The notes under the pieces are model-generated. The model made no database searches. It was not told the DNA's origin and saw only the letters and a program-made list of their open reading frames with translations. A stretch of DNA of 64,000 nucleotides from Gammaproteobacteria bacterium. GTDB taxonomy: Bacteria; Pseudomonadota; Gammaproteobacteria; Pseudomonadales; Pseudohongiellaceae. Both the position numbers and the translations under genes were made by a program. Positions 1 through 64,000 of this stretch are shown here, in pieces (the stretch's first letter is position 1; each line of letters starts with the position of its first letter). Location: assembly GCA_012960305.1 (NCBI GenBank), contig DUBM01000001.1, positions 1-64,000 of the forward strand, given 5' to 3'.

Positions 1-1
1 G

Positions 2-361
2 ACACCACTAAGTGGATTGACATCTTTGATTGAATTGAGACTAGCCGCAAACTCGTTTACTGACCTCAGCCCTTTGCGCGGTCTCACTACCCTTGAGTAT
101 CTCGAACTAACTGGGAACGACATCACTGATATAACACCACTCAGTGGACTTACAAATCTGATGGCACTCGACCTGCGCTTCAATCCTGAATTAAGCAATA
201 TACAGGCACTGTTTGAAAATCCGGGCATTGGGGCTGGAGACATTGTCGAGCTAAGACATACGAATGTGTCATGTACGGACCAGGAGCGGCTAGCAGAAAA
301 AGGAGTAGAAGTTCGTACTGAATTGTTTTCGTCTTGCGCCACTGCTAACAGACAAAGATAA
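2..361 (+). CDS. Leucine-rich-repeat protein, C-terminal part (5' end outside window)
   Basis: The reading frame is open from base 2, so this is the tail of a longer gene. At least two and a half internalin-like repeats of about 22 residues are visible, each carrying a PLxGLTxLxxLxL core followed by an N and D-I/L-T/S. After them comes a short cap with one Cys in VSCTD and another near the end. Such repeats form a curved binding surface; no ligand can be named. The next gene begins 15 bases downstream, so the two may be co-transcribed. The true start and any signal peptide lie upstream of the window. Confidence 0.8.
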   Translation, partial: TPLSGLTSLIELRLAANSFTDLSPLRGLTTLEYLELTGNDITDITPLSGLTNLMALDLRFNPELSNIQALFENPGIGAGDIVELRHTNVSCTDQERLAEKGVEVRTELFSSCATANRQR

Positions 362-376
362 GGAGAGGTAGCCGAA

Positions 377-1867
377 ATGGAACCTCGAGGAACAGCTATG
401 AAAGCAAGCAATATTCAGAGGCGGCTAAGCCAAATCGGGTCGCGTTTTAATTTACTCCTACTTGTTCTAGCTAGTGGTCTGACAATTAATGTGTCAGCAC
501 AGACTGATTTGATGCCTCTTAGTGAGAGAAATCGGGCAATGACTATGTCCGGAGAATTTGTACTCGCAAGTGTTGGTGATTTAATGATACGCCGACCAGC
601 GTCCCAGCTTGGTGACCCTGAAGTACAAGCGGTTTTGGACTTAATCAGAAACGCCGATCTTGCAGTTGCAAACATGGAAGGCGAGTTGGCCAATTTGAGA
701 GATTTCGATGGCCCACTCAATGGCTTCGTAGGCTCACATGAAGTGGCTGTGGATCTCAAGTTGATGGGGTTCGACATGCTCAATCGTGCCCAGAATCATC
801 TCCTGGATTCTGAGTTCGAAGGCATGTTTTCGACGAACACCTTGTTGGATGAAGCAGGAATTGTCCATGCTGGTAGCGGGAGTAATTTACAAGAAGCGGC
901 CGCGCCGGCTTTTCTCGAACTAGCAAAGGGACGTGCCGCTTTAGTCGGTGCTCATGCTCCCATCTTTCCCGAACACAATCGACTCGCTGCAACAGCTCGT
1001 ATTGGAAATCTGGGAGGGAGACCCGGTCTCAACATGCTCAACTACAGTGAAACCATTTTGGTATCCGCGCAGCAGTTCGATGCGTTGCAGCAAGTTCGCC
1101 AGGGGTTTTTAGATTACCGGGACAACTATGACAATCCTCGGCCCGTGGCCAGTGCTTCACCGGAAGCCGGTCTAAGCATTCCTGCCTCGAGTTCCGGTCG
1201 TAATGATCCCACTTATCGAGTAACCCGCGGCGATGAAATTCCAGGCACGGTAGTTTATACGCTGAATGACAATGACGTGGACCGCATGCTCAGAAGTATT
1301 CGAAATGCTCGCCAACTGAGTGATTTTGTTATTGCTGCCGCTCACATTCATCAGAGCCAGTCGGTCGTAGAAATCCAGCATTTGAGCACACGCCCGCCAG
1401 AATTTTATGTAGATCTAGCTCACCAGGCGATCGATGCTGGCGCTGATGCGTTTGTTGGCACGGGAGTACAAACATTACGTGGCATTGAAATCTACGATGG
1501 TAAACCGATCTTCTATGGTTTAGGCGAGTTCTTTCGGGAAGCGCAGTGGGAATTGCCGATTGTTGTCGGTGCTGCCGACTCAGATCCACGAAGAGGAATG
1601 CAGCGGTTCTCGAGAAATTTTGGCGGTTCCACCCAGTCTTTAGAAAGCCTGGTTGCTACGAGTCATTATGAGAATGGTGCACTTAAGGAAGTGCGGCTCT
1701 ATCCAACAGAGCTGGGAATAAACGGTCCCGATTCACGACTTGGCATCCCGCGCATGGCAACAGAACAACATGCGCAACAAATACTAGAACGCGTTACTCG
1801 CCTTTCAGACCAGTGGGGGACAAAAATTGATGTCGAAGGAAGTATTGGTATTATTCGGGTCGACTAA
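377..1867 (+). CDS. CapA-like (PGA_cap) metallophosphatase-fold secreted protein with altered His motif
   Basis: The protein starts with a hydrophobic leader (residues about 26-41, ending VSAQ), so it is exported. It then shows features of the CapA/poly-gamma-glutamate capsule family: SVGDLM near 65-70, ANMEGE near 98-103, AQNH near 138-141, and a C-terminal RGIEIYDGKPIFYGLGEF block. In most members that block is preceded by a GHGPH/GHxPH motif; here the place reads GTGVQ, so both histidines are missing. Two starts are possible: ATG 377 with AGGAG/GAGG 8-11 bases upstream, and ATG 398 with GAGG 7 bases upstream, which gives a more usual signal peptide. Family fold is likely; enzymatic activity is doubtful. 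Confidence 0.8.
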   Translation: MEPRGTAMKASNIQRRLSQIGSRFNLLLLVLASGLTINVSAQTDLMPLSERNRAMTMSGEFVLASVGDLMIRRPASQLGDPEVQAVLDLIRNADLAVANMEGELANLRDFDGPLNGFVGSHEVAVDLKLMGFDMLNRAQNHLLDSEFEGMFSTNTLLDEAGIVHAGSGSNLQEAAAPAFLELAKGRAALVGAHAPIFPEHNRLAATARIGNLGGRPGLNMLNYSETILVSAQQFDALQQVRQGFLDYRDNYDNPRPVASASPEAGLSIPASSSGRNDPTYRVTRGDEIPGTVVYTLNDNDVDRMLRSIRNARQLSDFVIAAAHIHQSQSVVEIQHLSTRPPEFYVDLAHQAIDAGADAFVGTGVQTLRGIEIYDGKPIFYGLGEFFREAQWELPIVVGAADSDPRRGMQRFSRNFGGSTQSLESLVATSHYENGALKEVRLYPTELGINGPDSRLGIPRMATEQHAQQILERVTRLSDQWGTKIDVEGSIGIIRVD

Positions 1868-1917
1868 AAAGTAGAACGAAGAAATTAATCTGTCTCCACT
1901 ATAATTGGGCATTCACA

Positions 1918-2391
1918 CTAAGGTGCCATACTGGATCTCGCCTGTGTTCCCCAATGACCATCAACTTTGGTAACAATATACAGTGACTGGTAGGTGGATA
2001 TCGGCTGGTTATCACTGTTGTATCGCTGAAATACTGTTGAGATATGAACTTTCTCTAATGACACCAGAATCACCTCACGCGTGAGCCAATGGGAGTGATC
2101 CCACCCCGCTCTCTGCAAACGTTCAAAGGAATCGGTTTGTGCAAATTCCTCGGCGGAATCCCAAACAGTAACAGTTCCACTGGCAAACCTGACATGGGGA
2201 TAATTTAATGATGCCGCCCAGGAATGAGGGTCTCTCGCGTTAAAAGAAACCATGAATTCATCCATGGCAGCCATAGCACTTGCAATTGCTTCCTCTTCTT
2301 CATCGTTACTCTGGGCCATAGCTGATGAACAAAGTAAAAGACCAAGGAAAAAAATAATTGTGGATGAGAGTGAGTGAAGCAGCTTATACAT
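1918..2391 (-). CDS. Secreted NTF2/SnoaL-like small protein
   Basis: A signal peptide occupies about the first 26 residues and ends SSAMAQ. It is followed by an acidic patch (NDEEEEAI) and a cone-like domain with AMDEFMVSFNARDP, WDSAEEFAQ and a final VDGHWGTQARSSM strand. This pattern is usual in NTF2-like (SnoaL/DUF4440-type) proteins, which bind or turn over small molecules. No catalytic pair can be assigned. It converges on the CapA-like gene with about 50 bases between their ends. The family assignment rests on pattern only. Confidence 0.65.
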   Translation of the reverse strand: MYKLLHSLSSTIIFFLGLLLCSSAMAQSNDEEEEAIASAMAAMDEFMVSFNARDPHSWAASLNYPHVRFASGTVTVWDSAEEFAQTDSFERLQRAGWDHSHWLTREVILVSLEKVHISTVFQRYNSDNQPISTYQSLYIVTKVDGHWGTQARSSMAP

Positions 2392-2713
2392 TTGTCCGTC
2401 CTCTGAATAATATTTCTAAATTAGTCATTGAAGCAAAATAGCAGAGAATTCTAATCACTCAAGGCATCATGTGAAAGATCACCTAGGTTCGATTCACTCC
2501 TGGGACTATAGCGAAAGAAACGGCGAGTGAGTTGACATGCCCGGAGCTTATCTATCAGCTATACGGAACGCTTATGGTGCAGACTTACCTATCATTCCGA
2601 TTGAATAATTTGAAGAGTGGGGGCGCACTACTGAGACGCTTACCCCGGGGGACACCCCCTTTGTCCGAGTAGATTCTATTGCACCCCTATACATCGCAAG
2701 TACCTTCGTTCAG
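2392..2713. other. Intergenic stretch, no gene seen
   Basis: About 320 bases separate two minus-strand genes. I see no coding pattern, RNA gene or clear hairpin. The part nearest 2391 should hold the promoter of the NTF2-like gene, but no convincing -35/-10 pair stood out. Confidence 0.4.
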
Positions 2714-3718
2714 CTAGCGCACCACCACTGTCACATCAGCATAGGTAGTATAAGCGCCATCATCGGCGTAGGCGCGAAGCACGTACGTCCCGCTCTGACT
2801 GAAGTTAGCCGTAGCTGCGGCTTCTTCGCCACTGGTACTTAGCGGAGTCACCGCCGAATCTAATTGAACCTGGCCAGGTCCGCGGTATTTAATCCAAGTA
2901 ATGGCTAACCCAGTTTCGTCTGCGGCAGTATAGTTCACGACACCCTGAGACTTAGGCGAATTACGCCCTAGCCCTCCACCGACTTCCGGCAAATCATTGG
3001 GGAGAGGCTCACTCTCCCTGCTGCGCCGATTGTCGCGCGGTCCAGGCAGCCCATCATCGGTAGCAGTAGCGCGCAGCGTCAGTGGACGACCTAAAGCTGC
3101 CGATAGCTGTCCTTCAATGCCTGATATACGCACCGAAGGACGTTCATTAGTATAAGTCACTCCAGTTCGACCACCGGTTCCGCGCCCACGGTTGGCAGCC
3201 CACACGCCCTCATCAACGCTCCAGATATTATCTTTTTCTAGCGTCCCTACGGCGGTGCGTGTTTCACCATTATGACTTAGAGTCCAGACCAGTTCCTTGC
3301 CGACGAAATCTGCGGGAACATCAACACTAAACACGAACTGCTGGCGCCTCGGGTAAAAGTAAGTGGGCTGGCCCCGATCATTGGAACCGGGATCGTCCAG
3401 AATCAAGTTAGGATCAACCGGCCCCGCGAGCAAAACGCCATCGGCTTCCTGAAAAGCGTTTTTATCACCGAGTGGAATATTGGGCATTTCATCGTAGTTT
3501 CGATTCAAGTAACCGAACCACATAGTGAAGGAGCCGTCGGCATTGGTCTCAAAGCCTTCAAAAATTGGCTGTACGCTCTGGCCGAAGCGGTGCAGGATTT
3601 GCGCACTTGCAGCCCCACTGATGCTTGTTAACATTAACGTCAACACCATCGTCAATAAGCTCGTCGACCATGGGAGCATTTTGATACCGCTAGGCATTCG
3701 TGTCTTTCGATTCACCAT
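2714..3718 (-). CDS. Secreted protein of unknown family, partner of the cytochrome c/copper monooxygenase (copy A)
   Basis: The N-terminus has a long leader whose hydrophobic part is about residues 18-40, ending ASAQ. The N-terminal half resembles the protein at 11993-12835: shared features are a G-x-x-V-x-P-I/L-x-E/D-G block, N-x-DG, a short aromatic strand, IPLG and a D/N-rich turn. The C-terminal half looks like an Ig/PKD beta-sandwich (GPGQVQLDS, SGTYVLRAYADDG). A low-complexity R/G/N/S linker lies between them. It starts 47 bases after the cytochrome c/copper monooxygenase gene on the same strand, so they probably form one operon. The recurrent pairing suggests an accessory or substrate-presenting role (inference). 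Confidence 0.7.
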   Translation of the reverse strand: MVNRKTRMPSGIKMLPWSTSLLTMVLTLMLTSISGAASAQILHRFGQSVQPIFEGFETNADGSFTMWFGYLNRNYDEMPNIPLGDKNAFQEADGVLLAGPVDPNLILDDPGSNDRGQPTYFYPRRQQFVFSVDVPADFVGKELVWTLSHNGETRTAVGTLEKDNIWSVDEGVWAANRGRGTGGRTGVTYTNERPSVRISGIEGQLSAALGRPLTLRATATDDGLPGPRDNRRSRESEPLPNDLPEVGGGLGRNSPKSQGVVNYTAADETGLAITWIKYRGPGQVQLDSAVTPLSTSGEEAAATANFSQSGTYVLRAYADDGAYTTYADVTVVVR

Positions 3719-3765
3719 TACAAAGCGGCTCCTCTAATTTTTATTATTGTTTAAGGATTTGATAT

Positions 3766-5172
3766 TTAGTCGCTGCGCGCGGACAACCGCGCCTGGCGCT
3801 CACTAACAGCCCCATCGTATTCCTCGTCAGTCAGTTCGTACCAACTTATCCAAGAGAAGGACATGTCATCCGTAGAGCGCTGACCAAAACCGACCCAGTT
3901 GCGCGAATCTCCCGCCCAAGGATTAGTAGTAGAGTTGTTGTACCAACTAGAGACGTGCAACATAGAACCTTTGGGAATCAGTGGTTGTACATCCTCCTCG
4001 TAGTTGTAGGCGATATGCCAGCCGAAATCCCAATCTGCGCAACTCAGTGTCTGTCGACGATTATCTTGATAGATCACCTCGATACACTGCCTGGTGCCCA
4101 GATTGTGGAGGTGAGGTTGGAACGCAGTCATACGGATATTTTTATCCAGGAATTCATAGCCGTCAGTGCGGATTGTCTCTTCTCCTCCGGGAAGGTCCAG
4201 ATCCTCGTTATCACCCATATGAGAGCGCACCAGCTTGTGCTCAGGCTCTTCACCTTTGGGCAATAGCCAGAGTGCCAATCTGGTTTGGTCCGTATGATCT
4301 CTCCCATCGGGGCTGGCGGCATAGTGAATATTCCAGTTTAACCTGGTACCCGCCTTGATCAATTGTCCAGTGCCGGGGGGATTAATATCGGCTGTCTTGC
4401 CGAGTGCATACTCACTGAGAAATCCACCTCCACCTTCGGGAAACTCCATTGAAGTTACTGCATGGTGTACAACAGGGAATCCATCTGCCGAAGGTTTTGT
4501 CTCGAAGGCCTTGATCCAGCGGTCTTCAGTCAGACCAGTATCACTATAGAATGTCATCCACCAGTTCGGGCCACCGGCCGGCACATTGAAGGGATCCGGA
4601 ATGGGTATGACCAAATCCGGTGGACGACCCATATCGTCTTGAAGTGTCCAGGCTACATTTTCTTCGAAGACCGGGACAGAGGGCATATTGGCCTCATCGC
4701 CCTGAGGTGCGCCGCTGTCCGCCCAGCTCACAATAATGGCTATTTCCTCGTCGGTTAATGAACGATCGTCCACGAAGTTCTGCACGCCGACAGTTTTATC
4801 GATGAAGTAAGGGGGCATCTTGCGATTCGCCACCCGATCCTTGATAACTGGAGCCCATGCCCTGACGGTTGCGTAATCGATCAGAGACATAGGGGCTATA
4901 GAACCAGGCCGATGACACTCAACGCAATTATCGTAGATGATAGGAGCTACGTGATCGGCAAACGTCAGGTTTGAAGTACTTACCTGTTGACTGATAGCGG
5001 GTGACACTCCAGTCAGCATGATGAATATTGTAGCCATTGCGGCAAAACACTGCCACCACGACGACTTTGAAACTGCCTGGCTTCTCGATCTAAACACTTG
5101 GCACCCTCCTGCATCCCTTCGACTATGATGCCCTGTTGTAGGCAGGGAGTAATGTCGAAAGTTGCTTATCAT
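3766..5172 (-). CDS. Cytochrome c fused to PHM/DBH-like type II copper monooxygenase domain (copy A)
   Basis: After a membrane leader (about residues 39-62) comes a class I cytochrome c domain with CVECH at 83-87 and a probable axial Met at 119 (RKMPP). The rest matches the two-copper ascorbate-dependent monooxygenase family. HH at 236-237 and H283 (NIHYA) fit the CuH site. H354 and H356 (PHLH) plus M437 (TDDMS) fit the CuM site. In peptidylglycine monooxygenase these sites hydroxylate an aliphatic carbon using O2 and two electrons; the fused haem could supply the electrons (inference). The leader before residue 39 is unusually long, so a later start is possible. The substrate is unknown. A paralogue lies at 12940-14274. 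Confidence 0.85.
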   Translation of the reverse strand: MISNFRHYSLPTTGHHSRRDAGGCQVFRSRSQAVSKSSWWQCFAAMATIFIMLTGVSPAISQQVSTSNLTFADHVAPIIYDNCVECHRPGSIAPMSLIDYATVRAWAPVIKDRVANRKMPPYFIDKTVGVQNFVDDRSLTDEEIAIIVSWADSGAPQGDEANMPSVPVFEENVAWTLQDDMGRPPDLVIPIPDPFNVPAGGPNWWMTFYSDTGLTEDRWIKAFETKPSADGFPVVHHAVTSMEFPEGGGGFLSEYALGKTADINPPGTGQLIKAGTRLNWNIHYAASPDGRDHTDQTRLALWLLPKGEEPEHKLVRSHMGDNEDLDLPGGEETIRTDGYEFLDKNIRMTAFQPHLHNLGTRQCIEVIYQDNRRQTLSCADWDFGWHIAYNYEEDVQPLIPKGSMLHVSSWYNNSTTNPWAGDSRNWVGFGQRSTDDMSFSWISWYELTDEEYDGAVSERQARLSARSD

Positions 5173-5248
5173 TGAATTATCATTCTCTGCAAAGAAGTTA
5201 ATAATGATACAAGCCTACAGTCAAGCTATTCCGTAGTTGTTGGTATTT

Positions 5249-5503
5249 CTAACTTAGACGTCTCTGCACTTTAAGTAGTTTTTGAGATTCTAAACAAATA
5301 TTGCTCGATAAGAATTCTTGGGGGCTTGAACTATTTAATTTCACCAAAAACACAACCTCATCAAATTTATCTGTTTTATACACTCCGTGACAATTTATGC
5401 TGAGGTTTGATAGTGCATCCGTAATGGTGCTCTTTGCGTCAATTGTTGTTTCTTTACCACGATTTGGTAAAGGTCCCCAAAATTCTTCAAGTGAATCCTT
5501 CAC
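5249..5503 (-). CDS. Doubtful small open frame, possibly a gene remnant
   Basis: An 84-codon frame starting at a GTG shows a plausible amino-acid mix. The same frame stays open about 75 bases further upstream (to near 5580) but has no ATG there and no good ribosome site, which suggests a remnant of a longer gene rather than an intact one. No family is recognised. It lies beyond the terminator of the DUF1579-like gene and before the copper monooxygenase promoter region. Confidence 0.25.
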   Translation of the reverse strand: MKDSLEEFWGPLPNRGKETTIDAKSTITDALSNLSINCHGVYKTDKFDEVVFLVKLNSSSPQEFLSSNICLESQKLLKVQRRLS

Positions 5504-5584
5504 ATCATCCCACTGACGTCTGCCTGAGTTAACGACCTCTACTACTATTTTATTTAATTATTCTAGTGTCCTCTGTCTATTAAC

Positions 5585-5613
5585 ATAAAAAAGGCGCAAC
5601 AAAGTTGCGCCTT
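5585..5613 (-). terminator. Rho-independent terminator after the DUF1579-like gene
   Basis: A perfect 10-bp stem (5591-5600 with 5604-5613, arm AAGGCGCAAC) with a three-base loop is followed on the minus strand by a run of T (5590-5585). It lies about 30 bases past the stop of the gene at 5645-6184. Confidence 0.9.
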
Positions 5614-5644
5614 GATTCTAACGGTGTGCTTGAGTAGCTTCTTA

Positions 5645-6184
5645 CTAATTAACTCGCTTCATCGTGGTATAGCGGTAGGACGTCAGTTTGCCGCCCCCCC
5701 AATTAGCTGTCCGCGTTTCGTAGGTATCTTCGTCGATAATCTTCATATAACTATGGTGAGCATGAGGATCCACGTTGACATCCATATTCGTTCCTTTGGT
5801 GAATTGGAAATCGATGACACCTTGCTCGGCGGTGTTCGCGAAAGTCATAGACGGCTGATTTCCAATTGCACAGTAATGCGTATGGATAAGCTCATCTTTG
5901 CCATTTTGATGATACATGCTGATCATTTCTGCAGGAGTTCCGGCGGCGAAAGTTTGCATCACCGAGGAGTTACCGATGGTCTTAAAAGAAACAGTAGTAG
6001 GTGATATATCGGCGTCTCCTTTGGCTTGTCCGACCGGAACCACAATAGCTTCGCCAGTCCAGGTCCCTTCGAGCTTCAACATGGTCTGAAATGCTTCATC
6101 GGAAGTGAAGCCGTCACCCGCAAGCGCAGCGGTGCTAAGCATTAGAACAACGGTAGACAGCGCAGCAAATTTTAATTTTTTCAT
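5645..6184 (-). CDS. Secreted DUF1579-like protein
   Basis: A clean signal peptide (MKKLKFAALS to TAALA, about 22 residues) precedes a domain with FQTMLKLEGTWTGEA, FKTIGNSSVMQTF, MISMYHQNGKDEL and MTHYC/HTHYC-type strands. This order resembles DUF1579/lipocalin-like secreted proteins that form a beta-barrel. Function is not known for the family. The gene stands alone: a strong terminator follows it, and the next gene upstream on this strand ends 255 bases away. A periplasmic location is inferred from the leader. Confidence 0.7.
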   Translation of the reverse strand: MKKLKFAALSTVVLMLSTAALAGDGFTSDEAFQTMLKLEGTWTGEAIVVPVGQAKGDADISPTTVSFKTIGNSSVMQTFAAGTPAEMISMYHQNGKDELIHTHYCAIGNQPSMTFANTAEQGVIDFQFTKGTNMDVNVDPHAHHSYMKIIDEDTYETRTANWGGGKLTSYRYTTMKRVN

Positions 6185-6439
6185 GAATCCGGTTCCTGAA
6201 TAATTGATAAAAGCTGACCCAGCCTAATATGGGCTTTGAAGCATGTCAAATGTGTAAGAATGGTCGGCGTAGAACAAGCCTTTAGAAACCACAGGAAAGC
6301 AATAACAGGTGACTTTAGTTATTAAGTTAGATCAAGCAATAGATAGTGCCTTAGCTAAGAACTACTTTAACTTGGAAGGAAAACCTATAAGAAGCGAATA
6401 TTGGTGGTTAGGTATTTTCGTAGTACTTCTTAAAAGACA

Positions 6440-6952
6440 TCAACCAAGATAGCCGTGTGCAGCAAGCTGCACCAAAATACCATCAGGGTCTGTGAAATAG
6501 AGTTGATCGCCACCGCTGGTTCTATTAGCGGCGTCTCTACTCACATTGGCTTGAATACCATGATCAACTAACTTTTCTTCCAGTGCATCCGGGTCGTAGT
6601 TTTCAACACCGATACACATATGATGCATGCCGCCTGGATTTGGTAAGTTATAGAGACCAAGAAAGCTCTCGTCACCCAAGCCCATATTCAAACCGCCATT
6701 TGGAGGCCTGCTAATAATCTCCATCCCCAAAACTCGATTGTAAAAATCGGCAGAACGATTCACATCAGTCACTGACAATGAAACGTGATTCATTGAACGG
6801 CCGACGGCGACAGGAGCTGGCGCTTGCGCCGCTTCACTGGGAACTGTTGCTACCGCCGTAGCAGCCAACAAAGAAGAAACCAATTCCCGCCGCGTCATTT
6901 TTTTCTGTTCGAATCGATCTAATAAAGTGTCGATTGCACTAATATCTGCCAT
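6440..6952 (-). CDS. VOC-superfamily (glyoxalase/dioxygenase-like) protein with export leader
   Basis: Residues about 20-43 carry TRRELVSSLLAATAVATV followed by an AQAPAP stretch, which looks like a twin-arginine export signal. The rest is a single VOC beta-alpha-beta-beta-beta unit pair: NHVSLSVTDVNRSADFYNRV gives one metal His and MHHMCIGV the second. The third expected ligand is in GILVQLAA, where Gln replaces the more usual Glu. It is the last gene of a probable operon: Rieske protein, PQQ dehydrogenase, then this gene 39 bases later. The reaction is unknown; a role in handling the dehydrogenase product is only a guess. Confidence 0.75.
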   Translation of the reverse strand: MADISAIDTLLDRFEQKKMTRRELVSSLLAATAVATVPSEAAQAPAPVAVGRSMNHVSLSVTDVNRSADFYNRVLGMEIISRPPNGGLNMGLGDESFLGLYNLPNPGGMHHMCIGVENYDPDALEEKLVDHGIQANVSRDAANRTSGGDQLYFTDPDGILVQLAAHGYLG

Positions 6953-6991
6953 CGAAATTTCTCCAAGCCCATAGAAATCATTGAGATTTAG

Positions 6992-8713
6992 TTAATCCGG
7001 CAAAGCAAAAACCCAAATTACTCCACCCTGGGGCACGTAATGATTTTCACCTTTAACCAGATTCAAAAGATTTTGCTCACGCTGCGCATCAACTCCCCAC
7101 CCTGACTGAACGGCAATATATTGCTTGCCATCTAATGAGTAGGTCACTGGTACTCCAGTAATCCCAGAATTGGTTCGCTGCTGCCATAAAATTTCGCCGT
7201 TGTTGGCATCAAAAGCACGAAAATAGCGATCGTTGGTGCCACCCATAAAAACGAGGTCGCCAGCTGTCGCTAGCACCGGCCCCCAGTTCTGACTGGCAAA
7301 GGAAGTAGTCCAGGCTTTCTCACCCGTATCGACATTCCACGCCTGCAACTCGCCTATGTGGCTGGTGCCAGGTCGCACAAAAAAGCCACCATTTTCCGAT
7401 GGCGCACGTCCCATAAATGGCCGACCCGGTCGAAATTGAACCTCTTCACCTTCCATTGTGGAGCAAACATTATCGTTCGCTGGGATGAAGAGTAGTCTAG
7501 AGACTGGATTAAAAGCTGCTGGCGGCCAATCCTTACCTCCCCAAAGGGACGGGCAGAAGCTTGCTTCAAATCCGGTACCTGGTTTTTTAGACATGTCGTA
7601 CTCAGGACGCCCTGTTACTGGGTCAAGGGTGGTAAACACGTCTTGATATACATAGGGGTTAGCATCGACAAAGTTGATCTGATTCTCTTCTCTCTCCAGA
7701 AACCAAAGGTAACCATTCCTACCCGGATGAACCATGCCCTTAACTGTTTCACCTTGCCGTTGATAGTCAATTAATAGTGGCGCGGAAACTTCGTCCCAAT
7801 CCCAGGAATCATTCCAGTGATATTGATGATGCGCTTTCAGCTCGCCAGTGCTCGCATCTAAGGCGATTGTTGAGGTGGCATAGAGGTTGTCACCTGGTCT
7901 GGTATCTCCCATCCAAGGACCACCGTTGCCTGTCCCCCAATAGGTGACATTAAATTCTGGATCGTAGGAACCTGTCAGCCAAACTGGCACTCCACCGGTT
8001 TGCCAAGTATCTCCTGGCCAGGACTCTGAACCTGGCTCTCCTGGCGCTGGAATTGTATAAGTTTTCCAGGCAGGCTCTCCGGTCATGACATCAAATGCTG
8101 CGACAAAACCTCGAATGCCAAGCTCTCCACCTGACACTCCGACCATAACTTTGCCATCAGCAATCAATGGGGCCATGGTCATATAATAGCCATTGTAATA
8201 ATCCTCAACTTCAACTTCCCAAATCACATCACCAGTTAAGGCATCGAGAGAAACTAGGTATGCATCCACTGTGGCCAAATAAACTCGATCACCATATAAA
8301 GCAACACCTCGATTGGTTGGGTGCATTTGCTGTAGATCGTCTGGCAAAAATCTGACATAACGCCAGATCATGTCTCCTGTTCTGGCATCGATGGCAATGA
8401 TGTGATTTTGCGGTGTGCTGACATACATATATCCGTCATTAACTATAGGAGGTGCCTGGTGCCCCTCTCTAAGGCCTGTTGAAAAACTCCAAACTGGCAC
8501 TAAGTCTTCGACGTTCTCAATATTAATTTCATCTAAAGTACTATAACCATGAGAATCATAAGAACCTCGGTACATTAACCAGTTACTCTCTTCTGGGTTT
8601 TGCAATCGCTCATCGGTCACCGGGTTGTAAGGTGGCAATGATTGCGCAATTGGGCTTAAACACCAGCTGCAAAAAAGCCCGGCAAGGATGATACGATAAG
8701 TACTATTCAACAT
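6992..8713 (-). CDS. Periplasmic PQQ-dependent alcohol dehydrogenase-type quinoprotein
   Basis: A signal peptide of about 24 residues leads into an eight-bladed quinoprotein propeller with repeated AIDARTGDMIW-type blades. Metal and cofactor residues typical of the methanol/ethanol dehydrogenase group are visible: E197 (GGELGIRG), N263 (GTGNGGPW) and catalytic D305. D307 two residues later is the position that marks lanthanide-binding enzymes of that group. The vicinal Cys-Cys pair common in the group is absent; the place before NRGVALYG has no cysteine. There is no cytochrome domain, so electrons must go to a separate carrier, possibly the Rieske protein encoded 54 bases upstream. Substrate is unknown. 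Confidence 0.9.
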   Translation of the reverse strand: MLNSTYRIILAGLFCSWCLSPIAQSLPPYNPVTDERLQNPEESNWLMYRGSYDSHGYSTLDEINIENVEDLVPVWSFSTGLREGHQAPPIVNDGYMYVSTPQNHIIAIDARTGDMIWRYVRFLPDDLQQMHPTNRGVALYGDRVYLATVDAYLVSLDALTGDVIWEVEVEDYYNGYYMTMAPLIADGKVMVGVSGGELGIRGFVAAFDVMTGEPAWKTYTIPAPGEPGSESWPGDTWQTGGVPVWLTGSYDPEFNVTYWGTGNGGPWMGDTRPGDNLYATSTIALDASTGELKAHHQYHWNDSWDWDEVSAPLLIDYQRQGETVKGMVHPGRNGYLWFLEREENQINFVDANPYVYQDVFTTLDPVTGRPEYDMSKKPGTGFEASFCPSLWGGKDWPPAAFNPVSRLLFIPANDNVCSTMEGEEVQFRPGRPFMGRAPSENGGFFVRPGTSHIGELQAWNVDTGEKAWTTSFASQNWGPVLATAGDLVFMGGTNDRYFRAFDANNGEILWQQRTNSGITGVPVTYSLDGKQYIAVQSGWGVDAQREQNLLNLVKGENHYVPQGGVIWVFALPD

Positions 8714-8767
8714 GTAAATTCCTCTAGTGATGCCATTTTTTAGTAGTCATTAGTAATACATTAATTA

Positions 8768-9364
8768 TTAGAAATTTTGGGTAAATCCAACTCGGCCTTT
8801 AAAAATACCAGCGACAGTTACGATTCCGTCTACAATCTCCAGCGGAAGCATTGCCAATGGCCGTGGAGCAGGACCTCCTACATTTTTCGCGCCGTCATAA
8901 ACATCAAATTGCGATTCGTGGCAGGGACAGGCCATCCGCAGCAAACCCTCATCCCAATTAATCACGTCGCAACCAGTGTGGGTGCAAACTGCAGAGTAAG
9001 CCACAATACCCTCGGCGGCATTTGCTTGGAATCGTGAGCTAAGCTTTTGACCATCAAGCCTCATTATCATCACCCGATTCAGCCTAGAACCATCTCTTAT
9101 CGTTTCGGTCTCTGGATCCCTCGCTAGCGCCGATACTGGTTGTTGATCCAGCTCGAGCATGTCGATGCCTATTAACTCCCCAATACGATCACCTTCATCG
9201 AAAACCAACTGATCTCCCTGTTGTGGCCGCATTTGATTAGGTGCTTGCCCAAGCACTGTCATTGGAATTGGCATTGCCATGCCTGAAACCAAGCCAGCTT
9301 TGAATATAGTTCTTCGACTTAATAAAGCCTTCTTGTCCTTTCCAAACGACATCTCATTATCCAA
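8768..9364 (-). CDS. Tat-exported Rieske [2Fe-2S] protein
   Basis: The N-terminus has SRRTIFKAG at about 16-24, a twin-arginine motif, followed by a hydrophobic stretch, so the protein is probably folded before export. The Rieske signature is complete: CTHTGC at 127-132 and CPCHES at 146-151. Iron ligands are C127, H129, C146 and H149, and C132-C148 would form the disulfide. Length (198 residues) fits small Rieske subunits. No cytochrome b or c1 gene is near, so this is not an ordinary bc1 complex subunit. Its place at the head of the PQQ dehydrogenase operon suggests an electron-transfer partner (inference). Confidence 0.9.
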   Translation of the reverse strand: MDNEMSFGKDKKALLSRRTIFKAGLVSGMAMPIPMTVLGQAPNQMRPQQGDQLVFDEGDRIGELIGIDMLELDQQPVSALARDPETETIRDGSRLNRVMIMRLDGQKLSSRFQANAAEGIVAYSAVCTHTGCDVINWDEGLLRMACPCHESQFDVYDGAKNVGGPAPRPLAMLPLEIVDGIVTVAGIFKGRVGFTQNF

Positions 9365-9682
9365 TTTTTTACACAGTTAATTTCCGGTGTTCGTTTTGCA
9401 TTGTTAGTGCAGCTCGAAAGATAGCAAAGTGCCTGCAGCCCCGCAATCAAGCCATTAAATTGGAGATTGAGCAGACTGGCTTAAGCACCCTAACTTGATC
9501 TGCCCCAAAATCATCTAGCAAGTGCATGCACTAAACATTTTACGCTACTGACAGGTCCAGACGGAATTAAGAGATGCCCGTGCAGGCCACTGAAGAAATT
9601 ACCAACGTGAACTAGTGGATAAGCAAGCTTCCTTGCCACTAATTCAAGTTAAATGACCGGCTACTATTCAGAAACTCTAAGC
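9365..9682. other. Intergenic stretch with a 12-bp perfect palindrome
   Basis: No gene is seen. AGTGCATGCACT at 9521-9532 is a perfect palindrome that could be an operator. A small GCAAG/CTTGC hairpin lies at 9623-9636, 3' of the 9683-11731 gene, but has no T-run. The part nearest 9364 should hold the promoter of the Rieske-PQQ operon. Confidence 0.35.
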
Positions 9683-11731
9683 TTAAGGCACTTTAAAAAC
9701 AATCAGCTCACCAGAGTAACCGCCTCCGCTCACCGCAACCGCTAAATATTGCACACCATCGACTCGATAAGTCATTGGTGATCCAGTCTGTGGTGCTGGC
9801 ATTCGTAAGGCCCCAACTTCAGCCCCTGTACTTTTATCATAAGCACGCAACATGGCGCGACGGACACCATTTTCATCTGAGGTTAGTTCTGCTTCACCAG
9901 CAATCAATAAAGTACTGGTTACTAGAGTTCCTACCGAAGCATTCTGGCCAGTACGGGGGATATCCAAGCCCGCCAAAGCAGGATGGCTGCGCACCCGGTC
10001 CGGGGTTTCACCATGGGCTATCTGCCATAGGATCTCACCACGATTCATATCAATAGCGGTTATACCTCCATAGGGCGGTTTCAACAAAGGCAATCCATCA
10101 ACCCTTAGTCCAATGGGAGGTGTCCCGCGTGACGATTGAGGCCTTTCTGTCCTAGCACCACCGAATTCAGTGCGACCACCACCGGCTGAAGAACCTGCAC
10201 CTCCAGAGGTTCGTGGTCCGGTTGCAGCATTACCTTGAATATATGCCATATCCGACTGCCCTGGATAAGGGGGAACAACTGCTATGCTAGCCAAAGAACT
10301 ATTAGATGAAACATAGAGAGTATTAGTTTCAGGGTCGAATGAACCGCCAGGCCAATTAGTGCCACCACCTGTTGCAGGCGCCATCAAGGTGCCAAGTGGC
10401 CCATTTATGTCGCTAACGACCGGAGGTGTAAAAATGGGGCCAAGTTTATGCCAGCTAGCCACTTCAAGAGCTTTAGCATTTAATTCTGGGGTAAAGTCCA
10501 TTAAGTCACTGAGCGCAACCCCCTGCCGATCGTATGCGGGCGGTTTCGTAGGAAAAGGTTGAGTAGATGAATACCATTCGCCGGGCACATCACCCTGCTC
10601 CACCACACGTTCTTCTATGGGCCAAATGGGCTCGCCAGTCTCTCGATTAAAGACGTATAAGAACGCCTGCTTAGTTGGCTGAGCTACGGCTTTTATCATT
10701 TGCCCGTCGACATTAATGTCGATCAAAATTGGCGCACAGGGAATATCGTGATCCCAGATGCCATGATGGACCAGCTGGTAATGCCATTTCCTTTCACCAG
10801 TGTGCAAATCAACTGCCAGCAGGGATTCGGCAAATAAATTATCCCCTGGGCGATAGGCACCGTAATAATCACCTGTGGCGGTTTCTACCGGCAAATAAAC
10901 AGTCTCTAGCTCGAGATCTACGGATATTTGGGCCCAAACTCCGGTGTTGCCTGTGTAACTGGCGGAATCTCCTTCCCAGGACTCAGAGCCATATTCTCCA
11001 GGCATTGGGATGGTATGGAATATCCAAAGCCGTTCGCCGGAGCGAACATCAAAACCCCTGACATAGCCTTTTACGTTTTGTCGAGATTTAGGATTACCAC
11101 CGGTTCGGTGAGCAGCACCAACAATGACAACATCATTCGCCACTATCGGAGTCGCATGAAGACCTATTTCACCAGTAACTAAATCGATCTGTTGATCTGC
11201 ATTTTGTTTTAAATCTACAACACCGTTCACACCAAATGATTCGATAGGGTCACCGGTACCGGCGTCTAAAGCCACCATGCGATACCCAGGTGTTACATAG
11301 ATAATTCGAGAGTCTTCACCTTCCTGCCAGAACGACAAGCCACGCCCAGAAAGCTGTCTCGGCGAGTTCGCTCCTCGCTCTCCTTCGCGCATACTGTACT
11401 GCCATAGAATTTCACCGGTAATGGCATCTAAAGCCACAACCGCGCGGCGAGAACCCGCAGTGGTATAGATAGTGCCGTTAACCATCAACGGCGTGGCTTG
11501 AAATCGATATTCGGGATTGGGTCCAAAATTGTCAGTCTTGAATCGCCAGGCAACTTCCAAATCGGAAAAATTTTCTGCAGAGATTTGCCCTAGTGCAGAA
11601 TATCGAGTATGACCGAGATCGCCACCATAAGTTGGCCATTCTCCATCAGGCGCCCCTTTTTGAGCCAGGGCAAGTCCTGGGAGGCTAAATAAGAGAATCA
11701 GCAAACTCGAAATGAAGGGTTTCATGGGCAC
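9683..11731 (-). CDS. Soluble PQQ-dependent dehydrogenase of the glucose/quinate dehydrogenase type
   Basis: A signal peptide (about 23 residues, ending ALAQ) is followed by EWPTYGGDLGHTRYS and TAGSRRAVVALDAITGEILW, the opening blades of the membrane glucose/quinate dehydrogenase branch. The active-site region reads HHGIWDHDIPC (322-332), with D327 and D329. Members of this branch usually carry four to five N-terminal membrane helices; here they are absent, so the protein is likely soluble in the periplasm. A low-complexity G/S/R segment near residues 510-530 is an inserted linker. It is a single-gene unit separated by 318 bases from the Rieske operon. Substrate (sugar, polyol or other alcohol) cannot be told. 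Confidence 0.88.
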   Translation of the reverse strand: MPMKPFISSLLILLFSLPGLALAQKGAPDGEWPTYGGDLGHTRYSALGQISAENFSDLEVAWRFKTDNFGPNPEYRFQATPLMVNGTIYTTAGSRRAVVALDAITGEILWQYSMREGERGANSPRQLSGRGLSFWQEGEDSRIIYVTPGYRMVALDAGTGDPIESFGVNGVVDLKQNADQQIDLVTGEIGLHATPIVANDVVIVGAAHRTGGNPKSRQNVKGYVRGFDVRSGERLWIFHTIPMPGEYGSESWEGDSASYTGNTGVWAQISVDLELETVYLPVETATGDYYGAYRPGDNLFAESLLAVDLHTGERKWHYQLVHHGIWDHDIPCAPILIDINVDGQMIKAVAQPTKQAFLYVFNRETGEPIWPIEERVVEQGDVPGEWYSSTQPFPTKPPAYDRQGVALSDLMDFTPELNAKALEVASWHKLGPIFTPPVVSDINGPLGTLMAPATGGGTNWPGGSFDPETNTLYVSSNSSLASIAVVPPYPGQSDMAYIQGNAATGPRTSGGAGSSAGGGRTEFGGARTERPQSSRGTPPIGLRVDGLPLLKPPYGGITAIDMNRGEILWQIAHGETPDRVRSHPALAGLDIPRTGQNASVGTLVTSTLLIAGEAELTSDENGVRRAMLRAYDKSTGAEVGALRMPAPQTGSPMTYRVDGVQYLAVAVSGGGYSGELIVFKVP

Positions 11732-11943
11732 CTCTTTCTATTTGAGCGGAAATATGACGGCAGTCTAGCATAGAAAATCTACCCTTCCCCAGGGTCTTCA
11801 AAGCGAGACATCTTCTTGAATTTCAAGTACTATCTTTACAGTTATGTGCTGCATATGAAGCTTTGCAACCAGAAAATCAAACCGATTATTACAGAATCGG
11901 TAAATCTAATAATTAGAATTGACTACGACTATCGGGATTCAAC

Positions 11944-11965
11944 TTGGATATAAGTTGGATACAAG
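11944..11965. repeat. Tandem 11-base repeat upstream of copy B module
   Basis: TTGGATATAAG and TTGGATACAAG lie head to tail (10/11 identical), one helical turn apart, 28 bases before the GTG start at 11993. It could be a regulator site or chance; no -10/-35 pair with good spacing was found next to it. Confidence 0.4.
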
Positions 11966-11992
11966 CTAGATCAATCTAAAAGAAGCTTACAA

Positions 11993-12835
11993 GTGACCAC
12001 GACAAAAATCATTTCCAGGCTATTACTCTGCGCACTAGCGTTTGGATCACTGCTGCCTGTAGTTAGCGCTCAGCAAATCGCCCTTTCTCAACAAACCTGG
12101 TCCGCAGAAGTTATTCGCCCACGCGGCCAACCTGTTATTCCTCTCTATGATGGTTGGTTTCCCAACGAGGATGGAACTCGAACTCTTTGCTATAGCTTTT
12201 TTAATTTGAATACTGAACAAACCCTATCGATCCCATTAGGGGTAGATAATTATCTGAGTGATGATCGCTTTGATGCAATCTTACCTACTCATTTCGATCC
12301 ATTGCCACCAAGATACCGTCATAAGTTTTGCGTATTCACCATATCCGTTCCAGAAAGTTTTGCTAGTGATGAGACAATTGTTTGGCACTTAAACAGCGCC
12401 GGACAATCTCTCAGTGTTCCCGGTCACACAAAACCAGCTTATGTTCTAGATGAGCCTTTCTCTGATGGTCGCGGTGATATCGCCCCTCTAATAAAATTAA
12501 CCGCCACCGACGAGGGTGCTCGCGGCCGCCTCGGAATTCATAACAAAACAATATTAACTGGCAAAGCGGGAGAAGCTGTTTCATTAACTGCCTGGATAGA
12601 ACATCCCGACCCCGAAGTATGGATTGGCTGGGCGAAACACTCAGGACCTGGCTCAATTGAGTTTAGTGATTTGGAATATACGATTTCACCGAACCAGGGC
12701 CCCACTCAAGTACAAGCAATCTTCTCTGAGGCAGGCGATTACACCGTTCGACTGCAGTCGATTGATGATGTCGCCGCCTTTGAATTTTATTGTTGCCATA
12801 GCAACGCCTATTACCGGATCAATATAACTAACTAG
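11993..12835 (+). CDS. Secreted protein of unknown family, partner of the cytochrome c/copper monooxygenase (copy B)
   Basis: The gene starts at a GTG with only a weak AGAAG upstream. A signal peptide of about 26 residues ends VVSAQQ. The N-terminal half is related to the protein at 2714-3718: GQPVIPLYDGW, PNEDGTRTL, SIPLGVDN and later VPESFASDETIVWHL match in order. The C-terminal sandwich (HSGPGSIEF, GDYTVRLQSID) matches the PKD/Ig-like end of copy A. It is shorter because the R/G-rich linker is missing. A CC pair (YCCHS) near the C-terminus is peculiar to this copy. It precedes the copper monooxygenase gene by 104 bases, the reverse of the order in copy A. Confidence 0.72.
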   Translation: MTTTKIISRLLLCALAFGSLLPVVSAQQIALSQQTWSAEVIRPRGQPVIPLYDGWFPNEDGTRTLCYSFFNLNTEQTLSIPLGVDNYLSDDRFDAILPTHFDPLPPRYRHKFCVFTISVPESFASDETIVWHLNSAGQSLSVPGHTKPAYVLDEPFSDGRGDIAPLIKLTATDEGARGRLGIHNKTILTGKAGEAVSLTAWIEHPDPEVWIGWAKHSGPGSIEFSDLEYTISPNQGPTQVQAIFSEAGDYTVRLQSIDDVAAFEFYCCHSNAYYRINITN

Positions 12836-12939
12836 CTATTAGTTAATTAACTATGAATTAGTTCTTTGATTAACTTTTAATTATCTGTGAATTAAAACAG
12901 CAAGACCCAACCCTGGCGCTAAGCGCAAAGGAGCTACGA

Positions 12940-14274
12940 ATGATCACTATCCGACATAGTCAACAAATCATGACAATTGCAACTGCGACTTTCTTTGCTG
13001 CTGTCTGCTTTAGTAGTTCGGCATACACACAGTCTTCTGAGCCAACTTTTTCACGTGATGTGGCACCAATATTTCAGGAGAAGTGTCAGACTTGTCACAA
13101 TCCAGAAGGCATCGGACCGATGCCCCTGATGAATTATGCGCAGGTAAAACCATTCGCGGCCCTGATCAAAGATCGCACTACTAAAGGTATTATGCCTCCG
13201 TGGCACAACGACACGACCACAGGCATTCAGAGTTTTAAAAATGATGCGTCTCTCAGTGAAGCACAGATCACTACCATTGCTCAGTGGGTAGATGAGGGTG
13301 CGATTGAAGGCAACCCAGCAGACCTCCCAGCTCCTATCAAATTATCTAACGGCGCTGCGTGGCAGCTGAGCGACCAACTGGGCCCGCCTGATGTAATCAT
13401 TAAATCAACTCCCTACAATGTAGTCGCCAATGGCCAAGATCAGTGGTGGACCCCAAACGTTCGTTTCGAAGGCATGGACAAAGAACGCTGGCTGCGAGCT
13501 GCAGAGTTTAAACCCTCCTACCCACTGGGGAAGAAAGTAGTTCACCACGGTCATGCTGTTTTGATCCCTGAAGGTGAAAAACGACAGGTCGCACTTGCCA
13601 GATATGGTGTGGGGAAATCCTGGGAAATGTATCCTGAAGGCACGGGCATGCGAGTACCCGCTAAGGGAACTATCGCCTGGAATTTACATTACTTTCCGGT
13701 TGGTATTGAAGGTGACAATGATGTTGTCGAAGTCGGTTTATGGTTCTATCCAGAAGACCGGCAACCGGAGTTTGAAACTGCAGGTGAAGCCATGTTCCGC
13801 GTCGATGGGCTAAATGGCATGGCTAGAGGCCAAGACATTGTGATTCCCCCTCACGGCTATCAGGTTATTACTGGCACCCATGTCTTGCAAGAACCAGCAA
13901 TCATTCACAGCTATCGCCCTCATCTCCACATGCGTGGGAAAGTCATGACCATGGAAGCAATCTATCCAGATGGTCGCACGGAAGTGATTCAGCAGGTGAA
14001 CAAATATAACCATAATTGGCAAATTTCGTACATCTACGAAGATGATGTAAAGCCATTGTTGCCGAAAGGAACAGTATTACAATTTACTTCTGTTTTTGAC
14101 AATACGGTTAATAATCCAATTAACCCGGATCCAAATCAATGGGTTGTATTTGGCCGCCGTGGGGTGGACGAAATGAGCCACGCCTGGGTCGGCATCACTT
14201 ATATCAATGAAGAACAATACGCAACGGCAGTTGGCGCGCGACGAGCCTCACAGGAAACTCTCTCTCTCGACTAA
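12940..14274 (+). CDS. Cytochrome c fused to PHM/DBH-like type II copper monooxygenase domain (copy B)
   Basis: AAGGAG sits ahead of the ATG. A signal peptide ends near residue 30 (SAYTQ). The cytochrome c domain has CQTCH at 49-53 and a probable axial Met at 85 (GIMPPW). The monooxygenase part shows H202-H203 (VHHGH) and H250 (NLHYF) for the CuH site, and H328, H330 (RPHLH) and M412 (VDEMS) for the CuM site, so all six copper ligands of peptidylglycine monooxygenase have counterparts. This predicts an O2-using periplasmic hydroxylase with a built-in electron input (inference). It is followed 15 bases later by a PQQ dehydrogenase that could oxidise the alcohol made. Confidence 0.87.
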   Translation: MITIRHSQQIMTIATATFFAAVCFSSSAYTQSSEPTFSRDVAPIFQEKCQTCHNPEGIGPMPLMNYAQVKPFAALIKDRTTKGIMPPWHNDTTTGIQSFKNDASLSEAQITTIAQWVDEGAIEGNPADLPAPIKLSNGAAWQLSDQLGPPDVIIKSTPYNVVANGQDQWWTPNVRFEGMDKERWLRAAEFKPSYPLGKKVVHHGHAVLIPEGEKRQVALARYGVGKSWEMYPEGTGMRVPAKGTIAWNLHYFPVGIEGDNDVVEVGLWFYPEDRQPEFETAGEAMFRVDGLNGMARGQDIVIPPHGYQVITGTHVLQEPAIIHSYRPHLHMRGKVMTMEAIYPDGRTEVIQQVNKYNHNWQISYIYEDDVKPLLPKGTVLQFTSVFDNTVNNPINPDPNQWVVFGRRGVDEMSHAWVGITYINEEQYATAVGARRASQETLSLD

Positions 14275-14289
14275 CTGAGAGAGAATGTT

Positions 14290-16533
14290 ATGGAAAATAC
14301 TTTTCTTCATTCCAAATGGCTTGGTGGTGAATCGCTCGCTGGCTATAAATTTCTAGCTAGAGCTAGCCAAGTATTATTCGTAGCTATAGCATTTGGTTTC
14401 GCGATTCTCTCTTCCACTAACCTTGTCGCACAATCTCAGCTGCAACAAGCTACTTACAAGGAAGAACAATCTCAACTAGGGGAATCTCTTTATCAGCAAC
14501 ACTGCATGGTATGCCATTTAGCTGACCTACAGGGCTCTTTCGAAGCCAGTTCGTTAAGTGGTGGGAATTTTGTTAGAAGCTGGAACAATCGTACCATAAC
14601 TGAGCTTCAAGATCTGTTGAGACGCACCATGCCTCCGCAGTCTCCTGGCAGCCTCACTGACACAGAATACTCAAACCTAACCGCTTTTCTACTAAAAGAA
14701 AACGGCGTCGCCAACGGTATCCAAGCTTTAGATTTTCAATCCAGTGGTGTCGCCTTTATTGGTATCGGTAATGACGGTCGTCAAATTGAAGAGCGTCTGC
14801 CGGTACCCGGAAGAGCAGGCACGATTCCTTCGCCAGGCACCCGTAACCAAGTTCCGGAAATCGCCACTGTTTACCAGTCCGATAGGGCTATAAGTCGCTC
14901 CCTGCAACCAGTACCTGGATTTCACAATGTTAGCGAAGAAGAGCTAGCGAATCCCGCTGCCGAAGACTGGACCTATTGGCGCCGCACTCCAAGCAGCCAG
15001 GGATACACTCCACTCGATCAAATTAATACCGGAAACGTTCAAAATCTCAGCCTGGAATGGGTATGGGGCATGGAATCTGGACGCAGTCAGCCTGCACCGC
15101 TGGTGCGAAACGGAATTATTTTTGTTCCCAACTTCGGCAATATTGTGCAAGCTCTAGATGGGCGAGATGGCACCTTGTTATGGGAATATCGAAGACTGTT
15201 TCCCGAGGGCGGACGTACGGGTGCGCACCTACGAACCTTGGCCATGTGGGAAGACATGATTTATGTCGCCACTACTGATGCTCATCTCGTAGCACTGGAC
15301 GCGCGCACTGGGGCAGTTCGTTGGGATGTGGAGATTGATGACGAAAGCAAAGGTTATTCCAATACAAGCGGTCCCATTGTCGCAAATGGTAAGGTCATCA
15401 ACGGTATTACCGGTTGCGGACGATTTTACGAAGATAGCTGTTTCATAACTGGACACGATGCTCACACCGGCGAAGAGCTTTGGAGAACTTACACCGTTGC
15501 CAAACCCGGGGAGCCCGGCGGTGATACATGGGGTGACTTACCGCTCGAATTCCGTGGAGGTGTCGATGTATGGATGACCGGAAGCTGGGATCCTGAACTA
15601 AACCTGGTGTTCTTCGGAACTGCTCAAGCAAAACCATGGATGGCTGCAAGCCGAGGTATGAGTACGGAAGATTCCGCGCTCTATTCAAACTCTACTCTGG
15701 CACTGAATCCAGATACTGGCGAACTAGTTTGGTATCGCCAACATGTTCCCGGCGAATCACTAGATATGGATGAAGCCTTTGAACAGGTGCTAATTGATAT
15801 ATTAGACGAACCTTTTCTACTAACAATTGGAAAGAGCGGAGTCTTATGGAAATTAAATCGTCGGACCGGAGAGTTCGAAGGGTTAAAAGAGACTGTTTAC
15901 CAGAACATATTTTCCGACATTAATCTGGAAACGGGTGAATTACGATATCGAGAAGATATTCAAAATATGCAGATTGGCGAGTGGCTTTCGGTTTGTCCGT
16001 CGACCGCAGGCGGACATAATTGGCAGTCCACTAGCTTTCATCCCCCTAGCAGACAATTAGTTATCCCCTTAAGTCAATCATGCATGGAAATGTCTCCACG
16101 AGAGACCACTTTTGAAATTGGCTCTGGTGGTAATCAAGGTGACCGCATGTGGATGGAAATGCCCGGCACCGAAGGTCAATTCGGAAAACTTGCTTCTTAC
16201 GATGTTGAGACTCTCGAAGAAAAGTGGAGCATTGAACAACGAGCACCCTTTTTAACAGCAGCATTAAGCACTGGAGGGGACTTATTATTTATCGGTGACT
16301 ACAATCGTTATGTGCATGCCTTTGACATTAATTCTGGAGAGGAACTCTGGAGAACACGTCTAGCCACTTCTGCACAGGGTTTTCCTGTATCGTATGCTGT
16401 CGACGGCGAGCAATACATCGCCATACCTGCCGGTCGTGAAGGTGGCAGTCCGTGGCGGATCGGTAATTTTCTCGCACCTGAACTGGTAAGCCCCGACGGC
16501 CACAATGCCCTGTATGTGTTTAAACTTCGCTAG
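14290..16533 (+). CDS. PQQ-dependent dehydrogenase with N-terminal cytochrome c domain (quinohaemoprotein)
   Basis: A hydrophobic segment at about 28-48 ends LVAQ and acts as export signal or anchor. A cytochrome c domain follows with CMVCH at 72-76 and a probable axial Met at 114 (RTMPPQ). From about residue 225 the quinoprotein propeller begins. Active-site residues are E381 between C376 and C384, and D492 with D494 (SLDMDE). The usual Trp before the catalytic Asp is replaced by Leu. In most quinohaemoproteins the haem domain is C-terminal; here it is N-terminal. The gene is third in the copy B operon, and the haem can pass substrate electrons to a terminal oxidase chain. Substrate unknown. 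Confidence 0.9.
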
Positions 16534-16560
16534 CTATTTGAGACTTAAAACTTCCCAACC

Positions 16561-17793
16561 ATGAGTCTTTTACACAACCCATCCTTGCGCATTCTCATTG
16601 GGCTTACCCTGGGTTTGCTAGGCGGCATTGCTGTCTCTTTCGCAGAGTCAGGTTTTCTCTCCACACTTCCTGCTCTTATTGAACCCATTGGCGCACTTTG
16701 GGTAAATGGGATTAGGATGACGGTAATTCCACTCTTAATGGCCTTACTAGTCACCGCGATCGCAGGCCAACAAAGTACAGGGGTCGTTGCAAAGTTAGGC
16801 GGCAAAACCATCTCCCTATTCATTATTTTGATCGGCATAACCTCCTTCTACACCTTAATTTTGGCCCCGCCCTTATTAAGTCTTCTAAATATCGATCCTG
16901 CTGCTAGTGAAAACCTGCTAGCAAGAACAGGGACCGCTGCAGTCACAGAGACAGAAATTCCGCCATTCAGGGACTGGCTGGTGAATTTGATTCCAGCCAA
17001 CCCCTTTCAAGCAGCTGTTGATAATGCTGTCCTTTCCCTGCTGGTATTCACTGGACTGTTTTCCCTGGCGTTACTCCATATTGGTCCGGCAGAGCGGGAG
17101 ACAATGGTGATATTCTTTGCTGCTATAAAAGATACGATGTTTGTCTTAATCAATTGGATAATGAAGCTCGCTCCCTATGGGATTTTTGGACTGGCGTTTC
17201 CACTTGCTGCTAATTTGGGTCTGTCAGCAATATCGGTCCTGGGATCTTTTATTGTGGTGACCTGCGGTCTTATTTTGTTGATGATGTTAGCACTCTACCC
17301 AATCGCTGTTTTTGCTGGAAAAATTCCCCTGCAACAATTTTCCAAAGCAGCAGCCTCGATTCAAATTATTGGCTTTAGCACCCGCTCCTCCCTAGCAACA
17401 CTACCAGCTACTTTCGCCGCGACCGAATCCTTAGGCATTTCTCACAAAATATCTGGTGTTGTTTTGCCTATCGCTTTCACTTTATTCAAATTTGCCTCCC
17501 CCATCGGAAGAATTGCTGGGACGTTTTTTGTCGCTCAACTTTACGGAATTGATCTCGCTTTTTACGAAATGCTGATAATTAGCTTGGCTATTGGGCTCTT
17601 CAGTTTTTATTCGCCGGGCATCCCTAGCGGCGGCTTATTGATTATGTCCCCAGTATATATATCACTGGGATTACCGGTTGAAGGTATCGGAATTCTAATT
17701 GCCCTAGACTTAGTGATCGACATGTTTTTAACCATGACCAACGTAACAGCTAATTTAACAGCTGTAGCATTGCTCTCAAGACAGGAAAGATAA
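16561..17793 (+). CDS. Dicarboxylate/amino acid:cation symporter (DAACS/SLC1 family)
   Basis: A 410-residue polytopic membrane protein with about eight hydrophobic segments. The re-entrant loop signature is seen as STRSSLATLPA near residue 280, and the second loop region PSGGLLIMSPVYISLG near 355-370. VIDMFLTMTNVTANL near 385-400 corresponds to the helix that binds the substrate and sodium. Such proteins import C4-dicarboxylates, glutamate or aspartate with Na+ or H+. It begins 27 bases after the quinohaemoprotein gene, so it probably belongs to the same transcript and may import an oxidised product or a related acid (inference). The ribosome site is weak. Confidence 0.88.
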   Translation: MSLLHNPSLRILIGLTLGLLGGIAVSFAESGFLSTLPALIEPIGALWVNGIRMTVIPLLMALLVTAIAGQQSTGVVAKLGGKTISLFIILIGITSFYTLILAPPLLSLLNIDPAASENLLARTGTAAVTETEIPPFRDWLVNLIPANPFQAAVDNAVLSLLVFTGLFSLALLHIGPAERETMVIFFAAIKDTMFVLINWIMKLAPYGIFGLAFPLAANLGLSAISVLGSFIVVTCGLILLMMLALYPIAVFAGKIPLQQFSKAAASIQIIGFSTRSSLATLPATFAATESLGISHKISGVVLPIAFTLFKFASPIGRIAGTFFVAQLYGIDLAFYEMLIISLAIGLFSFYSPGIPSGGLLIMSPVYISLGLPVEGIGILIALDLVIDMFLTMTNVTANLTAVALLSRQER

Positions 17794-18203
17794 TTTTAAA
17801 TAATAGGCATATAAAACTTATACAGTGCATCATTGTGCAACTAATGATTTAGTAATGATTACCTAATGAAAATTCACTCAGCAAAAAATTATTAGAATAA
17901 AACCAAAAACTGAAACTTCTGATTGCTACTCCGCAAAAACTCCTCGTCTTGATTCCCCAAAGCGCAACAAAGCGCTCGGATTATCGGGAAATTTACTTCT
18001 TTATTAGCTATGCCAGACCAGGTCTGTCAATAATCTCTATTAACACTAAAGGAAAATCAGTTCGCACCAGAACGTCCATGGAGAATAAGAAATAACATTC
18101 CTCTAGGTTATTTCTTTTCCAATCTGTTTGCTTGCAAAGCAAGCGTTCATCCTTGGCCGTCTTCATCATACAATTCCAAACGCCTCTGAGGTAGACTGGA
18201 CCA
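17794..18203. other. Intergenic stretch with three inverted repeats
   Basis: No gene is seen in 410 bases. CAGACCAGGTCTG at 18014-18026 has perfect 6-bp arms around one base. GCTTGC and GCAAGC with an AAA loop pair at 18130-18144, close upstream of xseA. A third, AT-rich hairpin at 18087-18116 is listed as a possible terminator. The first two may be operators or leader structures. Confidence 0.45.
18087..18120 (+). terminator. Possible AT-rich terminator hairpin
   Basis: Ten-base arms AAGAAATAAC (18087-18096) and GTTATTTCTT (18107-18116) pair perfectly with a ten-base loop, followed by TTCC. It is nearly 300 bases from the symporter stop and the T-run is short, so the assignment is tentative. 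Confidence 0.4.
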
Positions 18204-19589
18204 ATGGTTTATAGCAATGAAACTCTAGCAGACGGCAATGGCAGACAATCTGAGCCTGTTATTACTGTAAGCAGTCTTAACAAAATGGCTCGCTCGCTGT
18301 TAGAATCCAACTTTTCTTCTGTTGTCGTCGAGGGAGAGATATCAAACTTGGCTATGCCTGCATCTGGACACTGGTATTTAACTCTCAAAGATCGGTCATC
18401 TCAAATTCGCTGCGCCATGTTTGTAAACCGAAACCGTTCAGTGGAATTCAAGCCGAGCAATGGCAATCAAGTAATCATTCGTGGTCGGCTGAGCATCTAT
18501 GAAGGTCGCGGAGACTACCAGTTAATTGCTGATGGCATGGAGGAAGCTGGAAATGGCGCACTACGCCGTGCCTTTGAAGAGTTAAAAGCTAAACTTCAGG
18601 CAGAAGGCTTATTTGACTCTGATTCCAAGCAACAGGTTTTCCAAAACTATCAACACATTGGAGTAATTACATCAGCCACTGGCGCGGCGATTCAGGACAT
18701 TCTGAGCGTATTCCGCAGACGCTTTCCGTCCACAGAAATTACGTTGCTGCCTGTCGCCGTTCAAGGTAGTGAGGCAGCTGGCGAAATCATCAATGCCATT
18801 AATACGGCTAATAAGCTGGCTGCCGAACTAGGAATACAAGCCTTAATTATTGGTCGAGGTGGCGGTTCACTCGAGGACTTACAAGCCTTCAATGAGGAAA
18901 CAGTTGCTCGAGCTTTATACGCAAGCGATCTACCTATAATAAGCGCCGTAGGCCATGAGGTTGACTTCACCATAACGGACTTTGTCGCCGACCTTCGTGC
19001 TCCAACTCCTTCTGCAGCGGCGGAATTAATGAGCCCTTCCCAGAACGAGTATTTCGATTTATTCCAAGGATATTCATCAAAGTTTACTCAATTTGCTCGA
19101 TCGAGAATTCAAACTGGACAGCAACAACTGCACTGGTTATTGAAGCAATTAAAACACCCAGATCGAAACTTGCAAGAACATGCTCAGGATCTTGATCGTA
19201 TAGAAGGTAGACTGCAGCGAGCAATAAGTAATCGAATAGCGAGGCAAAACCAAAGCCTGGCTGAACTTAATCGTAGTCTACTTGCCAGTTCGCCAAGCCA
19301 GCTATTAAAGCAATCACGGTTAAGGCTGCAGAATGGTTTAAATAATCTTAAACACGGCGTGAAAGCGCAGGTAAAACACAAGCAAACCAATGTAATTGAA
19401 TTAAGTCGAAGCCTGAATGCAGTTAGCCCTCTCAATACCTTGGCCCGCGGCTACAGTATTACCTATAATGCAGCAACAAAAGTTATTAGAAAAAGCGTCG
19501 ATGTAAAAGTAGGTAGCAGAATTGTCTCCCATGTAGAGAAAGGAAGAATTACATCTATCGTTGATGGGATCCTGCCTGATAAAAGCTGA
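18204..19589 (+). CDS. xseA: Exodeoxyribonuclease VII large subunit
   Basis: At 461 residues the length is standard. The N-terminal OB-fold is clear (VVVEGEISNLAMPASGHWYL), followed by the nuclease core with GVITSATGAAIQDIL, RGGGSLEDLQAFNEE and SAVGHEVDFTITDFVADLRA, then a long coiled-coil region and the short C-terminal domain with LARGYSIT. With the small subunit XseB the enzyme degrades single-stranded DNA into oligonucleotides; xseB is not in the window. In many gammaproteobacteria xseA lies close to der, and here der is found about 7 kb away with unrelated genes in between. Confidence 0.97.
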   Translation: MVYSNETLADGNGRQSEPVITVSSLNKMARSLLESNFSSVVVEGEISNLAMPASGHWYLTLKDRSSQIRCAMFVNRNRSVEFKPSNGNQVIIRGRLSIYEGRGDYQLIADGMEEAGNGALRRAFEELKAKLQAEGLFDSDSKQQVFQNYQHIGVITSATGAAIQDILSVFRRRFPSTEITLLPVAVQGSEAAGEIINAINTANKLAAELGIQALIIGRGGGSLEDLQAFNEETVARALYASDLPIISAVGHEVDFTITDFVADLRAPTPSAAAELMSPSQNEYFDLFQGYSSKFTQFARSRIQTGQQQLHWLLKQLKHPDRNLQEHAQDLDRIEGRLQRAISNRIARQNQSLAELNRSLLASSPSQLLKQSRLRLQNGLNNLKHGVKAQVKHKQTNVIELSRSLNAVSPLNTLARGYSITYNAATKVIRKSVDVKVGSRIVSHVEKGRITSIVDGILPDKS

Positions 19590-19599
19590 ACTTCCTAAA

Positions 19600-19920
19600 C
19601 ACAGAGTATAAGAGAAAATCTTGGATAATTTAATCAAAGACAAGGGATACATAGAACAACACTTAACTATTACCAATAGCAGGTGGGTCATCCCCAACAC
19701 CGACGATATCGGTAAGAATTAATCACGAAAACGCGCAAATGAACCTGGTATTTTCCACTTGGGATGATTCTTTAGAGATAATTTTTTTCTATACAATCCA
19801 CTAGATGGAATACCTAGCAGTTCTTTTGGTTTAAAACGCTTCTTTAATGGCCCAGGCTGAAATCCGCACCCCGGGATGGATATAGCAGCAGACTAAGGCA
19901 CAGCATATCTTCCATAATAG
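19600..19920 (+). pseudogene. Decayed M23 (LytM) zinc metallopeptidase gene
   Basis: One reading frame beginning near 19600 keeps family features but is broken by stops at 19720, 19765, 19858 and 19894. Between the stops one can read GYIEQHLTITNSRWVIPN and DD, as in the segment before the catalytic domain of M23 peptidases. Further on comes PLDGIPSSSFGLKRFFNG and then NPHPGMDIAA, where H and D are the zinc ligands of the HxxxD motif. The second zinc motif (HLH) was not found downstream, so the 3' part is eroded or lost. The lack of frameshifts in 300 bases suggests fairly recent decay. M23 genes flank xseA in some relatives, which supports an ancestral position. Confidence 0.75.
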
Positions 19921-20236
19921 CTATTAGTCATACACTTCTTGGCTCGAGCAAATAGCATCGGTGATCAGATATGCATTACTCCCCGCCAGTTCCATGCTAA
20001 GGCTACCCTGATTGACAGTTTTCCCCATAGACCTTTTACCTCTTTGCCTCTGGGAACTTTCTGGTACTATTAGAAGTACCCGATACCGAGGACCATAGCA
20101 GTCAGATGATTCTAAACAATGAGTTAAGGCCGTAAAACAACTCAATTAATATACTCATTAAATAATCAATGCAGCATTGCCTAACCCCATGCTATTTAGT
20201 ACTCCTCTATGAGAACAATGAAATGAGCACCAAAAA
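19921..20236. other. Non-coding remainder after the M23 remnant
   Basis: About 315 bases with no recognisable gene. It is probably the eroded 3' part of the peptidase gene plus the promoter of the DsbA-like gene. A minus-strand frame at 19924-20145 has no family features. Confidence 0.4.
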
Positions 20237-20947
20237 ATGAGCAAAAGAGAAGATCAAAAAAAACGCAAAGAAGAGAAGCAACTAGCTGCACAGCAGAAAT
20301 TGCAAACCCAGAAGGTCATGATGAAATTTGGACTTTTTGGTGTAGGCCCTGTCCTGCTGGTATTTGTCCTCTACACACTACTCAGCCAGGGTCGAACTTA
20401 TTCACCGATCGAAATCGCTGAAACTGACCATCTACGCGGAAATGCAGAAAACCTCGTTTCCATTGTTGTCTATTCAGATTTCCAGTGCCCTGCATGTGCC
20501 ACAGAACATGAGACCATGACACAACTTTGGCCAAGAATCGAAGATAAAGCTCATTTGATCGTACGCCACTATCCAGTTACTACCACTCACGCACACTCTT
20601 GGACCGCCGCACTGTACGCAGAAGCTGCAAGCAGGCAGGGTCGATTTTGGGATATGCATGATTACTTATTTGCTTACCAACCTATTTGGTCTGGTTTATC
20701 AAATGTTGAAGCAGAATTTGAAAGTTATGCTCTAGAACTCAATCTGGATGTAGAGCAGCTTCGTTCTGATGTAGAAGCCGATGATGTTATTGAGAAAGTA
20801 CGAAATGATCAGCGCGGAGGAACTTCTGCGGGCGTGAGGTCCACACCAGCTGTCTTTGTAAATGGTAGGCTTTTGGCTCGACCATCCAGGGCACGGATAA
20901 CTGAAATAGTGGAAGAAGAATTTGCTGAAGCGGCAGCTGCAGGCTAA
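20237..20947 (+). CDS. Membrane-anchored DsbA-family thioredoxin-fold protein
   Basis: The first 30 residues are very rich in Lys, Arg, Gln and Glu, then a single membrane helix spans about 31-50, placing the rest in the periplasm. The thioredoxin fold starts with SIVVYSDFQCPACA, giving a CPAC active site at 84-87, and includes the helical insertion and the cis-Pro loop GVRSTPAVFVNG. This arrangement is that of DsbA/DsbG-like (Thioredoxin_4) oxidoreductases that act on disulfides of secreted proteins. DoxX follows 15 bases later and is likely co-transcribed. An ATG 14 bases upstream is in another frame. Partner proteins are unknown. Confidence 0.88.
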   Translation: MSKREDQKKRKEEKQLAAQQKLQTQKVMMKFGLFGVGPVLLVFVLYTLLSQGRTYSPIEIAETDHLRGNAENLVSIVVYSDFQCPACATEHETMTQLWPRIEDKAHLIVRHYPVTTTHAHSWTAALYAEAASRQGRFWDMHDYLFAYQPIWSGLSNVEAEFESYALELNLDVEQLRSDVEADDVIEKVRNDQRGGTSAGVRSTPAVFVNGRLLARPSRARITEIVEEEFAEAAAAG

Positions 20948-20962
20948 ACAAAGGAATCAATT

Positions 20963-21445
20963 ATGCTTGGCCCGCTTAATGCTTTCGTTGGTGACTCTTT
21001 AGAGGATAGGAAAAATTATGTTTGGGCACTTTTTCGAATTCTAGTTTCAGCCATGTTCATGACTCATGGTTATTCTAAATTATTCGGCGAAAGCCCACAG
21101 GCGTTGACAGGGTCTGGCATAACCACTCTAAACATTGGCGACTTAATTTCATACCCAATTCCAATGGATATAAACCTCCTTTTCATTGCTGGGAGTATCG
21201 AATTAGTAGGCGGTTTTTTTATCTTGGTAGGGCTGTGGACGCATCTAGTCGCCTTTCTAACTATGACTTTAATGCTAATGGCCTACCTCATAGCCCATTT
21301 CGCATGGTTTCCAACCCTGAATGGTGGAGAAATGGCAGCCTTATATTTTCTTTGCTACTTGATGATATTTGTTTTCGGTGCCGGCCCCATAAGCATAGAT
21401 TCATGGTTAGCAGTACGAAACCAAGAAGAGCATGAGAAACAATGA
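20963..21445 (+). CDS. DoxX-family membrane protein
   Basis: AAGGAA precedes the ATG. The 160-residue protein has about four membrane helices and the family features RILVSAMFMTHGYSKLFG near the N-terminus and FIAGSIELVGGFFILVGLW in the middle. DoxX/DoxD proteins are poorly defined; some are subunits of thiosulfate:quinone oxidoreductase, others act in redox stress complexes. Its pairing with a DsbA-like thiol oxidoreductase hints at a shared redox role (inference). The gene converges with the secreted repeat protein, whose stop lies 28 bases away. Confidence 0.85.
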   Translation: MLGPLNAFVGDSLEDRKNYVWALFRILVSAMFMTHGYSKLFGESPQALTGSGITTLNIGDLISYPIPMDINLLFIAGSIELVGGFFILVGLWTHLVAFLTMTLMLMAYLIAHFAWFPTLNGGEMAALYFLCYLMIFVFGAGPISIDSWLAVRNQEEHEKQ

Positions 21446-21473
21446 GCGGGATTGCTTAGGTAGCTCAGATGGT

Positions 21474-22856
21474 TTAGTTATCTGCGACTAATAAATATTT
21501 AAGTACACCACTAGCGTCTTGAGGAACACCTTCTACTAGCTTGGGCCGAAAGCGTAGCCAGTTTAGCTTCTTAAACAACTCCTCTTCTTTCACTTCGACT
21601 GAATCGGGCTTCTGCACAAGCTCAATATTCTGCATGGCACCCAACGCGGAGATAACTAGAAGCTCACTGGTTATAGATGCTCCGTGTAGACCAGTTAGAT
21701 TGAACGAGATTAGTGCTGCATTTGATTCTAATCCATCTTGATTAGGAAAACCGCCAAGCCTGCGGATGTTTGGAAAAGCAGAAGACCATTCACTAAATGA
21801 GAGCATTTGCGAAGCATCCACGGTAATTTCTCTGAATCCAGTTTCACTGCCCTGCTCTCTATTTACTATAGCTTCTAGTACATTATCATAAAAAGTCAAT
21901 TCAGGTAGCACGACAAGCTGACCAAAAAACGTAGACAGCTGATCATTGTTCACTCCGGCTTCAGTAAACAATTTAAAAGCCAGCTGATAACTCCGTAACG
22001 CTTCTCCTCGCTTGGAGAACAGCAGCTGCCAATCCGCAAGGTAGAGATCAGCCATTGCCAATTGCTCTAATTGAACGGGCTCGCTCAAAGCATAGATGCC
22101 CTTTAATTGCGCCAACAGCTGTAAGCCATTGCGATAAAATATTTCTAGAGATTCCTCCCGCCGTAAAATTCTTTCCCGCCCATTAGCAATCTGCCGCAAC
22201 CCATAACCAGCTCGCCCACCTCGGTCAATTGCGACTGACTGGAAATAATATAACTTGAGTTGGTTATAAAGAACCGGCGCCAAGCGAGGATCGTTGCGAC
22301 TCCAGATTTCTTGTGCGATATTGAGAGCAAGCCGAGTTTGTATTGCCGCATCAAAAAAATGCTGAGTCTGATTTTCTTCTATGTCTTCAGCAACACCTCG
22401 CAAATGTATGTCCGATAAATGCATCAGGCTTTCCACAAGACGGCCATCAGCATTTTTTATCTTTCTAGTAGAAAGCCAGAACAAATGCTCAATCAGAGTT
22501 TGTGCACTACCCCAATCTCCCCAATTGACAAAGTTGTCAATTTTTTTTTCTAAAAAAGGAACTTGTTTAGACGTGTATAACCCATTGTTAACTCTAACTA
22601 ATTGCTGAGCACGATCGAGGACATCATGTGCTTCGGCATACTGATTCAGTGACATTAAGCGATCGGCTAACTGTTCAAGTGATTCAAGTAATCTAATATC
22701 ATTGCCACCAATTTCGTCTTGCAGCTGTGCAAGTATAGAGCGAGTGGCTTGTAGTTGATTTTCTAATTCAGGGGAGTAAACAGTTTGCGCAGAAAGCCCA
22801 CTACTCAGATTGAGCAAACAAATAAGGTAGAGAAAAAATTCCGCTACTCTTCTCAT
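21474..22856 (-). CDS. Secreted helical-repeat (TPR-like) protein with TonB-like C-terminus
   Basis: A signal peptide of about 24 residues ends GLSAQ. Residues about 30-330 are helical with TPR-like pairs (LEQLADRLMSLNQYAEAHDVL, truncated here to the clearest unit; GEALRSYQLAFKLFTEAG is another). The last 90 residues turn to beta-rich sequence ending WLRFRPKLVEGVPQ, like the C-terminal fold of TonB-type proteins in which products feed a periplasmic interaction. No enzyme motif is seen. It is monocistronic by spacing. Function is unknown; a scaffold or cell-envelope role is the most that can be said. Confidence 0.65.
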   Translation of the reverse strand: MRRVAEFFLYLICLLNLSSGLSAQTVYSPELENQLQATRSILAQLQDEIGGNDIRLLESLEQLADRLMSLNQYAEAHDVLDRAQQLVRVNNGLYTSKQVPFLEKKIDNFVNWGDWGSAQTLIEHLFWLSTRKIKNADGRLVESLMHLSDIHLRGVAEDIEENQTQHFFDAAIQTRLALNIAQEIWSRNDPRLAPVLYNQLKLYYFQSVAIDRGGRAGYGLRQIANGRERILRREESLEIFYRNGLQLLAQLKGIYALSEPVQLEQLAMADLYLADWQLLFSKRGEALRSYQLAFKLFTEAGVNNDQLSTFFGQLVVLPELTFYDNVLEAIVNREQGSETGFREITVDASQMLSFSEWSSAFPNIRRLGGFPNQDGLESNAALISFNLTGLHGASITSELLVISALGAMQNIELVQKPDSVEVKEEELFKKLNWLRFRPKLVEGVPQDASGVLKYLLVADN

Positions 22857-23142
22857 AAAAATACTTTGAGCTTTCTAATGATTTTTCGGGTCTGCCAATA
22901 TTTTCTTAGCGTTGCATCTAGGTCAAATTTTTGATTTCTTCTGTGATCCATCGATAAATATCCAATCGCAGTAAGTTATTTTCAGCAACCCATACGAAGA
23001 AATAAATAGTTAAATCATAGACTTAAGGAACTATAAACTATTTAGACCATTACTCGAAAATTCGCCTACTGAAATTTATACTCTTGTTACTGCCATTTTT
23101 CCACCAAGAATCAAAGACAAAGCTATACCTTGCAGTATCGAA

Positions 23143-24117
23143 CTAGTTTTGAGAAGAGAGCCAATGCACTAAACCCTGAGCGTTTAGATTCATATCACTA
23201 GCGATTAACTCTTTTATCGCAATAGCGTCTAGGCCACATTGTTGATCCAAGAGGTAGTTAATACTTGCTTGTTCTATTGACTGCTGTATGGAGGAGGTTA
23301 ATGACTCAGAGTTTGCATCACTACTTCTTATTAATGCCCCGAGTTCCAGAGCAGTCTCAGAGTAGTCCCGAATGGAGCGCTTAAGCATTAACATTAATGG
23401 CTCTATATTTTTATACATTCCAAAGTGAGTGACGAAGATTCGATCTGCTTGGTACTCCATCAGCCGATCAATTGTTTGCGGCCAAAGCTCAGGGTCAAAT
23501 TGAACTGGCGTAGAGGGAGGAAAAATAAAACGCGCTCGCCCATTATTTAGTTCTGGGTAGCTGGCACCAAGTGTATCGCCGCTGAATATTCCACGACTAG
23601 TTACGTCCCAAATACAATAGTGGTGAAATGCATGACCAGGGGCGTGCAGAAATTCTAAAATCCGACCATTGAAATCCAACACCTCACCATCTTTCATCTT
23701 CCTTACCCTACTCTCGTCTATGGGAAAAAGGTTACCAAAAACTTTTGAGAAAGCTTCCTCACCATAAACAGCTACCGAGCCCCGCTCGAGGTTTTCAGGG
23801 TTTATTATATGCCTGGCTCCGCGCGGATGAATCAACACGGTCGCCTTAGGAAAATGCTTTATAAGACTACCGATACCACCGGCGTGGTCCAAGTGGACAT
23901 GTGTAGGCATAAGATAGACTACTTGCTCTTTAGCCAAGTGTTTTTTCTTTAGCACCTCTAACAAAATTGGCACGGAATTATTGGTACCCGTATCGATAAA
24001 CCCAACTGCACCGTTATGTTCAATCAGATAACAACAAGCAAGGCCTCGGCGATGTAGCTGAGTATCGATACAAGTAATGCCATAGCCTAGCTCTTGATAA
24101 ATTACAGTGGCCGACAC
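23143..24117 (-). CDS. Metallo-beta-lactamase-fold hydrolase
   Basis: The zinc-binding motif THVHLDHAGG (HxHxDH at 73-78) is complete. Further ligands are visible in LHAPGHAFHHY, the IFSGDTLG aspartate and FVTHFG. There is no signal peptide, so it acts in the cytoplasm. After the catalytic domain about 80 residues form an extra helical segment, as in glyoxalase II-like and related hydrolases. Substrate cannot be predicted from the motif. The M18 aminopeptidase gene ends 39 bases upstream on the same strand, so the two may be co-expressed. Confidence 0.88.
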   Translation of the reverse strand: MSATVIYQELGYGITCIDTQLHRRGLACCYLIEHNGAVGFIDTGTNNSVPILLEVLKKKHLAKEQVVYLMPTHVHLDHAGGIGSLIKHFPKATVLIHPRGARHIINPENLERGSVAVYGEEAFSKVFGNLFPIDESRVRKMKDGEVLDFNGRILEFLHAPGHAFHHYCIWDVTSRGIFSGDTLGASYPELNNGRARFIFPPSTPVQFDPELWPQTIDRLMEYQADRIFVTHFGMYKNIEPLMLMLKRSIRDYSETALELGALIRSSDANSESLTSSIQQSIEQASINYLLDQQCGLDAIAIKELIASDMNLNAQGLVHWLSSQN

Positions 24118-24155
24118 TTAGCTTGCCTCAGATTGGTTCGGAGAAGTTGTCGCCA

Positions 24156-25613
24156 TTAATCTCGGTACCCATAGAATGCTAATGACGCGCGATACAGACT
24201 GTATATATCAACCTTGGAGCTAACAGAAAAGGGAGTATGAATTGACAAAAGTGGCACACCAAAATCAATCACTTCTATATTCTGACTGGAAAACTCTCCG
24301 CCGATTGTGCCTCCACTTGCACTGCCAACTTTATAGGTGCTAGTTTGCCAGGGCACATTATTGGTATCTAACAACTGTCGAGTCCAAGCGACAAATTCAG
24401 AGTTTGCATTATTGCCTTGACCATAAAGTTTAAGATTTACGCCGTAGCCAAGTTTTGGCGCATTACCCAATTCCCAGGCACTAGGGTTCATAGGGTTCAC
24501 TCCAGGGTTTACATCGATGGAAATAAATCGGGTATTACGCAGCGCACTCCTAAACAAAGGCTCGCGGTAATCGTCTCCGAGTTCTGAATAGAGCAATCGA
24601 GACAATAGATCTGCAAAATGATCAGAGCGGGCTCCAGTATTATTACGATTGCCGACTTCCTCATTATCGACCAAGAATGCCATTGTGGTTTTTTGTGGGT
24701 TAGAAATCTCTGCAACTGCTCGCATGGCAGTATAAGATGCTAGGCGGTCATCTTGTCCGTAGGCCGCAATTAAGCCCCGATCAAAACCCATGTCTCTAGG
24801 AGCACCGGCCGGTACCAGAGAAAGTTCCGCTGAAACCAAATCTGCCCGACTAACCCCATATCGGTCAGCGAGGTAAAGCAATATCTGATCGACAACTCCG
24901 CCACCTTCTATAGATTCTGGAATATGCCCAATCACCGGGTCTAAGTCTTCTGGCCCTATGAAGTTTGCCAGTGTCTGAGAATTTCTACCTCTATCTACAT
25001 GAGGTGAAAGTTCAGGAATCATAAAAATTGGATCGGATAAATGTAGGCCAACAGAAATATTTACGCTATTACCATTTTTCTGGTCGATTCTCCCAACTAA
25101 AGCCAGCGGCAGGTTAGTCCATTGATGATATTTGATACCGCCATGATAATTTGTTTGAAAGAGTGCAAACTCACTCTTTTCATAGAGAGGCCTTCCTTTC
25201 AAATCTAACCGCGGGGAATCGATATGAGAACCAATAACATGGAAACCTGACTGAATAGAGTCTTCACCAACAACAATTAGACTAATTGTTCGATCTCTGT
25301 TCACTTCATAGATTTTCTTACCAGGGCTTAGCGATGTGGAATCAGTGAGCTCTTCGAAGCCATTGGCTTGTGCGAACCTAATGGCCTCGGCAACAAAACT
25401 AAGTTCCGTTCTAGCTAGATGAATAAACGTTTTGTAATCTTCAGCGAAGGCGAACACGTCGGCCCGATCTTCTTCACTCAGGCCAACCCAGGATGACTCG
25501 CATTGTAATGAATCTATACACTCTCCTTTAACTTGCGCCAAAACTGCATTACTCAACAACCAAAGCATGGAAACTATAATAAGCTTTGTAGATAATATGG
25601 ACTTGAATTTCAT
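24156..25613 (-). CDS. M18-family aminopeptidase with an N-terminal signal peptide
   Basis: The core matches M18 zinc aminopeptidases: VIGSHIDSPRLDLKGRPLYE gives the first metal His/Asp, DDRLASYTAM the bridging Asp, and DNEEVGNRNNTGARSDHF the catalytic Glu pair. KVGSASGGTIGGEFSSQN near the C-terminus and the closing LSIHTPFSVSSK match the family too. Length (485) is normal after removing the leader. Unusually, the protein starts with a signal peptide of about 26 residues ending AVLAQ, so it is predicted to be periplasmic. M18 enzymes remove N-terminal, often acidic, residues from peptides. It lies upstream of the MBL-fold gene. Confidence 0.88.
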   Translation of the reverse strand: MKFKSILSTKLIIVSMLWLLSNAVLAQVKGECIDSLQCESSWVGLSEEDRADVFAFAEDYKTFIHLARTELSFVAEAIRFAQANGFEELTDSTSLSPGKKIYEVNRDRTISLIVVGEDSIQSGFHVIGSHIDSPRLDLKGRPLYEKSEFALFQTNYHGGIKYHQWTNLPLALVGRIDQKNGNSVNISVGLHLSDPIFMIPELSPHVDRGRNSQTLANFIGPEDLDPVIGHIPESIEGGGVVDQILLYLADRYGVSRADLVSAELSLVPAGAPRDMGFDRGLIAAYGQDDRLASYTAMRAVAEISNPQKTTMAFLVDNEEVGNRNNTGARSDHFADLLSRLLYSELGDDYREPLFRSALRNTRFISIDVNPGVNPMNPSAWELGNAPKLGYGVNLKLYGQGNNANSEFVAWTRQLLDTNNVPWQTSTYKVGSASGGTIGGEFSSQNIEVIDFGVPLLSIHTPFSVSSKVDIYSLYRASLAFYGYRD

Positions 25614-25717
25614 AGGGTTCCCCTCTGCTGCTTCTCACCATTCGCGCAATCAGAGCACGTTCGAAGAGTTGAGTAGCCGCAATCATAAGATTTATTTTAA
25701 AGTATCAAGAAAGTGTT

Positions 25718-26701
25718 TTAGGGTGAAGGGTGTTTATTCAGGCAGCTTTCGAATGTTTCTCTATCAATATTTCCTCCGGAAACAATAATAGCTGCAGAGC
25801 TACCCGTGATATCAAGCTTTCCCTGTAATAATGCTGCCAGCGCCACTGCTCCTCCTGGTTCCACGACGATTTTGAGATAGCGAAAAGCATAGGAGATTGC
25901 ATGAGCAACCGCATCTTCGGAAACAACTAAGTAATCATCTACATTCCGAGAATTGATCGACCATGTGAGCTCTCCGGGAGTAGTTGCCATCAGAGCATCG
26001 CATAAAGTTGCTTTGGTGCCGTCGACCGCGACTCTCTTGCCTGCTTGTTTGGAAAGATAATGATCCTCAAAATTCTCCTGCTCGACTCCATATACTTTTG
26101 TACTCGAACTCATGCTCTTTACCGTAGTTGATGAGCCCGCAAGTAGTCCGCCACCACCCACGGGGCTCAGCAGATGGTCGATAGAGAGTTTTTCCTCGTC
26201 CAGCTGCTGAAGAATCTCTAATGCACATGTACCCTGACCGGCAATAATATCGACGTCTTCAAAAGCCGGAACCAAAATTGCTCCTGTCTTTGCAGCAATA
26301 TCAGCTGCAATATCTTCTCTAGATTCGGTAAACCGATTGTAGTATCGAATCGTGGCGCAAAGATTCTTGGTCCCTTCTTTTTTAATCTCAGGCGCATCAG
26401 TCGGCATCACTATTGTCGCGGGCATACCGAGAAGCTGTGCCGCGTAAGCGATTCCCTGAGCATGATTACCGGATGAAAATGCCACTACACCAGCCTTTTT
26501 GCAGCTTTCTTCTATTTGGCTTAGTCTGTTGTAAGCCCCGCGAAATTTAAAAGCCCCTATATGCTGGAAGCATTCTGGCTTAATAAAAACCTTACCGCCG
26601 AGCCTAGTATTCAAATGGGCGGACCGAAGTAGCGGTGTTCTGATGGCAACGCCATATAATCGCTCAGAGGCTTGCTGAATGTGTTCCAGAGTGACAGTCA
26701 T
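25718..26701 (-). CDS. Threonine/serine dehydratase (PLP fold type II)
   Basis: The PLP lysine is K52 in HIGAFKFRGAYN, the substrate loop is SSGNHAQG (76-83), and the phosphate-binding loop SPVGGGGLLAG is present. At 327 residues it lacks the C-terminal ACT-like domains of the biosynthetic IlvA, so it belongs with catabolic threonine ammonia-lyase, serine dehydratase or serine racemase. The reaction would give 2-oxobutyrate or pyruvate plus ammonia. It starts 21 bases after the der stop, so it is probably read from the same transcript. Which amino acid it prefers cannot be told. Confidence 0.88.
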   Translation of the reverse strand: MTVTLEHIQQASERLYGVAIRTPLLRSAHLNTRLGGKVFIKPECFQHIGAFKFRGAYNRLSQIEESCKKAGVVAFSSGNHAQGIAYAAQLLGMPATIVMPTDAPEIKKEGTKNLCATIRYYNRFTESREDIAADIAAKTGAILVPAFEDVDIIAGQGTCALEILQQLDEEKLSIDHLLSPVGGGGLLAGSSTTVKSMSSSTKVYGVEQENFEDHYLSKQAGKRVAVDGTKATLCDALMATTPGELTWSINSRNVDDYLVVSEDAVAHAISYAFRYLKIVVEPGGAVALAALLQGKLDITGSSAAIIVSGGNIDRETFESCLNKHPSP

Positions 26702-26722
26702 CGTACACTGTTAGTCCCGTGG

Positions 26723-28117
26723 TTAGTTCCGTGGCAACTTTCGACTATTCTTAATTCTTCTATTTCGAGCAATTTTTTTCGCTGACATATGTTCCTCTCT
26801 CTTTACAAAGGGGTTGTCTCCGCTACGTAATTCTATTCGCACAGGGGTACCCTCAAGCTTTAGCACTTTCCGAAACATTTTCTCTAAGTATCTAATGTAA
26901 TGACTGGGAAGTTTATCAGTTTGCTTACCATGAACAACAATTGTTGGTGGATTCTGACCACCAGCATGTGCATAGCGAAGTTTTATGCGTCGACTATTTA
27001 CCACAGGCGGCGCATGATCGGTAACTATATCTTGAAGAATTTCGGTTAGTTGATTTGTTGCCAACTTCCGTTTTGCAGACTCGTAAGCTTTGTGAATAGA
27101 CCGGTAAAGATTACCAACTCCGGTTCCATACAAGGCCGAAATGAAATGAATTTTAGCAAAATCCACAAAAGTAAACCGTCGCCGTATTTCAGTTTTAATG
27201 TATTCTTTTTCTGCTTGCTCCATTCCGTCCCATTTGTTCAACGCTATAACTAGCGCTCTTCCAGTCTCAAGAACATAGCCTAGTAAATGCAGGTCTTGTT
27301 CGACTATTCCGGTTCTTGAATCCACAATGAGAACTACAACATTAGCATCTTGAATTGCTTGTAATGATTTTACGACTGAAAATTTTTCTACAGTTTCTTT
27401 GGTTTTTCCACGCTTCCGAATTCCGGCGGTATCAATAAAAGTGTATTTTCTTCCACGCCGTTCATAGGGAATATAGACACTGTCGCGAGTTGTGCCTGGC
27501 TCATCGAAAACTACTACCCTCTCTTCACCGAGCATACGATTAACTAAGGTAGACTTACCAACATTTGGTCTGCCAGCAATAGCGATTTTTATACCGTGCT
27601 CTTCATCTTCTTCTGTTTGTTCTTCTACTTCAAAGCCGGCTAGAACTTCTTGTAGAAGTTTCTTTACACCACGTCCTTGGGTCGCTGTAATGGGGAAACT
27701 ATCTGCCAGGCCTAAGCTATAGAAATCTGCCATGGCCTGATCTTCATCCATACCGTCAACCTTATTAACAACCAAGAAAGTATTTTTATTGTTGCGCCGT
27801 AAATGATCGACAATCTTGCTGTCATCCGGAGTAACACCTGCTTTGGCGTCGACAAGCAAGAGGCAAACATGTGCCTCTTCGATTGCCAACAGAGATTGCG
27901 AGGCCATTTCGAAGTCGATTCCGTCCTCATATCCAGTGATTCCACCGGTGTCGATTGCAATAAATGAGCGGTCATCTATGGTGCCTTCGCCATACTGCCG
28001 ATCCCTCGTTAAACCAGGTATATTTGCAACGATAGCATCGCGACTTTTAGTAAGACGATTGAATAGAGTAGATTTACCGACGTTGGGCCGTCCAACGAGG
28101 GCGATAACTGGCCTCAT
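26723..28117 (-). CDS. der: Double-domain GTPase Der (EngA), ribosome assembly
   Basis: Two GTPase domains in tandem are clear: [13 protein letters not shown] at 7-19 with DTGGI and NKVD, then [13 protein letters not shown] near 180 with DTAGI and NKWD. A KH-like C-terminal domain follows with [20 protein letters not shown] and a basic tail. The 464 residues fit the family. Der is needed for assembly of the 50S ribosomal subunit. It follows bamB with 22 bases between, as in many gammaproteobacteria. The second-domain spacer is rich in Glu ([11 protein letters not shown]). Confidence 0.98.
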
Positions 28118-28139
28118 GAGGGATACCTGTTTGGGGGCG

Positions 28140-29375
28140 CTATTGTAAGGCTAGAGCTGTGAGTCTACCGCTATTTCCATAGACATACAGTGTGCCATCA
28201 TTGGCTAGCATATTAGCTCGAACACCGTCATCATCGATTTTTGTTCGGCCAATAATACGACCATCAATCTGCGACAGTAAATGAACGTAACCCTCATAAT
28301 CTGCCACAGCGACATAGTTACCTATAGCGGTCGGTGCTGTTATAGAGCGGTTATGCAAATCTTCATTTTCCCATGCTACATCGTCTGAATTATCGCGCAC
28401 AGCAACAATATGACTCTTGTCGTCGCAATAATAAATATTGCCGAATCCCTGATCCAATCCGTGATAACTTGAAGCTTCTCGCCCCCAAACAATCCGACCA
28501 CTCTGTATATCGAAAGCCATGATATTGCCTTGATAACTAGAGGCTAAGACCCTCTGACCGTCTAAAAGTAAATTACCATCAACATCAATAACTCTATCTA
28601 TGTCGTAACGACCTTCAGGAATTGCTACCCGCTCCTCCCAAAGTAAGACCCCGTCTTCGGCCCTTAAAGAAATCAGAGTACCATTGCTAAAGCCAGCAAT
28701 AGCAATTCCGTTTCGAGTAATTACTGGGGAGCTTGTGCCACGAAGAGTGAGAGCCGGCAAAGTGGTTTCGTAAATCCAGCGTTGTTCACCAGTTTCGTGA
28801 TTCAGGGCTACTAGTTTGCCATCAACAGTTTGCGCCACAACAACGTCACCATTGGTTTGAGGAGCTGATAGCACTTCACTAGAAACTGCAGAACGCCAAA
28901 TCTCAGTTCCATCTGCTTGGCTGAGGACTACAACTTCCGCTTCTTCAGTTCCAAACATAACTACACCTTCACCGGCTCCAACTCCGCCAGTAATAGTCTG
29001 GTCTACCTCTTGTCGCCAACGAATTTCCCCAGTAGCTGTATCTATAGCAACGAGATTCCCATTTTCACTAGCCACATAAAGAGTATTATTATCGATAATG
29101 GGATTTATTTTTGTGTAATTACCGCCTTGTCCATTACCGACGTTAACACTCCAACGAGGTCGCAGATCTACTTCTTCCACGATGCTAATAAGCTCAGCAG
29201 GCGGGTCTATCTCATCATCGCCAAACCATTCAAGTGGATTAATCGTGTAATTCGCACAACCACTGAGAAGAGCCAGCAGCAAAGCCATTACTGCCCGTGC
29301 AGCGCTTATGCTCCCATGCCTGAGAAAGCTTGTTGGCCTTAACAATGAAATCATGAATTTTGCCCGTTTGATCAA
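28140..29375 (-). CDS. bamB: Outer membrane assembly lipoprotein BamB
   Basis: A lipobox LLSGC (Cys 40) follows a long leader, so the mature protein is a lipoprotein; the start may be one of the later Met codons (residue 8 is the best alternative). The rest is an eight-bladed PQQ-like propeller with repeats such as [29 protein letters not shown] and [14 protein letters not shown]. It has no PQQ-site residues and is not an enzyme. BamB is a partner of BamA in inserting outer membrane proteins. Its place between yfgM and der is the conserved one, which sets it apart from the quinoproteins elsewhere in the window. Confidence 0.96.
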
Positions 29376-29448
29376 TTCTTAATTTTAAGAAAGAGTATTC
29401 TGCTTCTATTGCCCGCTTTTCATTTGCTGCTTAGCTATTTCTCTTTAT

Positions 29449-30117
29449 CTAGCTCTCATTGCTCAAGTCATCGAGTTTCATGCGAAGAGCATCACTCACC
29501 GATCCCGACTGTTGGGCTGCAATGTAAGCTTCCCGAGCATCAATGAAACGGTCCATGACAACGTAGATATCTCCACGCAGCTCAGCAAAGCCCGATTCGA
29601 AAGTTTTGGGATCGACACCATTAACTAATGTCAGAGCGCGCTCTGCTTCTCCTTTAGCCAAAATAACCCTTCCAAGGCGCAAACTTGCTGTTAGTACTAA
29701 GCCTTCATCTCTTGTGGAGAACAGACCATCTTTCTGATTGTCTAAGACCCATTGCAGAGCATTTTCTGCTCCGTCGAGATCACCGTTTCTCACTAATTGT
29801 TGAGCAGAAAACAACGAAGCGAATTGTGCATAAATAGAAGCGTTGTGCTCTTCCTTTAACTGCGCCGAAAGCTCAATTATTCTCAAGCTCTGCCCTTCAT
29901 CAGGAACAGTACCGGGCTCTAATACTGCATTCCTTAAAACCTCTTCATAAAGGTCAGATGCAACTTCGAGAGTTGCGATTCTTGAATTCTGTAATAGCAA
30001 CCAAGAGGTATAGGCTGCAAGTACAGCAATCGCAATAAGAACTAGGCGTTTACCGCTCTCATCCCACCAAGTTTTTAAATTTTCAATTGTTTCTTCTTCC
30101 GAAGCTTGTAATGCCAC
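29449..30117 (-). CDS. yfgM: YfgM-type TPR membrane protein, ancillary to the Sec translocon
   Basis: A single membrane helix at about 25-43 follows the family start EEETIENLKTWWDESGKRL. The remaining 175 residues are TPR-like (LRLGRVILAKGEAERALTLV, FAELRGDIYVVMDRFIDARE). In Escherichia coli YfgM binds SecYEG and PpiD and acts with periplasmic chaperones. Order (hisS-yfgM-bamB) is conserved. The 206-base gap after hisS is larger than usual and may hold a promoter for the yfgM-bamB-der part, though no clear one was seen. Confidence 0.93.
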   Translation of the reverse strand: MALQASEEETIENLKTWWDESGKRLVLIAIAVLAAYTSWLLLQNSRIATLEVASDLYEEVLRNAVLEPGTVPDEGQSLRIIELSAQLKEEHNASIYAQFASLFSAQQLVRNGDLDGAENALQWVLDNQKDGLFSTRDEGLVLTASLRLGRVILAKGEAERALTLVNGVDPKTFESGFAELRGDIYVVMDRFIDAREAYIAAQQSGSVSDALRMKLDDLSNES

Positions 30118-30323
30118 GACTCACTCCTGACTACTTTTACATTCTTTCCTAATTAGGCGAAATTCCACGAAAAGTCGCTAATTATCTTAACTAGATAAAA
30201 ATATATTGATTGAATTCTCTGTTACAAGCCTGCTAAAGAAATTCGCTGACTATAATCAGACAGCGATTCTACCTGTTTGTTCGACTAGAGGCACGAATCT
30301 AGAGTGCTTAACGGTAAAAAGAA

Positions 30324-31628
30324 CTATGAATTTTGTAGAAATTCAGCGATTTTCCCCACAGAATCAGCTAATTCAAGAGTAATTGATTCTCCGCTATCGT
30401 CCAGACGTCGTATCTTAACGTTTTTCAGAGGCTCTTCTGCGCCTGGCTCAGATTCCAGAATTATCGCTAGTCGTGCTCCTGAGGCGAAAGCACGCTTGAG
30501 TTGGCTATTGTATTTACCGCCCCCACAGTGATTAAGAACACCCAGATCTGGGTACCTAGCACGAATTTGTCTGCTCAGTTGCAAACCTTCAGCCGCGAGA
30601 GTATCACCCACAACTAACACGAAAATATCGATAGTCTGTAACTCAGACGGTGGAATTTTCTCTAGTGAGTCCAGCATTAGTACCAGACGCTCTTCACCGA
30701 TGGCAAAACCTGCTGCTAAAGTTGGCTTGCCGCCAATTTGCTCTACTAGACCGTCGTAACGACCACCACCGCAGACTGCACCTTGGGCACCTAGGCTGTC
30801 AGTAGTCCATTCAAAAACACAGTTATTATAGTAATCGAGACCACGTACTAAGCGCGAGTTTTCAATATATGCGATACCCAGCCCATCTAGTAAGCCCTGT
30901 AATTGCCTATAGTGAGAAACACTGCCCTGATTCACAAAATCTGTCAGTAGCGGCGCGTCTTTTAATGCATCTTGAACTAGCGGGTTTTTGCTATCTAACA
31001 CCCGCATTGGATTACTGTGCATTCGATTGCGAGCGTCATCATCTAGCTCTTTTTCTCTTGTCTCCAAATAGGACGTTAGAGCTGCCCCGTAATTTTTTCG
31101 ATCATCAGCGCTACCAATATTGTTTATTTCCAATACGAGGTATTCAGTAAGCCCAAGCTCTTGCCACAGTGTGGCCGAAAGCTGTATTACTTCAGCATCG
31201 ATATCGGGCCCCGCCATACCGAATGCTTCGGCGCCAAATTGGTGAAACTGGCGATAGCGTCCTTTTTGCGGTCTTTCATGACGAAACATAGGTCCTTGAT
31301 ACCAAAGCCGCTGATGTTGATTGTAAAGCAAACCATGTTGATCGGCGGCGCGAACACACCCAGCCGTGCCTTCTGGACGCAAGGTCAAATTGGCACCATT
31401 GCGATCATCGAAACTGTACATTTCTTTTTCAACAATGTCTGTCACTTCACCAATTGAACGCTTAAACAACTGAGTTTGTTCTAGAATAGGAAACCGAATC
31501 TCACTGTAACCGTAACTTTGAACAACTTTTTGGAAACTGTTTTCCAAATATTGCCAGCTAGGCGTTTGCTCTGGAAGAATGTCATTCATTCCTCGAATGG
31601 CTTGAATTTTTTTTTTGGACTTTGACAT
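30324..31628 (-). CDS. hisS: Histidyl-tRNA synthetase
   Basis: Class II synthetase motifs are present: motif 1 around FPILEQTQLFKRS, motif 2 with LTLRPEGTAGCVRA and MFRHERPQKGRYRQFHQ, the histidine loop LVRGLDYYNN and motif 3 GFAIGEERL. The C-terminal anticodon-binding domain follows (IDIFVLVVGD, NHCGGGKYNSQLKRA). Length of 434 residues is standard. The enzyme charges tRNA-His in the cytoplasm. The gene lies 65 bases after ispG, in the order found in most gammaproteobacteria. In the anticodon-binding domain the run of three Gly (HCGGG) is slightly unusual. Confidence 0.98.
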   Translation of the reverse strand: MSKSKKKIQAIRGMNDILPEQTPSWQYLENSFQKVVQSYGYSEIRFPILEQTQLFKRSIGEVTDIVEKEMYSFDDRNGANLTLRPEGTAGCVRAADQHGLLYNQHQRLWYQGPMFRHERPQKGRYRQFHQFGAEAFGMAGPDIDAEVIQLSATLWQELGLTEYLVLEINNIGSADDRKNYGAALTSYLETREKELDDDARNRMHSNPMRVLDSKNPLVQDALKDAPLLTDFVNQGSVSHYRQLQGLLDGLGIAYIENSRLVRGLDYYNNCVFEWTTDSLGAQGAVCGGGRYDGLVEQIGGKPTLAAGFAIGEERLVLMLDSLEKIPPSELQTIDIFVLVVGDTLAAEGLQLSRQIRARYPDLGVLNHCGGGKYNSQLKRAFASGARLAIILESEPGAEEPLKNVKIRRLDDSGESITLELADSVGKIAEFLQNS

Positions 31629-31693
31629 AGAGTTTTAGTTAAAGGAGTGTGTGAGAATTATTCAATTACTTTAAAAGCCGTTTGTTTATGATT

Positions 31694-32806
31694 TTAGTCT
31701 GATACGATAAGATTCTTTTCAGCAGCTTGCTTTTCTGCTACTCGCTGACGAACCATAGTTTCTAATTCATCTACTAAGTTTTCATTATTAACCTTATGGT
31801 CAGGAACACCTTCAACATAAGCAAGATTATTTGGTGATGCTCCAGTTAACCCTATTTCAGCAACTTTGGCTTCGCCTGGGCCATTTACAATACAGCCAAT
31901 AACAGCCACATCGATAGCAGTGGTAATGTCTTCCAAGCGAGACTCCAATTCATTAACTACTGATATCACATCAAAATTTTGTCTTGAGCAACTCGGACAG
32001 GCAACCAAATTGACACCCTTGTGCCGTATACCCAGACTCTTCAATATGTCGAACCCCACTTTTACTTCTTCAACCGGATCAGCAGCAAGAGAAATTCTAA
32101 TGGTGTCACCGATGCCATCCATCAACAAAGAACCCAAACCAATAGCTGATTTCACTGTGCCGGATCTTAAACCTCCAGCTTCGGTAATTCCCAGATGGAA
32201 CGGCTGATCGATTTGCGATGCTAGATCCCGATAGGCATCTAGAGTCATAAATATTTCTGATGCCTTTAAGCTAATCTTGAATTCATGGAAATCCAATTTA
32301 TCGAGAATATCGATCTGAACAAGAGCCGATTCGACCATCGCCTTGGCATTAGGTTCTTTGTATTTACGTAAAAGAGATTTACCCAAAGAGCCCGCGTTAA
32401 CCCCAATTCGGAGTGGAATATTTTTATCTTTAGCACTGTCGACTACCGCACGAATTCTCTCTTCGCTGCCAATATTTCCAGGATTTATTCTTAAGCAATC
32501 GACGCCATATTCTAGAACTTTTAAGGCTATACGATAGTCAAAATGAATATCAGCCACCAGAGGCACGTTGACTTGATGACGAATTGATTTAAACGCTTCC
32601 GCGGCGTCCATCGAGGGAACCGAGACTCTAACTATGTCGACACCAGCGTTCACCAAACGCTGTATCTGACCGAGAGTTGCATCTACATCACACGTCTCTG
32701 TATTTGTCATACTTTGGACTGAGACTGGAGCATTGCCGCCCACAGCAACGTCTCCCACCATAATCTGGCGAGTCTTGCGACGAGGTATTAAAGAATTGGC
32801 ACTCAT
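31694..32806 (-). CDS. ispG: 4-hydroxy-3-methylbut-2-enyl diphosphate synthase
   Basis: The N-terminal TIM-barrel part starts [16 protein letters not shown] and [11 protein letters not shown]. The C-terminal domain holds the [4Fe-4S] cysteines: the pair in [11 protein letters not shown] and the third in [10 protein letters not shown], with the conserved Glu nearby. The 370-residue length fits. IspG carries out the next-to-last step of the MEP isoprenoid pathway, converting MEcPP to HMBPP. Its cluster would be supplied by the Isc system encoded upstream on this strand. Three bases separate it from the rodZ stop, so they are translationally close. Confidence 0.98.
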
Positions 32807-32809
32807 GGC

Positions 32810-33772
32810 TTACAAGCCTACAGTGAGGCGTGCAGAGTTGTCGATACGTATATCGCCCGAAACGTCTATTTCATCACCGTTCAAACTTAGACTAATGAAA
32901 GGCGCATCTCCAAGCAAAATATTAAAAGGTGCATTTCCGTGTATCTCCAGAATATCCCCTTCAGCACGAATATTTCGGTAAATCTGATTTTCCTCACTGT
33001 CGCTAACGTCAATCCAGCTCTCCCCCGCAAAGGTTATTTTCAACAGGTCATCTCCAGTCATCCCAATTCTAATTACCGTATCCTGACCGATACTAACAAT
33101 ATCCGCGTCTGCAGCTAATATGGGGGCCCTTGTTGTATCTACGGGATTAGAAAGGGTATTGATTACCGTCGCGAGGTCCAAGTTGAGCTCGGACTCAGCC
33201 GAGATAGATGATTGTCGCACCGATGATCTGTTTGCAGTTGCTGTGCTATTAGATACAGAAAGGGTTGGCGATGGAATGATGCTTGCAGTTGTTTGAAGTA
33301 TCGCTGATGGCTCTGGAACTTGCCCTGACGTAACAGTGTCTTCTTCATCGGAATACTTGTCGATAGCCCAAAGCCCTGCAAAACCAATAACAAAAACTAC
33401 TACGGGCACGATTAGCCAAAGTCGGTTTCTGTCTTTCTTCCTCCGCACTCGTAAATGCCCCGCATCATCCTTGCTGGCTTGCAGTTGCTCAATATACTCG
33501 TCATACAGAGAAATAACCTCATCAACATTTAACTTTAGAAGTATCGCATAACTCTTAATATAACCTTTTGCAAAAATAGCACCTGGTAACTTCTCATAAA
33601 GATCTGCTTCAATGGATCTTACGTAATTCTTGGTAATGTGTAATTTTTCTGCCACTTCTTTTTCTGAAAAACCACGACGCACACGCTCTTGGCTTAGCAG
33701 CGAGCCAACAGTTTCATTGGCAACAACGTTGTCTTTGATATCAGGCTTGGGAATTAATTCTTCAGATGGCAT
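32810..33772 (-). CDS. rodZ: Cell-shape protein RodZ
   Basis: A cytoplasmic helix-turn-helix (about 22-90: ERVRRGFSEKEVAEKLHITK) is followed by a basic stretch, one membrane helix at about 117-136 and a periplasmic part. The C-terminal 80 residues match the DUF4115 beta domain (LKITFAGESWIDVSD, LEIHGNAPFNILLGDA). RodZ links MreB filaments to the membrane for rod shape. The S/T-rich linker between helix and beta domain is about 80 residues. In many relatives pilF/pilW lies between rlmN and rodZ; here that gene is missing and only 160 bases separate them. Confidence 0.94.
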   Translation of the reverse strand: MPSEELIPKPDIKDNVVANETVGSLLSQERVRRGFSEKEVAEKLHITKNYVRSIEADLYEKLPGAIFAKGYIKSYAILLKLNVDEVISLYDEYIEQLQASKDDAGHLRVRRKKDRNRLWLIVPVVVFVIGFAGLWAIDKYSDEEDTVTSGQVPEPSAILQTTASIIPSPTLSVSNSTATANRSSVRQSSISAESELNLDLATVINTLSNPVDTTRAPILAADADIVSIGQDTVIRIGMTGDDLLKITFAGESWIDVSDSEENQIYRNIRAEGDILEIHGNAPFNILLGDAPFISLSLNGDEIDVSGDIRIDNSARLTVGL

Positions 33773-33932
33773 TACTGAACCTTTGATAAGCCTGCTATTA
33801 ACAGGACAATACCAGTGGTTTTGAGCTTGAATTTAGGCGAGCTGATCACTTTGGGCCCTGCATTATTTTGGCACTTGTATACTTGCATAGACGTGCTGCC
33901 ACTAGTACAGCATTTAGCACATTGACCTTACT

Positions 33933-35105
33933 TCATAGTCTGTCGGCAGTTACAGCTAGATTATCAACACTGTCGAAGACTTTTCTATCCTCAACTGCCT
34001 GCTCTGATCGTCGCTTATGACGGCTACTACGCCGGGTTTGATCGGTCACATCACCCACCAATTGGCCACAGGCCGCGCCAATATCATAAGCCCTTGTAGT
34101 CCGGACCGTGACCGTATAACCCGCAGTTTGCAAAATTTGGCGGAAATTACTGATCGCAGAGCTGCTCGGACGCTCGTAATCACTCAATGAAAAGGGATTA
34201 AAAGGTATCAAATTGATCTTGCACGGAAAGGACTTCAGCAATTCAGCAAGATCCCTAGCATGCTGTCGATGATCATTAACGCCTTTAATCAAAGTATACT
34301 CAATAACAGCCACCCTCTTATCGCCAAGACTATCCATATAACCCGATACAGAGCTTAGCAATTTAGCAATGGGGTACTTCTTATTAATGGGCATTATCTG
34401 ATTGCGTAGTTCATCGTTGGGTGCATGAAGGGAAACCGCCAAAGATGCATCAGTGTAAGCTTTTAATTTATCGATTGCTGGAACGACACCAGAAGTACTA
34501 ATAGTAACTTTCCTTTTAGATAAACCGTAAGCACAATCTTCCATCATGATATTTAGAGCTTCCATGACATTGTCAAAATTTAACAACGGTTCACCCATGC
34601 CCATCATAACCACATTACTAACCGGACGTTCCATTTTATCTTTAAAACCTCCAAGTTTTTTATTCGCCCACCAAAGTTGACCTATTACTTCTGCAATGCT
34701 TAGGTTGCTGTTGAATCCTTGCTTACCTGTTGCACAAAAAGTGCAATCCAATGAACAACCAGCCTGGGAAGATACGCAAAGTGTCCCGCGACCAGCTTCG
34801 GGTATAAAAACCATTTCAACCTTGCTGCCACTAACGACCTCGATTATCCATTTATGACACCCGTCTTCAGAAAGATAATCTTCAACGACCTTAGGAAGAG
34901 AAATATTAGTAGTGGCTTTGAGTTTTTCACGAAGTGGTTTGCTGATATCTGTCATCACATCGATATCCACCACGCCACGCTGATGAATCCATTTCATTAT
35001 TTGTTCGGCGCGAAAAGGTTTCTCCCCTAAATCAATAAAAAATGCTCGAAGGTTTTCTAAACTTAGGCCAGCCAGATTGGGTTTGTTTGCTACCATCATG
35101 TTCAA
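33933..35105 (-). CDS. rlmN: Dual-specificity RNA methyltransferase RlmN
   Basis: The radical-SAM motif CSLDCTFC lies at 117-124, preceded by [12 protein letters not shown]. The methyl-carrying Cys is in [11 protein letters not shown] near the C-terminus. [16 protein letters not shown] and [15 protein letters not shown] are further family landmarks. RlmN methylates A2503 of 23S rRNA and A37 of some tRNAs at C2. The 390 residues include a longer basic C-terminal tail ([13 protein letters not shown]) than usual. The start could be one of three Met codons within the first four residues. It follows ndk by 140 bases. Confidence 0.97.
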
Positions 35106-35245
35106 CTTACCTTTTTATCATGTCTTTGAAACATGCCCTTTTAACTTACGTTTGCAATTTCTAACTACAAAGTAATTCGACTTATTAACCAGGGGATGGG
35201 CTGCCTGGCTTTGGTCAATAGGAATAGCAGTAATCAGTCGTTACT

Positions 35246-35668
35246 TTAGGGACAGATTTCGTCAGCAGGAAAGAAATAACTTACTTCTCTTTCAGCAGAA
35301 GTAGTGGAGTCGGATCCATGTACGGCATTAGCATCGATAGAATTGGCAAAATCTGCTCTGATAGTTCCGAGTTCCGCATCAGCTGGGTTTGTTGCTCCCA
35401 TCAATTCCCGATTAAGTAATACTGCACCTTCACCCTCTAGTACCTGCACAACTACTGGTCCCGAGGTCATAAACTCTATTAGGTCGCCATAAAATGGCCG
35501 GCTCTGGTGCTCTACATAAAACCCGCCAGCAGATTCTTCATCCAACTGTAGCATCTTTGCTGCCACTATTTTCAATCCAGCTTTTTCAAACCGACTAATA
35601 ATTTCTCCAATAACATTCTTAGCTACGGCATCAGGTTTGATTATGGATAAAGTTCGTTCGATCGACAT
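35246..35668 (-). CDS. ndk: Nucleoside diphosphate kinase
   Basis: The 140-residue protein has the family start [15 protein letters not shown] and the catalytic histidine H117 in NAVHGSDS. It moves the terminal phosphate between nucleoside tri- and diphosphates through a phospho-histidine. Length and the short C-terminal [10 protein letters not shown] are standard for the tetrameric bacterial type. The gene lies after the isc terminator and should have its own promoter between 35669 and 35760. The order iscX-ndk-rlmN is common in gammaproteobacteria. Confidence 0.98.
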
Positions 35669-35761
35669 TACTACTCCTAGTATTTTGTATCGTAAAAAGA
35701 TCGCGCATTATACGTGGTAACAAGCAGGTTTTGTACGCTTTTTAAGCCGAATTATGCGAAG

Positions 35762-35785
35762 AAAAGCCCTATATTTCAGGGTTTT
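35762..35785 (-). terminator. Terminator at the end of the isc operon
   Basis: On the minus strand, AAAACCCT pairs with AGGG and a following T-rich run across a loop of seven bases (one C bulged). The hairpin starts at the iscX stop codon and is followed by TTTTCTT. The stem is short in GC, so read-through into ndk is possible. Confidence 0.65.
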
Positions 35786-35981
35786 ATTCGGCAGCTTCCT
35801 CAATCCACGCTGCTTGAATTGCTTCGAGTATTTTCTCGCCGCTGCGCTCCGGATCATCATCGAATTCTTCGAGTTCGCAAATCCAGCGATGTAAATCTAC
35901 AAAATTCATGTATTGAGGATCTATGTCTGGATATTTATCTACCAATTCCATTGCTATGTCGTACACATCAGTCCACTTCAC
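35784..35981 (-). CDS. iscX: Fe-S assembly protein IscX
   Basis: A small acidic protein of 65 residues with the family signature KWTDVYDIAMELVDKYPDIDP near the N-terminus (given here up to its key part) and LHRWICELEEFDDDP. IscX binds iron and the desulfurase IscS and tunes cluster building. It is the last gene of the isc operon; the stop overlaps the terminator hairpin. It lies 78 bases after fdx. Confidence 0.97.
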   Translation of the reverse strand: MKWTDVYDIAMELVDKYPDIDPQYMNFVDLHRWICELEEFDDDPERSGEKILEAIQAAWIEEAAE

Positions 35982-36059
35982 CTTAGCTGTATCTCCTCGC
36001 TTAAAGCCATATTGGCGGCCTTCATCTCAACGAATTCTTAATAATCTCTTAATGGCCTC

Positions 36060-36398
36060 TTAATGACCTTCCGATACCATATTAATCGTGTATTTCGGAA
36101 TTTCTATAATCAGGTCCTCCTCCGCTACCAAAGCCTGACAACTAAGACGCGACTCCGGCTCTAGACCCCAGGCCTTATCGAGGTAGTCTTCCTCATTTTC
36201 TTCTGCTTCTAAGAGAGAATCGAAACCCTCACGCACAACAACATGGCAGGTAGTACAAGCGCAGGATTTCTCACAGGCGTGCTCGATGTGAATCTTATGA
36301 GCCAAGGCAGCATTGAGAATGGTAGTCCCTGATTCGACTTCAACAATTGCTCCTTCTGGACAAATAACTTCATGCGGGAGAATGGTAAGTTTTGGCAT
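36060..36398 (-). CDS. fdx: Isc-type [2Fe-2S] ferredoxin
   Basis: The adrenodoxin-like fold is marked by C42, C48, C51 and C87 (ACEKSCACTTCH and RLSCQAL), the four iron ligands, with the extra conserved C46 of the isc type. Length is 112 residues. This ferredoxin supplies electrons during cluster assembly on IscU. It stands between hscA and iscX, its usual place. The upstream bases have a duplicated stretch (ctcgtctctattctcgtctctattct type) near 36405-36432 that spaces it from hscA. Confidence 0.97.
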   Translation of the reverse strand: MPKLTILPHEVICPEGAIVEVESGTTILNAALAHKIHIEHACEKSCACTTCHVVVREGFDSLLEAEENEEDYLDKAWGLEPESRLSCQALVAEEDLIIEIPKYTINMVSEGH

Positions 36399-36465
36399 AT
36401 TACTTCTCGTCTCTATTCTCGTCTCTATTCTTGTAGCTGGATTCTAAGTTCTAAGTATTGGATAG

Positions 36466-38352
36466 TCAGTCCGAAGATGATTCAATCATGTCGATAGACT
36501 CACCCCGTAATGCCGCTCCGATGTGAAGATCCATTCGACGAGCCGCAAAATTTCCGCTCACTCTGTTCAAATCTTCTGTTAAAACTCGAATCTCAGAAGA
36601 ATCCCCTTCCGTGTTTGCGCGCTCTAGTTTTTCGATAGCAGCCTTGATAAGCAAAGATTCACTTTCATCTAGCAGATCACCATCAATTTCCACCGCTGAA
36701 GCTAGTGCATCAATAAGTTGTTGCGCCTCTAGTCTTGCTTCTCCTATGGAGCGCGCCTCCATATCAGCCAGCGCATTTTCCTGGGAAGATTGCAGCATTT
36801 CTTCAATTGCATCAGCGTTTAAACCAAAACTCGGCTTTACTTGAATTTCTGCAATCATCCCAGTACTCAGTTCTTCTGCGCTGACACTCAACAAGCCATC
36901 GGCATCCACCTGAAACTTTACTCGAATCTTAGCAGCCCCAGCCACCATGGGAGGTATCCCCCTCAACTCAAACCTAGCAAGAGACCGGCAATCACTAACT
37001 AATTCTCGCTCTCCTTGTACAACATGGAAAGACATTGCCGTCTGACCTTCTTTGAAAGTAGTAAATTCCTGGTCCCGGGCAACGGGAATTGTTGTATTAC
37101 GAGGAATAATTTTTTCGACCAACTCACCCATGGTTTCGATTCCGAGAGAGAGTGGGTTAACATCAAGCAGGAGAAAGTCATTGGCGGGCTTATTCCCAAT
37201 CAATACATCTGCCTGTATGCCTGCGCCAATAGCAACAACTTTATCAGGATCGATTTCAGCTAGTGCTGGTTTTCCAAAAAACTCAGCAACAGCCTCTCGT
37301 ATAACTAACATTCGTGTAGCGCCGCCAACTAAAACAATATTGTCTATCTCATCAACACTTATCGAAGCATCTCTGATTACACGACGGCAAGTATTGATTA
37401 TACGTTTAACCAATTCAGCGCTTAGCTCAATGAATTGTGCACGGCTTAAGGCACCTTGCCAATTTTCGAAATTAATCTCGACTATGTCTGCTTCGGTCAG
37501 ACTATGTTTGGCGGCAATTGCAGCGTTTCGTAGCCGAGCAAAGGATTTGGAGTCTGTTATCTGATCTAGACCGGCTTCGCTACAAATCCAATCCATGATT
37601 ACTCTATCGAAATCATCGCCGCCTAGATTGGTATCACCGCCGGTTGATAACACTTCAAATACTCCGCGCTGGAGACTAAGCAGTGATACATCAAAAGTGC
37701 CACCTCCAAGATCAAATATAATTATTCGCCCTTGATCATTTGTATCTAAACCGTAAGCCACAGCTGCAGCCGTGGGCTCATTTAGAAGTCTCAAGACATT
37801 TAGTCCTACCAGCTTTGCAGCTTCTTTGGTTTGCTGTCGCTGCGCATCATTGAAATAGGCAGGCACTGTTATTACCACACCTTCTAATTTCCCCCCCAGC
37901 ACTGACTCTGCTCGTGATGCCAAAGTGCCCAGGATATCCGCAGATATTTGTACAGGACTCTTTAATCCTGCTGCGGTTAAGATTTGCGGAACGCCATCTC
38001 TGCTGTTTTGATCAAATTGATAAAGAGAAGTAGCAGCTTTGTTGGCATCGCCTTCTGCTTGAATATCTAGCAGGTTTTTTCCCAACATTCTTTTCGCAGA
38101 AATAATTGTATTAGCCGGGTCTATAGTGAGCTGATCCAGCGCGTCCTGCCCGACTACTGGCTCTAGACCAGCTGGATAGTGCACTACAGAGGGAAGTAAA
38201 TGACTGCCTTCATCATCAGCTAGGATCTCAACAGCTCCGGCGCTACTCGCCGCTACCAGCGAATTAGTAGTACCCAAATCGATACCTACAGCTAGGCGGT
38301 GGAGAGGTTTTGCCGGCTTGCTACCGGGTTCTGATATTTGCAGTAACGCCAT
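36466..38352 (-). CDS. hscA: Fe-S cluster Hsp70 chaperone HscA
   Basis: A DnaK-type ATPase with [14 protein letters not shown] near 21-34, [15 protein letters not shown] and [14 protein letters not shown], followed by the substrate-binding beta domain and a helical lid. At 628 residues it is of HscA size and lacks the long acidic tail of DnaK. With HscB it works on IscU, recognising the LPPVK motif, to release the cluster to target proteins. It follows hscB by 76 bases. A closely related function for DnaK is excluded by context. Confidence 0.97.
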
Positions 38353-38428
38353 AGGGTTCTATTAATTATTGCTATGTCCCTGGTAATTTCACTGGATATT
38401 TAGCTTTTGGGGACAGATGATTGTAAGC

Positions 38429-38962
38429 CTAATATCCAAGCCGCTGCTCTTCGCCTTGATTAATTTCCAACAATAGTTTTTTCAGGAACTGCATTTCATG
38501 AAAGATTTTTTTCGCCGTTGCTAACTCGTTATCCATAAGCATGCTAGAAAAAGACTCTTCTCTCGAATTCAATTTTTCCGACACCTCTTTCTTTAATCGG
38601 CCCAATGCATCCAGAGCCGATTCATTTTTTGGGAGCTCATCGAGAGATTCTCTCAATTCCATTTGCTCCATAAGCAAATCTATTCCTAAGTCATGTTGGC
38701 TAACTTGTTCAATATTCATACCTTGGCGCTCCAACATATAGGCAGCCCGTTTCAACGGGTCCTTCAAGGTGTCATAGGCTTGATTGAGCACACTACTTCG
38801 CTGAACTGACCACATCTTTTCTTCTTCAGATGCATTAACAAACCTATCCGGATGCATTTCGACTTGCATCCCACGATAATTCTCTCCGAGCAAATCTATA
38901 TCAAGCTGATAAGTTTCAGGGATACTGAACAGCTGAAAATAATTTTTATTGATTGTTTGCAC
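38429..38962 (-). CDS. hscB: Fe-S cluster co-chaperone HscB
   Basis: The J-domain is N-terminal with the HPD motif at 37-39 (VEMHPDRF), followed by the C-terminal three-helix domain that binds IscU (LGIDLLMEQMELRESLDEL). Length is 177 residues. HscB brings the IscU-cluster complex to HscA and stimulates its ATPase. It sits between iscA and hscA as usual; the gap to iscA is 129 bases. Confidence 0.97.
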   Translation of the reverse strand: MQTINKNYFQLFSIPETYQLDIDLLGENYRGMQVEMHPDRFVNASEEEKMWSVQRSSVLNQAYDTLKDPLKRAAYMLERQGMNIEQVSQHDLGIDLLMEQMELRESLDELPKNESALDALGRLKKEVSEKLNSREESFSSMLMDNELATAKKIFHEMQFLKKLLLEINQGEEQRLGY

Positions 38963-39091
38963 TTATGAAGAATCGATACAGCTAGATGCTGCTAGTTGAA
39001 AGTATTTAGAACCACAGCTCACAACCTAATCATGATGCGGAAAAGTATTTTTAGTGAGCCAAGTGAATGAAAGGTTTTGATTATATAATCT

Positions 39092-39415
39092 TTAAACGCT
39101 AAAACTTTCTCCGCAACCGCATTCTCCTTTCACGTTTGGATTTCGAAATTCGAAACCTTCGTTGACGCCCTCTTTTACAAAATCCATTTGTGTCCCATCA
39201 ATATAAACTAGGCTCTTCGGATCAACGATGATTTTGATACCCTGCTCTTCAAATACAAAATCACCAACTTCCAGGCTGTCAACAAATTCCAAGACATAGG
39301 CCATACCGGAGCAACCAGTAGTAGTAACACCAACTCTAATACCCAGCCCATGCCCTCTGCTTGAAAGCTGCCCGGAGACATGTTTCGCCGCAGCCTCTGT
39401 GATTGATATAGACAT
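39092..39415 (-). CDS. iscA: A-type Fe-S carrier IscA
   Basis: The three metal-binding cysteines stand at C35 (TTGCSGMAY), C99 and C101 (ECGCGESF), with the standard 107-residue length. IscA carries iron or a [4Fe-4S] cluster to apoproteins. The family member is set as IscA rather than ErpA or SufA by its place between iscU and hscB. It starts 48 bases after iscU. Confidence 0.97.
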
Positions 39416-39463
39416 CTTTCCGAAATAATCCTTCTAGCACTTACCTAAATAAATATACAAATT

Positions 39464-39853
39464 CTAGCTGATGCCTTCACGCTTTTGTTTTACATCTTCA
39501 ATAGCAGCTTTGATTGCATCTTCAGCAAGAACTGAACAATGAATTTTTACTGGCGGCAATCCTAATTCATCGGCAATGTCCTTATTCTTAATTTGAGTCG
39601 CTTCTTCCAAAGATCTACCTTTAACCCACTCAGTTAATAGTGAGCTGGATGCAATCGCTGATCCACAGCCATAAGTTTTAAATTTGGCGTCTTCTATTAC
39701 ACCATTGTCATCTACCTTGATTTGCAATCGCATCACATCACCACATGCCGGAGCACCTACCATTCCGGTACCTACGTTTATGTCATCATCGTCCATCTTG
39801 CCAACGTTACGTGGATTCTCATAGTGATCTAATACTTTATCTGAATATGCCAT
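39464..39853 (-). CDS. iscU: Fe-S scaffold protein IscU
   Basis: Cluster ligands are C37, C63 and C106, with D39 that keeps the cluster labile (PACGDVM, YGCGSA, IHCSVLAEDA). The HscA recognition motif LPPVK lies at 99-103. Length of 129 residues is standard. IscU receives sulfur from IscS and builds [2Fe-2S] clusters. It begins 15 bases after iscS on the same transcript. Confidence 0.98.
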   Translation of the reverse strand: MAYSDKVLDHYENPRNVGKMDDDDINVGTGMVGAPACGDVMRLQIKVDDNGVIEDAKFKTYGCGSAIASSSLLTEWVKGRSLEEATQIKNKDIADELGLPPVKIHCSVLAEDAIKAAIEDVKQKREGIS

Positions 39854-39868
39854 TGTAGCCTCTCCTGC

Positions 39869-41083
39869 CTAATGGGCAGCCCATTGAACTTGTTCCAGGT
39901 CGACACCGTCTTTAAACATATCCCAAAGGGGTGATAAATCTCTGAGTTTAGCGACGGCCTCATGAATTTTTTCTACTGCGTAATCAATTTCTTCTTCGGT
40001 AGTAAACCTACCGATTGAGATCCGCAACGAACTATGTGCCAACTCATCATTTAGGCCGAGTGCACGTAATACGTAGGAAGGTTCCAGACTAGCCGAAGTG
40101 CAGGCAGAGCCAGAAGATACCGCCAAATCACGCAGTGCCATCATTAATGACTCACCTTCCACGAAATTAAAACTTACGTTTAAATTGCCAGCAACTCGTT
40201 GCTTGATATCTCCATTAAGATACACTTCTTCGATATCATCAAATCCAGCAAGCATTCTGTCTCGTAGCGCAAGCAATTTTTCGTTGTCTGCTTTCATTTC
40301 TTCTTTGGCTAATCGGAAGGCTTCGCCCATACCAACGATTTGGTGAGTTGCTAGAGTGCCTGAACGCATTCCACGCTCATGTCCACCGCCGTGCATTTGC
40401 GGCTCGATACGCACTCTCGGCTTACGCCTGACAAAAAGCGCACCTATACCCTTGGGGCCGTAGATCTTATGTGCAGTCAAAGACATTAAATCTACTTGCA
40501 TAGTTTCGAGATTGATTTCTAATTTCCCAGTGCTTTGTGCGGCATCAACATGAAAAATCACACCTTGTTCTCGAGTGATTTTGCCGATAGCTGCTATATC
40601 ATTAACCACTCCAATTTCATTATTCACATGCATTAGAGAGACCAAGGTTGTGTCTGGTCTAATCGCAGCAGCTACTGTGTCTGCGGAAATTAGTCCATCG
40701 CTACCTGGGTCGAGATAAGTAACTTCGAAACCTTCCCTTTCTAATTGACGGCAACTATCGAGGACCGCCTTATGTTCAATCTTCGAAGTTATTATGTGCT
40801 TGCCTTTCTTTACATAGAAATGAGCCGCACCTTTGATCCCCAGATTATTGGCTTCTGTGGCTCCCGACGTCCACACGATTTCCCTCGGATCTGCATTAAT
40901 CAAATCAGCAACCTGACGTCGTGCTGTTTCTACTGCTTCTTCAGCCTTCCAGCCGAACATATGTGAGCGAGAGGCTGGATTACCAAAATTTGCCTCTAGA
41001 GTTAAACACTCCGACATTTTCTCAGCGACACGGGGATCCACGGGAGTGGTCGCTGAATAATCGAGATAAATAGGAAATTGCAT
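39869..41083 (-). CDS. iscS: Cysteine desulfurase IscS
   Basis: The PLP lysine is K206 ([11 protein letters not shown]) and the persulfide-forming Cys is C328 ([14 protein letters not shown]), both at the positions known from Escherichia coli. [10 protein letters not shown] and the N-terminal [14 protein letters not shown] are further hallmarks; 404 residues is the normal length. IscS takes sulfur from cysteine for Fe-S clusters, thiamine and tRNA thiolation. It lies 54 bases after iscR. The C-terminal IscU-binding tail ([13 protein letters not shown]) is intact. Confidence 0.98.
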
Positions 41084-41137
41084 TTTCTACTCCGCTGCTA
41101 CTGCATTCTTAGCATGCTGTTTAAATTCTAGTTTGAT

Positions 41138-41665
41138 CTAAAGACTACTCGCTGAAAAACGCAAACCATCTACCCGCTCTCGATCGTTGATATCACCGAT
41201 TTCATTAATGGTTTCGGTAGCAATGAATTGTTTCCGATCTTGATGCTCTGCTATTCGTTTAACTTCGCTCTTAGCTACTAAATCAGCCAGGCTTATGCCC
41301 CCAAGAAATGCGTGTATTTGTTCGCTCAAGTCTTCCCAAAGATGATGCGTCAGACAAGTTTCACCTCCTTGGCAATCTCCCGCGCCCTGACATTTAGTCG
41401 TATCTACAGATTCATTCACAGAATCAATGATTTCAGCAATATAGATTGATGCAGCAGAACGCTCCAGCTCATAGCCACCCCCAGGTCCTCGCACACTGCT
41501 CACGAGCGCGCTCTTGCGCAATTTGGCAAAGAGCTGCTCTAAATAAGATAGCGAAATAGCCTGGCGCCGCGAGATGTCAGCAAGGCTAATTGGTCCCTGA
41601 TTCTTATGAAGAGCCAGATCCAACATTGCGGTTACTGCGTACCTGCCTTTGGTAGTTAGACGCAT
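41138..41665 (-). CDS. iscR: Fe-S cluster-sensing regulator IscR
   Basis: An Rrf2-family winged-helix regulator. Counting from the Met at 41665 ([11 protein letters not shown]) the cluster ligands fall at C92, C98, C104 and H107, exactly the Escherichia coli positions, so I use this start. A longer frame runs to an ATG at 41728, but the promoter -10 lies at 41737-41742, which would leave almost no leader. With a [2Fe-2S] cluster IscR represses the isc operon; without it, it controls other genes. It is the first gene of the operon. Confidence 0.97.
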
Positions 41666-41736
41666 AGGAATATCTATCCAATTAGATATTAAATAGTAAC
41701 GACTGAGCCAGGATGGCTTAGCGACCAATGGGAGTG

Positions 41737-41769
41737 ATTATCGAATACCTAAGTAAAATAGTCAAGTAT
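41737..41769 (-). promoter_or_regulatory. isc operon promoter with overlapping type 1 IscR box
   Basis: On the minus strand TTGACT (41760-41765), 17 bases, GATAAT (41737-41742) form a strong sigma70 promoter. The 25 bases 41745-41769 match the type 1 IscR consensus at 23 of 25 positions and cover the -35 and spacer, so holo-IscR binding would block RNA polymerase. The two mismatches are in the inner GACT half on one side. Confidence 0.85.
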
Positions 41770-41881
41770 TAAAGAGTCCTCCTGAGTCAGCAATTCCGGT
41801 CTTTATCGCGTATTTGCAAAGTAAAAACCGAAGCTTTGTGAAGATATTTAATTGAATTTAGCTAATACAATCTGGGTCAAT

Positions 41882-42358
41882 CTAGGAACGCTCATAGACA
41901 ATAGTTGAAGGTGCCTTGCCAAAGTCACTTCCCACAATGAAACCAAAGGGTTTGACCAATAGAGCTATAATGGCGAGGTGATGGATGCTGTGATTTACCA
42001 ACTCCATTAACTCTCGATCTACTGTACTTGGAATAGACACAGAAGGTCTCTCATGATGCACAGACTCACAAACAGTGACCCCTCGGCCCAAGTTCTCAGC
42101 CAGATCTAAAGCCTCAATTCGCCTGCTCAAAGAGCTCAGAGCAAAATTAGCAGCTTCGAGATTGGACTCAATTGACTTGTCCTGCTTCCGAGCATCATAG
42201 TTAATTACCCCTTCGGGAATGCCATTAAAAAAACTTTGATATCTATCTAGAATATGGCGGATATGAGCCCCAACAGAAGATGAATTTTCAGTGCTATTTA
42301 CATAGATCGATTGTGAAATCATTCTTAGTAGTTGGTCACATTGGTCAACGCAATACAT
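41882..42358 (-). CDS. DinB/YfiT-like four-helix metal-binding protein
   Basis: The pattern SSVGAHIRHILDRYQSFFNG near residues 27-46 and ELVNHSIHHLAIIALL-type helix near the end supply the His residues that bind one metal in DinB-like four-helix bundles. The family includes thiol-dependent transferases, but members of this branch are uncharacterised. The start is uncertain: the frame stays open and looks coding for about 19 codons upstream of the ATG (HGC, SQLI and so on) without any ATG, GTG or TTG. An ATC or ATT near 42412 with GAGG ahead is possible. It lies upstream of the isc promoter. Confidence 0.65.
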   Translation of the reverse strand: MYCVDQCDQLLRMISQSIYVNSTENSSSVGAHIRHILDRYQSFFNGIPEGVINYDARKQDKSIESNLEAANFALSSLSRRIEALDLAENLGRGVTVCESVHHERPSVSIPSTVDRELMELVNHSIHHLAIIALLVKPFGFIVGSDFGKAPSTIVYERS

Positions 42359-42809
42359 GCAGCCGTGAATAAGCTGACTAGCATCGCTTGAAATATTGGC
42401 ACCATTATCGATTGGATTAAACCTCGTTATTTGTATCTATTACTTTATTAACCCGGCGAGTTTGTATTCAGGCTTCACCTTACTGCTTAAGTATAAATCA
42501 TTAGTAGTTAGATATTAATTTTGACCTAAAACTGTTCGAGCTATTCTTTGCGAACCTAGTCAAAAAAGCGCGCGCAATATCGCTCTTCCATAGCCTCTAT
42601 AGGTTACTCTGACTATATCACATGGACCGCAGACTTAGCGCGAATTAGCATCTTCTGCTTTTCGTAAGCTGAATGAAATCAGATTACAGCCAGCCCATCT
42701 GTTATATCTAAAGACTCTATGAAAACCTCGCTTCTTGCATCTTGAAGAAATGTTAATCAATATAGCTGGCACACTATTAATCTCATGAGAAACGACAGAG
42801 CCAAAATTC
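42359..42809. other. Divergent intergenic stretch, no gene seen
   Basis: About 450 bases between the minus-strand DinB-like gene and the plus-strand PHP gene must hold both promoters. The first 55 bases may be coding for the DinB-like N-terminus. No RNA gene, clear hairpin or repeat was found. Confidence 0.4.
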
Positions 42810-43652
42810 ATGAAAGCGGATTTACACAGCCACAGTTATTACTCTGACGGCAAGCTATCACCTGCTCAGCTATTACTTCGGGCAAAAGATAATCAGATAA
42901 CCCATTTAGCAATTACCGATCATGATTGCACAATGGCTTTACAAGAATTGAAGAATGCAAAATTCGAACTTACACTAATCACTGGAGTTGAAATATCTTG
43001 CGATTGGAACAGTAAAGAAATTCACGTTGTCGGTTTAGATTTTGATTTAGAACAGAATCAGATGAATCAGTTGCTCACCGCTCAGCAAGCAAAAAGGAAG
43101 CATCGTGTCGCCAAGATTGATCAGCGACTCGTTGAGCTAGGACACACTGGGTTAATCCAATACCTCGATACGCTTCCCTGCGTTTCCTACACCCGCAGTC
43201 ATGTCGCAGATTTTTTAGTAGAAAAAGGTATTTGTAAGAATCGCCAGAAGGCTTTTAAGAATTTCCTAGGCAAGAAAGGCCGCTGTTACGTCGCCAGTGA
43301 ATGGTGCTCTCTGAGTGAAGCTGTTACCACAATTAATACTGCCGGTGGCATTGCGGTACTTGCCCACCCTGGGCGCTACCCTCTCTCAAAATCAAAACTC
43401 GAGAGCTTGGTAGCTGATTTTGCTGACTGCGGAGGCGGGGCGTTGGAGGTCATCTACTCGAATATCGACCCCCATACTCAACAGCGATTAACAGATCTGA
43501 CTAAAACCTACTCTCTCTACGCATCTCTAGGCTCAGACTTTCATGACAGCGCAGCACATTGGATGGATCTTGGCAGAATAGCGAGCTTTAATCCTGAGAC
43601 AAAAAAAAATGCCATCTGGTTGCATCCTCGATGGCATTCTTCAATTTCTTAA
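42810..43652 (+). CDS. rnm: PHP-domain 5'-3' exoribonuclease of the RNase AM (YciV) type
   Basis: The polymerase/histidinol phosphatase fold begins MKADLHSHSYYSDGKLSP, giving the first HxH metal site, followed by LAITDHDC and TGVEISCDW. VLAHPGRYPLS and SLGSDFHDSAAHW complete the metal ligands near the C-terminus. Length (280) and order match the RNase AM/TrpH group, which trims 5' ends of rRNA and acts on 3',5'-bisnucleotides. The last 45 bases also hold the terminator hairpin of the convergent gene. Confidence 0.88.
   Translation: MKADLHSHSYYSDGKLSPAQLLLRAKDNQITHLAITDHDCTMALQELKNAKFELTLITGVEISCDWNSKEIHVVGLDFDLEQNQMNQLLTAQQAKRKHRVAKIDQRLVELGHTGLIQYLDTLPCVSYTRSHVADFLVEKGICKNRQKAFKNFLGKKGRCYVASEWCSLSEAVTTINTAGGIAVLAHPGRYPLSKSKLESLVADFADCGGGALEVIYSNIDPHTQQRLTDLTKTYSLYASLGSDFHDSAAHWMDLGRIASFNPETKKNAIWLHPRWHSSIS
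43601..43638 (-). terminator. Terminator of the zinc-ribbon gene, inside the 3' end of the PHP gene
   Basis: Nine-base arms AATGCCATC (43608-43616) and GATGGCATT (43630-43638) pair perfectly across 13 bases and are followed on the minus strand by nine T (43609-43601 includes the A-run of the + strand). The hairpin lies in the coding end of the convergent gene. Confidence 0.8.
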
Positions 43653-43701
43653 GGTCTGTTTCTTAAAACAAAAGCCTTGAAAATTGATCTGACGGTCTTT
43701 A

Positions 43702-44088
43702 CTAACGCCGCTTAAGTGATGCGACGGCATCTCTAAAAATATCCAATAGAGTTTCATATTTGTAGTCAGTGAACTCGCCCGCATCCATAAACATTCCGTG
43801 TTCTGAGCAAGCTTCATATTCCAAGTGGGATTGCTTCGAATCGTTAAGCTTTACCATTGGCTTGCTACAACGGGGACATTGAATATCCCGTACCCTATTA
43901 TAGGCCTTACCAACTACTGAATCGCCGCTATCGGCAAATTCTGCCATCCAGTCGCCTTTAAGTTGTTCCGCTTCGCCATTGTCGAACCAAAGACCTTTGC
44001 AGCTATAGCACTTATCAATAATTACTTGGCCGTGCAAAATCTCGATCTTAAGTTCTTGCATTTCTGAATTACACTTCGGACAGTCCAT
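43702..44088 (-). CDS. Zinc-ribbon (zf-TFIIB type) protein
   Basis: The first 40 residues hold a four-cysteine zinc ribbon, MDCPKCNSEM and DKCYSCKGLWFDNGEAEQL, which is the zf-TFIIB signature. A second, partial ribbon follows (IQCPRCSKPM and EACSEHGMFMDAGEF), where a Cys-Ser-Glu-His replaces the second pair. Proteins of this type are widespread and uncharacterised. The gene has a good terminator and seems monocistronic. Length is 128 residues. Confidence 0.85.
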   Translation of the reverse strand: MDCPKCNSEMQELKIEILHGQVIIDKCYSCKGLWFDNGEAEQLKGDWMAEFADSGDSVVGKAYNRVRDIQCPRCSKPMVKLNDSKQSHLEYEACSEHGMFMDAGEFTDYKYETLLDIFRDAVASLKRR

Positions 44089-44404
44089 CTTTATCTCCTC
44101 AAATACGGCTTTTTATTGTCTCGGGCTTTTACAACGCTTTTCTCAAGTGCTTTTTCGCAAACGATCGAGAGCTAATCACTTTGGAGCTAAACGGCTGATT
44201 AACAGGACTGAAGAGACTAACAAGCCCCAAAAACCCGCTACTAAAGTATCTTATAAGATATTCCGGCTTAAGACCAAGCCCAAATTTGCTTAATAGCAAA
44301 ATCTCTTTTTTTAATTCGTTAAGCCCAAGCTAACTTTTAGGCGACTAGCATAGGCATCGCAGAAGAAAAAACTATGAACTGTGTAATAAATTTGGAGATT
44401 TACT
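44089..44404. other. Divergent intergenic stretch, no gene seen
   Basis: About 315 bases with no coding pattern. It would hold the zinc-ribbon promoter and the promoter of the broken gene at 44405; a GGAG lies just before that ATG. Confidence 0.4.
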
Positions 44405-45181
44405 ATGAACAAGCTTTGGATAATTGCATTGATAACATTTTCGAGCGCTTCATCAGCAATCTAGGCACTCAATAGTACTGCTAAAGTTAGCAGTGGCTGT
44501 GCGACTCTGAAATTCATGGCAATAAAGGTCTTCCTGAATCCCATGCTGCTAGTTGACTTAGATGATGTGCCGAGATCCGGGAAATAGAATATGTTATGGA
44601 GGAAGAGAGCAACTTGGTGTGTCAGCCGATTATCTTAATCGCCTAAACTCGGGGAACGAATAATTACAATAATGGGCAATTAGTTTCCCTAGACATGTAT
44701 TACGACCCCCGGCACTTCTCCAACGGACAGACGTTTTCTGCTGCACCGGGTGAGGATATAACTATTTATTATCCTAATGACAACATAATGGCCAACCATT
44801 GGATGCCCGAAGACCAGGCTTTATATTGGCCCTATAGCTATATTGCTACTGATTACTTTCGCAGTTTTGACGAAACCTGATGGTAATATCATGACCTATG
44901 AATCAGACTACTCTGGTGATCGTTGGTTCTACCCTTTCGAGCAGTTGAGTGGAGGTATTAGTCAGGAAGCCACTTCCAGGAATCGGGGCATCAAAATTGA
45001 AGATTTTGCTTTTCTATACTTCACTGCCAGTGGCACCTTGGTTACTACGCAGGAAAGAATCTGCAGAAAATTACTAGATGTGCCAGGTATCCTTTTACTA
45101 GTAATTCGCATTCATTATATCTCGAACGATGAAAAAGAGCTCTCACCAGCAGATGTAAACATTATCGCTGCACCATTCTAA
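44405..45181 (+). pseudogene. Broken gene for a small secreted protein
   Basis: The ATG at 44405 has GGAG upstream and begins a typical signal peptide (MNKLWIIALITFSSASSA), but a TAG at 44462 ends it after 19 codons and another TAG follows at 44585. Further downstream, protein-like sequence continues first in another frame (about 44650-44877, with DMYYDPRHFSNGQTFSAAPG) and then back in the first frame (about 44880-45181, YESDYSGDRWFYPFEQL). At least two frameshifts and two stops are thus needed to explain it. The aromatic-rich sequence is not of a family I recognise. Confidence 0.65.
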
Positions 45182-45194
45182 TATGTTGTTTGAA

Positions 45195-46268
45195 CTAATA
45201 ATTATATTGGACTGATTGCTGTTGCAGGCTTGCTGCGCCAATATCGCCTGACTGACATTGCAGCACATCAGATTTAGCAAAGACATGAACTTTGTCTCTA
45301 CGACGACCTCCAGCAGATTCATCTCCTAAACCTCTGAGAATCACCGAAATGCTCTCCTCAATGGATAGCTCCCTCAGGGTAGAACCATAGTCACACATGG
45401 CAGCATACAGGCTCGATTCAAAAGCTATGACATCTTCTTGCCAGCGAGCGGCATAGACGCGCTCAGCTTCATCACTGCGCTGACGAAATTCTTCTGCTTT
45501 GGCAACGGCCTGATCTTTGAGCAGTTCGATCTTAATAATCAATTCATCAAGACGAGTTTGTAATCCCAAACTTTGGTCAGCAGCCGCGACGCCACTGGTC
45601 TGATCTCCCGTAGCCGGCGCAGCCTGGTTAGACAACCGAAGTATATTGGCTTCGATTTCACGTAACTCTTCCATGTTCGATTGCATCTGATCGCGCAAAT
45701 CATCTAAATCCGAACGCATATCCTCATAACCTGAATCGTCCACCGAGCCTAGAGATCGCAAAGAACGCGCGGCTTCCGAGGCCTGTTGTATAGCCGAATT
45801 TACCATTAATGAATAATCCACATGCGATATCCGCTCCATCATTTGTCGATAAAAGCCATTGGCTACCGCCAAAGGCATAACCGGAGTATTTTGAATAGGT
45901 ATTGAAGGTTGGCGAAGACGCTCGAACGGATTACCTCGAGGTTGTAGGGATTGTAAGGCTGAGTTTATAGACGCCAAACCCATGACATGACGGCGGTTTG
46001 CCAAAGGAGAGCGAACCTCAATTACAACACCTTGACCATAGAGATAGGTACTTTCAACTCCGCCAAGACTCATGCCAAACAAACCCAAACCCTGGCTTAA
46101 ATCCAAAGCTTCTTCCAGTACTCCGGAAAAGATCTCAATGTTTCGCTGCAAATCTCGTATTTGAATTTCCTGTGCTGAAAGCGGTACCACAACAAATATC
46201 AACATAATACCAAGCAGGGAAGAAACTGGATTGCTATTACAAAGACGAGGTTGATTAGTCAGCATCAC
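45195..46268 (-). CDS. Secreted coiled-coil protein of unknown function, third gene of the ECF sigma operon
   Basis: A leader of about 33 residues ends PLSAQ. The first third contains a beta-rich part (GMSLGGVESTYLYGQGVVIEV). The middle and end contain long heptad-like helices (DLDDLRDQMQSNMEELREIE, IIKIELLKDQAVAKAEEF). No enzyme motif is seen. It starts six bases after the anti-sigma gene stop, so it is surely co-transcribed. It may be a periplasmic input or effector for the sigma pathway (inference). Two Cys (MCDYG, VLQCQSG) lie near the C-terminus. Confidence 0.75.
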   Translation of the reverse strand: MMLTNQPRLCNSNPVSSLLGIMLIFVVVPLSAQEIQIRDLQRNIEIFSGVLEEALDLSQGLGLFGMSLGGVESTYLYGQGVVIEVRSPLANRRHVMGLASINSALQSLQPRGNPFERLRQPSIPIQNTPVMPLAVANGFYRQMMERISHVDYSLMVNSAIQQASEAARSLRSLGSVDDSGYEDMRSDLDDLRDQMQSNMEELREIEANILRLSNQAAPATGDQTSGVAAADQSLGLQTRLDELIIKIELLKDQAVAKAEEFRQRSDEAERVYAARWQEDVIAFESSLYAAMCDYGSTLRELSIEESISVILRGLGDESAGGRRRDKVHVFAKSDVLQCQSGDIGAASLQQQSVQYNY

Positions 46269-46274
46269 AGTTTT

Positions 46275-46955
46275 CTACCTCACGTCACTTTCGTAGCTAA
46301 CGAATTGAGCTAGTAGTTCCAGTGACCGTATCGTTTCATAATCACTCTCTACAAGCTGTTGATAGCCTACTCGCATATCCTGCAGATCGATCAGCCGCTG
46401 CTGCTCAAAGAAAGCGTAGACTCGATCCATGTTCTCTGCAGTGGCTTGTTGGGTTTGGTCCACTACAGCCTGCAACAGTTGAAGGTTGTTGCTATCTTGC
46501 CTAGATTCAACTCTGGCCACAAGTTCGGCCATTTCGCGTCGCTGAGTTTGTTGGAGCTGGTCAAATAGCTCTTGCACGCTCTCCGTGATTTCATCATCTC
46601 CACCAAAACTAATAGAGAAACCCGACTCGCTGGAAGCGATTGAAACGCTAAATACCATTATGGTTAGCATGGCAAAAGAAGCCGCCGTTGGTAGCCATTG
46701 CCAGCGATTCCAGAAGCCTATTTGATGAGATGGAGACCTGTGTTCTCGCTTAAATAATTCCAGACCACGATCCCAATGAGGGACTTGCTGATCTTGCCAC
46801 TGTTGCAAACTAATTTGTGACGTTAATAAGGCTTCTAATTCAACATTACAGTCAGCACATTGCGCTAAATGTTTTTCTAATTCTTCTCCAGCCAATGGCG
46901 CTAAGTCATCAGAAAAATATTCTTGGAGTAGGTGCGGGGTTTTAGGACAAGGCAT
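46275..46955 (-). CDS. Anti-sigma factor with zinc-binding N-terminus
   Basis: I place the start at the ATG of MPCPKTP (46955) because GGAGG stands six bases upstream; a frame 18 bases longer exists. The N-terminal domain has the ZAS signature H29-x3-C33-x2-C36 (KHLAQCADC). A membrane helix follows at about 90-110 and then a long periplasmic, Gln/Glu-rich helical part (QQTQRREMAELVARVE). It overlaps the sigma gene end by 14 bases, which suggests coupled translation. It would hold the sigma factor until a periplasmic signal arrives. Confidence 0.88.
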   Translation of the reverse strand: MPCPKTPHLLQEYFSDDLAPLAGEELEKHLAQCADCNVELEALLTSQISLQQWQDQQVPHWDRGLELFKREHRSPSHQIGFWNRWQWLPTAASFAMLTIMVFSVSIASSESGFSISFGGDDEITESVQELFDQLQQTQRREMAELVARVESRQDSNNLQLLQAVVDQTQQATAENMDRVYAFFEQQRLIDLQDMRVGYQQLVESDYETIRSLELLAQFVSYESDVR

Positions 46956-47523
46956 GATTTTCCTCCGAAACAACTTTCAATTTTTTTAATGCAGTATAGA
47001 ACCGAGTTTTTGCTGTGTTTACAGATATATCCTGCATATCAGCGATCTCTTCAAAAGTTTGAGATTGGTAGACTTTTAATTCCACGATTAGGCGTTGTTC
47101 CATTGGTAATTGGCTCAGCATCTTCAAAACTTGCCCATTCTGCTGCTGCTCCCCAATCTGAGTATCAGGTTCATATTGAGGGGGACTTGCTATCGAATCT
47201 AATACGTCACTCTCTTCTCCATCAATGACTCTCGTTGAAGCGGTCATTAATCGTTTCCTACGATTCATATCTATAGCTTTATTGTGTGCAATTCGAAATA
47301 TCCAGCTACTAAACTTTGCATCCCCGCGAAACCTGTGCAAATTCCGATAAACCCCGAGGAAAACTTCCTGCATTAGGTCCATAGCATCCGCGGCATTACC
47401 GGTGAGGCGCATGCCATAGTTATATATCTTGCTTTCATAACGTTTAACTAGCTTTTCCCAGGCATAGGCAGAGCCATTAAGAGCAGCAGCTATTAATGCT
47501 TCGTCTTCATCAATAAGACTCAT
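46942..47523 (-). CDS. ECF-type RNA polymerase sigma factor
   Basis: Region 2 is clear (GNAADAMDLMQEVFLGVYRN, then FSSWIFRIAHNKAIDMNRR) and region 4 has the helix-turn-helix QSQTFEEIADMQDISVNTAK. The 193 residues fit the RpoE-like group. It is the first gene of a three-gene operon with its anti-sigma factor and a secreted protein. The upstream region contains AGAACTT on the minus strand, which resembles the -35 of autoregulated ECF promoters, but I could not match a -10. Confidence 0.92.
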   Translation of the reverse strand: MSLIDEDEALIAAALNGSAYAWEKLVKRYESKIYNYGMRLTGNAADAMDLMQEVFLGVYRNLHRFRGDAKFSSWIFRIAHNKAIDMNRRKRLMTASTRVIDGEESDVLDSIASPPQYEPDTQIGEQQQNGQVLKMLSQLPMEQRLIVELKVYQSQTFEEIADMQDISVNTAKTRFYTALKKLKVVSEENHALS

Positions 47524-47625
47524 GAATTCCCCGTTTCCGTGTTATCTATGACTCCATCGCCTTACTTTATATCGGTCAACTGCTCGCTCTTTAATAGATA
47601 AAGAACAAGGTTCAACAAAGTTCTA

Positions 47626-47646
47626 GTCAACCTCTACCTTGTTGAC
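47626..47646. promoter_or_regulatory. Inverted repeat upstream of the ECF sigma gene
   Basis: Perfect arms GTCAAC (47626-47631) and GTTGAC (47641-47646) are separated by nine bases, about 100 bases before the sigma gene start. The spacing suits a dimeric regulator. A nearby ECF-like -35 (AGAACTT, minus strand) lies next to it at 47618-47624. Confidence 0.35.
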
Positions 47647-47776
47647 ATTACTGCGCCTTTGACATGGAAAGATATGGTGAACAAACGATGGGTAAAACCA
47701 TAGATTACTCAGAATACTGGCTTTAAAGATTAAGTCGCAAGCTATTCGCAAAAAGTTTTAATTGAATTAGCATTTT

Positions 47777-48271
47777 CTAAGGATATTGATGAAAGCGGGA
47801 GGCAACTAGTGCCCCCCATGCCCTATTAAAGGGATGGACCTTATCAGTATCACCTTGGTCATCGATCATAGGGTAGTTTTTGTTTGCCCACTCAAAGATT
47901 GAGTGCTGAAGGCTTAAGACGTTTTCATAACCCATTCCTTGTAAACCAGCAGCAACTCCTGCTGAGCGATAGCCAACCGAGCAGTACACAACTATAGGTG
48001 TCGATTTGTCTGTAATGAGCTGGGCAATTTCTTCCGCGGTTTTTACATTGACTGCCGTTTGAAGATGGCTGATTTTATATTCTTCTATTTCACGAACATC
48101 GATCAGCATTGGCGAAAGCCTCTCTTGCATTTGATTCAGCAAGGAGTCGGTACTTAGCAATTCGACCTGGGGAAATTCTTCAGTGATGCGGGAGTCGATA
48201 TCTTCCCAATTAACGCCGAATAGGCCGAAAAAAAGCGAATTGAATAAGGCGAGTATTACAAGGGCGTGCAT
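47777..48271 (-). CDS. Rhodanese-domain protein with membrane leader
   Basis: An N-terminal hydrophobic stretch (about residues 2-20) is followed by one rhodanese domain with LIDVREIEEYKISHL and the active-site loop CSVGYRS (Cys 97). The protein is thus likely attached to or exported across the inner membrane. Rhodaneses transfer sulfane sulfur; the natural donor and acceptor are unknown. It is the last gene of the porin, FMN-binding, PepSY-like operon, 42 bases after the PepSY gene. Confidence 0.85.
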   Translation of the reverse strand: MHALVILALFNSLFFGLFGVNWEDIDSRITEEFPQVELLSTDSLLNQMQERLSPMLIDVREIEEYKISHLQTAVNVKTAEEIAQLITDKSTPIVVYCSVGYRSAGVAAGLQGMGYENVLSLQHSIFEWANKNYPMIDDQGDTDKVHPFNRAWGALVASRFHQYP

Positions 48272-48313
48272 ATTGATAGTTGCTCGAATTTCCCGAATTG
48301 ATGGCGCTCGTTA

Positions 48314-49090
48314 TTAAGACCGGCGACGAGACCAAATCCATACACCAGTCATTGCCATAAGCACAAATAATATTGCCATCAGATCAACGAGAAATACCCC
48401 CATACCTCCCAACACTCGGCCGCTGTGTATATCCAAGATAAAACGCTCCCAACTAAGCAAGGAACCACCATAGTCTTTCTGTATAGCAGCGGTCTTATCG
48501 CCGTCTAGCTTTGCCAGCGTATTGAAGCTCCTTATTGAGGCCTCCGCATTGACCCACTGTAGAGTATTCAGATTCACCTGCAGTGCAGCTTCACGAGTGC
48601 TAACGTAAACCGTGCCATCTGCGAAATTGCTGGAGCCCTGAATGTGTTGGATTCCCTGAGGCACACCATGGACGGAACCTAATATTTCAATTAGCTCGCC
48701 CGCTTCCGAAATCAGAATCAATTGAGTATCTGTGGCTGCAAGATAACCAAAACTCGTGCCCACTAAACCCTGCAAGGTGCTAAACACTCCTGGCATCCTA
48801 ATGTCATCAAAATACAGAGCGTCCGCTATAAGAGAAACCGAATGTTCATCAACTGTATAACTAAGTGTGATATCTGGAACTTCTATGTCGTACCAATTTA
48901 GAAGTAGGTCGGAATTTGTAAAGCGGGCATTAAGGCCAAGGGACAAACTGTGATGGAGAGCTAGGCCAGAAATGGACAGAAGTACCACAAAGAGCGCACT
49001 AACTATACCCATGCGACGATGGAGACTTAAAAGAGACCGTGGTCTTGCTAAGGACTTGGTCGAAATAGCACTCGAAGATTTGTTGCTCAA
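48314..49090 (-). CDS. PepSY-associated transmembrane protein
   Basis: The N-terminus reads LLSLHRRMGIVSALFVVLLS with a membrane helix at about 28-48. The C-terminus has WERFILDIHSGRVLGGMG followed by a second helix and a basic end (WIWSRRRS). The two His motifs (LHRR and DIHSG) close to the membrane are usual in PepSY_TM proteins, some of which are ferric-siderophore or haem-linked reductases. The periplasmic part of about 150 residues looks beta-rich. It sits between the FMN-binding and rhodanese genes and may pass electrons through the membrane (inference). Confidence 0.78.
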   Translation of the reverse strand: MSNKSSSAISTKSLARPRSLLSLHRRMGIVSALFVVLLSISGLALHHSLSLGLNARFTNSDLLLNWYDIEVPDITLSYTVDEHSVSLIADALYFDDIRMPGVFSTLQGLVGTSFGYLAATDTQLILISEAGELIEILGSVHGVPQGIQHIQGSSNFADGTVYVSTREAALQVNLNTLQWVNAEASIRSFNTLAKLDGDKTAAIQKDYGGSLLSWERFILDIHSGRVLGGMGVFLVDLMAILFVLMAMTGVWIWSRRRS

Positions 49091-49138
49091 ATGTCTGTGC
49101 CAGAAACTTAAATCATTGGCTAATGTCTAGAATTCGAA

Positions 49139-49669
49139 CTAAGTAGAAAGGGATTTAGCCAAGTACAAAACCAATCTCGAAACATTCGTCATAGCCCGAA
49201 CTGAAAGTGTTGCTCCGCTGATACCATCTATAGAACGACTCAGATGTTGAAGTTCCTGAATAGCGACACCATTAAACTGGCGCGTAAAAAAATCATACTT
49301 TATTTCCCAACCTCGCGACTCTCGAAAAGCCAAAACCTTAACTTCTTCAATCTGATTACTCTGGACAACAATACCAATGGTGATAGGTTCAGTTTTGCCA
49401 ATCTCATCTATTATCCAAGCGGAACGTTCGGCGTCACCCCAATAGCGAGCTCGAAGAAAGCCCGGTTTATGCCCAAGAATTTCCTCAGCAACCTGTTTTA
49501 CTTCTCCAGCAATCCAAACTGTATCGCTTTGAGGAATTTCCCCCACAAACACTCGGCGTAGAAAGTCTTCTGAAGAAATAAAATCGTCACTAGCAAATAC
49601 CAATGGAAAAACCAATATTGCTGAGAAAATTAGCACTAGCTTGGCACCGCATTTATTAATTATTTTCAC
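49139..49669 (-). CDS. Exported FMN-binding protein with covalent flavin motif
   Basis: A signal peptide of about 26 residues ends VFAS. The C-terminal domain has the flavinylation motif DGISGAT (148-154), in which T154 would receive FMN from ApbE, as in RnfG/NqrC-type domains. A preceding strand GIVVQSNQIEEVKVL and REXRGWE-type segment fit the FMN-binding fold. The protein should be a periplasmic one-flavin electron carrier. It starts 19 bases after the porin gene. No apbE gene is in the window. Confidence 0.85.
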   Translation of the reverse strand: MKIINKCGAKLVLIFSAILVFPLVFASDDFISSEDFLRRVFVGEIPQSDTVWIAGEVKQVAEEILGHKPGFLRARYWGDAERSAWIIDEIGKTEPITIGIVVQSNQIEEVKVLAFRESRGWEIKYDFFTRQFNGVAIQELQHLSRSIDGISGATLSVRAMTNVSRLVLYLAKSLST

Positions 49670-49688
49670 CTTTCAAACCCATTTAACA

Positions 49689-51032
49689 TTAAAACTGCCA
49701 ACCCATTCCAAAATTAAAACCATCCAAATCTCGAGCTCGATCATCACTCTCAAACTGATAATCTAATTTTAATACTGCATTACTATTGAGCCAGTAATTG
49801 AATCCCAATAACATTCGGTTTGTTGCAGAATCGTAAGCTGAAGCCACATTACTACCTGCCCTTTCATTAGTACGCTCAAGACGAGCAAAAGCTCCAAATT
49901 TTTCATTGAAGTAATAAGAAGGCTCAACATAGTAACCATATTGACGATCACGTCCTATTCCATTGTTCGTCAAGTCAGAATTTGCGACAGTCTCGATAGT
50001 GCTATCGATATCCCATTCGGCATAAAGACCTTTAAAGCCCCAAGGGCCGGATCTATAAGCTATATGAGCCTCACTCAGCACACCTCCCAGATCTACTACT
50101 GGGTTGCCAAATACATCAATCACGCCATCGCGACCGATATTACTTCGGGTACTCCCATCTTGAGTCATATCCGGCTGTACCTGCACAGACAAACCTAATT
50201 CCAACCCGGGGATTCCGGTATAACGAAGCCGACCAGTGTAGGCAGGACTATCCATTTCCGCACGGGCGCCACTTTGTCGAGAGTCTCGAATAGCCAATTC
50301 ATCACCATTGCCACTTTCAAAGAACAGCCCCTCATGAATACCTAGGTCGTAACTGAAACCACCACCTAATTGTCCCGCAAATTTGATACCGTTTACTCGG
50401 TAGGTAGATGGAATAATTCGAGATTCAATACGATTACGTTCCACGCCAAAAAACGTGTTCGGTTCATGCGTTTCATTAATCAAGCCCATAGGAACTAGGT
50501 GCATACCGGCCAAGACATTGTGATTCCGGGAATAATCCCACTCAAGATAGGCCTGCTCTACCTCAACAGCCCCCGGTGAGCGAGCATCGTCATTTATAAA
50601 AGAATGCTCGATTTCCAGCTCCGAAACAAAGCGGAGGTTGTCAGTAAATGCATGACTAGCAAATAGTACAAACCTTTGGATATCTAGCTCTTTAGAAGAA
50701 GCGGTACTGGTTTCATTGTTATAAAGCATTTCTCCATAGCCACCGATGGTCGTTCTATCTGCCCAGGTACTAGATCCATTTCTCTCCGGTTGATCAATAA
50801 TTTCACCTACTGCCTCGATACGTTCAGAGTTTTCTAAAGACTGAATCTCTACGGACCTGGTAACACCACGAGTAGACGCCAATTCTTCTTTCAATTCATC
50901 TAGCTCAGCTTGCTGCTTCTGCACAATTTGCCACAGCTGCTCCACAGTCGGAGAATCTTCAGCAGCAATACATGCACTGCTGCCAAATATGATCAGTAAA
51001 ACTACAATTGTTACTGATTTATGTACATACAC
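49689..51032 (-). CDS. Outer membrane porin (phosphate-selective OprP/OprO-like)
   Basis: A signal peptide of about 24 residues is followed by a coiled-coil trimerisation stretch (EQLWQIVQKQQAELDELKEE) and then beta-barrel strands with alternating pattern, ending in a terminal aromatic residue (FNFGMGWQF). The middle part (FVLFASHAFTDNLRFVSELE and AYLEWDYS) is typical of the porin O/P group. It is the first gene of a four-gene operon under a Fur-like box. The true solute is not known; iron control would argue against phosphate. Confidence 0.85.
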   Translation of the reverse strand: MYVHKSVTIVVLLIIFGSSACIAAEDSPTVEQLWQIVQKQQAELDELKEELASTRGVTRSVEIQSLENSERIEAVGEIIDQPERNGSSTWADRTTIGGYGEMLYNNETSTASSKELDIQRFVLFASHAFTDNLRFVSELEIEHSFINDDARSPGAVEVEQAYLEWDYSRNHNVLAGMHLVPMGLINETHEPNTFFGVERNRIESRIIPSTYRVNGIKFAGQLGGGFSYDLGIHEGLFFESGNGDELAIRDSRQSGARAEMDSPAYTGRLRYTGIPGLELGLSVQVQPDMTQDGSTRSNIGRDGVIDVFGNPVVDLGGVLSEAHIAYRSGPWGFKGLYAEWDIDSTIETVANSDLTNNGIGRDRQYGYYVEPSYYFNEKFGAFARLERTNERAGSNVASAYDSATNRMLLGFNYWLNSNAVLKLDYQFESDDRARDLDGFNFGMGWQF

Positions 51033-51138
51033 AATTAATTCCCCACGGATAAAACGTTGCTAGGCATACTAGATCGGACTAACGCTAATCAACTGAGCTA
51101 CGAGTAGACTGAGCATTTCTTTTTAAATGACGCAAAGA

Positions 51139-51176
51139 AGCATAAATCAATATTAATCTAAATGCAAATCATTATC
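51139..51176 (-). promoter_or_regulatory. Promoter with overlapping Fur-like box, porin operon
   Basis: On the minus strand TTGCAT (51162-51167), 17 bases and TATGCT (51139-51144) form a plausible sigma70 promoter. The 19 bases 51158-51176 match the Fur consensus at 14 positions, with one half (ATCATTATC) perfect, and cover the -35. Repression by Fur with iron is the expected outcome. Confidence 0.6.
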
Positions 51177-51475
51177 ATTAAGGTTAATGGCAATGATTTA
51201 CCTGGTAAGTTTTTGCCTATGGATGACTCAAAAGTGATCAGATGCGAGAGGGAAAGACATAGATCATTTCCTCAGGACGGGTTGAGAATTACGGGGAAAA
51301 ATTAGCGAAGTAAACGAGATGCAAGCCACTACCCGCTAGAAGGAGCCTAAAACTAGGAGTAAGAGCAAGTAACGATTTCTGCAGCCCAATCCACTCGATG
51401 ACCCCTTGTATGGATGGGATATTACTAAATCAAGCCCGCTTCCCGCTGGCTTTGGGATAGGAAAAGTCGAGCCGC
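51177..51475. other. Intergenic stretch between the porin promoter and leuA end
   Basis: No gene is seen. A weak hairpin, AAGCC (51432-51436) with GGCTT (51448-51452) extended by GC pairs around one mismatch, lies about 25 bases past the leuA stop and may end its transcript; the T-run is poor. Confidence 0.4.
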
Positions 51476-53140
51476 TCAGGCTGCGACTTGCTTTTCGCTT
51501 AGTAACTGGCTGGCTGCATTCATAAAAGCATTTAATGAGGAGGAAATAATATCTTTACTAATAGCAATACCGGTATAACGCCCTCCTTCGCACTTTAGCT
51601 GAATATAGGTAACAGCTTCAGCATCGGCGCCTTGACCAAGAGCATGCTCTCCATATTCCATGATTTCAAAATCAATCTTAATAGCATTCTTCAGGGCAAT
51701 TACAAATGCATCCAAAACACCATCGCCCTCACCGTTAATTTCTATTTCTTTGCCAAAATAAGCCAACTTGGCAGTAAATGTTTCTCGGCCTTCATGCTTT
51801 GCGATTGTAAAATCCTCCAGGCCCAACATCTTTTCATTATTCAAATAGTACTGATTAAATAGATTCCAGATTTCATCAGGGTGAATCTCCTGACCACTTT
51901 CCTCTGTTACTTTTTGCACCACTCTACTAAATTCTATTTGTAACCAACGCGGTAGCTCGAAGCCGAATTTGTTTGCCAAAACATAAGCAACTCCGCCCTT
52001 ACCTGATTGGCTATTTACACGAATTACGTCTTGATATGTTCGCCCGATATCGCGAGGATCGATTGGCAGGTATGCAACCTCCCAGGATGATCCTTCTTCA
52101 TACATATCTAGACATTTTTTAATTGCATCTTGGTGAGAACCGGAAAAAGCGGTAAAAACCAGGTCGCCGGAATAGGCCTGACGAGGATGGACGTCAATCT
52201 GAGTGCACTCACGAATAACGGAGACTATTTTATCCATGTCATGAAAATCCAGTTCCGGGTCTATACCCTGGCTATATAAATTCATAGCCATTACTACGAT
52301 ATCCATATTGCCAGTGCGCTCGCCATTGCCCAATAGGGTCCCCTCAACTCTTTGCGCGCCAGCCATAACTGCTAATTCAGCCGCTCCAACTGCACAACTC
52401 CGATCGTTATGAGTATGCAGGCTGACAATAATTGATTCTCGGTTTTTAATATTGCGGCAGAACCATTCAACCTGATCTGCATAAATGTTTGGCGTGGCCA
52501 TTTCAACTGTCGATGGTAAATTAATTATACTGCAGCGCTCTGGCGTTGGTTGCCAGACATCATTTACTGCATCACATACTGCAACGGCGAAATCTACCTC
52601 AGTCCCTGTAAAACTTTCTGGAGAGTATTCAAAAGTCCAATCTGTTTCTGGCGCGAGCTCCGCACAACGCTTTACTTCTGTAGCTCCCTCAACGGCAATT
52701 TCAATTATGCCGGCTTTATCGGTCTTGAAAACTTTTTCTCTTTGCACAACGGAAGTGGAATTGTAGACGTGTAGTATCGCCTTCTTCACACCTTTGAGTG
52801 ATTCAAATGTTCTTTGGATTAGCTCAGGTCGTGCCTGAGTAAGAACCTGAATTGTGACGTCATCAGGAATTTTATTTCCTGTGACAAGACTGCGAACGAA
52901 ATCAAAGTCCGGTTGTGAAGCAGCAGGGAAGCCTACTTCAATTTGTTTGAATCCTACCTCCACCAGCAGCTCAAACATTTTCCCCTTCTGACTCACCGAC
53001 ATAGGTTCAATGAGCGCCTGATTGCCGTCTCGCAGATCGACACTACACCATATCGGTGCCTCGGTGATTTGTTGGTCAGGCCATGTTCGACCTTTAATAT
53101 CGATAGGCTGAAATGGTTTGTACTTGCGATGGTCAAACAT
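51476..53140 (-). CDS. leuA: 2-isopropylmalate synthase, long LeuA type
   Basis: The N-terminus KYKPFQPIDIKGRTWPDQ and SVDLRDGNQALIEPM are typical of the long (about 550-residue) LeuA found in actinobacteria and some proteobacteria. The DRDG-like metal motif, VSLHTHNDRSCAVGAAELA and GNGERTGNMD mark the TIM-barrel, and a C-terminal regulatory domain follows (INGEGDGVLDAFV). It condenses acetyl-CoA with 2-oxoisovalerate in leucine synthesis and is usually inhibited by leucine. An Lrp-type regulator is divergent. A 20-base palindrome in the leader lies 41 bases before the ATG. Confidence 0.95.
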   Translation of the reverse strand: MFDHRKYKPFQPIDIKGRTWPDQQITEAPIWCSVDLRDGNQALIEPMSVSQKGKMFELLVEVGFKQIEVGFPAASQPDFDFVRSLVTGNKIPDDVTIQVLTQARPELIQRTFESLKGVKKAILHVYNSTSVVQREKVFKTDKAGIIEIAVEGATEVKRCAELAPETDWTFEYSPESFTGTEVDFAVAVCDAVNDVWQPTPERCSIINLPSTVEMATPNIYADQVEWFCRNIKNRESIIVSLHTHNDRSCAVGAAELAVMAGAQRVEGTLLGNGERTGNMDIVVMAMNLYSQGIDPELDFHDMDKIVSVIRECTQIDVHPRQAYSGDLVFTAFSGSHQDAIKKCLDMYEEGSSWEVAYLPIDPRDIGRTYQDVIRVNSQSGKGGVAYVLANKFGFELPRWLQIEFSRVVQKVTEESGQEIHPDEIWNLFNQYYLNNEKMLGLEDFTIAKHEGRETFTAKLAYFGKEIEINGEGDGVLDAFVIALKNAIKIDFEIMEYGEHALGQGADAEAVTYIQLKCEGGRYTGIAISKDIISSSLNAFMNAASQLLSEKQVAA

Positions 53141-53180
53141 TCTGTATTCCTGCCTTTCTAGTTCTTAGATACTACTTCAT

Positions 53181-53200
53181 GGAACTTAGTTCAAAGTTCC
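53181..53200. promoter_or_regulatory. Palindrome in the leuA leader
   Basis: GGAACTT (53181-53187) and AAGTTCC (53194-53200) pair perfectly across six bases, and TTCA/TGAA extends the stem with one bulge. It lies 41-60 bases before the leuA start on the minus strand. It may be an RNA leader hairpin or a dimeric operator. Confidence 0.45.
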
Positions 53201-53423
53201 TGAAAACTTCTTGCACCGACTGACTATCTTTTGAACTCAATTTTGCTGGTTTTCTTCAGAGCTTTAGCGATCCGGATAATCACGCTTTTGCTACCGATAG
53301 CTGCTAAATCCAGGGATCACCCGCTAGACAACTTAAGTTCGTGAAGCATAGAGAAAAATCGGTGGTGAATCTACGCATAAATTTCACTCAAACTAGGAAT
53401 TATTAGATTTATTATCTATTATT

Positions 53424-53450
53424 GAGTATATTATTGAGCATATTATCTAA
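53424..53450. promoter_or_regulatory. Possible Lrp-type binding sites between leuA and the Lrp-family gene
   Basis: Two overlapping 15-base sites, GAGTATATTATTGAG (53424) and GAGCATATTATCTAA (53436), match the known Lrp consensus at about 12 and 11 positions. They are spaced 12 bases apart in an AT-rich direct-repeat region 49-75 bases before the regulator start. Confidence 0.4.
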
Positions 53451-53498
53451 CATTATTGTAATTATAATGATTACTAACTCTCAAATGGAGATTTAAAT

Positions 53499-53978
53499 AT
53501 GCAACTGGATAAGTTGGACACTCGTATTCTCAGGGAATTACAAAGCAACGGCGCTATCACTAATCTCGAATTAGCGGACAAGGTTGGCCTATCACCCTCA
53601 CCCTGCGCCCGTCGGGTTAAGCAACTGCAAGATATTGGTATTATTGAACGTCATGTAACGCTGCTGAACGCATCTAAATTGGACCTAAAACTTACTGCTC
53701 TTATCCAAATTAGTATGGACCGGCACACCCCTGACCGTTTTGAAATCTTTGAGGAACAAGTAAAGAGCTACCCAGAAGTTGTGGAGTGCCTTTTGATAAC
53801 CGGCCAATCCGCCGACTATCAAATAAAAGTTGTGGTACCAGATATGGAGTACTACCAGGTATTCCTCTTAAATAAGATTACCCGTATTGAAGGGGTGAGT
53901 GATGTGCATTCCAGTTTCATGTTACGTGAAGTACTAAACACTACAGAGTTACCACTCAATCATATTAGCTTCTCGTAA
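53499..53978 (+). CDS. Lrp/AsnC-family transcriptional regulator
   Basis: The N-terminal helix-turn-helix is seen in LDTRILRELQSNGAITNLEL and VGLSPSPCARRVKQL. The C-terminal RAM domain follows with PEVVECLLITGQSADYQIKV, the ligand-binding and octamer-forming part. Length is 159 residues. TGGAGA lies before the ATG. Divergence from leuA suggests control of leucine synthesis and of itself (inference). It is shorter in the linker than global Lrp, and its ligand is not known. Confidence 0.93.
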   Translation: MQLDKLDTRILRELQSNGAITNLELADKVGLSPSPCARRVKQLQDIGIIERHVTLLNASKLDLKLTALIQISMDRHTPDRFEIFEEQVKSYPEVVECLLITGQSADYQIKVVVPDMEYYQVFLLNKITRIEGVSDVHSSFMLREVLNTTELPLNHISFS

Positions 53979-54067
53979 TATTTAAATAACGAGCTCTCGG
54001 CATTTAAAACTGATCGTTTAAATATTTGTATGAGACAAAAATTAAATGAATATCGAAGGAGACCCAT

Positions 54068-54661
54068 TTGTCAGAATCTATAGACTACTACCTCTCATTA
54101 ATTTCACCTTGGTCCTACCTGGGGCATGAGAGGCTGCAAAAAATGGCAAGAGAATATGGTACAGAGATTAAAGTCCACCCGGTTGATCTTTCAATAATTT
54201 TCCCGGCTACTGGCGGCATACCTCTGCCAAAAAGATCACTCCAACGCATCGAATATCGTATGCAGGAATTGATCCGTTGGCGCGATCATCTCAAGTTACC
54301 TCTGACACTAAATCCACGGCATTTTCCTGTTCGTGATAGGCAAGCTGCAATCATGGTAGTAAACCTTCGAGAACAAGATCCTGCCGCTGCGACTGATTTA
54401 GCTGGGGCTCTTTTGCGCGCTGTTTGGGTGGAAGAACGAGACATTAGTGACCAAGAGACACTTCTCACTATTGCCAGAGAGAATAATCAAGATGGTAATG
54501 AGCTGTTAAGTAATCCGGCGAGATGTGAAAACACAATCGCCAAAGATACAGAGGAAGCAGTTTCCCGCGGTATTTTTGGTGCTCCAAGTTATGTTTATCG
54601 AGATCAAATTTATTGGGGACAGGATCGCCTAGACTTTCTTTATCGGTCGCTTGCAAGATAG
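54068..54661 (+). CDS. DsbA-fold 2-hydroxychromene-2-carboxylate isomerase-like protein
   Basis: Translation starts at TTG 54068, chosen because AAGGAG stands six bases upstream and no ATG fits. The family start IDYYLSLISPWSYLGHERL has the Ser-Pro-Trp-Ser active site that uses glutathione. Later landmarks are HVHPVDLSIIFPATGG-like (here VHPVDLS) and GIFGAPSYVYRDQIYWGQDRL. HCCA isomerases act in naphthalene breakdown, but no other catabolic gene is here, so the role may be a general glutathione transferase. It is 89 bases after the Lrp gene and converges with the response regulator. Confidence 0.88.
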   Translation: MSESIDYYLSLISPWSYLGHERLQKMAREYGTEIKVHPVDLSIIFPATGGIPLPKRSLQRIEYRMQELIRWRDHLKLPLTLNPRHFPVRDRQAAIMVVNLREQDPAAATDLAGALLRAVWVEERDISDQETLLTIARENNQDGNELLSNPARCENTIAKDTEEAVSRGIFGAPSYVYRDQIYWGQDRLDFLYRSLAR

Positions 54662-54676
54662 GGTTAAGAATACGTA

Positions 54677-55507
54677 CTAGAAAAAATACTTAGCCTTTTC
54701 TTTGTAGGATCTACTCATTTTTAAAGATGTGCCACAAAACAAAATGAGATGATATTCGCCATTGATATGAGAAGATACTTTTTCTATTTTATCTAAGTTA
54801 ACGATTGTCGAGCGATGGATACGTTGGAAGATCGAAGGATCAAGTGTGGCTTCTAGATCTTTCATGGTTGTTCTCATGATATGAGTTATACCTTTTACAT
54901 GCACGCACATGTAGTCGCCAGCTGCATCAATCCATTCAATATCTTTCACCGGAACAAAAGTTATCGAAGAGCCGTCTTTTATGGCGAGTCGATCCGCATG
55001 CTCGATTAACTCTTCTTGGTTATCCAGTAATTCACCAATAGCAAATTCAGATTTTCCAGTAATATTGATTACCAAATCCAACAAACGCTGTTTTTCATCA
55101 ATGGCTGATTTCTGCCCACTCTGCCGCATGGCTTTATCAATCGCTTCAGAAAGGCGTTCTGCTTCAACTGGCTTCAATAAATAATCTATTGCATGGAGAT
55201 TAAATGCATCTATAGCAAATGCATCATAGGCAGTGACAAAAATAAGCATCGGCAAAATATCAGTTTGAATTTCGCTGATCATCTCAATTCCGCTCATCCC
55301 TGGCATCTGAATATCAACAAATACTAGATCCGGCTCATGCTCAACAATTGCAGCTAGCGCATCGCGCGCATTTTGACATTGAGCTACTATTTCGATTTGA
55401 GAATATTCAACTAACCGCAAAAATAATCCTTGCCGCGCGAGAGTCTCATCATCGACTAGTACTACTTGCAATTTTTGCTGATCAATCTCGCTCATAAGGA
55501 ATTTCAA
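54677..55507 (-). CDS. LytTR-family response regulator
   Basis: The receiver domain has the acidic pair VLVDDE at 17-21, phospho-acceptor D65 (LVFVDIQMPG) and the conserved Thr and Lys (FVTAYD, YLLKPVE). The C-terminal LytTR DNA-binding domain is clear (VKDIEWIDAAGDYMCVHV, FQRIHRSTIVNLDKIEKV). Length is 276. It overlaps the end of the histidine kinase gene by 26 bases, which suggests coupled translation. The pair resembles AlgZ/AlgR or LytS/LytR systems; target genes cannot be told. Confidence 0.93.
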   Translation of the reverse strand: MKFLMSEIDQQKLQVVLVDDETLARQGLFLRLVEYSQIEIVAQCQNARDALAAIVEHEPDLVFVDIQMPGMSGIEMISEIQTDILPMLIFVTAYDAFAIDAFNLHAIDYLLKPVEAERLSEAIDKAMRQSGQKSAIDEKQRLLDLVINITGKSEFAIGELLDNQEELIEHADRLAIKDGSSITFVPVKDIEWIDAAGDYMCVHVKGITHIMRTTMKDLEATLDPSIFQRIHRSTIVNLDKIEKVSSHINGEYHLILFCGTSLKMSRSYKEKAKYFF

Positions 55508-56594
55508 CTCTAACTGTTAACCCGTGTGGATGGGCATTGGAGAAAACCAATTTATGATTGCTACTATATATTTCATTTAATCTATTTCTAATATTGCTGA
55601 TACCAACTCCTGAAGAGGAAGCTATCCCTTCTGTTAATTCTGTGCCAGCAGACAGTCCAGGGCCATCGTCAGTTACTTCCAGCGATAGTAATCCGTTGAT
55701 AACTTTTGCAGAAATTTGGATTGTCCCTCCACTTTCGCTCTTTGAAAGCCCATGCTTTATACAGTTTTCTATAAGCGGTTGTAGTATTAAGGTTGGTACA
55801 AGGGCAGTTTCAGAATCAGCTGAAATATCGAAATCCAACTTCAAGCGCTCAGCGAATCTGACTTTTTCGATATCCAAGTAAAGCCGGGAAGTTTCCAACT
55901 CATGAGCAAGGCTAACCATGGCTAAAGGAGAGTGATCGAGGGAATAGCGCAGAAACTTACTTAGCTTTGTAAGCATTTGATTGGCCTGTTCGGTGGATCT
56001 CGACAACACCAGAGTTGAAATTGCATTCAGAGTATTAAATAAGAAATGAGGATTAAGTTGGTAGCGCAACATTAACAATTGAGCTTCACGAGCCAGAGCC
56101 TCGGAGCGCAAACTCTTCTCTTGTTCCGCCTGCAAGAGTTGGTAATATTTAATAATGAAATAAAGAGCACTCCACGTCAGCATTAATAGTAAGCCTCCCT
56201 CAATTCCTTCAAATAAATTTAAGCCCTCTAATCGCTCTGCGGATAAATCATTGGCTCTGCTGAAAATAATTAGTTCACCAAAGACTGGTTGAATAATATA
56301 GTTCCGAATTGGTGTCCAGATAAGAGCGGCAAAAATAGAACCAAACCAACCTATAAGAAAACGAACTATAAATCCTCTGTCCCACACCAACCGATAAATA
56401 AGTCGCAGCCCGGCAGTAACTATTATTCCCACTGCGGCGCTTAGGCTAAAAACCAAAACACGATCTAAGATGGACTCTGGAGGGCCGGAGAGCAGTTCAA
56501 GCAGTAACCGCATGAACACCCAGATACTCCAGCCGATGATCTGAAATATCCAGAACTGTTTACTTCTTGTTATTACGAAAGACACATTGCTCAT
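55482..56594 (-). CDS. LytS-type membrane sensor histidine kinase
   Basis: About four membrane helices fill residues 12-150 without a large outer loop. The kinase core is of the His_kinase (PF06580) type: phospho-His 183 in LNPHFLFNTLNAIS, and the ATP site with PTLILQPLIENCIKHG and VTDDGPGLS. Length is 370. The signal may be within the membrane or cell envelope. It is followed by its response regulator. The start ATG lies 61 bases from the mdh end, so it has its own or a shared promoter. Confidence 0.92.
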   Translation of the reverse strand: MSNVSFVITRSKQFWIFQIIGWSIWVFMRLLLELLSGPPESILDRVLVFSLSAAVGIIVTAGLRLIYRLVWDRGFIVRFLIGWFGSIFAALIWTPIRNYIIQPVFGELIIFSRANDLSAERLEGLNLFEGIEGGLLLMLTWSALYFIIKYYQLLQAEQEKSLRSEALAREAQLLMLRYQLNPHFLFNTLNAISTLVLSRSTEQANQMLTKLSKFLRYSLDHSPLAMVSLAHELETSRLYLDIEKVRFAERLKLDFDISADSETALVPTLILQPLIENCIKHGLSKSESGGTIQISAKVINGLLSLEVTDDGPGLSAGTELTEGIASSSGVGISNIRNRLNEIYSSNHKLVFSNAHPHGLTVRVEIPYERD

Positions 56595-56655
56595 AATATT
56601 AGATCAGAATCGGCTATATGCGACTCCGTCCTCAGTCTGAGTTTAGAAGAGCAAT

Positions 56656-57633
56656 CTAAGGGAGTAGTTGGGCTACTGCGTCGCGCTCTTCTTTTAGTTC
56701 TTTTTCGGTATTATCAATAAGACCTTGGCTTACTTCACTAATGTTCAGATTCTGGACAATTGAGTAGCTGCCATTCTCACAAATAACTGGATAAGAGAAA
56801 ATCAGCCCTTCTTCAATACCATAACTCCCTTCGCTGTGAATTCCCATGCTAACTATCTTGCCATTCGTTCCTAATACCCAATCACGAAGGTGTTCGATGG
56901 CTGCGTTTGCTGCAGAAGCGGCACTGGATAGACCACGGGCCTTAATAATTGCTGCGCCTCTTTGTTGCACAGTAGGGATAAATTCATTGAGAGTCCAAGA
57001 TTCATCAACCAATTCTGTCGCAGCTTGACCGGCAACGGAGCAATGATTTATATCCGGGTATTGGGTTGCGGAATGATTTCCCCAAATAATCATGCCATCA
57101 ACTTCGGTATTGTGAGATTCAGTTTTCTCCGCTAATTGCGCGATTGCCCTGTTGTGATCCAAACGCATCATTGCAGTAAACTGACCGGGATTCAGAGACG
57201 GAGCATTACGATAAGCAATAAGCGCATTCGTATTAGCAGGGTTTCCTACTACCAGAACTTTCACTTCGGGATTCGCATTATCATTGATCGCCTTGCCCTG
57301 CACAGAAAAAATTTGCGCATTAGCTTCTAATAAATCTTTCCTCTCCATGCCAGGCCCGCGAGGCCGCGCACCAACTAACAGACAGTAGTCTGCGTTTTTA
57401 AACGCGATACTTGGATCATCGGATTGGACAATTCCGGCTACCAAAGGAAAAGCACAATCTTCAATTTCCATGACCGTTCCGGCAAGGGCCTTCATGGCGG
57501 GAGTAATTTCTAACAGTTGTAAGATAACAGGCTGATCTGTTCCTAACATCTCGCCAGCGGCGATTCTAAATAGCAAGGAGTAACTGATCTGCCCTGCCGC
57601 TCCGGTTATGGCAACTCGCACTGGTGCTTTCAT
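56656..57633 (-). CDS. mdh: Malate dehydrogenase (NAD-dependent)
   Basis: The Rossmann start is [19 protein letters not shown], the mobile loop with substrate Arg is [18 protein letters not shown] contact is [13 protein letters not shown] and the catalytic His is in [13 protein letters not shown]. At 325 residues it belongs to the cytosolic-type MDH found in many proteobacteria, not to the 312-residue Escherichia coli type. It oxidises malate to oxaloacetate in the TCA cycle. It stands alone, with nearly 300 bases to queA. Confidence 0.97.
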
Positions 57634-57925
57634 TTTTTGACTATTCCTTATTTATTTTGGTTAATTGAACGAAATTCCGTTCATTGTTAATTATCAGCCT
57701 TAGTTTTGTATCTGATATTTGGGCTGCGCAGTATAGCAGAATTTATGGGCAAACCTAAGCATAGTCTAGTCTCGAAGAAGATCTTAAGTCAGTGCTTCTT
57801 AGCGGCAATGAGATCAATATTACCCAGTTTCTTAGTGGAGGATCGAGCTTATCAGCGCAGAATTATCTGGAGTATTTTTAGGCGGTTACCTCAACTCTCA
57901 CAAATCCCCCAGATGAAAAAGATCC

Positions 57926-58996
57926 TTATCTGCTAATCAACATCGCATCGCCATAACTATAAAAACGGTATTTCTGTTCTATAGCTTCCCGATAAGCGTC
58001 AAGTAACTTCTTTTGTCCACAAAAAGCACTCACCAACATCAGCAAGGTTGACTCTGGCAAATGAAAATTAGTGATCAACCCATCCACAGCTTTAAATTCA
58101 TAGCCTGGATAGATAAAGATATCAGTCTCACCACTAAACGGTTTGAGAACTCCGTTAGCAGCAGCCGTTTCCAAACTGCGCACTGTAGTTGTACCCACAG
58201 CAATTACTCGACCACCCCGCTGCCGACAATTTTTAATTTGCTTACACACTGCGCTACTGACCTCAACTAACTCAGCATGCATCTTGTGATCGCGAATATT
58301 TCCTGCTCGAACAGGCTGAAACGTTCCTGCACCAACATGCAAAGTCAAGAAGGCTTGCTCTACTCCTTGCGCAGACAATTTTTCTAAGAGATCTTTGTCA
58401 AAATGCAGACCTGCCGTAGGTGCTGCGACTGCTCCTTTTCGTTTTGCGTAGATAGTTTGATAACGTTCAATATCTGTCAATTCATCATTACGTTTAATAT
58501 ACGGTGGCAATGGCATGTGGCCTATTTGGGAAAGCACATTGCCGAGGTCAGCATGTTTAGCAAATTGCAGTACAAAAAAACCACCTTGCCGACCTAACAC
58601 TTTAGCTTGAATTACTGATTCTGCCGAACTACCGGTCAAACCATCGACGGGCAATTCTTCTCTATTAAAAAATTTTATAATACTGCCCGGCTTCGGAGTC
58701 TTACTGGCGCGAATTTGCGCGAGAATTTTATTCTCATCAGAGAGGCGCTCCACGAAAACTTCAACCTTTCCTCCGCTTTCCTTAAGACCCAACAAGCGAG
58801 CTGGGATCACCCGCGTATCATTAAACACTAGTAAGTCACCGGCCGTGAGTAGTTGCAAAATGTCACGAAAACCATAATGTTGATTTTTAGATTGCTGGCA
58901 ATCAAGATACAACAATCTACTACCCGACCTTTCAGCTGTGGGATATTCCGCGATGAGTTCGGAAGGTAGTTGGTAGTGGAAATCTGAAAGTTGCAT
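57926..58996 (-). CDS. queA: tRNA preQ1(34) S-adenosylmethionine ribosyltransferase-isomerase
   Basis: The N-terminus [17 protein letters not shown] and [18 protein letters not shown] are typical, and so are AAPTAGLHF and [11 protein letters not shown] in the middle and [18 protein letters not shown] near the end. Length 356. QueA adds the epoxycyclopentane part of queuosine to tRNA. In many bacteria tgt, yajC and secDF follow; here the next minus-strand gene is mdh, so queA is split from that cluster. Confidence 0.98.
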
Positions 58997-59157
58997 TATG
59001 TAGAGCTTTTCAAAGAATTAATGGTGCGCTAGTCGTAAAATTATTTCGTCAAATATTTCATGCCAGCGAAGCCTATAGAAAATTACCTCAACATAAAAGA
59101 CAAAAACAGAGAGACTGCATTCTATGTCACTTAAGCCTCTCTTCTAAGAGCCACTCA
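58997..59157. other. Intergenic stretch between queA and the tRNA promoter
   Basis: No gene is seen. It should hold the queA promoter on the minus strand; no clear box pair was chosen. Confidence 0.35.
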
Positions 59158-59185
59158 TTGCACCTGAAAGCCCAATTGGTATAAT
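59158..59185 (+). promoter_or_regulatory. Promoter of the tRNA-Leu transcript
   Basis: TTGCAC (59158-59163), 16 bases and TATAAT (59180-59185) form a good sigma70 promoter. Transcription should begin near 59191, about 70 bases before the tRNA and at the foot of the nested hairpin. Confidence 0.7.
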
Positions 59186-59189
59186 GGCC

Positions 59190-59246
59190 GCCCGCTGTAA
59201 TTGAGCTTTTCGGCAAGGAGCCAATGCTCTAACTAAGCGGGCTTTT
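59190..59246 (+). other. Nested hairpin in the tRNA-Leu leader
   Basis: GCCCGCT (59190-59196) pairs with AGCGGGC (59236-59242), enclosing GAGC/GCTC (59203-59206 with 59226-59229) and GGC/GCC, and is followed by TTTT. It looks like a terminator or attenuator placed between promoter and tRNA, or the eroded remains of another tRNA-like gene. Confidence 0.5.
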
Positions 59247-59260
59247 ACTAGTGGAATAAA

Positions 59261-59347
59261 GCCAGCGTGGTGAAATTGGTAGACACGCCGGATTCAAAAT
59301 CCGGTTCCTTTGCGGGAGTGGCGGTTCAAGTCCGCCCGCTGGTACCA
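59261..59347 (+). tRNA. tRNA-Leu (anticodon CAA)
   Basis: An 87-base gene with acceptor arms GCCAGCG and CGCTGGT (one G-U pair), the anticodon stem CCGGA/TCCGG around loop TTCAAAA with anticodon CAA, a long variable arm, the T-arm GCGGTTCAAGTCCGC region and an encoded CCA end. It reads TTG codons. The size and long variable arm fit class II leucine tRNA. Confidence 0.96.
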
Positions 59348-59486
59348 CCTAGTAGTCCAGATCAAGTCAACCCCTTTGGGGAAACCTCGTAAGAAAACGG
59401 ATACTAGAAACCGACCCGATATATACCAATAAGATGAGGCTATTCATTTCCATTTCCATATTCATTGCTCAGCACAAGGCACACTT

Positions 59487-60584
59487 ATGACTAACTATAA
59501 AATAGCTCTTCTTGATGGCGACGGAATCGGTCCTGAAATCATGACTGAAGCGGTAAAAATCATGGAGTTGGTTGCCGAGCGTAAAGATATTGAATTCGAA
59601 CTAGTGCATGCCCCTTTTGGAGCTCAGGCCTATTTTGATTACGGCCATTCCTTTCCTGAAGAAACCAAAGCCATTTGCGACCAAGCCGATGCGATATTAA
59701 AAGGCCCAATTGGATTAAGCCATGAGGAATCAAAAAAAATCCCTGTGGACATGCAGCCTGAACGAGGCGCATTACTACCTCTTCGAAGGCGTTTCAACAC
59801 TTACGCTAATTTTAGGCCAGTATTTCTACCAAAAGGTCTCGCTCATTTCTCACCTCTCAAACCAGAAATCATAGGTGACGGAATCGACTTCATCATCATT
59901 CGCGAACTAGTCGGCGGTTTGTATTTTGGCAAAAAAGAAACCGGCGTGAATGCGGCAGGAAAACGCTATGTTAATGAGAGCCTGGAATATGATGAAGATC
60001 AGATAGCTCGAATTGCAATATCGGCGTTCGAAACGGCGCAAAAGCGCAAAAAGGTTTTGCACAATATTCACAAAAGTAATGTCTTAAAGTCTAGCGTATT
60101 GTGGAACGAAGTCGTGGCTGAGGTTGGAGAAGATTACCCAGATGTTGAAGTGATACATATCTTAGTGGACGCAGCCGCAACTTATCTCTGCCTGAATCCA
60201 GGCCAATTCGATGTAATGGTCATGGAGAATATGTTCGGCGACATCCTCAGCGACCAAGCTGGTGGCATATTAGGTTCTCTGGGACTCATGCCCTCAGCGT
60301 GTATCGGGCCAGACAAAGCTTACTACGAACCTTCCCATGGCTCGGCCCCTGATATCGCGGGCCAATTTATTGCCAACCCCTACTCTATGATTGGCTCTGT
60401 GGCTATGATGCTAGAGATGAGCTTTGGTATGGAAGATGAAGCTAAAAAAGTATGGCATGCAATGCAGAGTGTTTTCGCCCAGGGCAATTCGACGCCCGAC
60501 CTCTCTAAGCCTGGCGCAGGTGTAAATATGATTAGTACTCACGCCTTTGGCGACTTGGTAGCTAAGGAATTAGCGAAAAGTTAA
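59487..60584 (+). CDS. leuB: 3-isopropylmalate dehydrogenase-family enzyme (LeuB-like)
   Basis: The start [16 protein letters not shown], the Arg-containing [16 protein letters not shown], and [19 protein letters not shown] with [10 protein letters not shown] mark the beta-decarboxylating dehydrogenase family. [11 protein letters not shown] is close to the IPMDH signature. A difference from classical LeuB is HKSNVLKSS where DKANVL is expected. Length is 365. It oxidises 3-isopropylmalate in leucine synthesis or 3-methylmalate in the citramalate route to isoleucine. It converges with a citramalate/isopropylmalate synthase-type gene with only ten bases between the stops. No leuC or leuD is in the window. 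Confidence 0.88.
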
Positions 60585-60594
60585 CGACTCTAAG

Positions 60595-62139
60595 CTAATT
60601 CTCGCTATCGACATGTAGACGAACGTTAATCATTCGGAGGGTGGCTTTCACTGCTGCTAATACTTGATTGGAATCCACTCCACGGGTTTTGAATTCCTGT
60701 TCTTGCCACTCCCAGGTAATCATGCACTCGGTAAGTGCTGTTGATTTGCCGCCCCGTGGAATGTGAACTTCATAATCCACCAATACCGGCATTTCAAAAT
60801 CTCTCGTTTCCAAGATTTTCTGGATCGCGTCAATAAAGGCATCGAAACCGCCATTACCTGAACCAGAGCCTTGATATTCTTCACCTTCAATTGATACTCG
60901 AACGCTCGCGGTACTATCAATATCGAATCCGGTATTGATATAGCAGTTGAGCAAAGAAATATGATGATACTCTTTACTCTCCATCACATCGGCAATTATG
61001 AATGGTAGATCTTCTGAGGTGATCACGTGCTTTGAATCACCTAGCTTCACAATTCTCTGCAACACTTTTGCCTGCTCTTCTTCAGTCAAACTGATTCCGA
61101 GTTCATCAAGATTGTTAATTAGCGAGGCTTTGCCACTCAACTTACCAAGGGCATAAATTCGTTTTCGGGAAAATCGCTCTGGACTGAGATTGGTGACATA
61201 GAGATCACCCTTAAGATCCCCATCGGCATGAATACCTGCAGTTTGAGTGAACACATCGGCGCCAATAATCGGTGTATTAGCAGAAATGAATTTTCCCGAA
61301 AAGTTTTCCACCATGCGACTGAGCATGGCGATATGGGATTCATCGATTGAAACCTCCATGCCCATCTTGTCTCTTAAACCTACAACAACTTCAGCTAGCG
61401 AAGCGTTGCCTGCGCGCTCCCCTAGGCAATTTACTGTGCAATGAACATTGCTGATCCCAGCCTCCACTGCCGCCATGATATTGGCGGTTGCCAAGCCATA
61501 GTCATTATGAGGATGAAAATCAAATTCTACTTCTGGAAACTCTGTCAACATTTCTGTTATAGCTGCATGAACTTCCCAGGGTGCCATTAAGCCCAAGGTG
61601 TCCGGCAACAGATAATGGCCGATGCCAAGATGCTTAGTGCCGTTTATCAAGCCAAGAACGTAGTCCTTACTGTCGGCATAACCGCCAGACCAATCCTCCA
61701 GATACATATTGATCTTTAAGCCCTGCTCCTTGGCATACTCAACTGTGCGACAAATATCTTCGACATGGCTCTCCAAAGTCTTGCCGAGCTGCTCACGGCA
61801 ATGCTTCTCACTCCCTTTTGAGAGTAAATTTATTACTTTACCACCTGCACTGACTATCCAGTCGGCGCTGCGTTTATAGTCAACGAAGCCGAGTATTTCA
61901 ACTCTGTCTACCAAACCTTCGACTGCCGCCCACTCATTAATGCGAGAAACTGCTTGTTTCTCGCCTTCAGACACTCCAGCAGAAGCAACCTCAATACGAT
62001 CGACCTTTAGAGTCTGTAGCAGGGCCCGGGCAATATTCACTTTTTCATTCACTGAAAAAGAGACACCTTGTGTTTGTTCGCCGTCGCGTAATGTCGTATC
62101 CATTAGGCTTATATGGCGAGCTTGTTGAACAGCACTCAT
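60595..62139 (-). CDS. Citramalate synthase / isopropylmalate synthase-family enzyme
   Basis: The HMGL-like barrel starts HISLMDTTLRDGEQTQGVSF and has the His-x-His-Asn motif EFDFHPHNDYGLATAN. A LeuA-type dimer/regulatory domain follows (EGEEYQGSGSGNGGFDAFID). At 514 residues it differs from the long LeuA at 51476 and resembles the short group that includes citramalate synthases (CimA) and LeuA-like enzymes found with leuB in Bacteroidetes. Since a full LeuA is present, a citramalate role (pyruvate plus acetyl-CoA, for isoleucine) is likely but not proven. Convergent with the leuB-like gene. Confidence 0.85.
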   Translation of the reverse strand: MSAVQQARHISLMDTTLRDGEQTQGVSFSVNEKVNIARALLQTLKVDRIEVASAGVSEGEKQAVSRINEWAAVEGLVDRVEILGFVDYKRSADWIVSAGGKVINLLSKGSEKHCREQLGKTLESHVEDICRTVEYAKEQGLKINMYLEDWSGGYADSKDYVLGLINGTKHLGIGHYLLPDTLGLMAPWEVHAAITEMLTEFPEVEFDFHPHNDYGLATANIMAAVEAGISNVHCTVNCLGERAGNASLAEVVVGLRDKMGMEVSIDESHIAMLSRMVENFSGKFISANTPIIGADVFTQTAGIHADGDLKGDLYVTNLSPERFSRKRIYALGKLSGKASLINNLDELGISLTEEEQAKVLQRIVKLGDSKHVITSEDLPFIIADVMESKEYHHISLLNCYINTGFDIDSTASVRVSIEGEEYQGSGSGNGGFDAFIDAIQKILETRDFEMPVLVDYEVHIPRGGKSTALTECMITWEWQEQEFKTRGVDSNQVLAAVKATLRMINVRLHVDSEN

Positions 62140-62275
62140 ACTGAGTTTCCTACTCTTGGCGGTTTATGCGGATTCCCGCAGTAAGCTGACGATTTCTGTG
62201 AAGACGCCGGCGGGGAACGGATTCTAACAAGAATTACGGACTCGGATAACCCGTAAATGCAGATAATCAGGTCAT

Positions 62276-62303
62276 TTGACCTTCTCCATGATCAATATAT
62301 ACT
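62276..62303 (+). promoter_or_regulatory. Promoter of the pnt operon
   Basis: TTGACC (62276-62281), 16 bases and TATACT (62298-62303) lie 41 bases before the pntA start, with AGAGG as ribosome site. Confidence 0.6.
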
Positions 62304-62343
62304 GCGCGCTCCATACGAATCTGAGTATTAGAGGTTTCTTAGT

Positions 62344-63486
62344 ATGCAAATAGGTATTCCCAAGGAAACTCATCCGGGAGAAAACCGGGTGCCTATCATT
62401 CCCGATACTGTAAAAAAACTGTGCCATTTGGGTGCTGAAGTAGTAATCGAGGGAGGTTTGGGTTTAGGCTCGGGGTTCAAAGATAAAGAATACACTGAGG
62501 CTGGAGCCAGTATTAGTCCGGACCGCACTGCGCTGTTTTGCAATTCCGATATCTTACTAAGATTACGCAAGCCCGATCTTTCAGAAGTAGCCTTGATGAA
62601 ATCGGGCTGTATTCACATCAGCTATCTCGATCCATTTAACGAGCAGGAATTGGTCCAAGCCCTTAAGGAACAAGGTGTTACCTCACTTAGTATGGAGATG
62701 ATTCCCCGCAGTACTCGTAGCCAGAAGATGGATGCTTTGAGCTCACAGGCCAACCTGGCAGGCTACGTGATGGTGTTACAGGCTGCAGCGCATTTGCCGC
62801 GGATTTTCCCAATGATGATGACTCCGGCTGGCACGATTAAGCCCGCCAAAGTATTCATTATCGGCGCCGGCGTTGCAGGACTTCAAGCCATCGCTACAGC
62901 GAAGCGCTTGGGAGCGAAAGTAACAGCTTTTGATACGCGACCTGTAGTTGCTGAACAGGTGAAAAGCCTGGGAGCTAATTTCCTTGACATCGATCTCGGT
63001 GAAACTGGCCAGACAGTGGATGGCTACGCCAAGGAATTGACCGCGGAGCAAATTCAGATGCAGCGCGAAGCCCAAAAAGCCGTGATTGCCGAATCTGATG
63101 TGTTGATCACAACCGCGCAAGTATTCGGACGCAAACCGCCAGTAATTGTCACGCGAGATATGGTTGAAGGTATGCAAACAGGATCAGTGGTAGTAGATAT
63201 GGCCGCCGAAACTGGCGGTAATGTAGAGGGTTCAGTCCCTAATGAAACAGTTCTGATCAACGGTGTCACCGTTGTAGGCAAGGGAAACCTACCTAACGAA
63301 GTCAGTCGAGACGCCAGTCAAATGTATTCGACCAATCTTTTTAATTTAATTGAGGATAACTGGGATAAAACCTCTGCTACCTTTATTATTAATTTTGAAC
63401 ACGATATTTTGCCGGGCTGCATCATTACTCATGGTGGTGAAGTAACCAATGAAACTATCAAAGAAATCCTACAAGGGAGTAATTAA
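62344..63486 (+). CDS. pntA: NAD(P) transhydrogenase subunit alpha, part 1 (NAD-binding)
   Basis: The start MQIGIPKETHPGENRVPIIP, the RSQKMDALSSQANLAGY loop (place of the RDQ triad) and the Rossmann motif GAGVAGLQAIATAKRLG with AFDTRP mark domain I of proton-translocating transhydrogenase. At 380 residues it lacks the membrane part, which is encoded by the next gene, so this is the three-subunit (PntAA/PntAB/PntB) form. The enzyme makes NADPH from NADH using the proton gradient. Confidence 0.96.
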   Translation: MQIGIPKETHPGENRVPIIPDTVKKLCHLGAEVVIEGGLGLGSGFKDKEYTEAGASISPDRTALFCNSDILLRLRKPDLSEVALMKSGCIHISYLDPFNEQELVQALKEQGVTSLSMEMIPRSTRSQKMDALSSQANLAGYVMVLQAAAHLPRIFPMMMTPAGTIKPAKVFIIGAGVAGLQAIATAKRLGAKVTAFDTRPVVAEQVKSLGANFLDIDLGETGQTVDGYAKELTAEQIQMQREAQKAVIAESDVLITTAQVFGRKPPVIVTRDMVEGMQTGSVVVDMAAETGGNVEGSVPNETVLINGVTVVGKGNLPNEVSRDASQMYSTNLFNLIEDNWDKTSATFIINFEHDILPGCIITHGGEVTNETIKEILQGSN

Positions 63487-63487
63487 A

Positions 63488-63769
63488 ATGGAAGCCGTAT
63501 TCCTGACATTTATATTAATGTTGGCAATTTTTTTAGGATTTGAACTAATCAATAAAGTTCCAGCAACACTGCACACGCCTCTGATGTCTGGCGCCAATGC
63601 TATCTCGGGTATCACTATTGTCGGAGCTATCGGTTTGGCAGGCACGGGACAACAAGACGTTGCCAATTGGCTTAGTACTGCCGCAGTAGCGTTTGCATCC
63701 ATTAATGTGATCGGAGGTTATTTGGTGACTGACCGGATGTTAGCAATGTTTAAAAAGCGGGGAGACTGA
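63488..63769 (+). CDS. pntAB: NAD(P) transhydrogenase subunit alpha, part 2 (membrane)
   Basis: I choose the ATG at 63488, just after the preceding stop and with GGGAG upstream, because the family start is EAVFLTFILML; a frame 39 bases longer overlaps pntA. The 93 residues form about three membrane helices with LIKVPATLHTPLMSGANA-type (here LINKVPATLHTPLMSG) and GAIGLAG. This is the C-terminal membrane part of the alpha subunit. Confidence 0.95.
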   Translation: MEAVFLTFILMLAIFLGFELINKVPATLHTPLMSGANAISGITIVGAIGLAGTGQQDVANWLSTAAVAFASINVIGGYLVTDRMLAMFKKRGD

Positions 63770-63771
63770 TT

Positions 63772-64000
63772 ATGGCCTCGTCGGAATTGGCTATTCAGTT
63801 AGCTTATGTTGTAGCCGCGGCTATGTTTATTTATGGCCTTAAATTGCTGGGCTCTGCCGACTCCGCGCGTCGTGGCAACATGCTGTCAGCAATTGCTATG
63901 CTGTTGGCCATAGTGTCCGCCTTGCTTGATCAAGGAATCGTGGAATATCAATGGATACTGTTAGGCTTTGTCATTGGTGGTGCTACTGGTGGTTTGGTGG
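63772..64000 (+). CDS. pntB: NAD(P) transhydrogenase subunit beta, N-terminal part (runs off window)
   Basis: ATG 63772 lies two bases after the pntAB stop. The 76 visible codons give hydrophobic helices: AYVVAAAMFIYGLKLLGSA, GNMLSAIAMLLAIVSALL and GFVIGGATGGLV, as in the PntB membrane domain. The NADP-binding part lies beyond the window. Confidence 0.95.
   Translation, partial: MASSELAIQLAYVVAAAMFIYGLKLLGSADSARRGNMLSAIAMLLAIVSALLDQGIVEYQWILLGFVIGGATGGLV

Follow-up and report, generated by a model that had tools for sequence, protein, structure and literature searches.

The gene at positions 12940-14274 (+) of the window, the 64,000-nucleotide stretch of DNA analyzed here (contig DUBM01000001.1, assembly GCA_012960305.1), is predicted to encode a secreted fusion of a cytochrome c with a dicopper protein resembling peptidylglycine alpha-hydroxylating monooxygenase (PHM) and dopamine beta-hydroxylase (DBH). 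This 444-residue protein, which we call copy B, is probably a periplasmic enzyme with the PHM/DBH fold and two coppers that hydroxylates C-H bonds and uses its own N-terminal c-type haem as reductant. We observed the similarity of fold, the ligand set, the haem motif, the expansion of paralogues, the linkage to a partner gene and the conservation of the gene cluster, and from these we infer copper occupancy, the route of the electrons, hydroxylase chemistry, the substrates and the role of the partner. Judged from its sequences, the family appears PHM/DBH-like in anatomy, and the built-in c-type haem and the multiplication would be the new part.

The reading frame of copy B is intact, running from ATG to TAA over 444 codons plus stop, and the sequence has a Shine-Dalgarno-like AAAGGAG at 12927-12933 (+), 6 nt 5' of the ATG. 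Residues 1-31 (12940-13032, +), for which the pLDDT of the model is below 50, resemble a signal peptide by eye and support secretion, in line with the periplasmic location in the original prediction. The haem c site C49-Q-T-C52-H53 (13084-13098, +) was recognized by its CxxCH motif and its conservation, and M85, in an MPP motif (13192-13194, +), is the candidate sixth, distal haem ligand by analogy with class I cytochromes c. Copy B has in this way both the CxxCH and the putative distal Met of a class I c-type cytochrome. The predicted CuH ligands are H202-H203 (13543-13548, +), aligned to DBH chain positions 223/224 (H262/H263, offset 39), and H250 (13687-13689, +), opposite DBH H333. The predicted CuM ligands are H328 (13921-13923, +) and H330 (13927-13929, +), opposite DBH H412 and H414 in the alignment, and M412 (14173-14175, +). 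M412 was placed by the ends of the structural-match ranges, which set it opposite DBH M487 or PHM M314 in 19 of 26 rows and 1-2 residues off in 7, and it is also covered by the Pfam Cu2_monoox_C span. H250 is followed by Y251-F252 and P327-H328-L329-H330 by G333-K334, and M412 ends D410-E411-M412. The original prediction had named these same residues and contexts (CQTCH at 49-53, H202/H203/H250, H328/H330/M412, HYF, PHLH, G-K and DEM), and each was found in its place.

To assess conservation, we used alignment A3, with 65 sequences including copies A and B, and alignment A1, with 20 copies of the window's genome including copy B. The results showed that exactly six of the 14 histidines of copy B are invariant in A3 (65/65), namely H53, H202, H203, H250, H328 and H330. 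M61, M85 and M412 are also identical in 65/65, as is C52; C49 is found in 64/65, the remaining sequence reading X, and H89 and H414 in 64/65. These six histidines and three methionines, invariant across A3, indicate that the ligand pattern of copy B is beyond chance. Within the genome, C49, C52, H53, M85, H202, H203, H250 and M412 are present in all 20 copies, and H328 and H330 in 19. The exception (L018:1006-2706) has R and N in place of the CuM histidines and keeps the haem ligands, the CuH ligands and the Met; its sequence suggests a natural single-copper or inactive variant. The claims of a fused c-type haem site and of two copper ligand sets are thus borne out, the former by the conserved CxxCH and M85, the latter by alignment to DBH and by ligands that, rather than drifting among homologues, are kept in 65/65 sequences of A3 and in 19-20 of 20 own-genome copies.

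Structural comparison of the copy B model revealed the two-domain jelly-roll core of PHM/DBH, and both the CuH set (HH...H) and the CuM set (HxH plus Met) are in place; fold and ligand sets are well supported. Target-normalized Foldseek TM-scores were moderate, at 0.50-0.65 for PHM and 0.37-0.39 for DBH, and the rmsd of these matches was 4.6-7.3 A; we counted this against the hydroxylase reading. The identity over the aligned core was 15-18%, with human DBH (4zel) at 15%.

Pfam recognition of both halves of copy B was weak. The Cu2_monooxygenase profiles put forward as a check did match through Cu2_monoox_C (PF03712), but at 21.0 bits, below the gathering cut-off of 23 bits. The N-terminal Cu2 monooxygenase family did not appear among the matches of copy B, ten other copies or the A3 members. 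Copy A scored 13.1 bits, and among the ten other copies scanned L016 alone passed (24.6 bits). At E 1e-3, Cu2_monoox_C was reached by 2 of the 65 A3 members, copy B being one of them, which we also counted against the reading. For the haem half, Cytochrome_CBB3 scored 24.7 bits (cut-off 27) and Cytochrom_C 20.9 (cut-off 21.3). Searching PDB sequences with copy B alone by phmmer gave no match, and profile A3 gave four weak unrelated matches, DBH and PHM not among them. The more diverse profile A1 (20 copies) found DBH at E 0.011, a value weak taken alone, alongside similarly strong matches to a haem stretch of hydrazine synthase and to an unrelated sensor. The PHM/DBH core has conserved disulfides, which copy B lacks because C23, C49 and C52 are its sole cysteines. 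Since the core and ligand sets are present, the Pfam cut-off is missed and the core disulfides are missing, we place copy B in a sister family within the PHM/DBH superfamily and not among the ascorbate-dependent monooxygenases; the fused haem would itself argue for a donor other than ascorbate.

In the mechanism we propose, a periplasmic donor, either the cytochrome c pool or the adjacent cytochrome c-PQQ dehydrogenase, would reduce the His/Met haem of copy B, and the haem would hand electrons singly to CuH and CuM. O2 would bind at CuM with the substrate alongside, and one C-H bond would be hydroxylated with the second electron coming from CuH. Attachment of a c-type haem is probable, as CcmF is present. 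The paralogues may be separate enzymes with different substrates.

The genome containing the window (3.11 Mb, 97.3% complete) gave 26 family matches, which resolved to 21 full-length genes plus fragments. Copy A (3766-5172, -; 468 aa) is a paralogue 35% identical to copy B with all six copper ligands. Among the 19 other own-genome copies in A1, copy B is 26-43% identical to 18 and 50% to one; in A3, it shares 51-59% identity with those of L052-L093 that come from Gemmatimonadota and Acidobacteriota, and 42-47% with L095-L105. Copy B is therefore nearer to members from other phyla than to most copies of its own genome, indicating that most copies are old. In a tree of 83 rows, in which several copies are long-branched and whose sample was chosen by similarity to copy-B-like queries, the own-genome copies take several separate positions among other-phylum relatives, with six changes of the 'own' label.

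At E 1e-10, with at most 29 candidates per genome scored, all 37 genomes of the genus (own included) gave 9 to at least 29 matches each, and none of 21 genomes from other families of the order gave any. A survey within the family (99 genomes; E 1e-20, best 17 candidates per genome scored) matched 46/46 same-genus genomes, one of them with only 2 matches, and 32 of 53 others. Across Pseudomonadota (profile A3, E 1e-20, best 5 candidates per genome scored), 2 of 298 genomes matched besides the window's own, one of these with a match covering under half of the profile. Of 235 loci from relatives we kept 80, whose named records are proteobacterial (including Pseudohongiella), Gemmatimonadota, Acidobacteriota and one doubtful Dehalococcoidia. 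Chloroflexota was rejected as a further phylum, the 'Dehalococcoidia' protein (L081) being identical to an Acidobacteria protein (L080), probably through a binning error. For 12 of the 80 loci the genomes were searched whole and gave 1 to 55 matches. The largest number came from a Vicinamibacteria assembly of ~4.2 Mb (L068, genome G436). Among the 120 matches listed, the source names of relatives are 'cytochrome c', 'c-type cytochrome' and 'hypothetical protein', most rows being unnamed. No description of a bacterial cytochrome c-PHM fusion was found among the best-ranked matches in the open-licence PMC literature, which does not imply absence from print.

Six of the 21 full-length copies are fusions of a redoxin-like domain, a cytochrome c and the copper domain. 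The redoxin-like domain was detected by Pfam in L014, L016, L017 and L019 and by alignment in L018 and L119 (L119:5517-7355), and no CxxC motif was found in the redoxin-like part of any of the six. Such a domain hints that part of the family may perform peroxide or thiol chemistry, as would suit a peroxygenase, or an O2-reducing, peroxide-making oxidase, whose copper sites are real and whose haem only primes the copper or drains electrons. The PHM requirement that H2O2 bypasses is presumably the one for reductant. That H2O2 can bypass a PHM requirement is stated in the excerpted text of PMC6123673 and adds to this explanation. We nevertheless consider it unlikely: the redoxin domains lack CxxC, and the ligands of both CuH and CuM are kept 65/65, although CuH, the source of the second electron, is not obviously required by a peroxygenase.

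The gene 15 bp downstream of copy B (14290-16533, +) encodes a PQQ alcohol dehydrogenase-like propeller that carries a cytochrome c at its N terminus, and a divergent PQQ dehydrogenase-like protein (9683-11731, -) belongs to the same conserved neighbourhood. Of 25 proteobacterial loci that resemble the copy-B locus (L026-L050), 24 have the downstream cytochrome c-PQQ gene, and the remaining one (L035) ends 412 bp past the copper gene; the divergent PQQ gene is present in 22 and was not found in L034, L038 and L046. In nine more loci (L054-L056, L058-L062 and L064), five with Gemmatimonadetes or Gemmatimonadota in their titles, a cytochrome c-PQQ homologue precedes the partner and the copper gene. 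The same three genes in two gene orders indicate a functional link in the copy-B group. A PQQ gene lies within 3 kb of 53 of 85 copper ORFs, in loci biased to copy-B relatives, and within 2 kb of 4 of the 21 full-length copies in the window's genome. A PQQ dehydrogenase as partner of every copy was rejected on the latter count; for the copy-B group the link stands.

In this cluster, the alcohol formed by copy B might be oxidized by the PQQ enzyme. We tentatively suggest, as a speculative extension, that the copy-B cassette could carry out an electron-neutral oxidation, in which the copper enzyme would spend two electrons (R-H -> R-OH) and the adjacent cytochrome c-PQQ dehydrogenase would return both through the two cytochrome domains. 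If so, the net reaction would be R-H + O2 -> R=O + H2O without NADH, quinol or ascorbate, and bacteria with dozens of copies would have a modular set of periplasmic enzymes with which to oxidize dissolved organic matter. The neighbouring dehydrogenase, itself fused to a cytochrome c, can also be taken as a sign that such fusions act as exits, so that the copper domain would oxidize a substrate and its cytochrome deliver the electrons to the respiratory chain. To our knowledge, a full PHM/DBH ligand set on a PHM/DBH fold is known from O2-activating hydroxylases only. Copy B carries this complete set on this fold, and enzymes of the kind consume electrons (for PHM, PMC6123673), which makes the reversed flow distinctly improbable compared with a hydroxylase fed by its haem.

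We then compared the substrate positions at -2 from the first CuM His and at +2 and +4 from the Met, which we take to correspond to the PHM anchors R240, N316 and Y318. Copy B has R326, H414 and W416 and thus differs in part from PHM at these presumed positions; in A3, R is found in 50/65, H in 64/65 and W in 60/65 sequences. The 20 own-genome copies showed 13 combinations, for example QHW, EIL, GNR, RIY and LFA, so that different substrates per copy fit better than one common role. The very high copy number, and the loss of both CuM histidines from L018, could instead point to proteins for copper binding, copper trafficking or sensing that retained the fold and lost catalysis. This is very improbable, as every ligand is kept in 19 of 20 copies despite the 26-50% identity of the others to copy B, and a haem would be superfluous for storage.

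Partner gene B (11993-12835, +) encodes a secreted beta-rich protein of 280 aa with a C-terminal PKD/Ig-like domain and a vicinal C267-C268. Partner gene A (2714-3718, -) lies directly downstream of copy A, and the two partners share 29% identity over 124 residues. The partner model (pLDDT 88.1, pTM 0.82) is beta-rich; the C-terminal half resembles PKD/Ig/PapD domains, PKD being matched in 12 of 60 members. The vicinal Cys pair at partner B residues 267-268 occurs in ~95% of 74 aligned partner rows, and no vicinal Cys-Cys was seen in the sequence of copy A's partner.

Partner A searched against the whole genome gave 16 matches, which resolved to 12 genes, every one of which lies in a cluster with copper genes. 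Of these, one comes second in a tandem pair and one adjoins a copper gene cut by a contig end. Counting partners on the same strand within 108 bp, we found one for 10 of the 21 full-length copies in the window's genome. Across the 80 loci, fragments included, 79 of 85 copper ORFs either overlap a same-strand partner or have it no more than 400 bp away, 59 of these partners being upstream and 20 downstream, at a median gap of 10 bp. The six without a same-strand partner are L051, L057 and L081, where none was found, one ORF in L095, whose partner lies 64 bp off on the opposite strand, and, in L033, two pieces at contig edges. We rejected the idea that all members need the partner as an obligate subunit, as six redoxin-type and five other copies have none within 108 bp. 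With 11 of 21 copies partnerless and a PQQ gene near 4 of 21, neither gene is needed by all members. Our guess is that the adjoining beta-rich protein would serve as an accessory or substrate-binding subunit.

PHM and DBH are known as ascorbate-driven, mainly eukaryotic enzymes that need two single-electron inputs per turnover, and there is a long-standing debate on how electrons are shared between their two coppers and how O2 is activated. PHM is not known to have a fused haem. Particulate methane monooxygenase with methanol dehydrogenase couples periplasmic copper hydroxylation to a PQQ alcohol dehydrogenase, with electron return proposed; unlike copy B, it is a membrane enzyme of unrelated fold without a fused cytochrome. 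The copper site and fold of LPMO are likewise unrelated to those of PHM/DBH. DBH, 15% identical to copy B, takes its electrons from ascorbate, and the human enzyme (4zel) has an N-terminal DOMON domain, without typical haem ligands as far as the excerpts of PMC4846438 describe it, where copy B has a c-type cytochrome. Rat PHM uses ascorbate on peptidylglycine substrates, a lyase completes the reaction, and the coppers are ~11 A apart, according to PMC6123673. PNGase F, bacterial as is copy B, has a double jelly-roll fold and shares Pfam clan CL0612 with PHM (extracts of PMC8812541). A fungal LPMO with a PQQ pyranose dehydrogenase offers an analogy for the copy-B cluster, as a copper monooxygenase that draws on a PQQ dehydrogenase (extracts of PMC5960967); that system is fungal and its cytochrome is of b type (extracts of PMC6881789 and PMC4332668), versus c in copy B. 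There is very little chance that copy B is a true peptide-amidating or catecholamine-type enzyme of eukaryotic origin: fold and ligands are shared, but the aligned core is 15-18% identical in PHM/DBH rows, the 444 aa hold no lyase domain, and the family is spread across Gemmatimonadota, Acidobacteriota and Gammaproteobacteria with deep divergence.

If the hydroxylase reading is true, copy B would be a soluble bacterial PHM/DBH-type enzyme with its donor covalently attached, in which haem-to-copper transfer could be tracked optically within one polypeptide. The haem domain in each copy could supply the electrons that animal copper hydroxylases, acting in hormone synthesis, take from vitamin C. 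With up to 55 matches per genome examined, a large class of periplasmic hydroxylases in bacteria would then be hidden under names such as 'cytochrome c' and 'hypothetical protein', offering an extra route for the oxidation of dissolved organic matter and a source of hydroxylation catalysts.

By hand count from 67 matches, the window's genome has ~44 PQQ-dehydrogenase-type genes, those in the window lying at 6992-8713, 9683-11731 and 14290-16533. Searching this genome for pqqC gave no match, in a search with no positive among its controls; among the genus genomes, 11 of 36 had pqqC. For pqqE there were below-cut-off matches only, both here and in each of the 14 control genomes. We counted these two results against the reading. 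PQQ may reach the organism from its neighbours, or some PQQ-type enzymes may work without PQQ. A Rieske-domain protein (8768-9364, -) with a twin-arginine-like leader, judged by eye, adjoins the PQQ dehydrogenase at 6992-8713 and is possibly another periplasmic electron carrier; in L040 and L042, too, this pair of genes lies close to the copy-B cluster.
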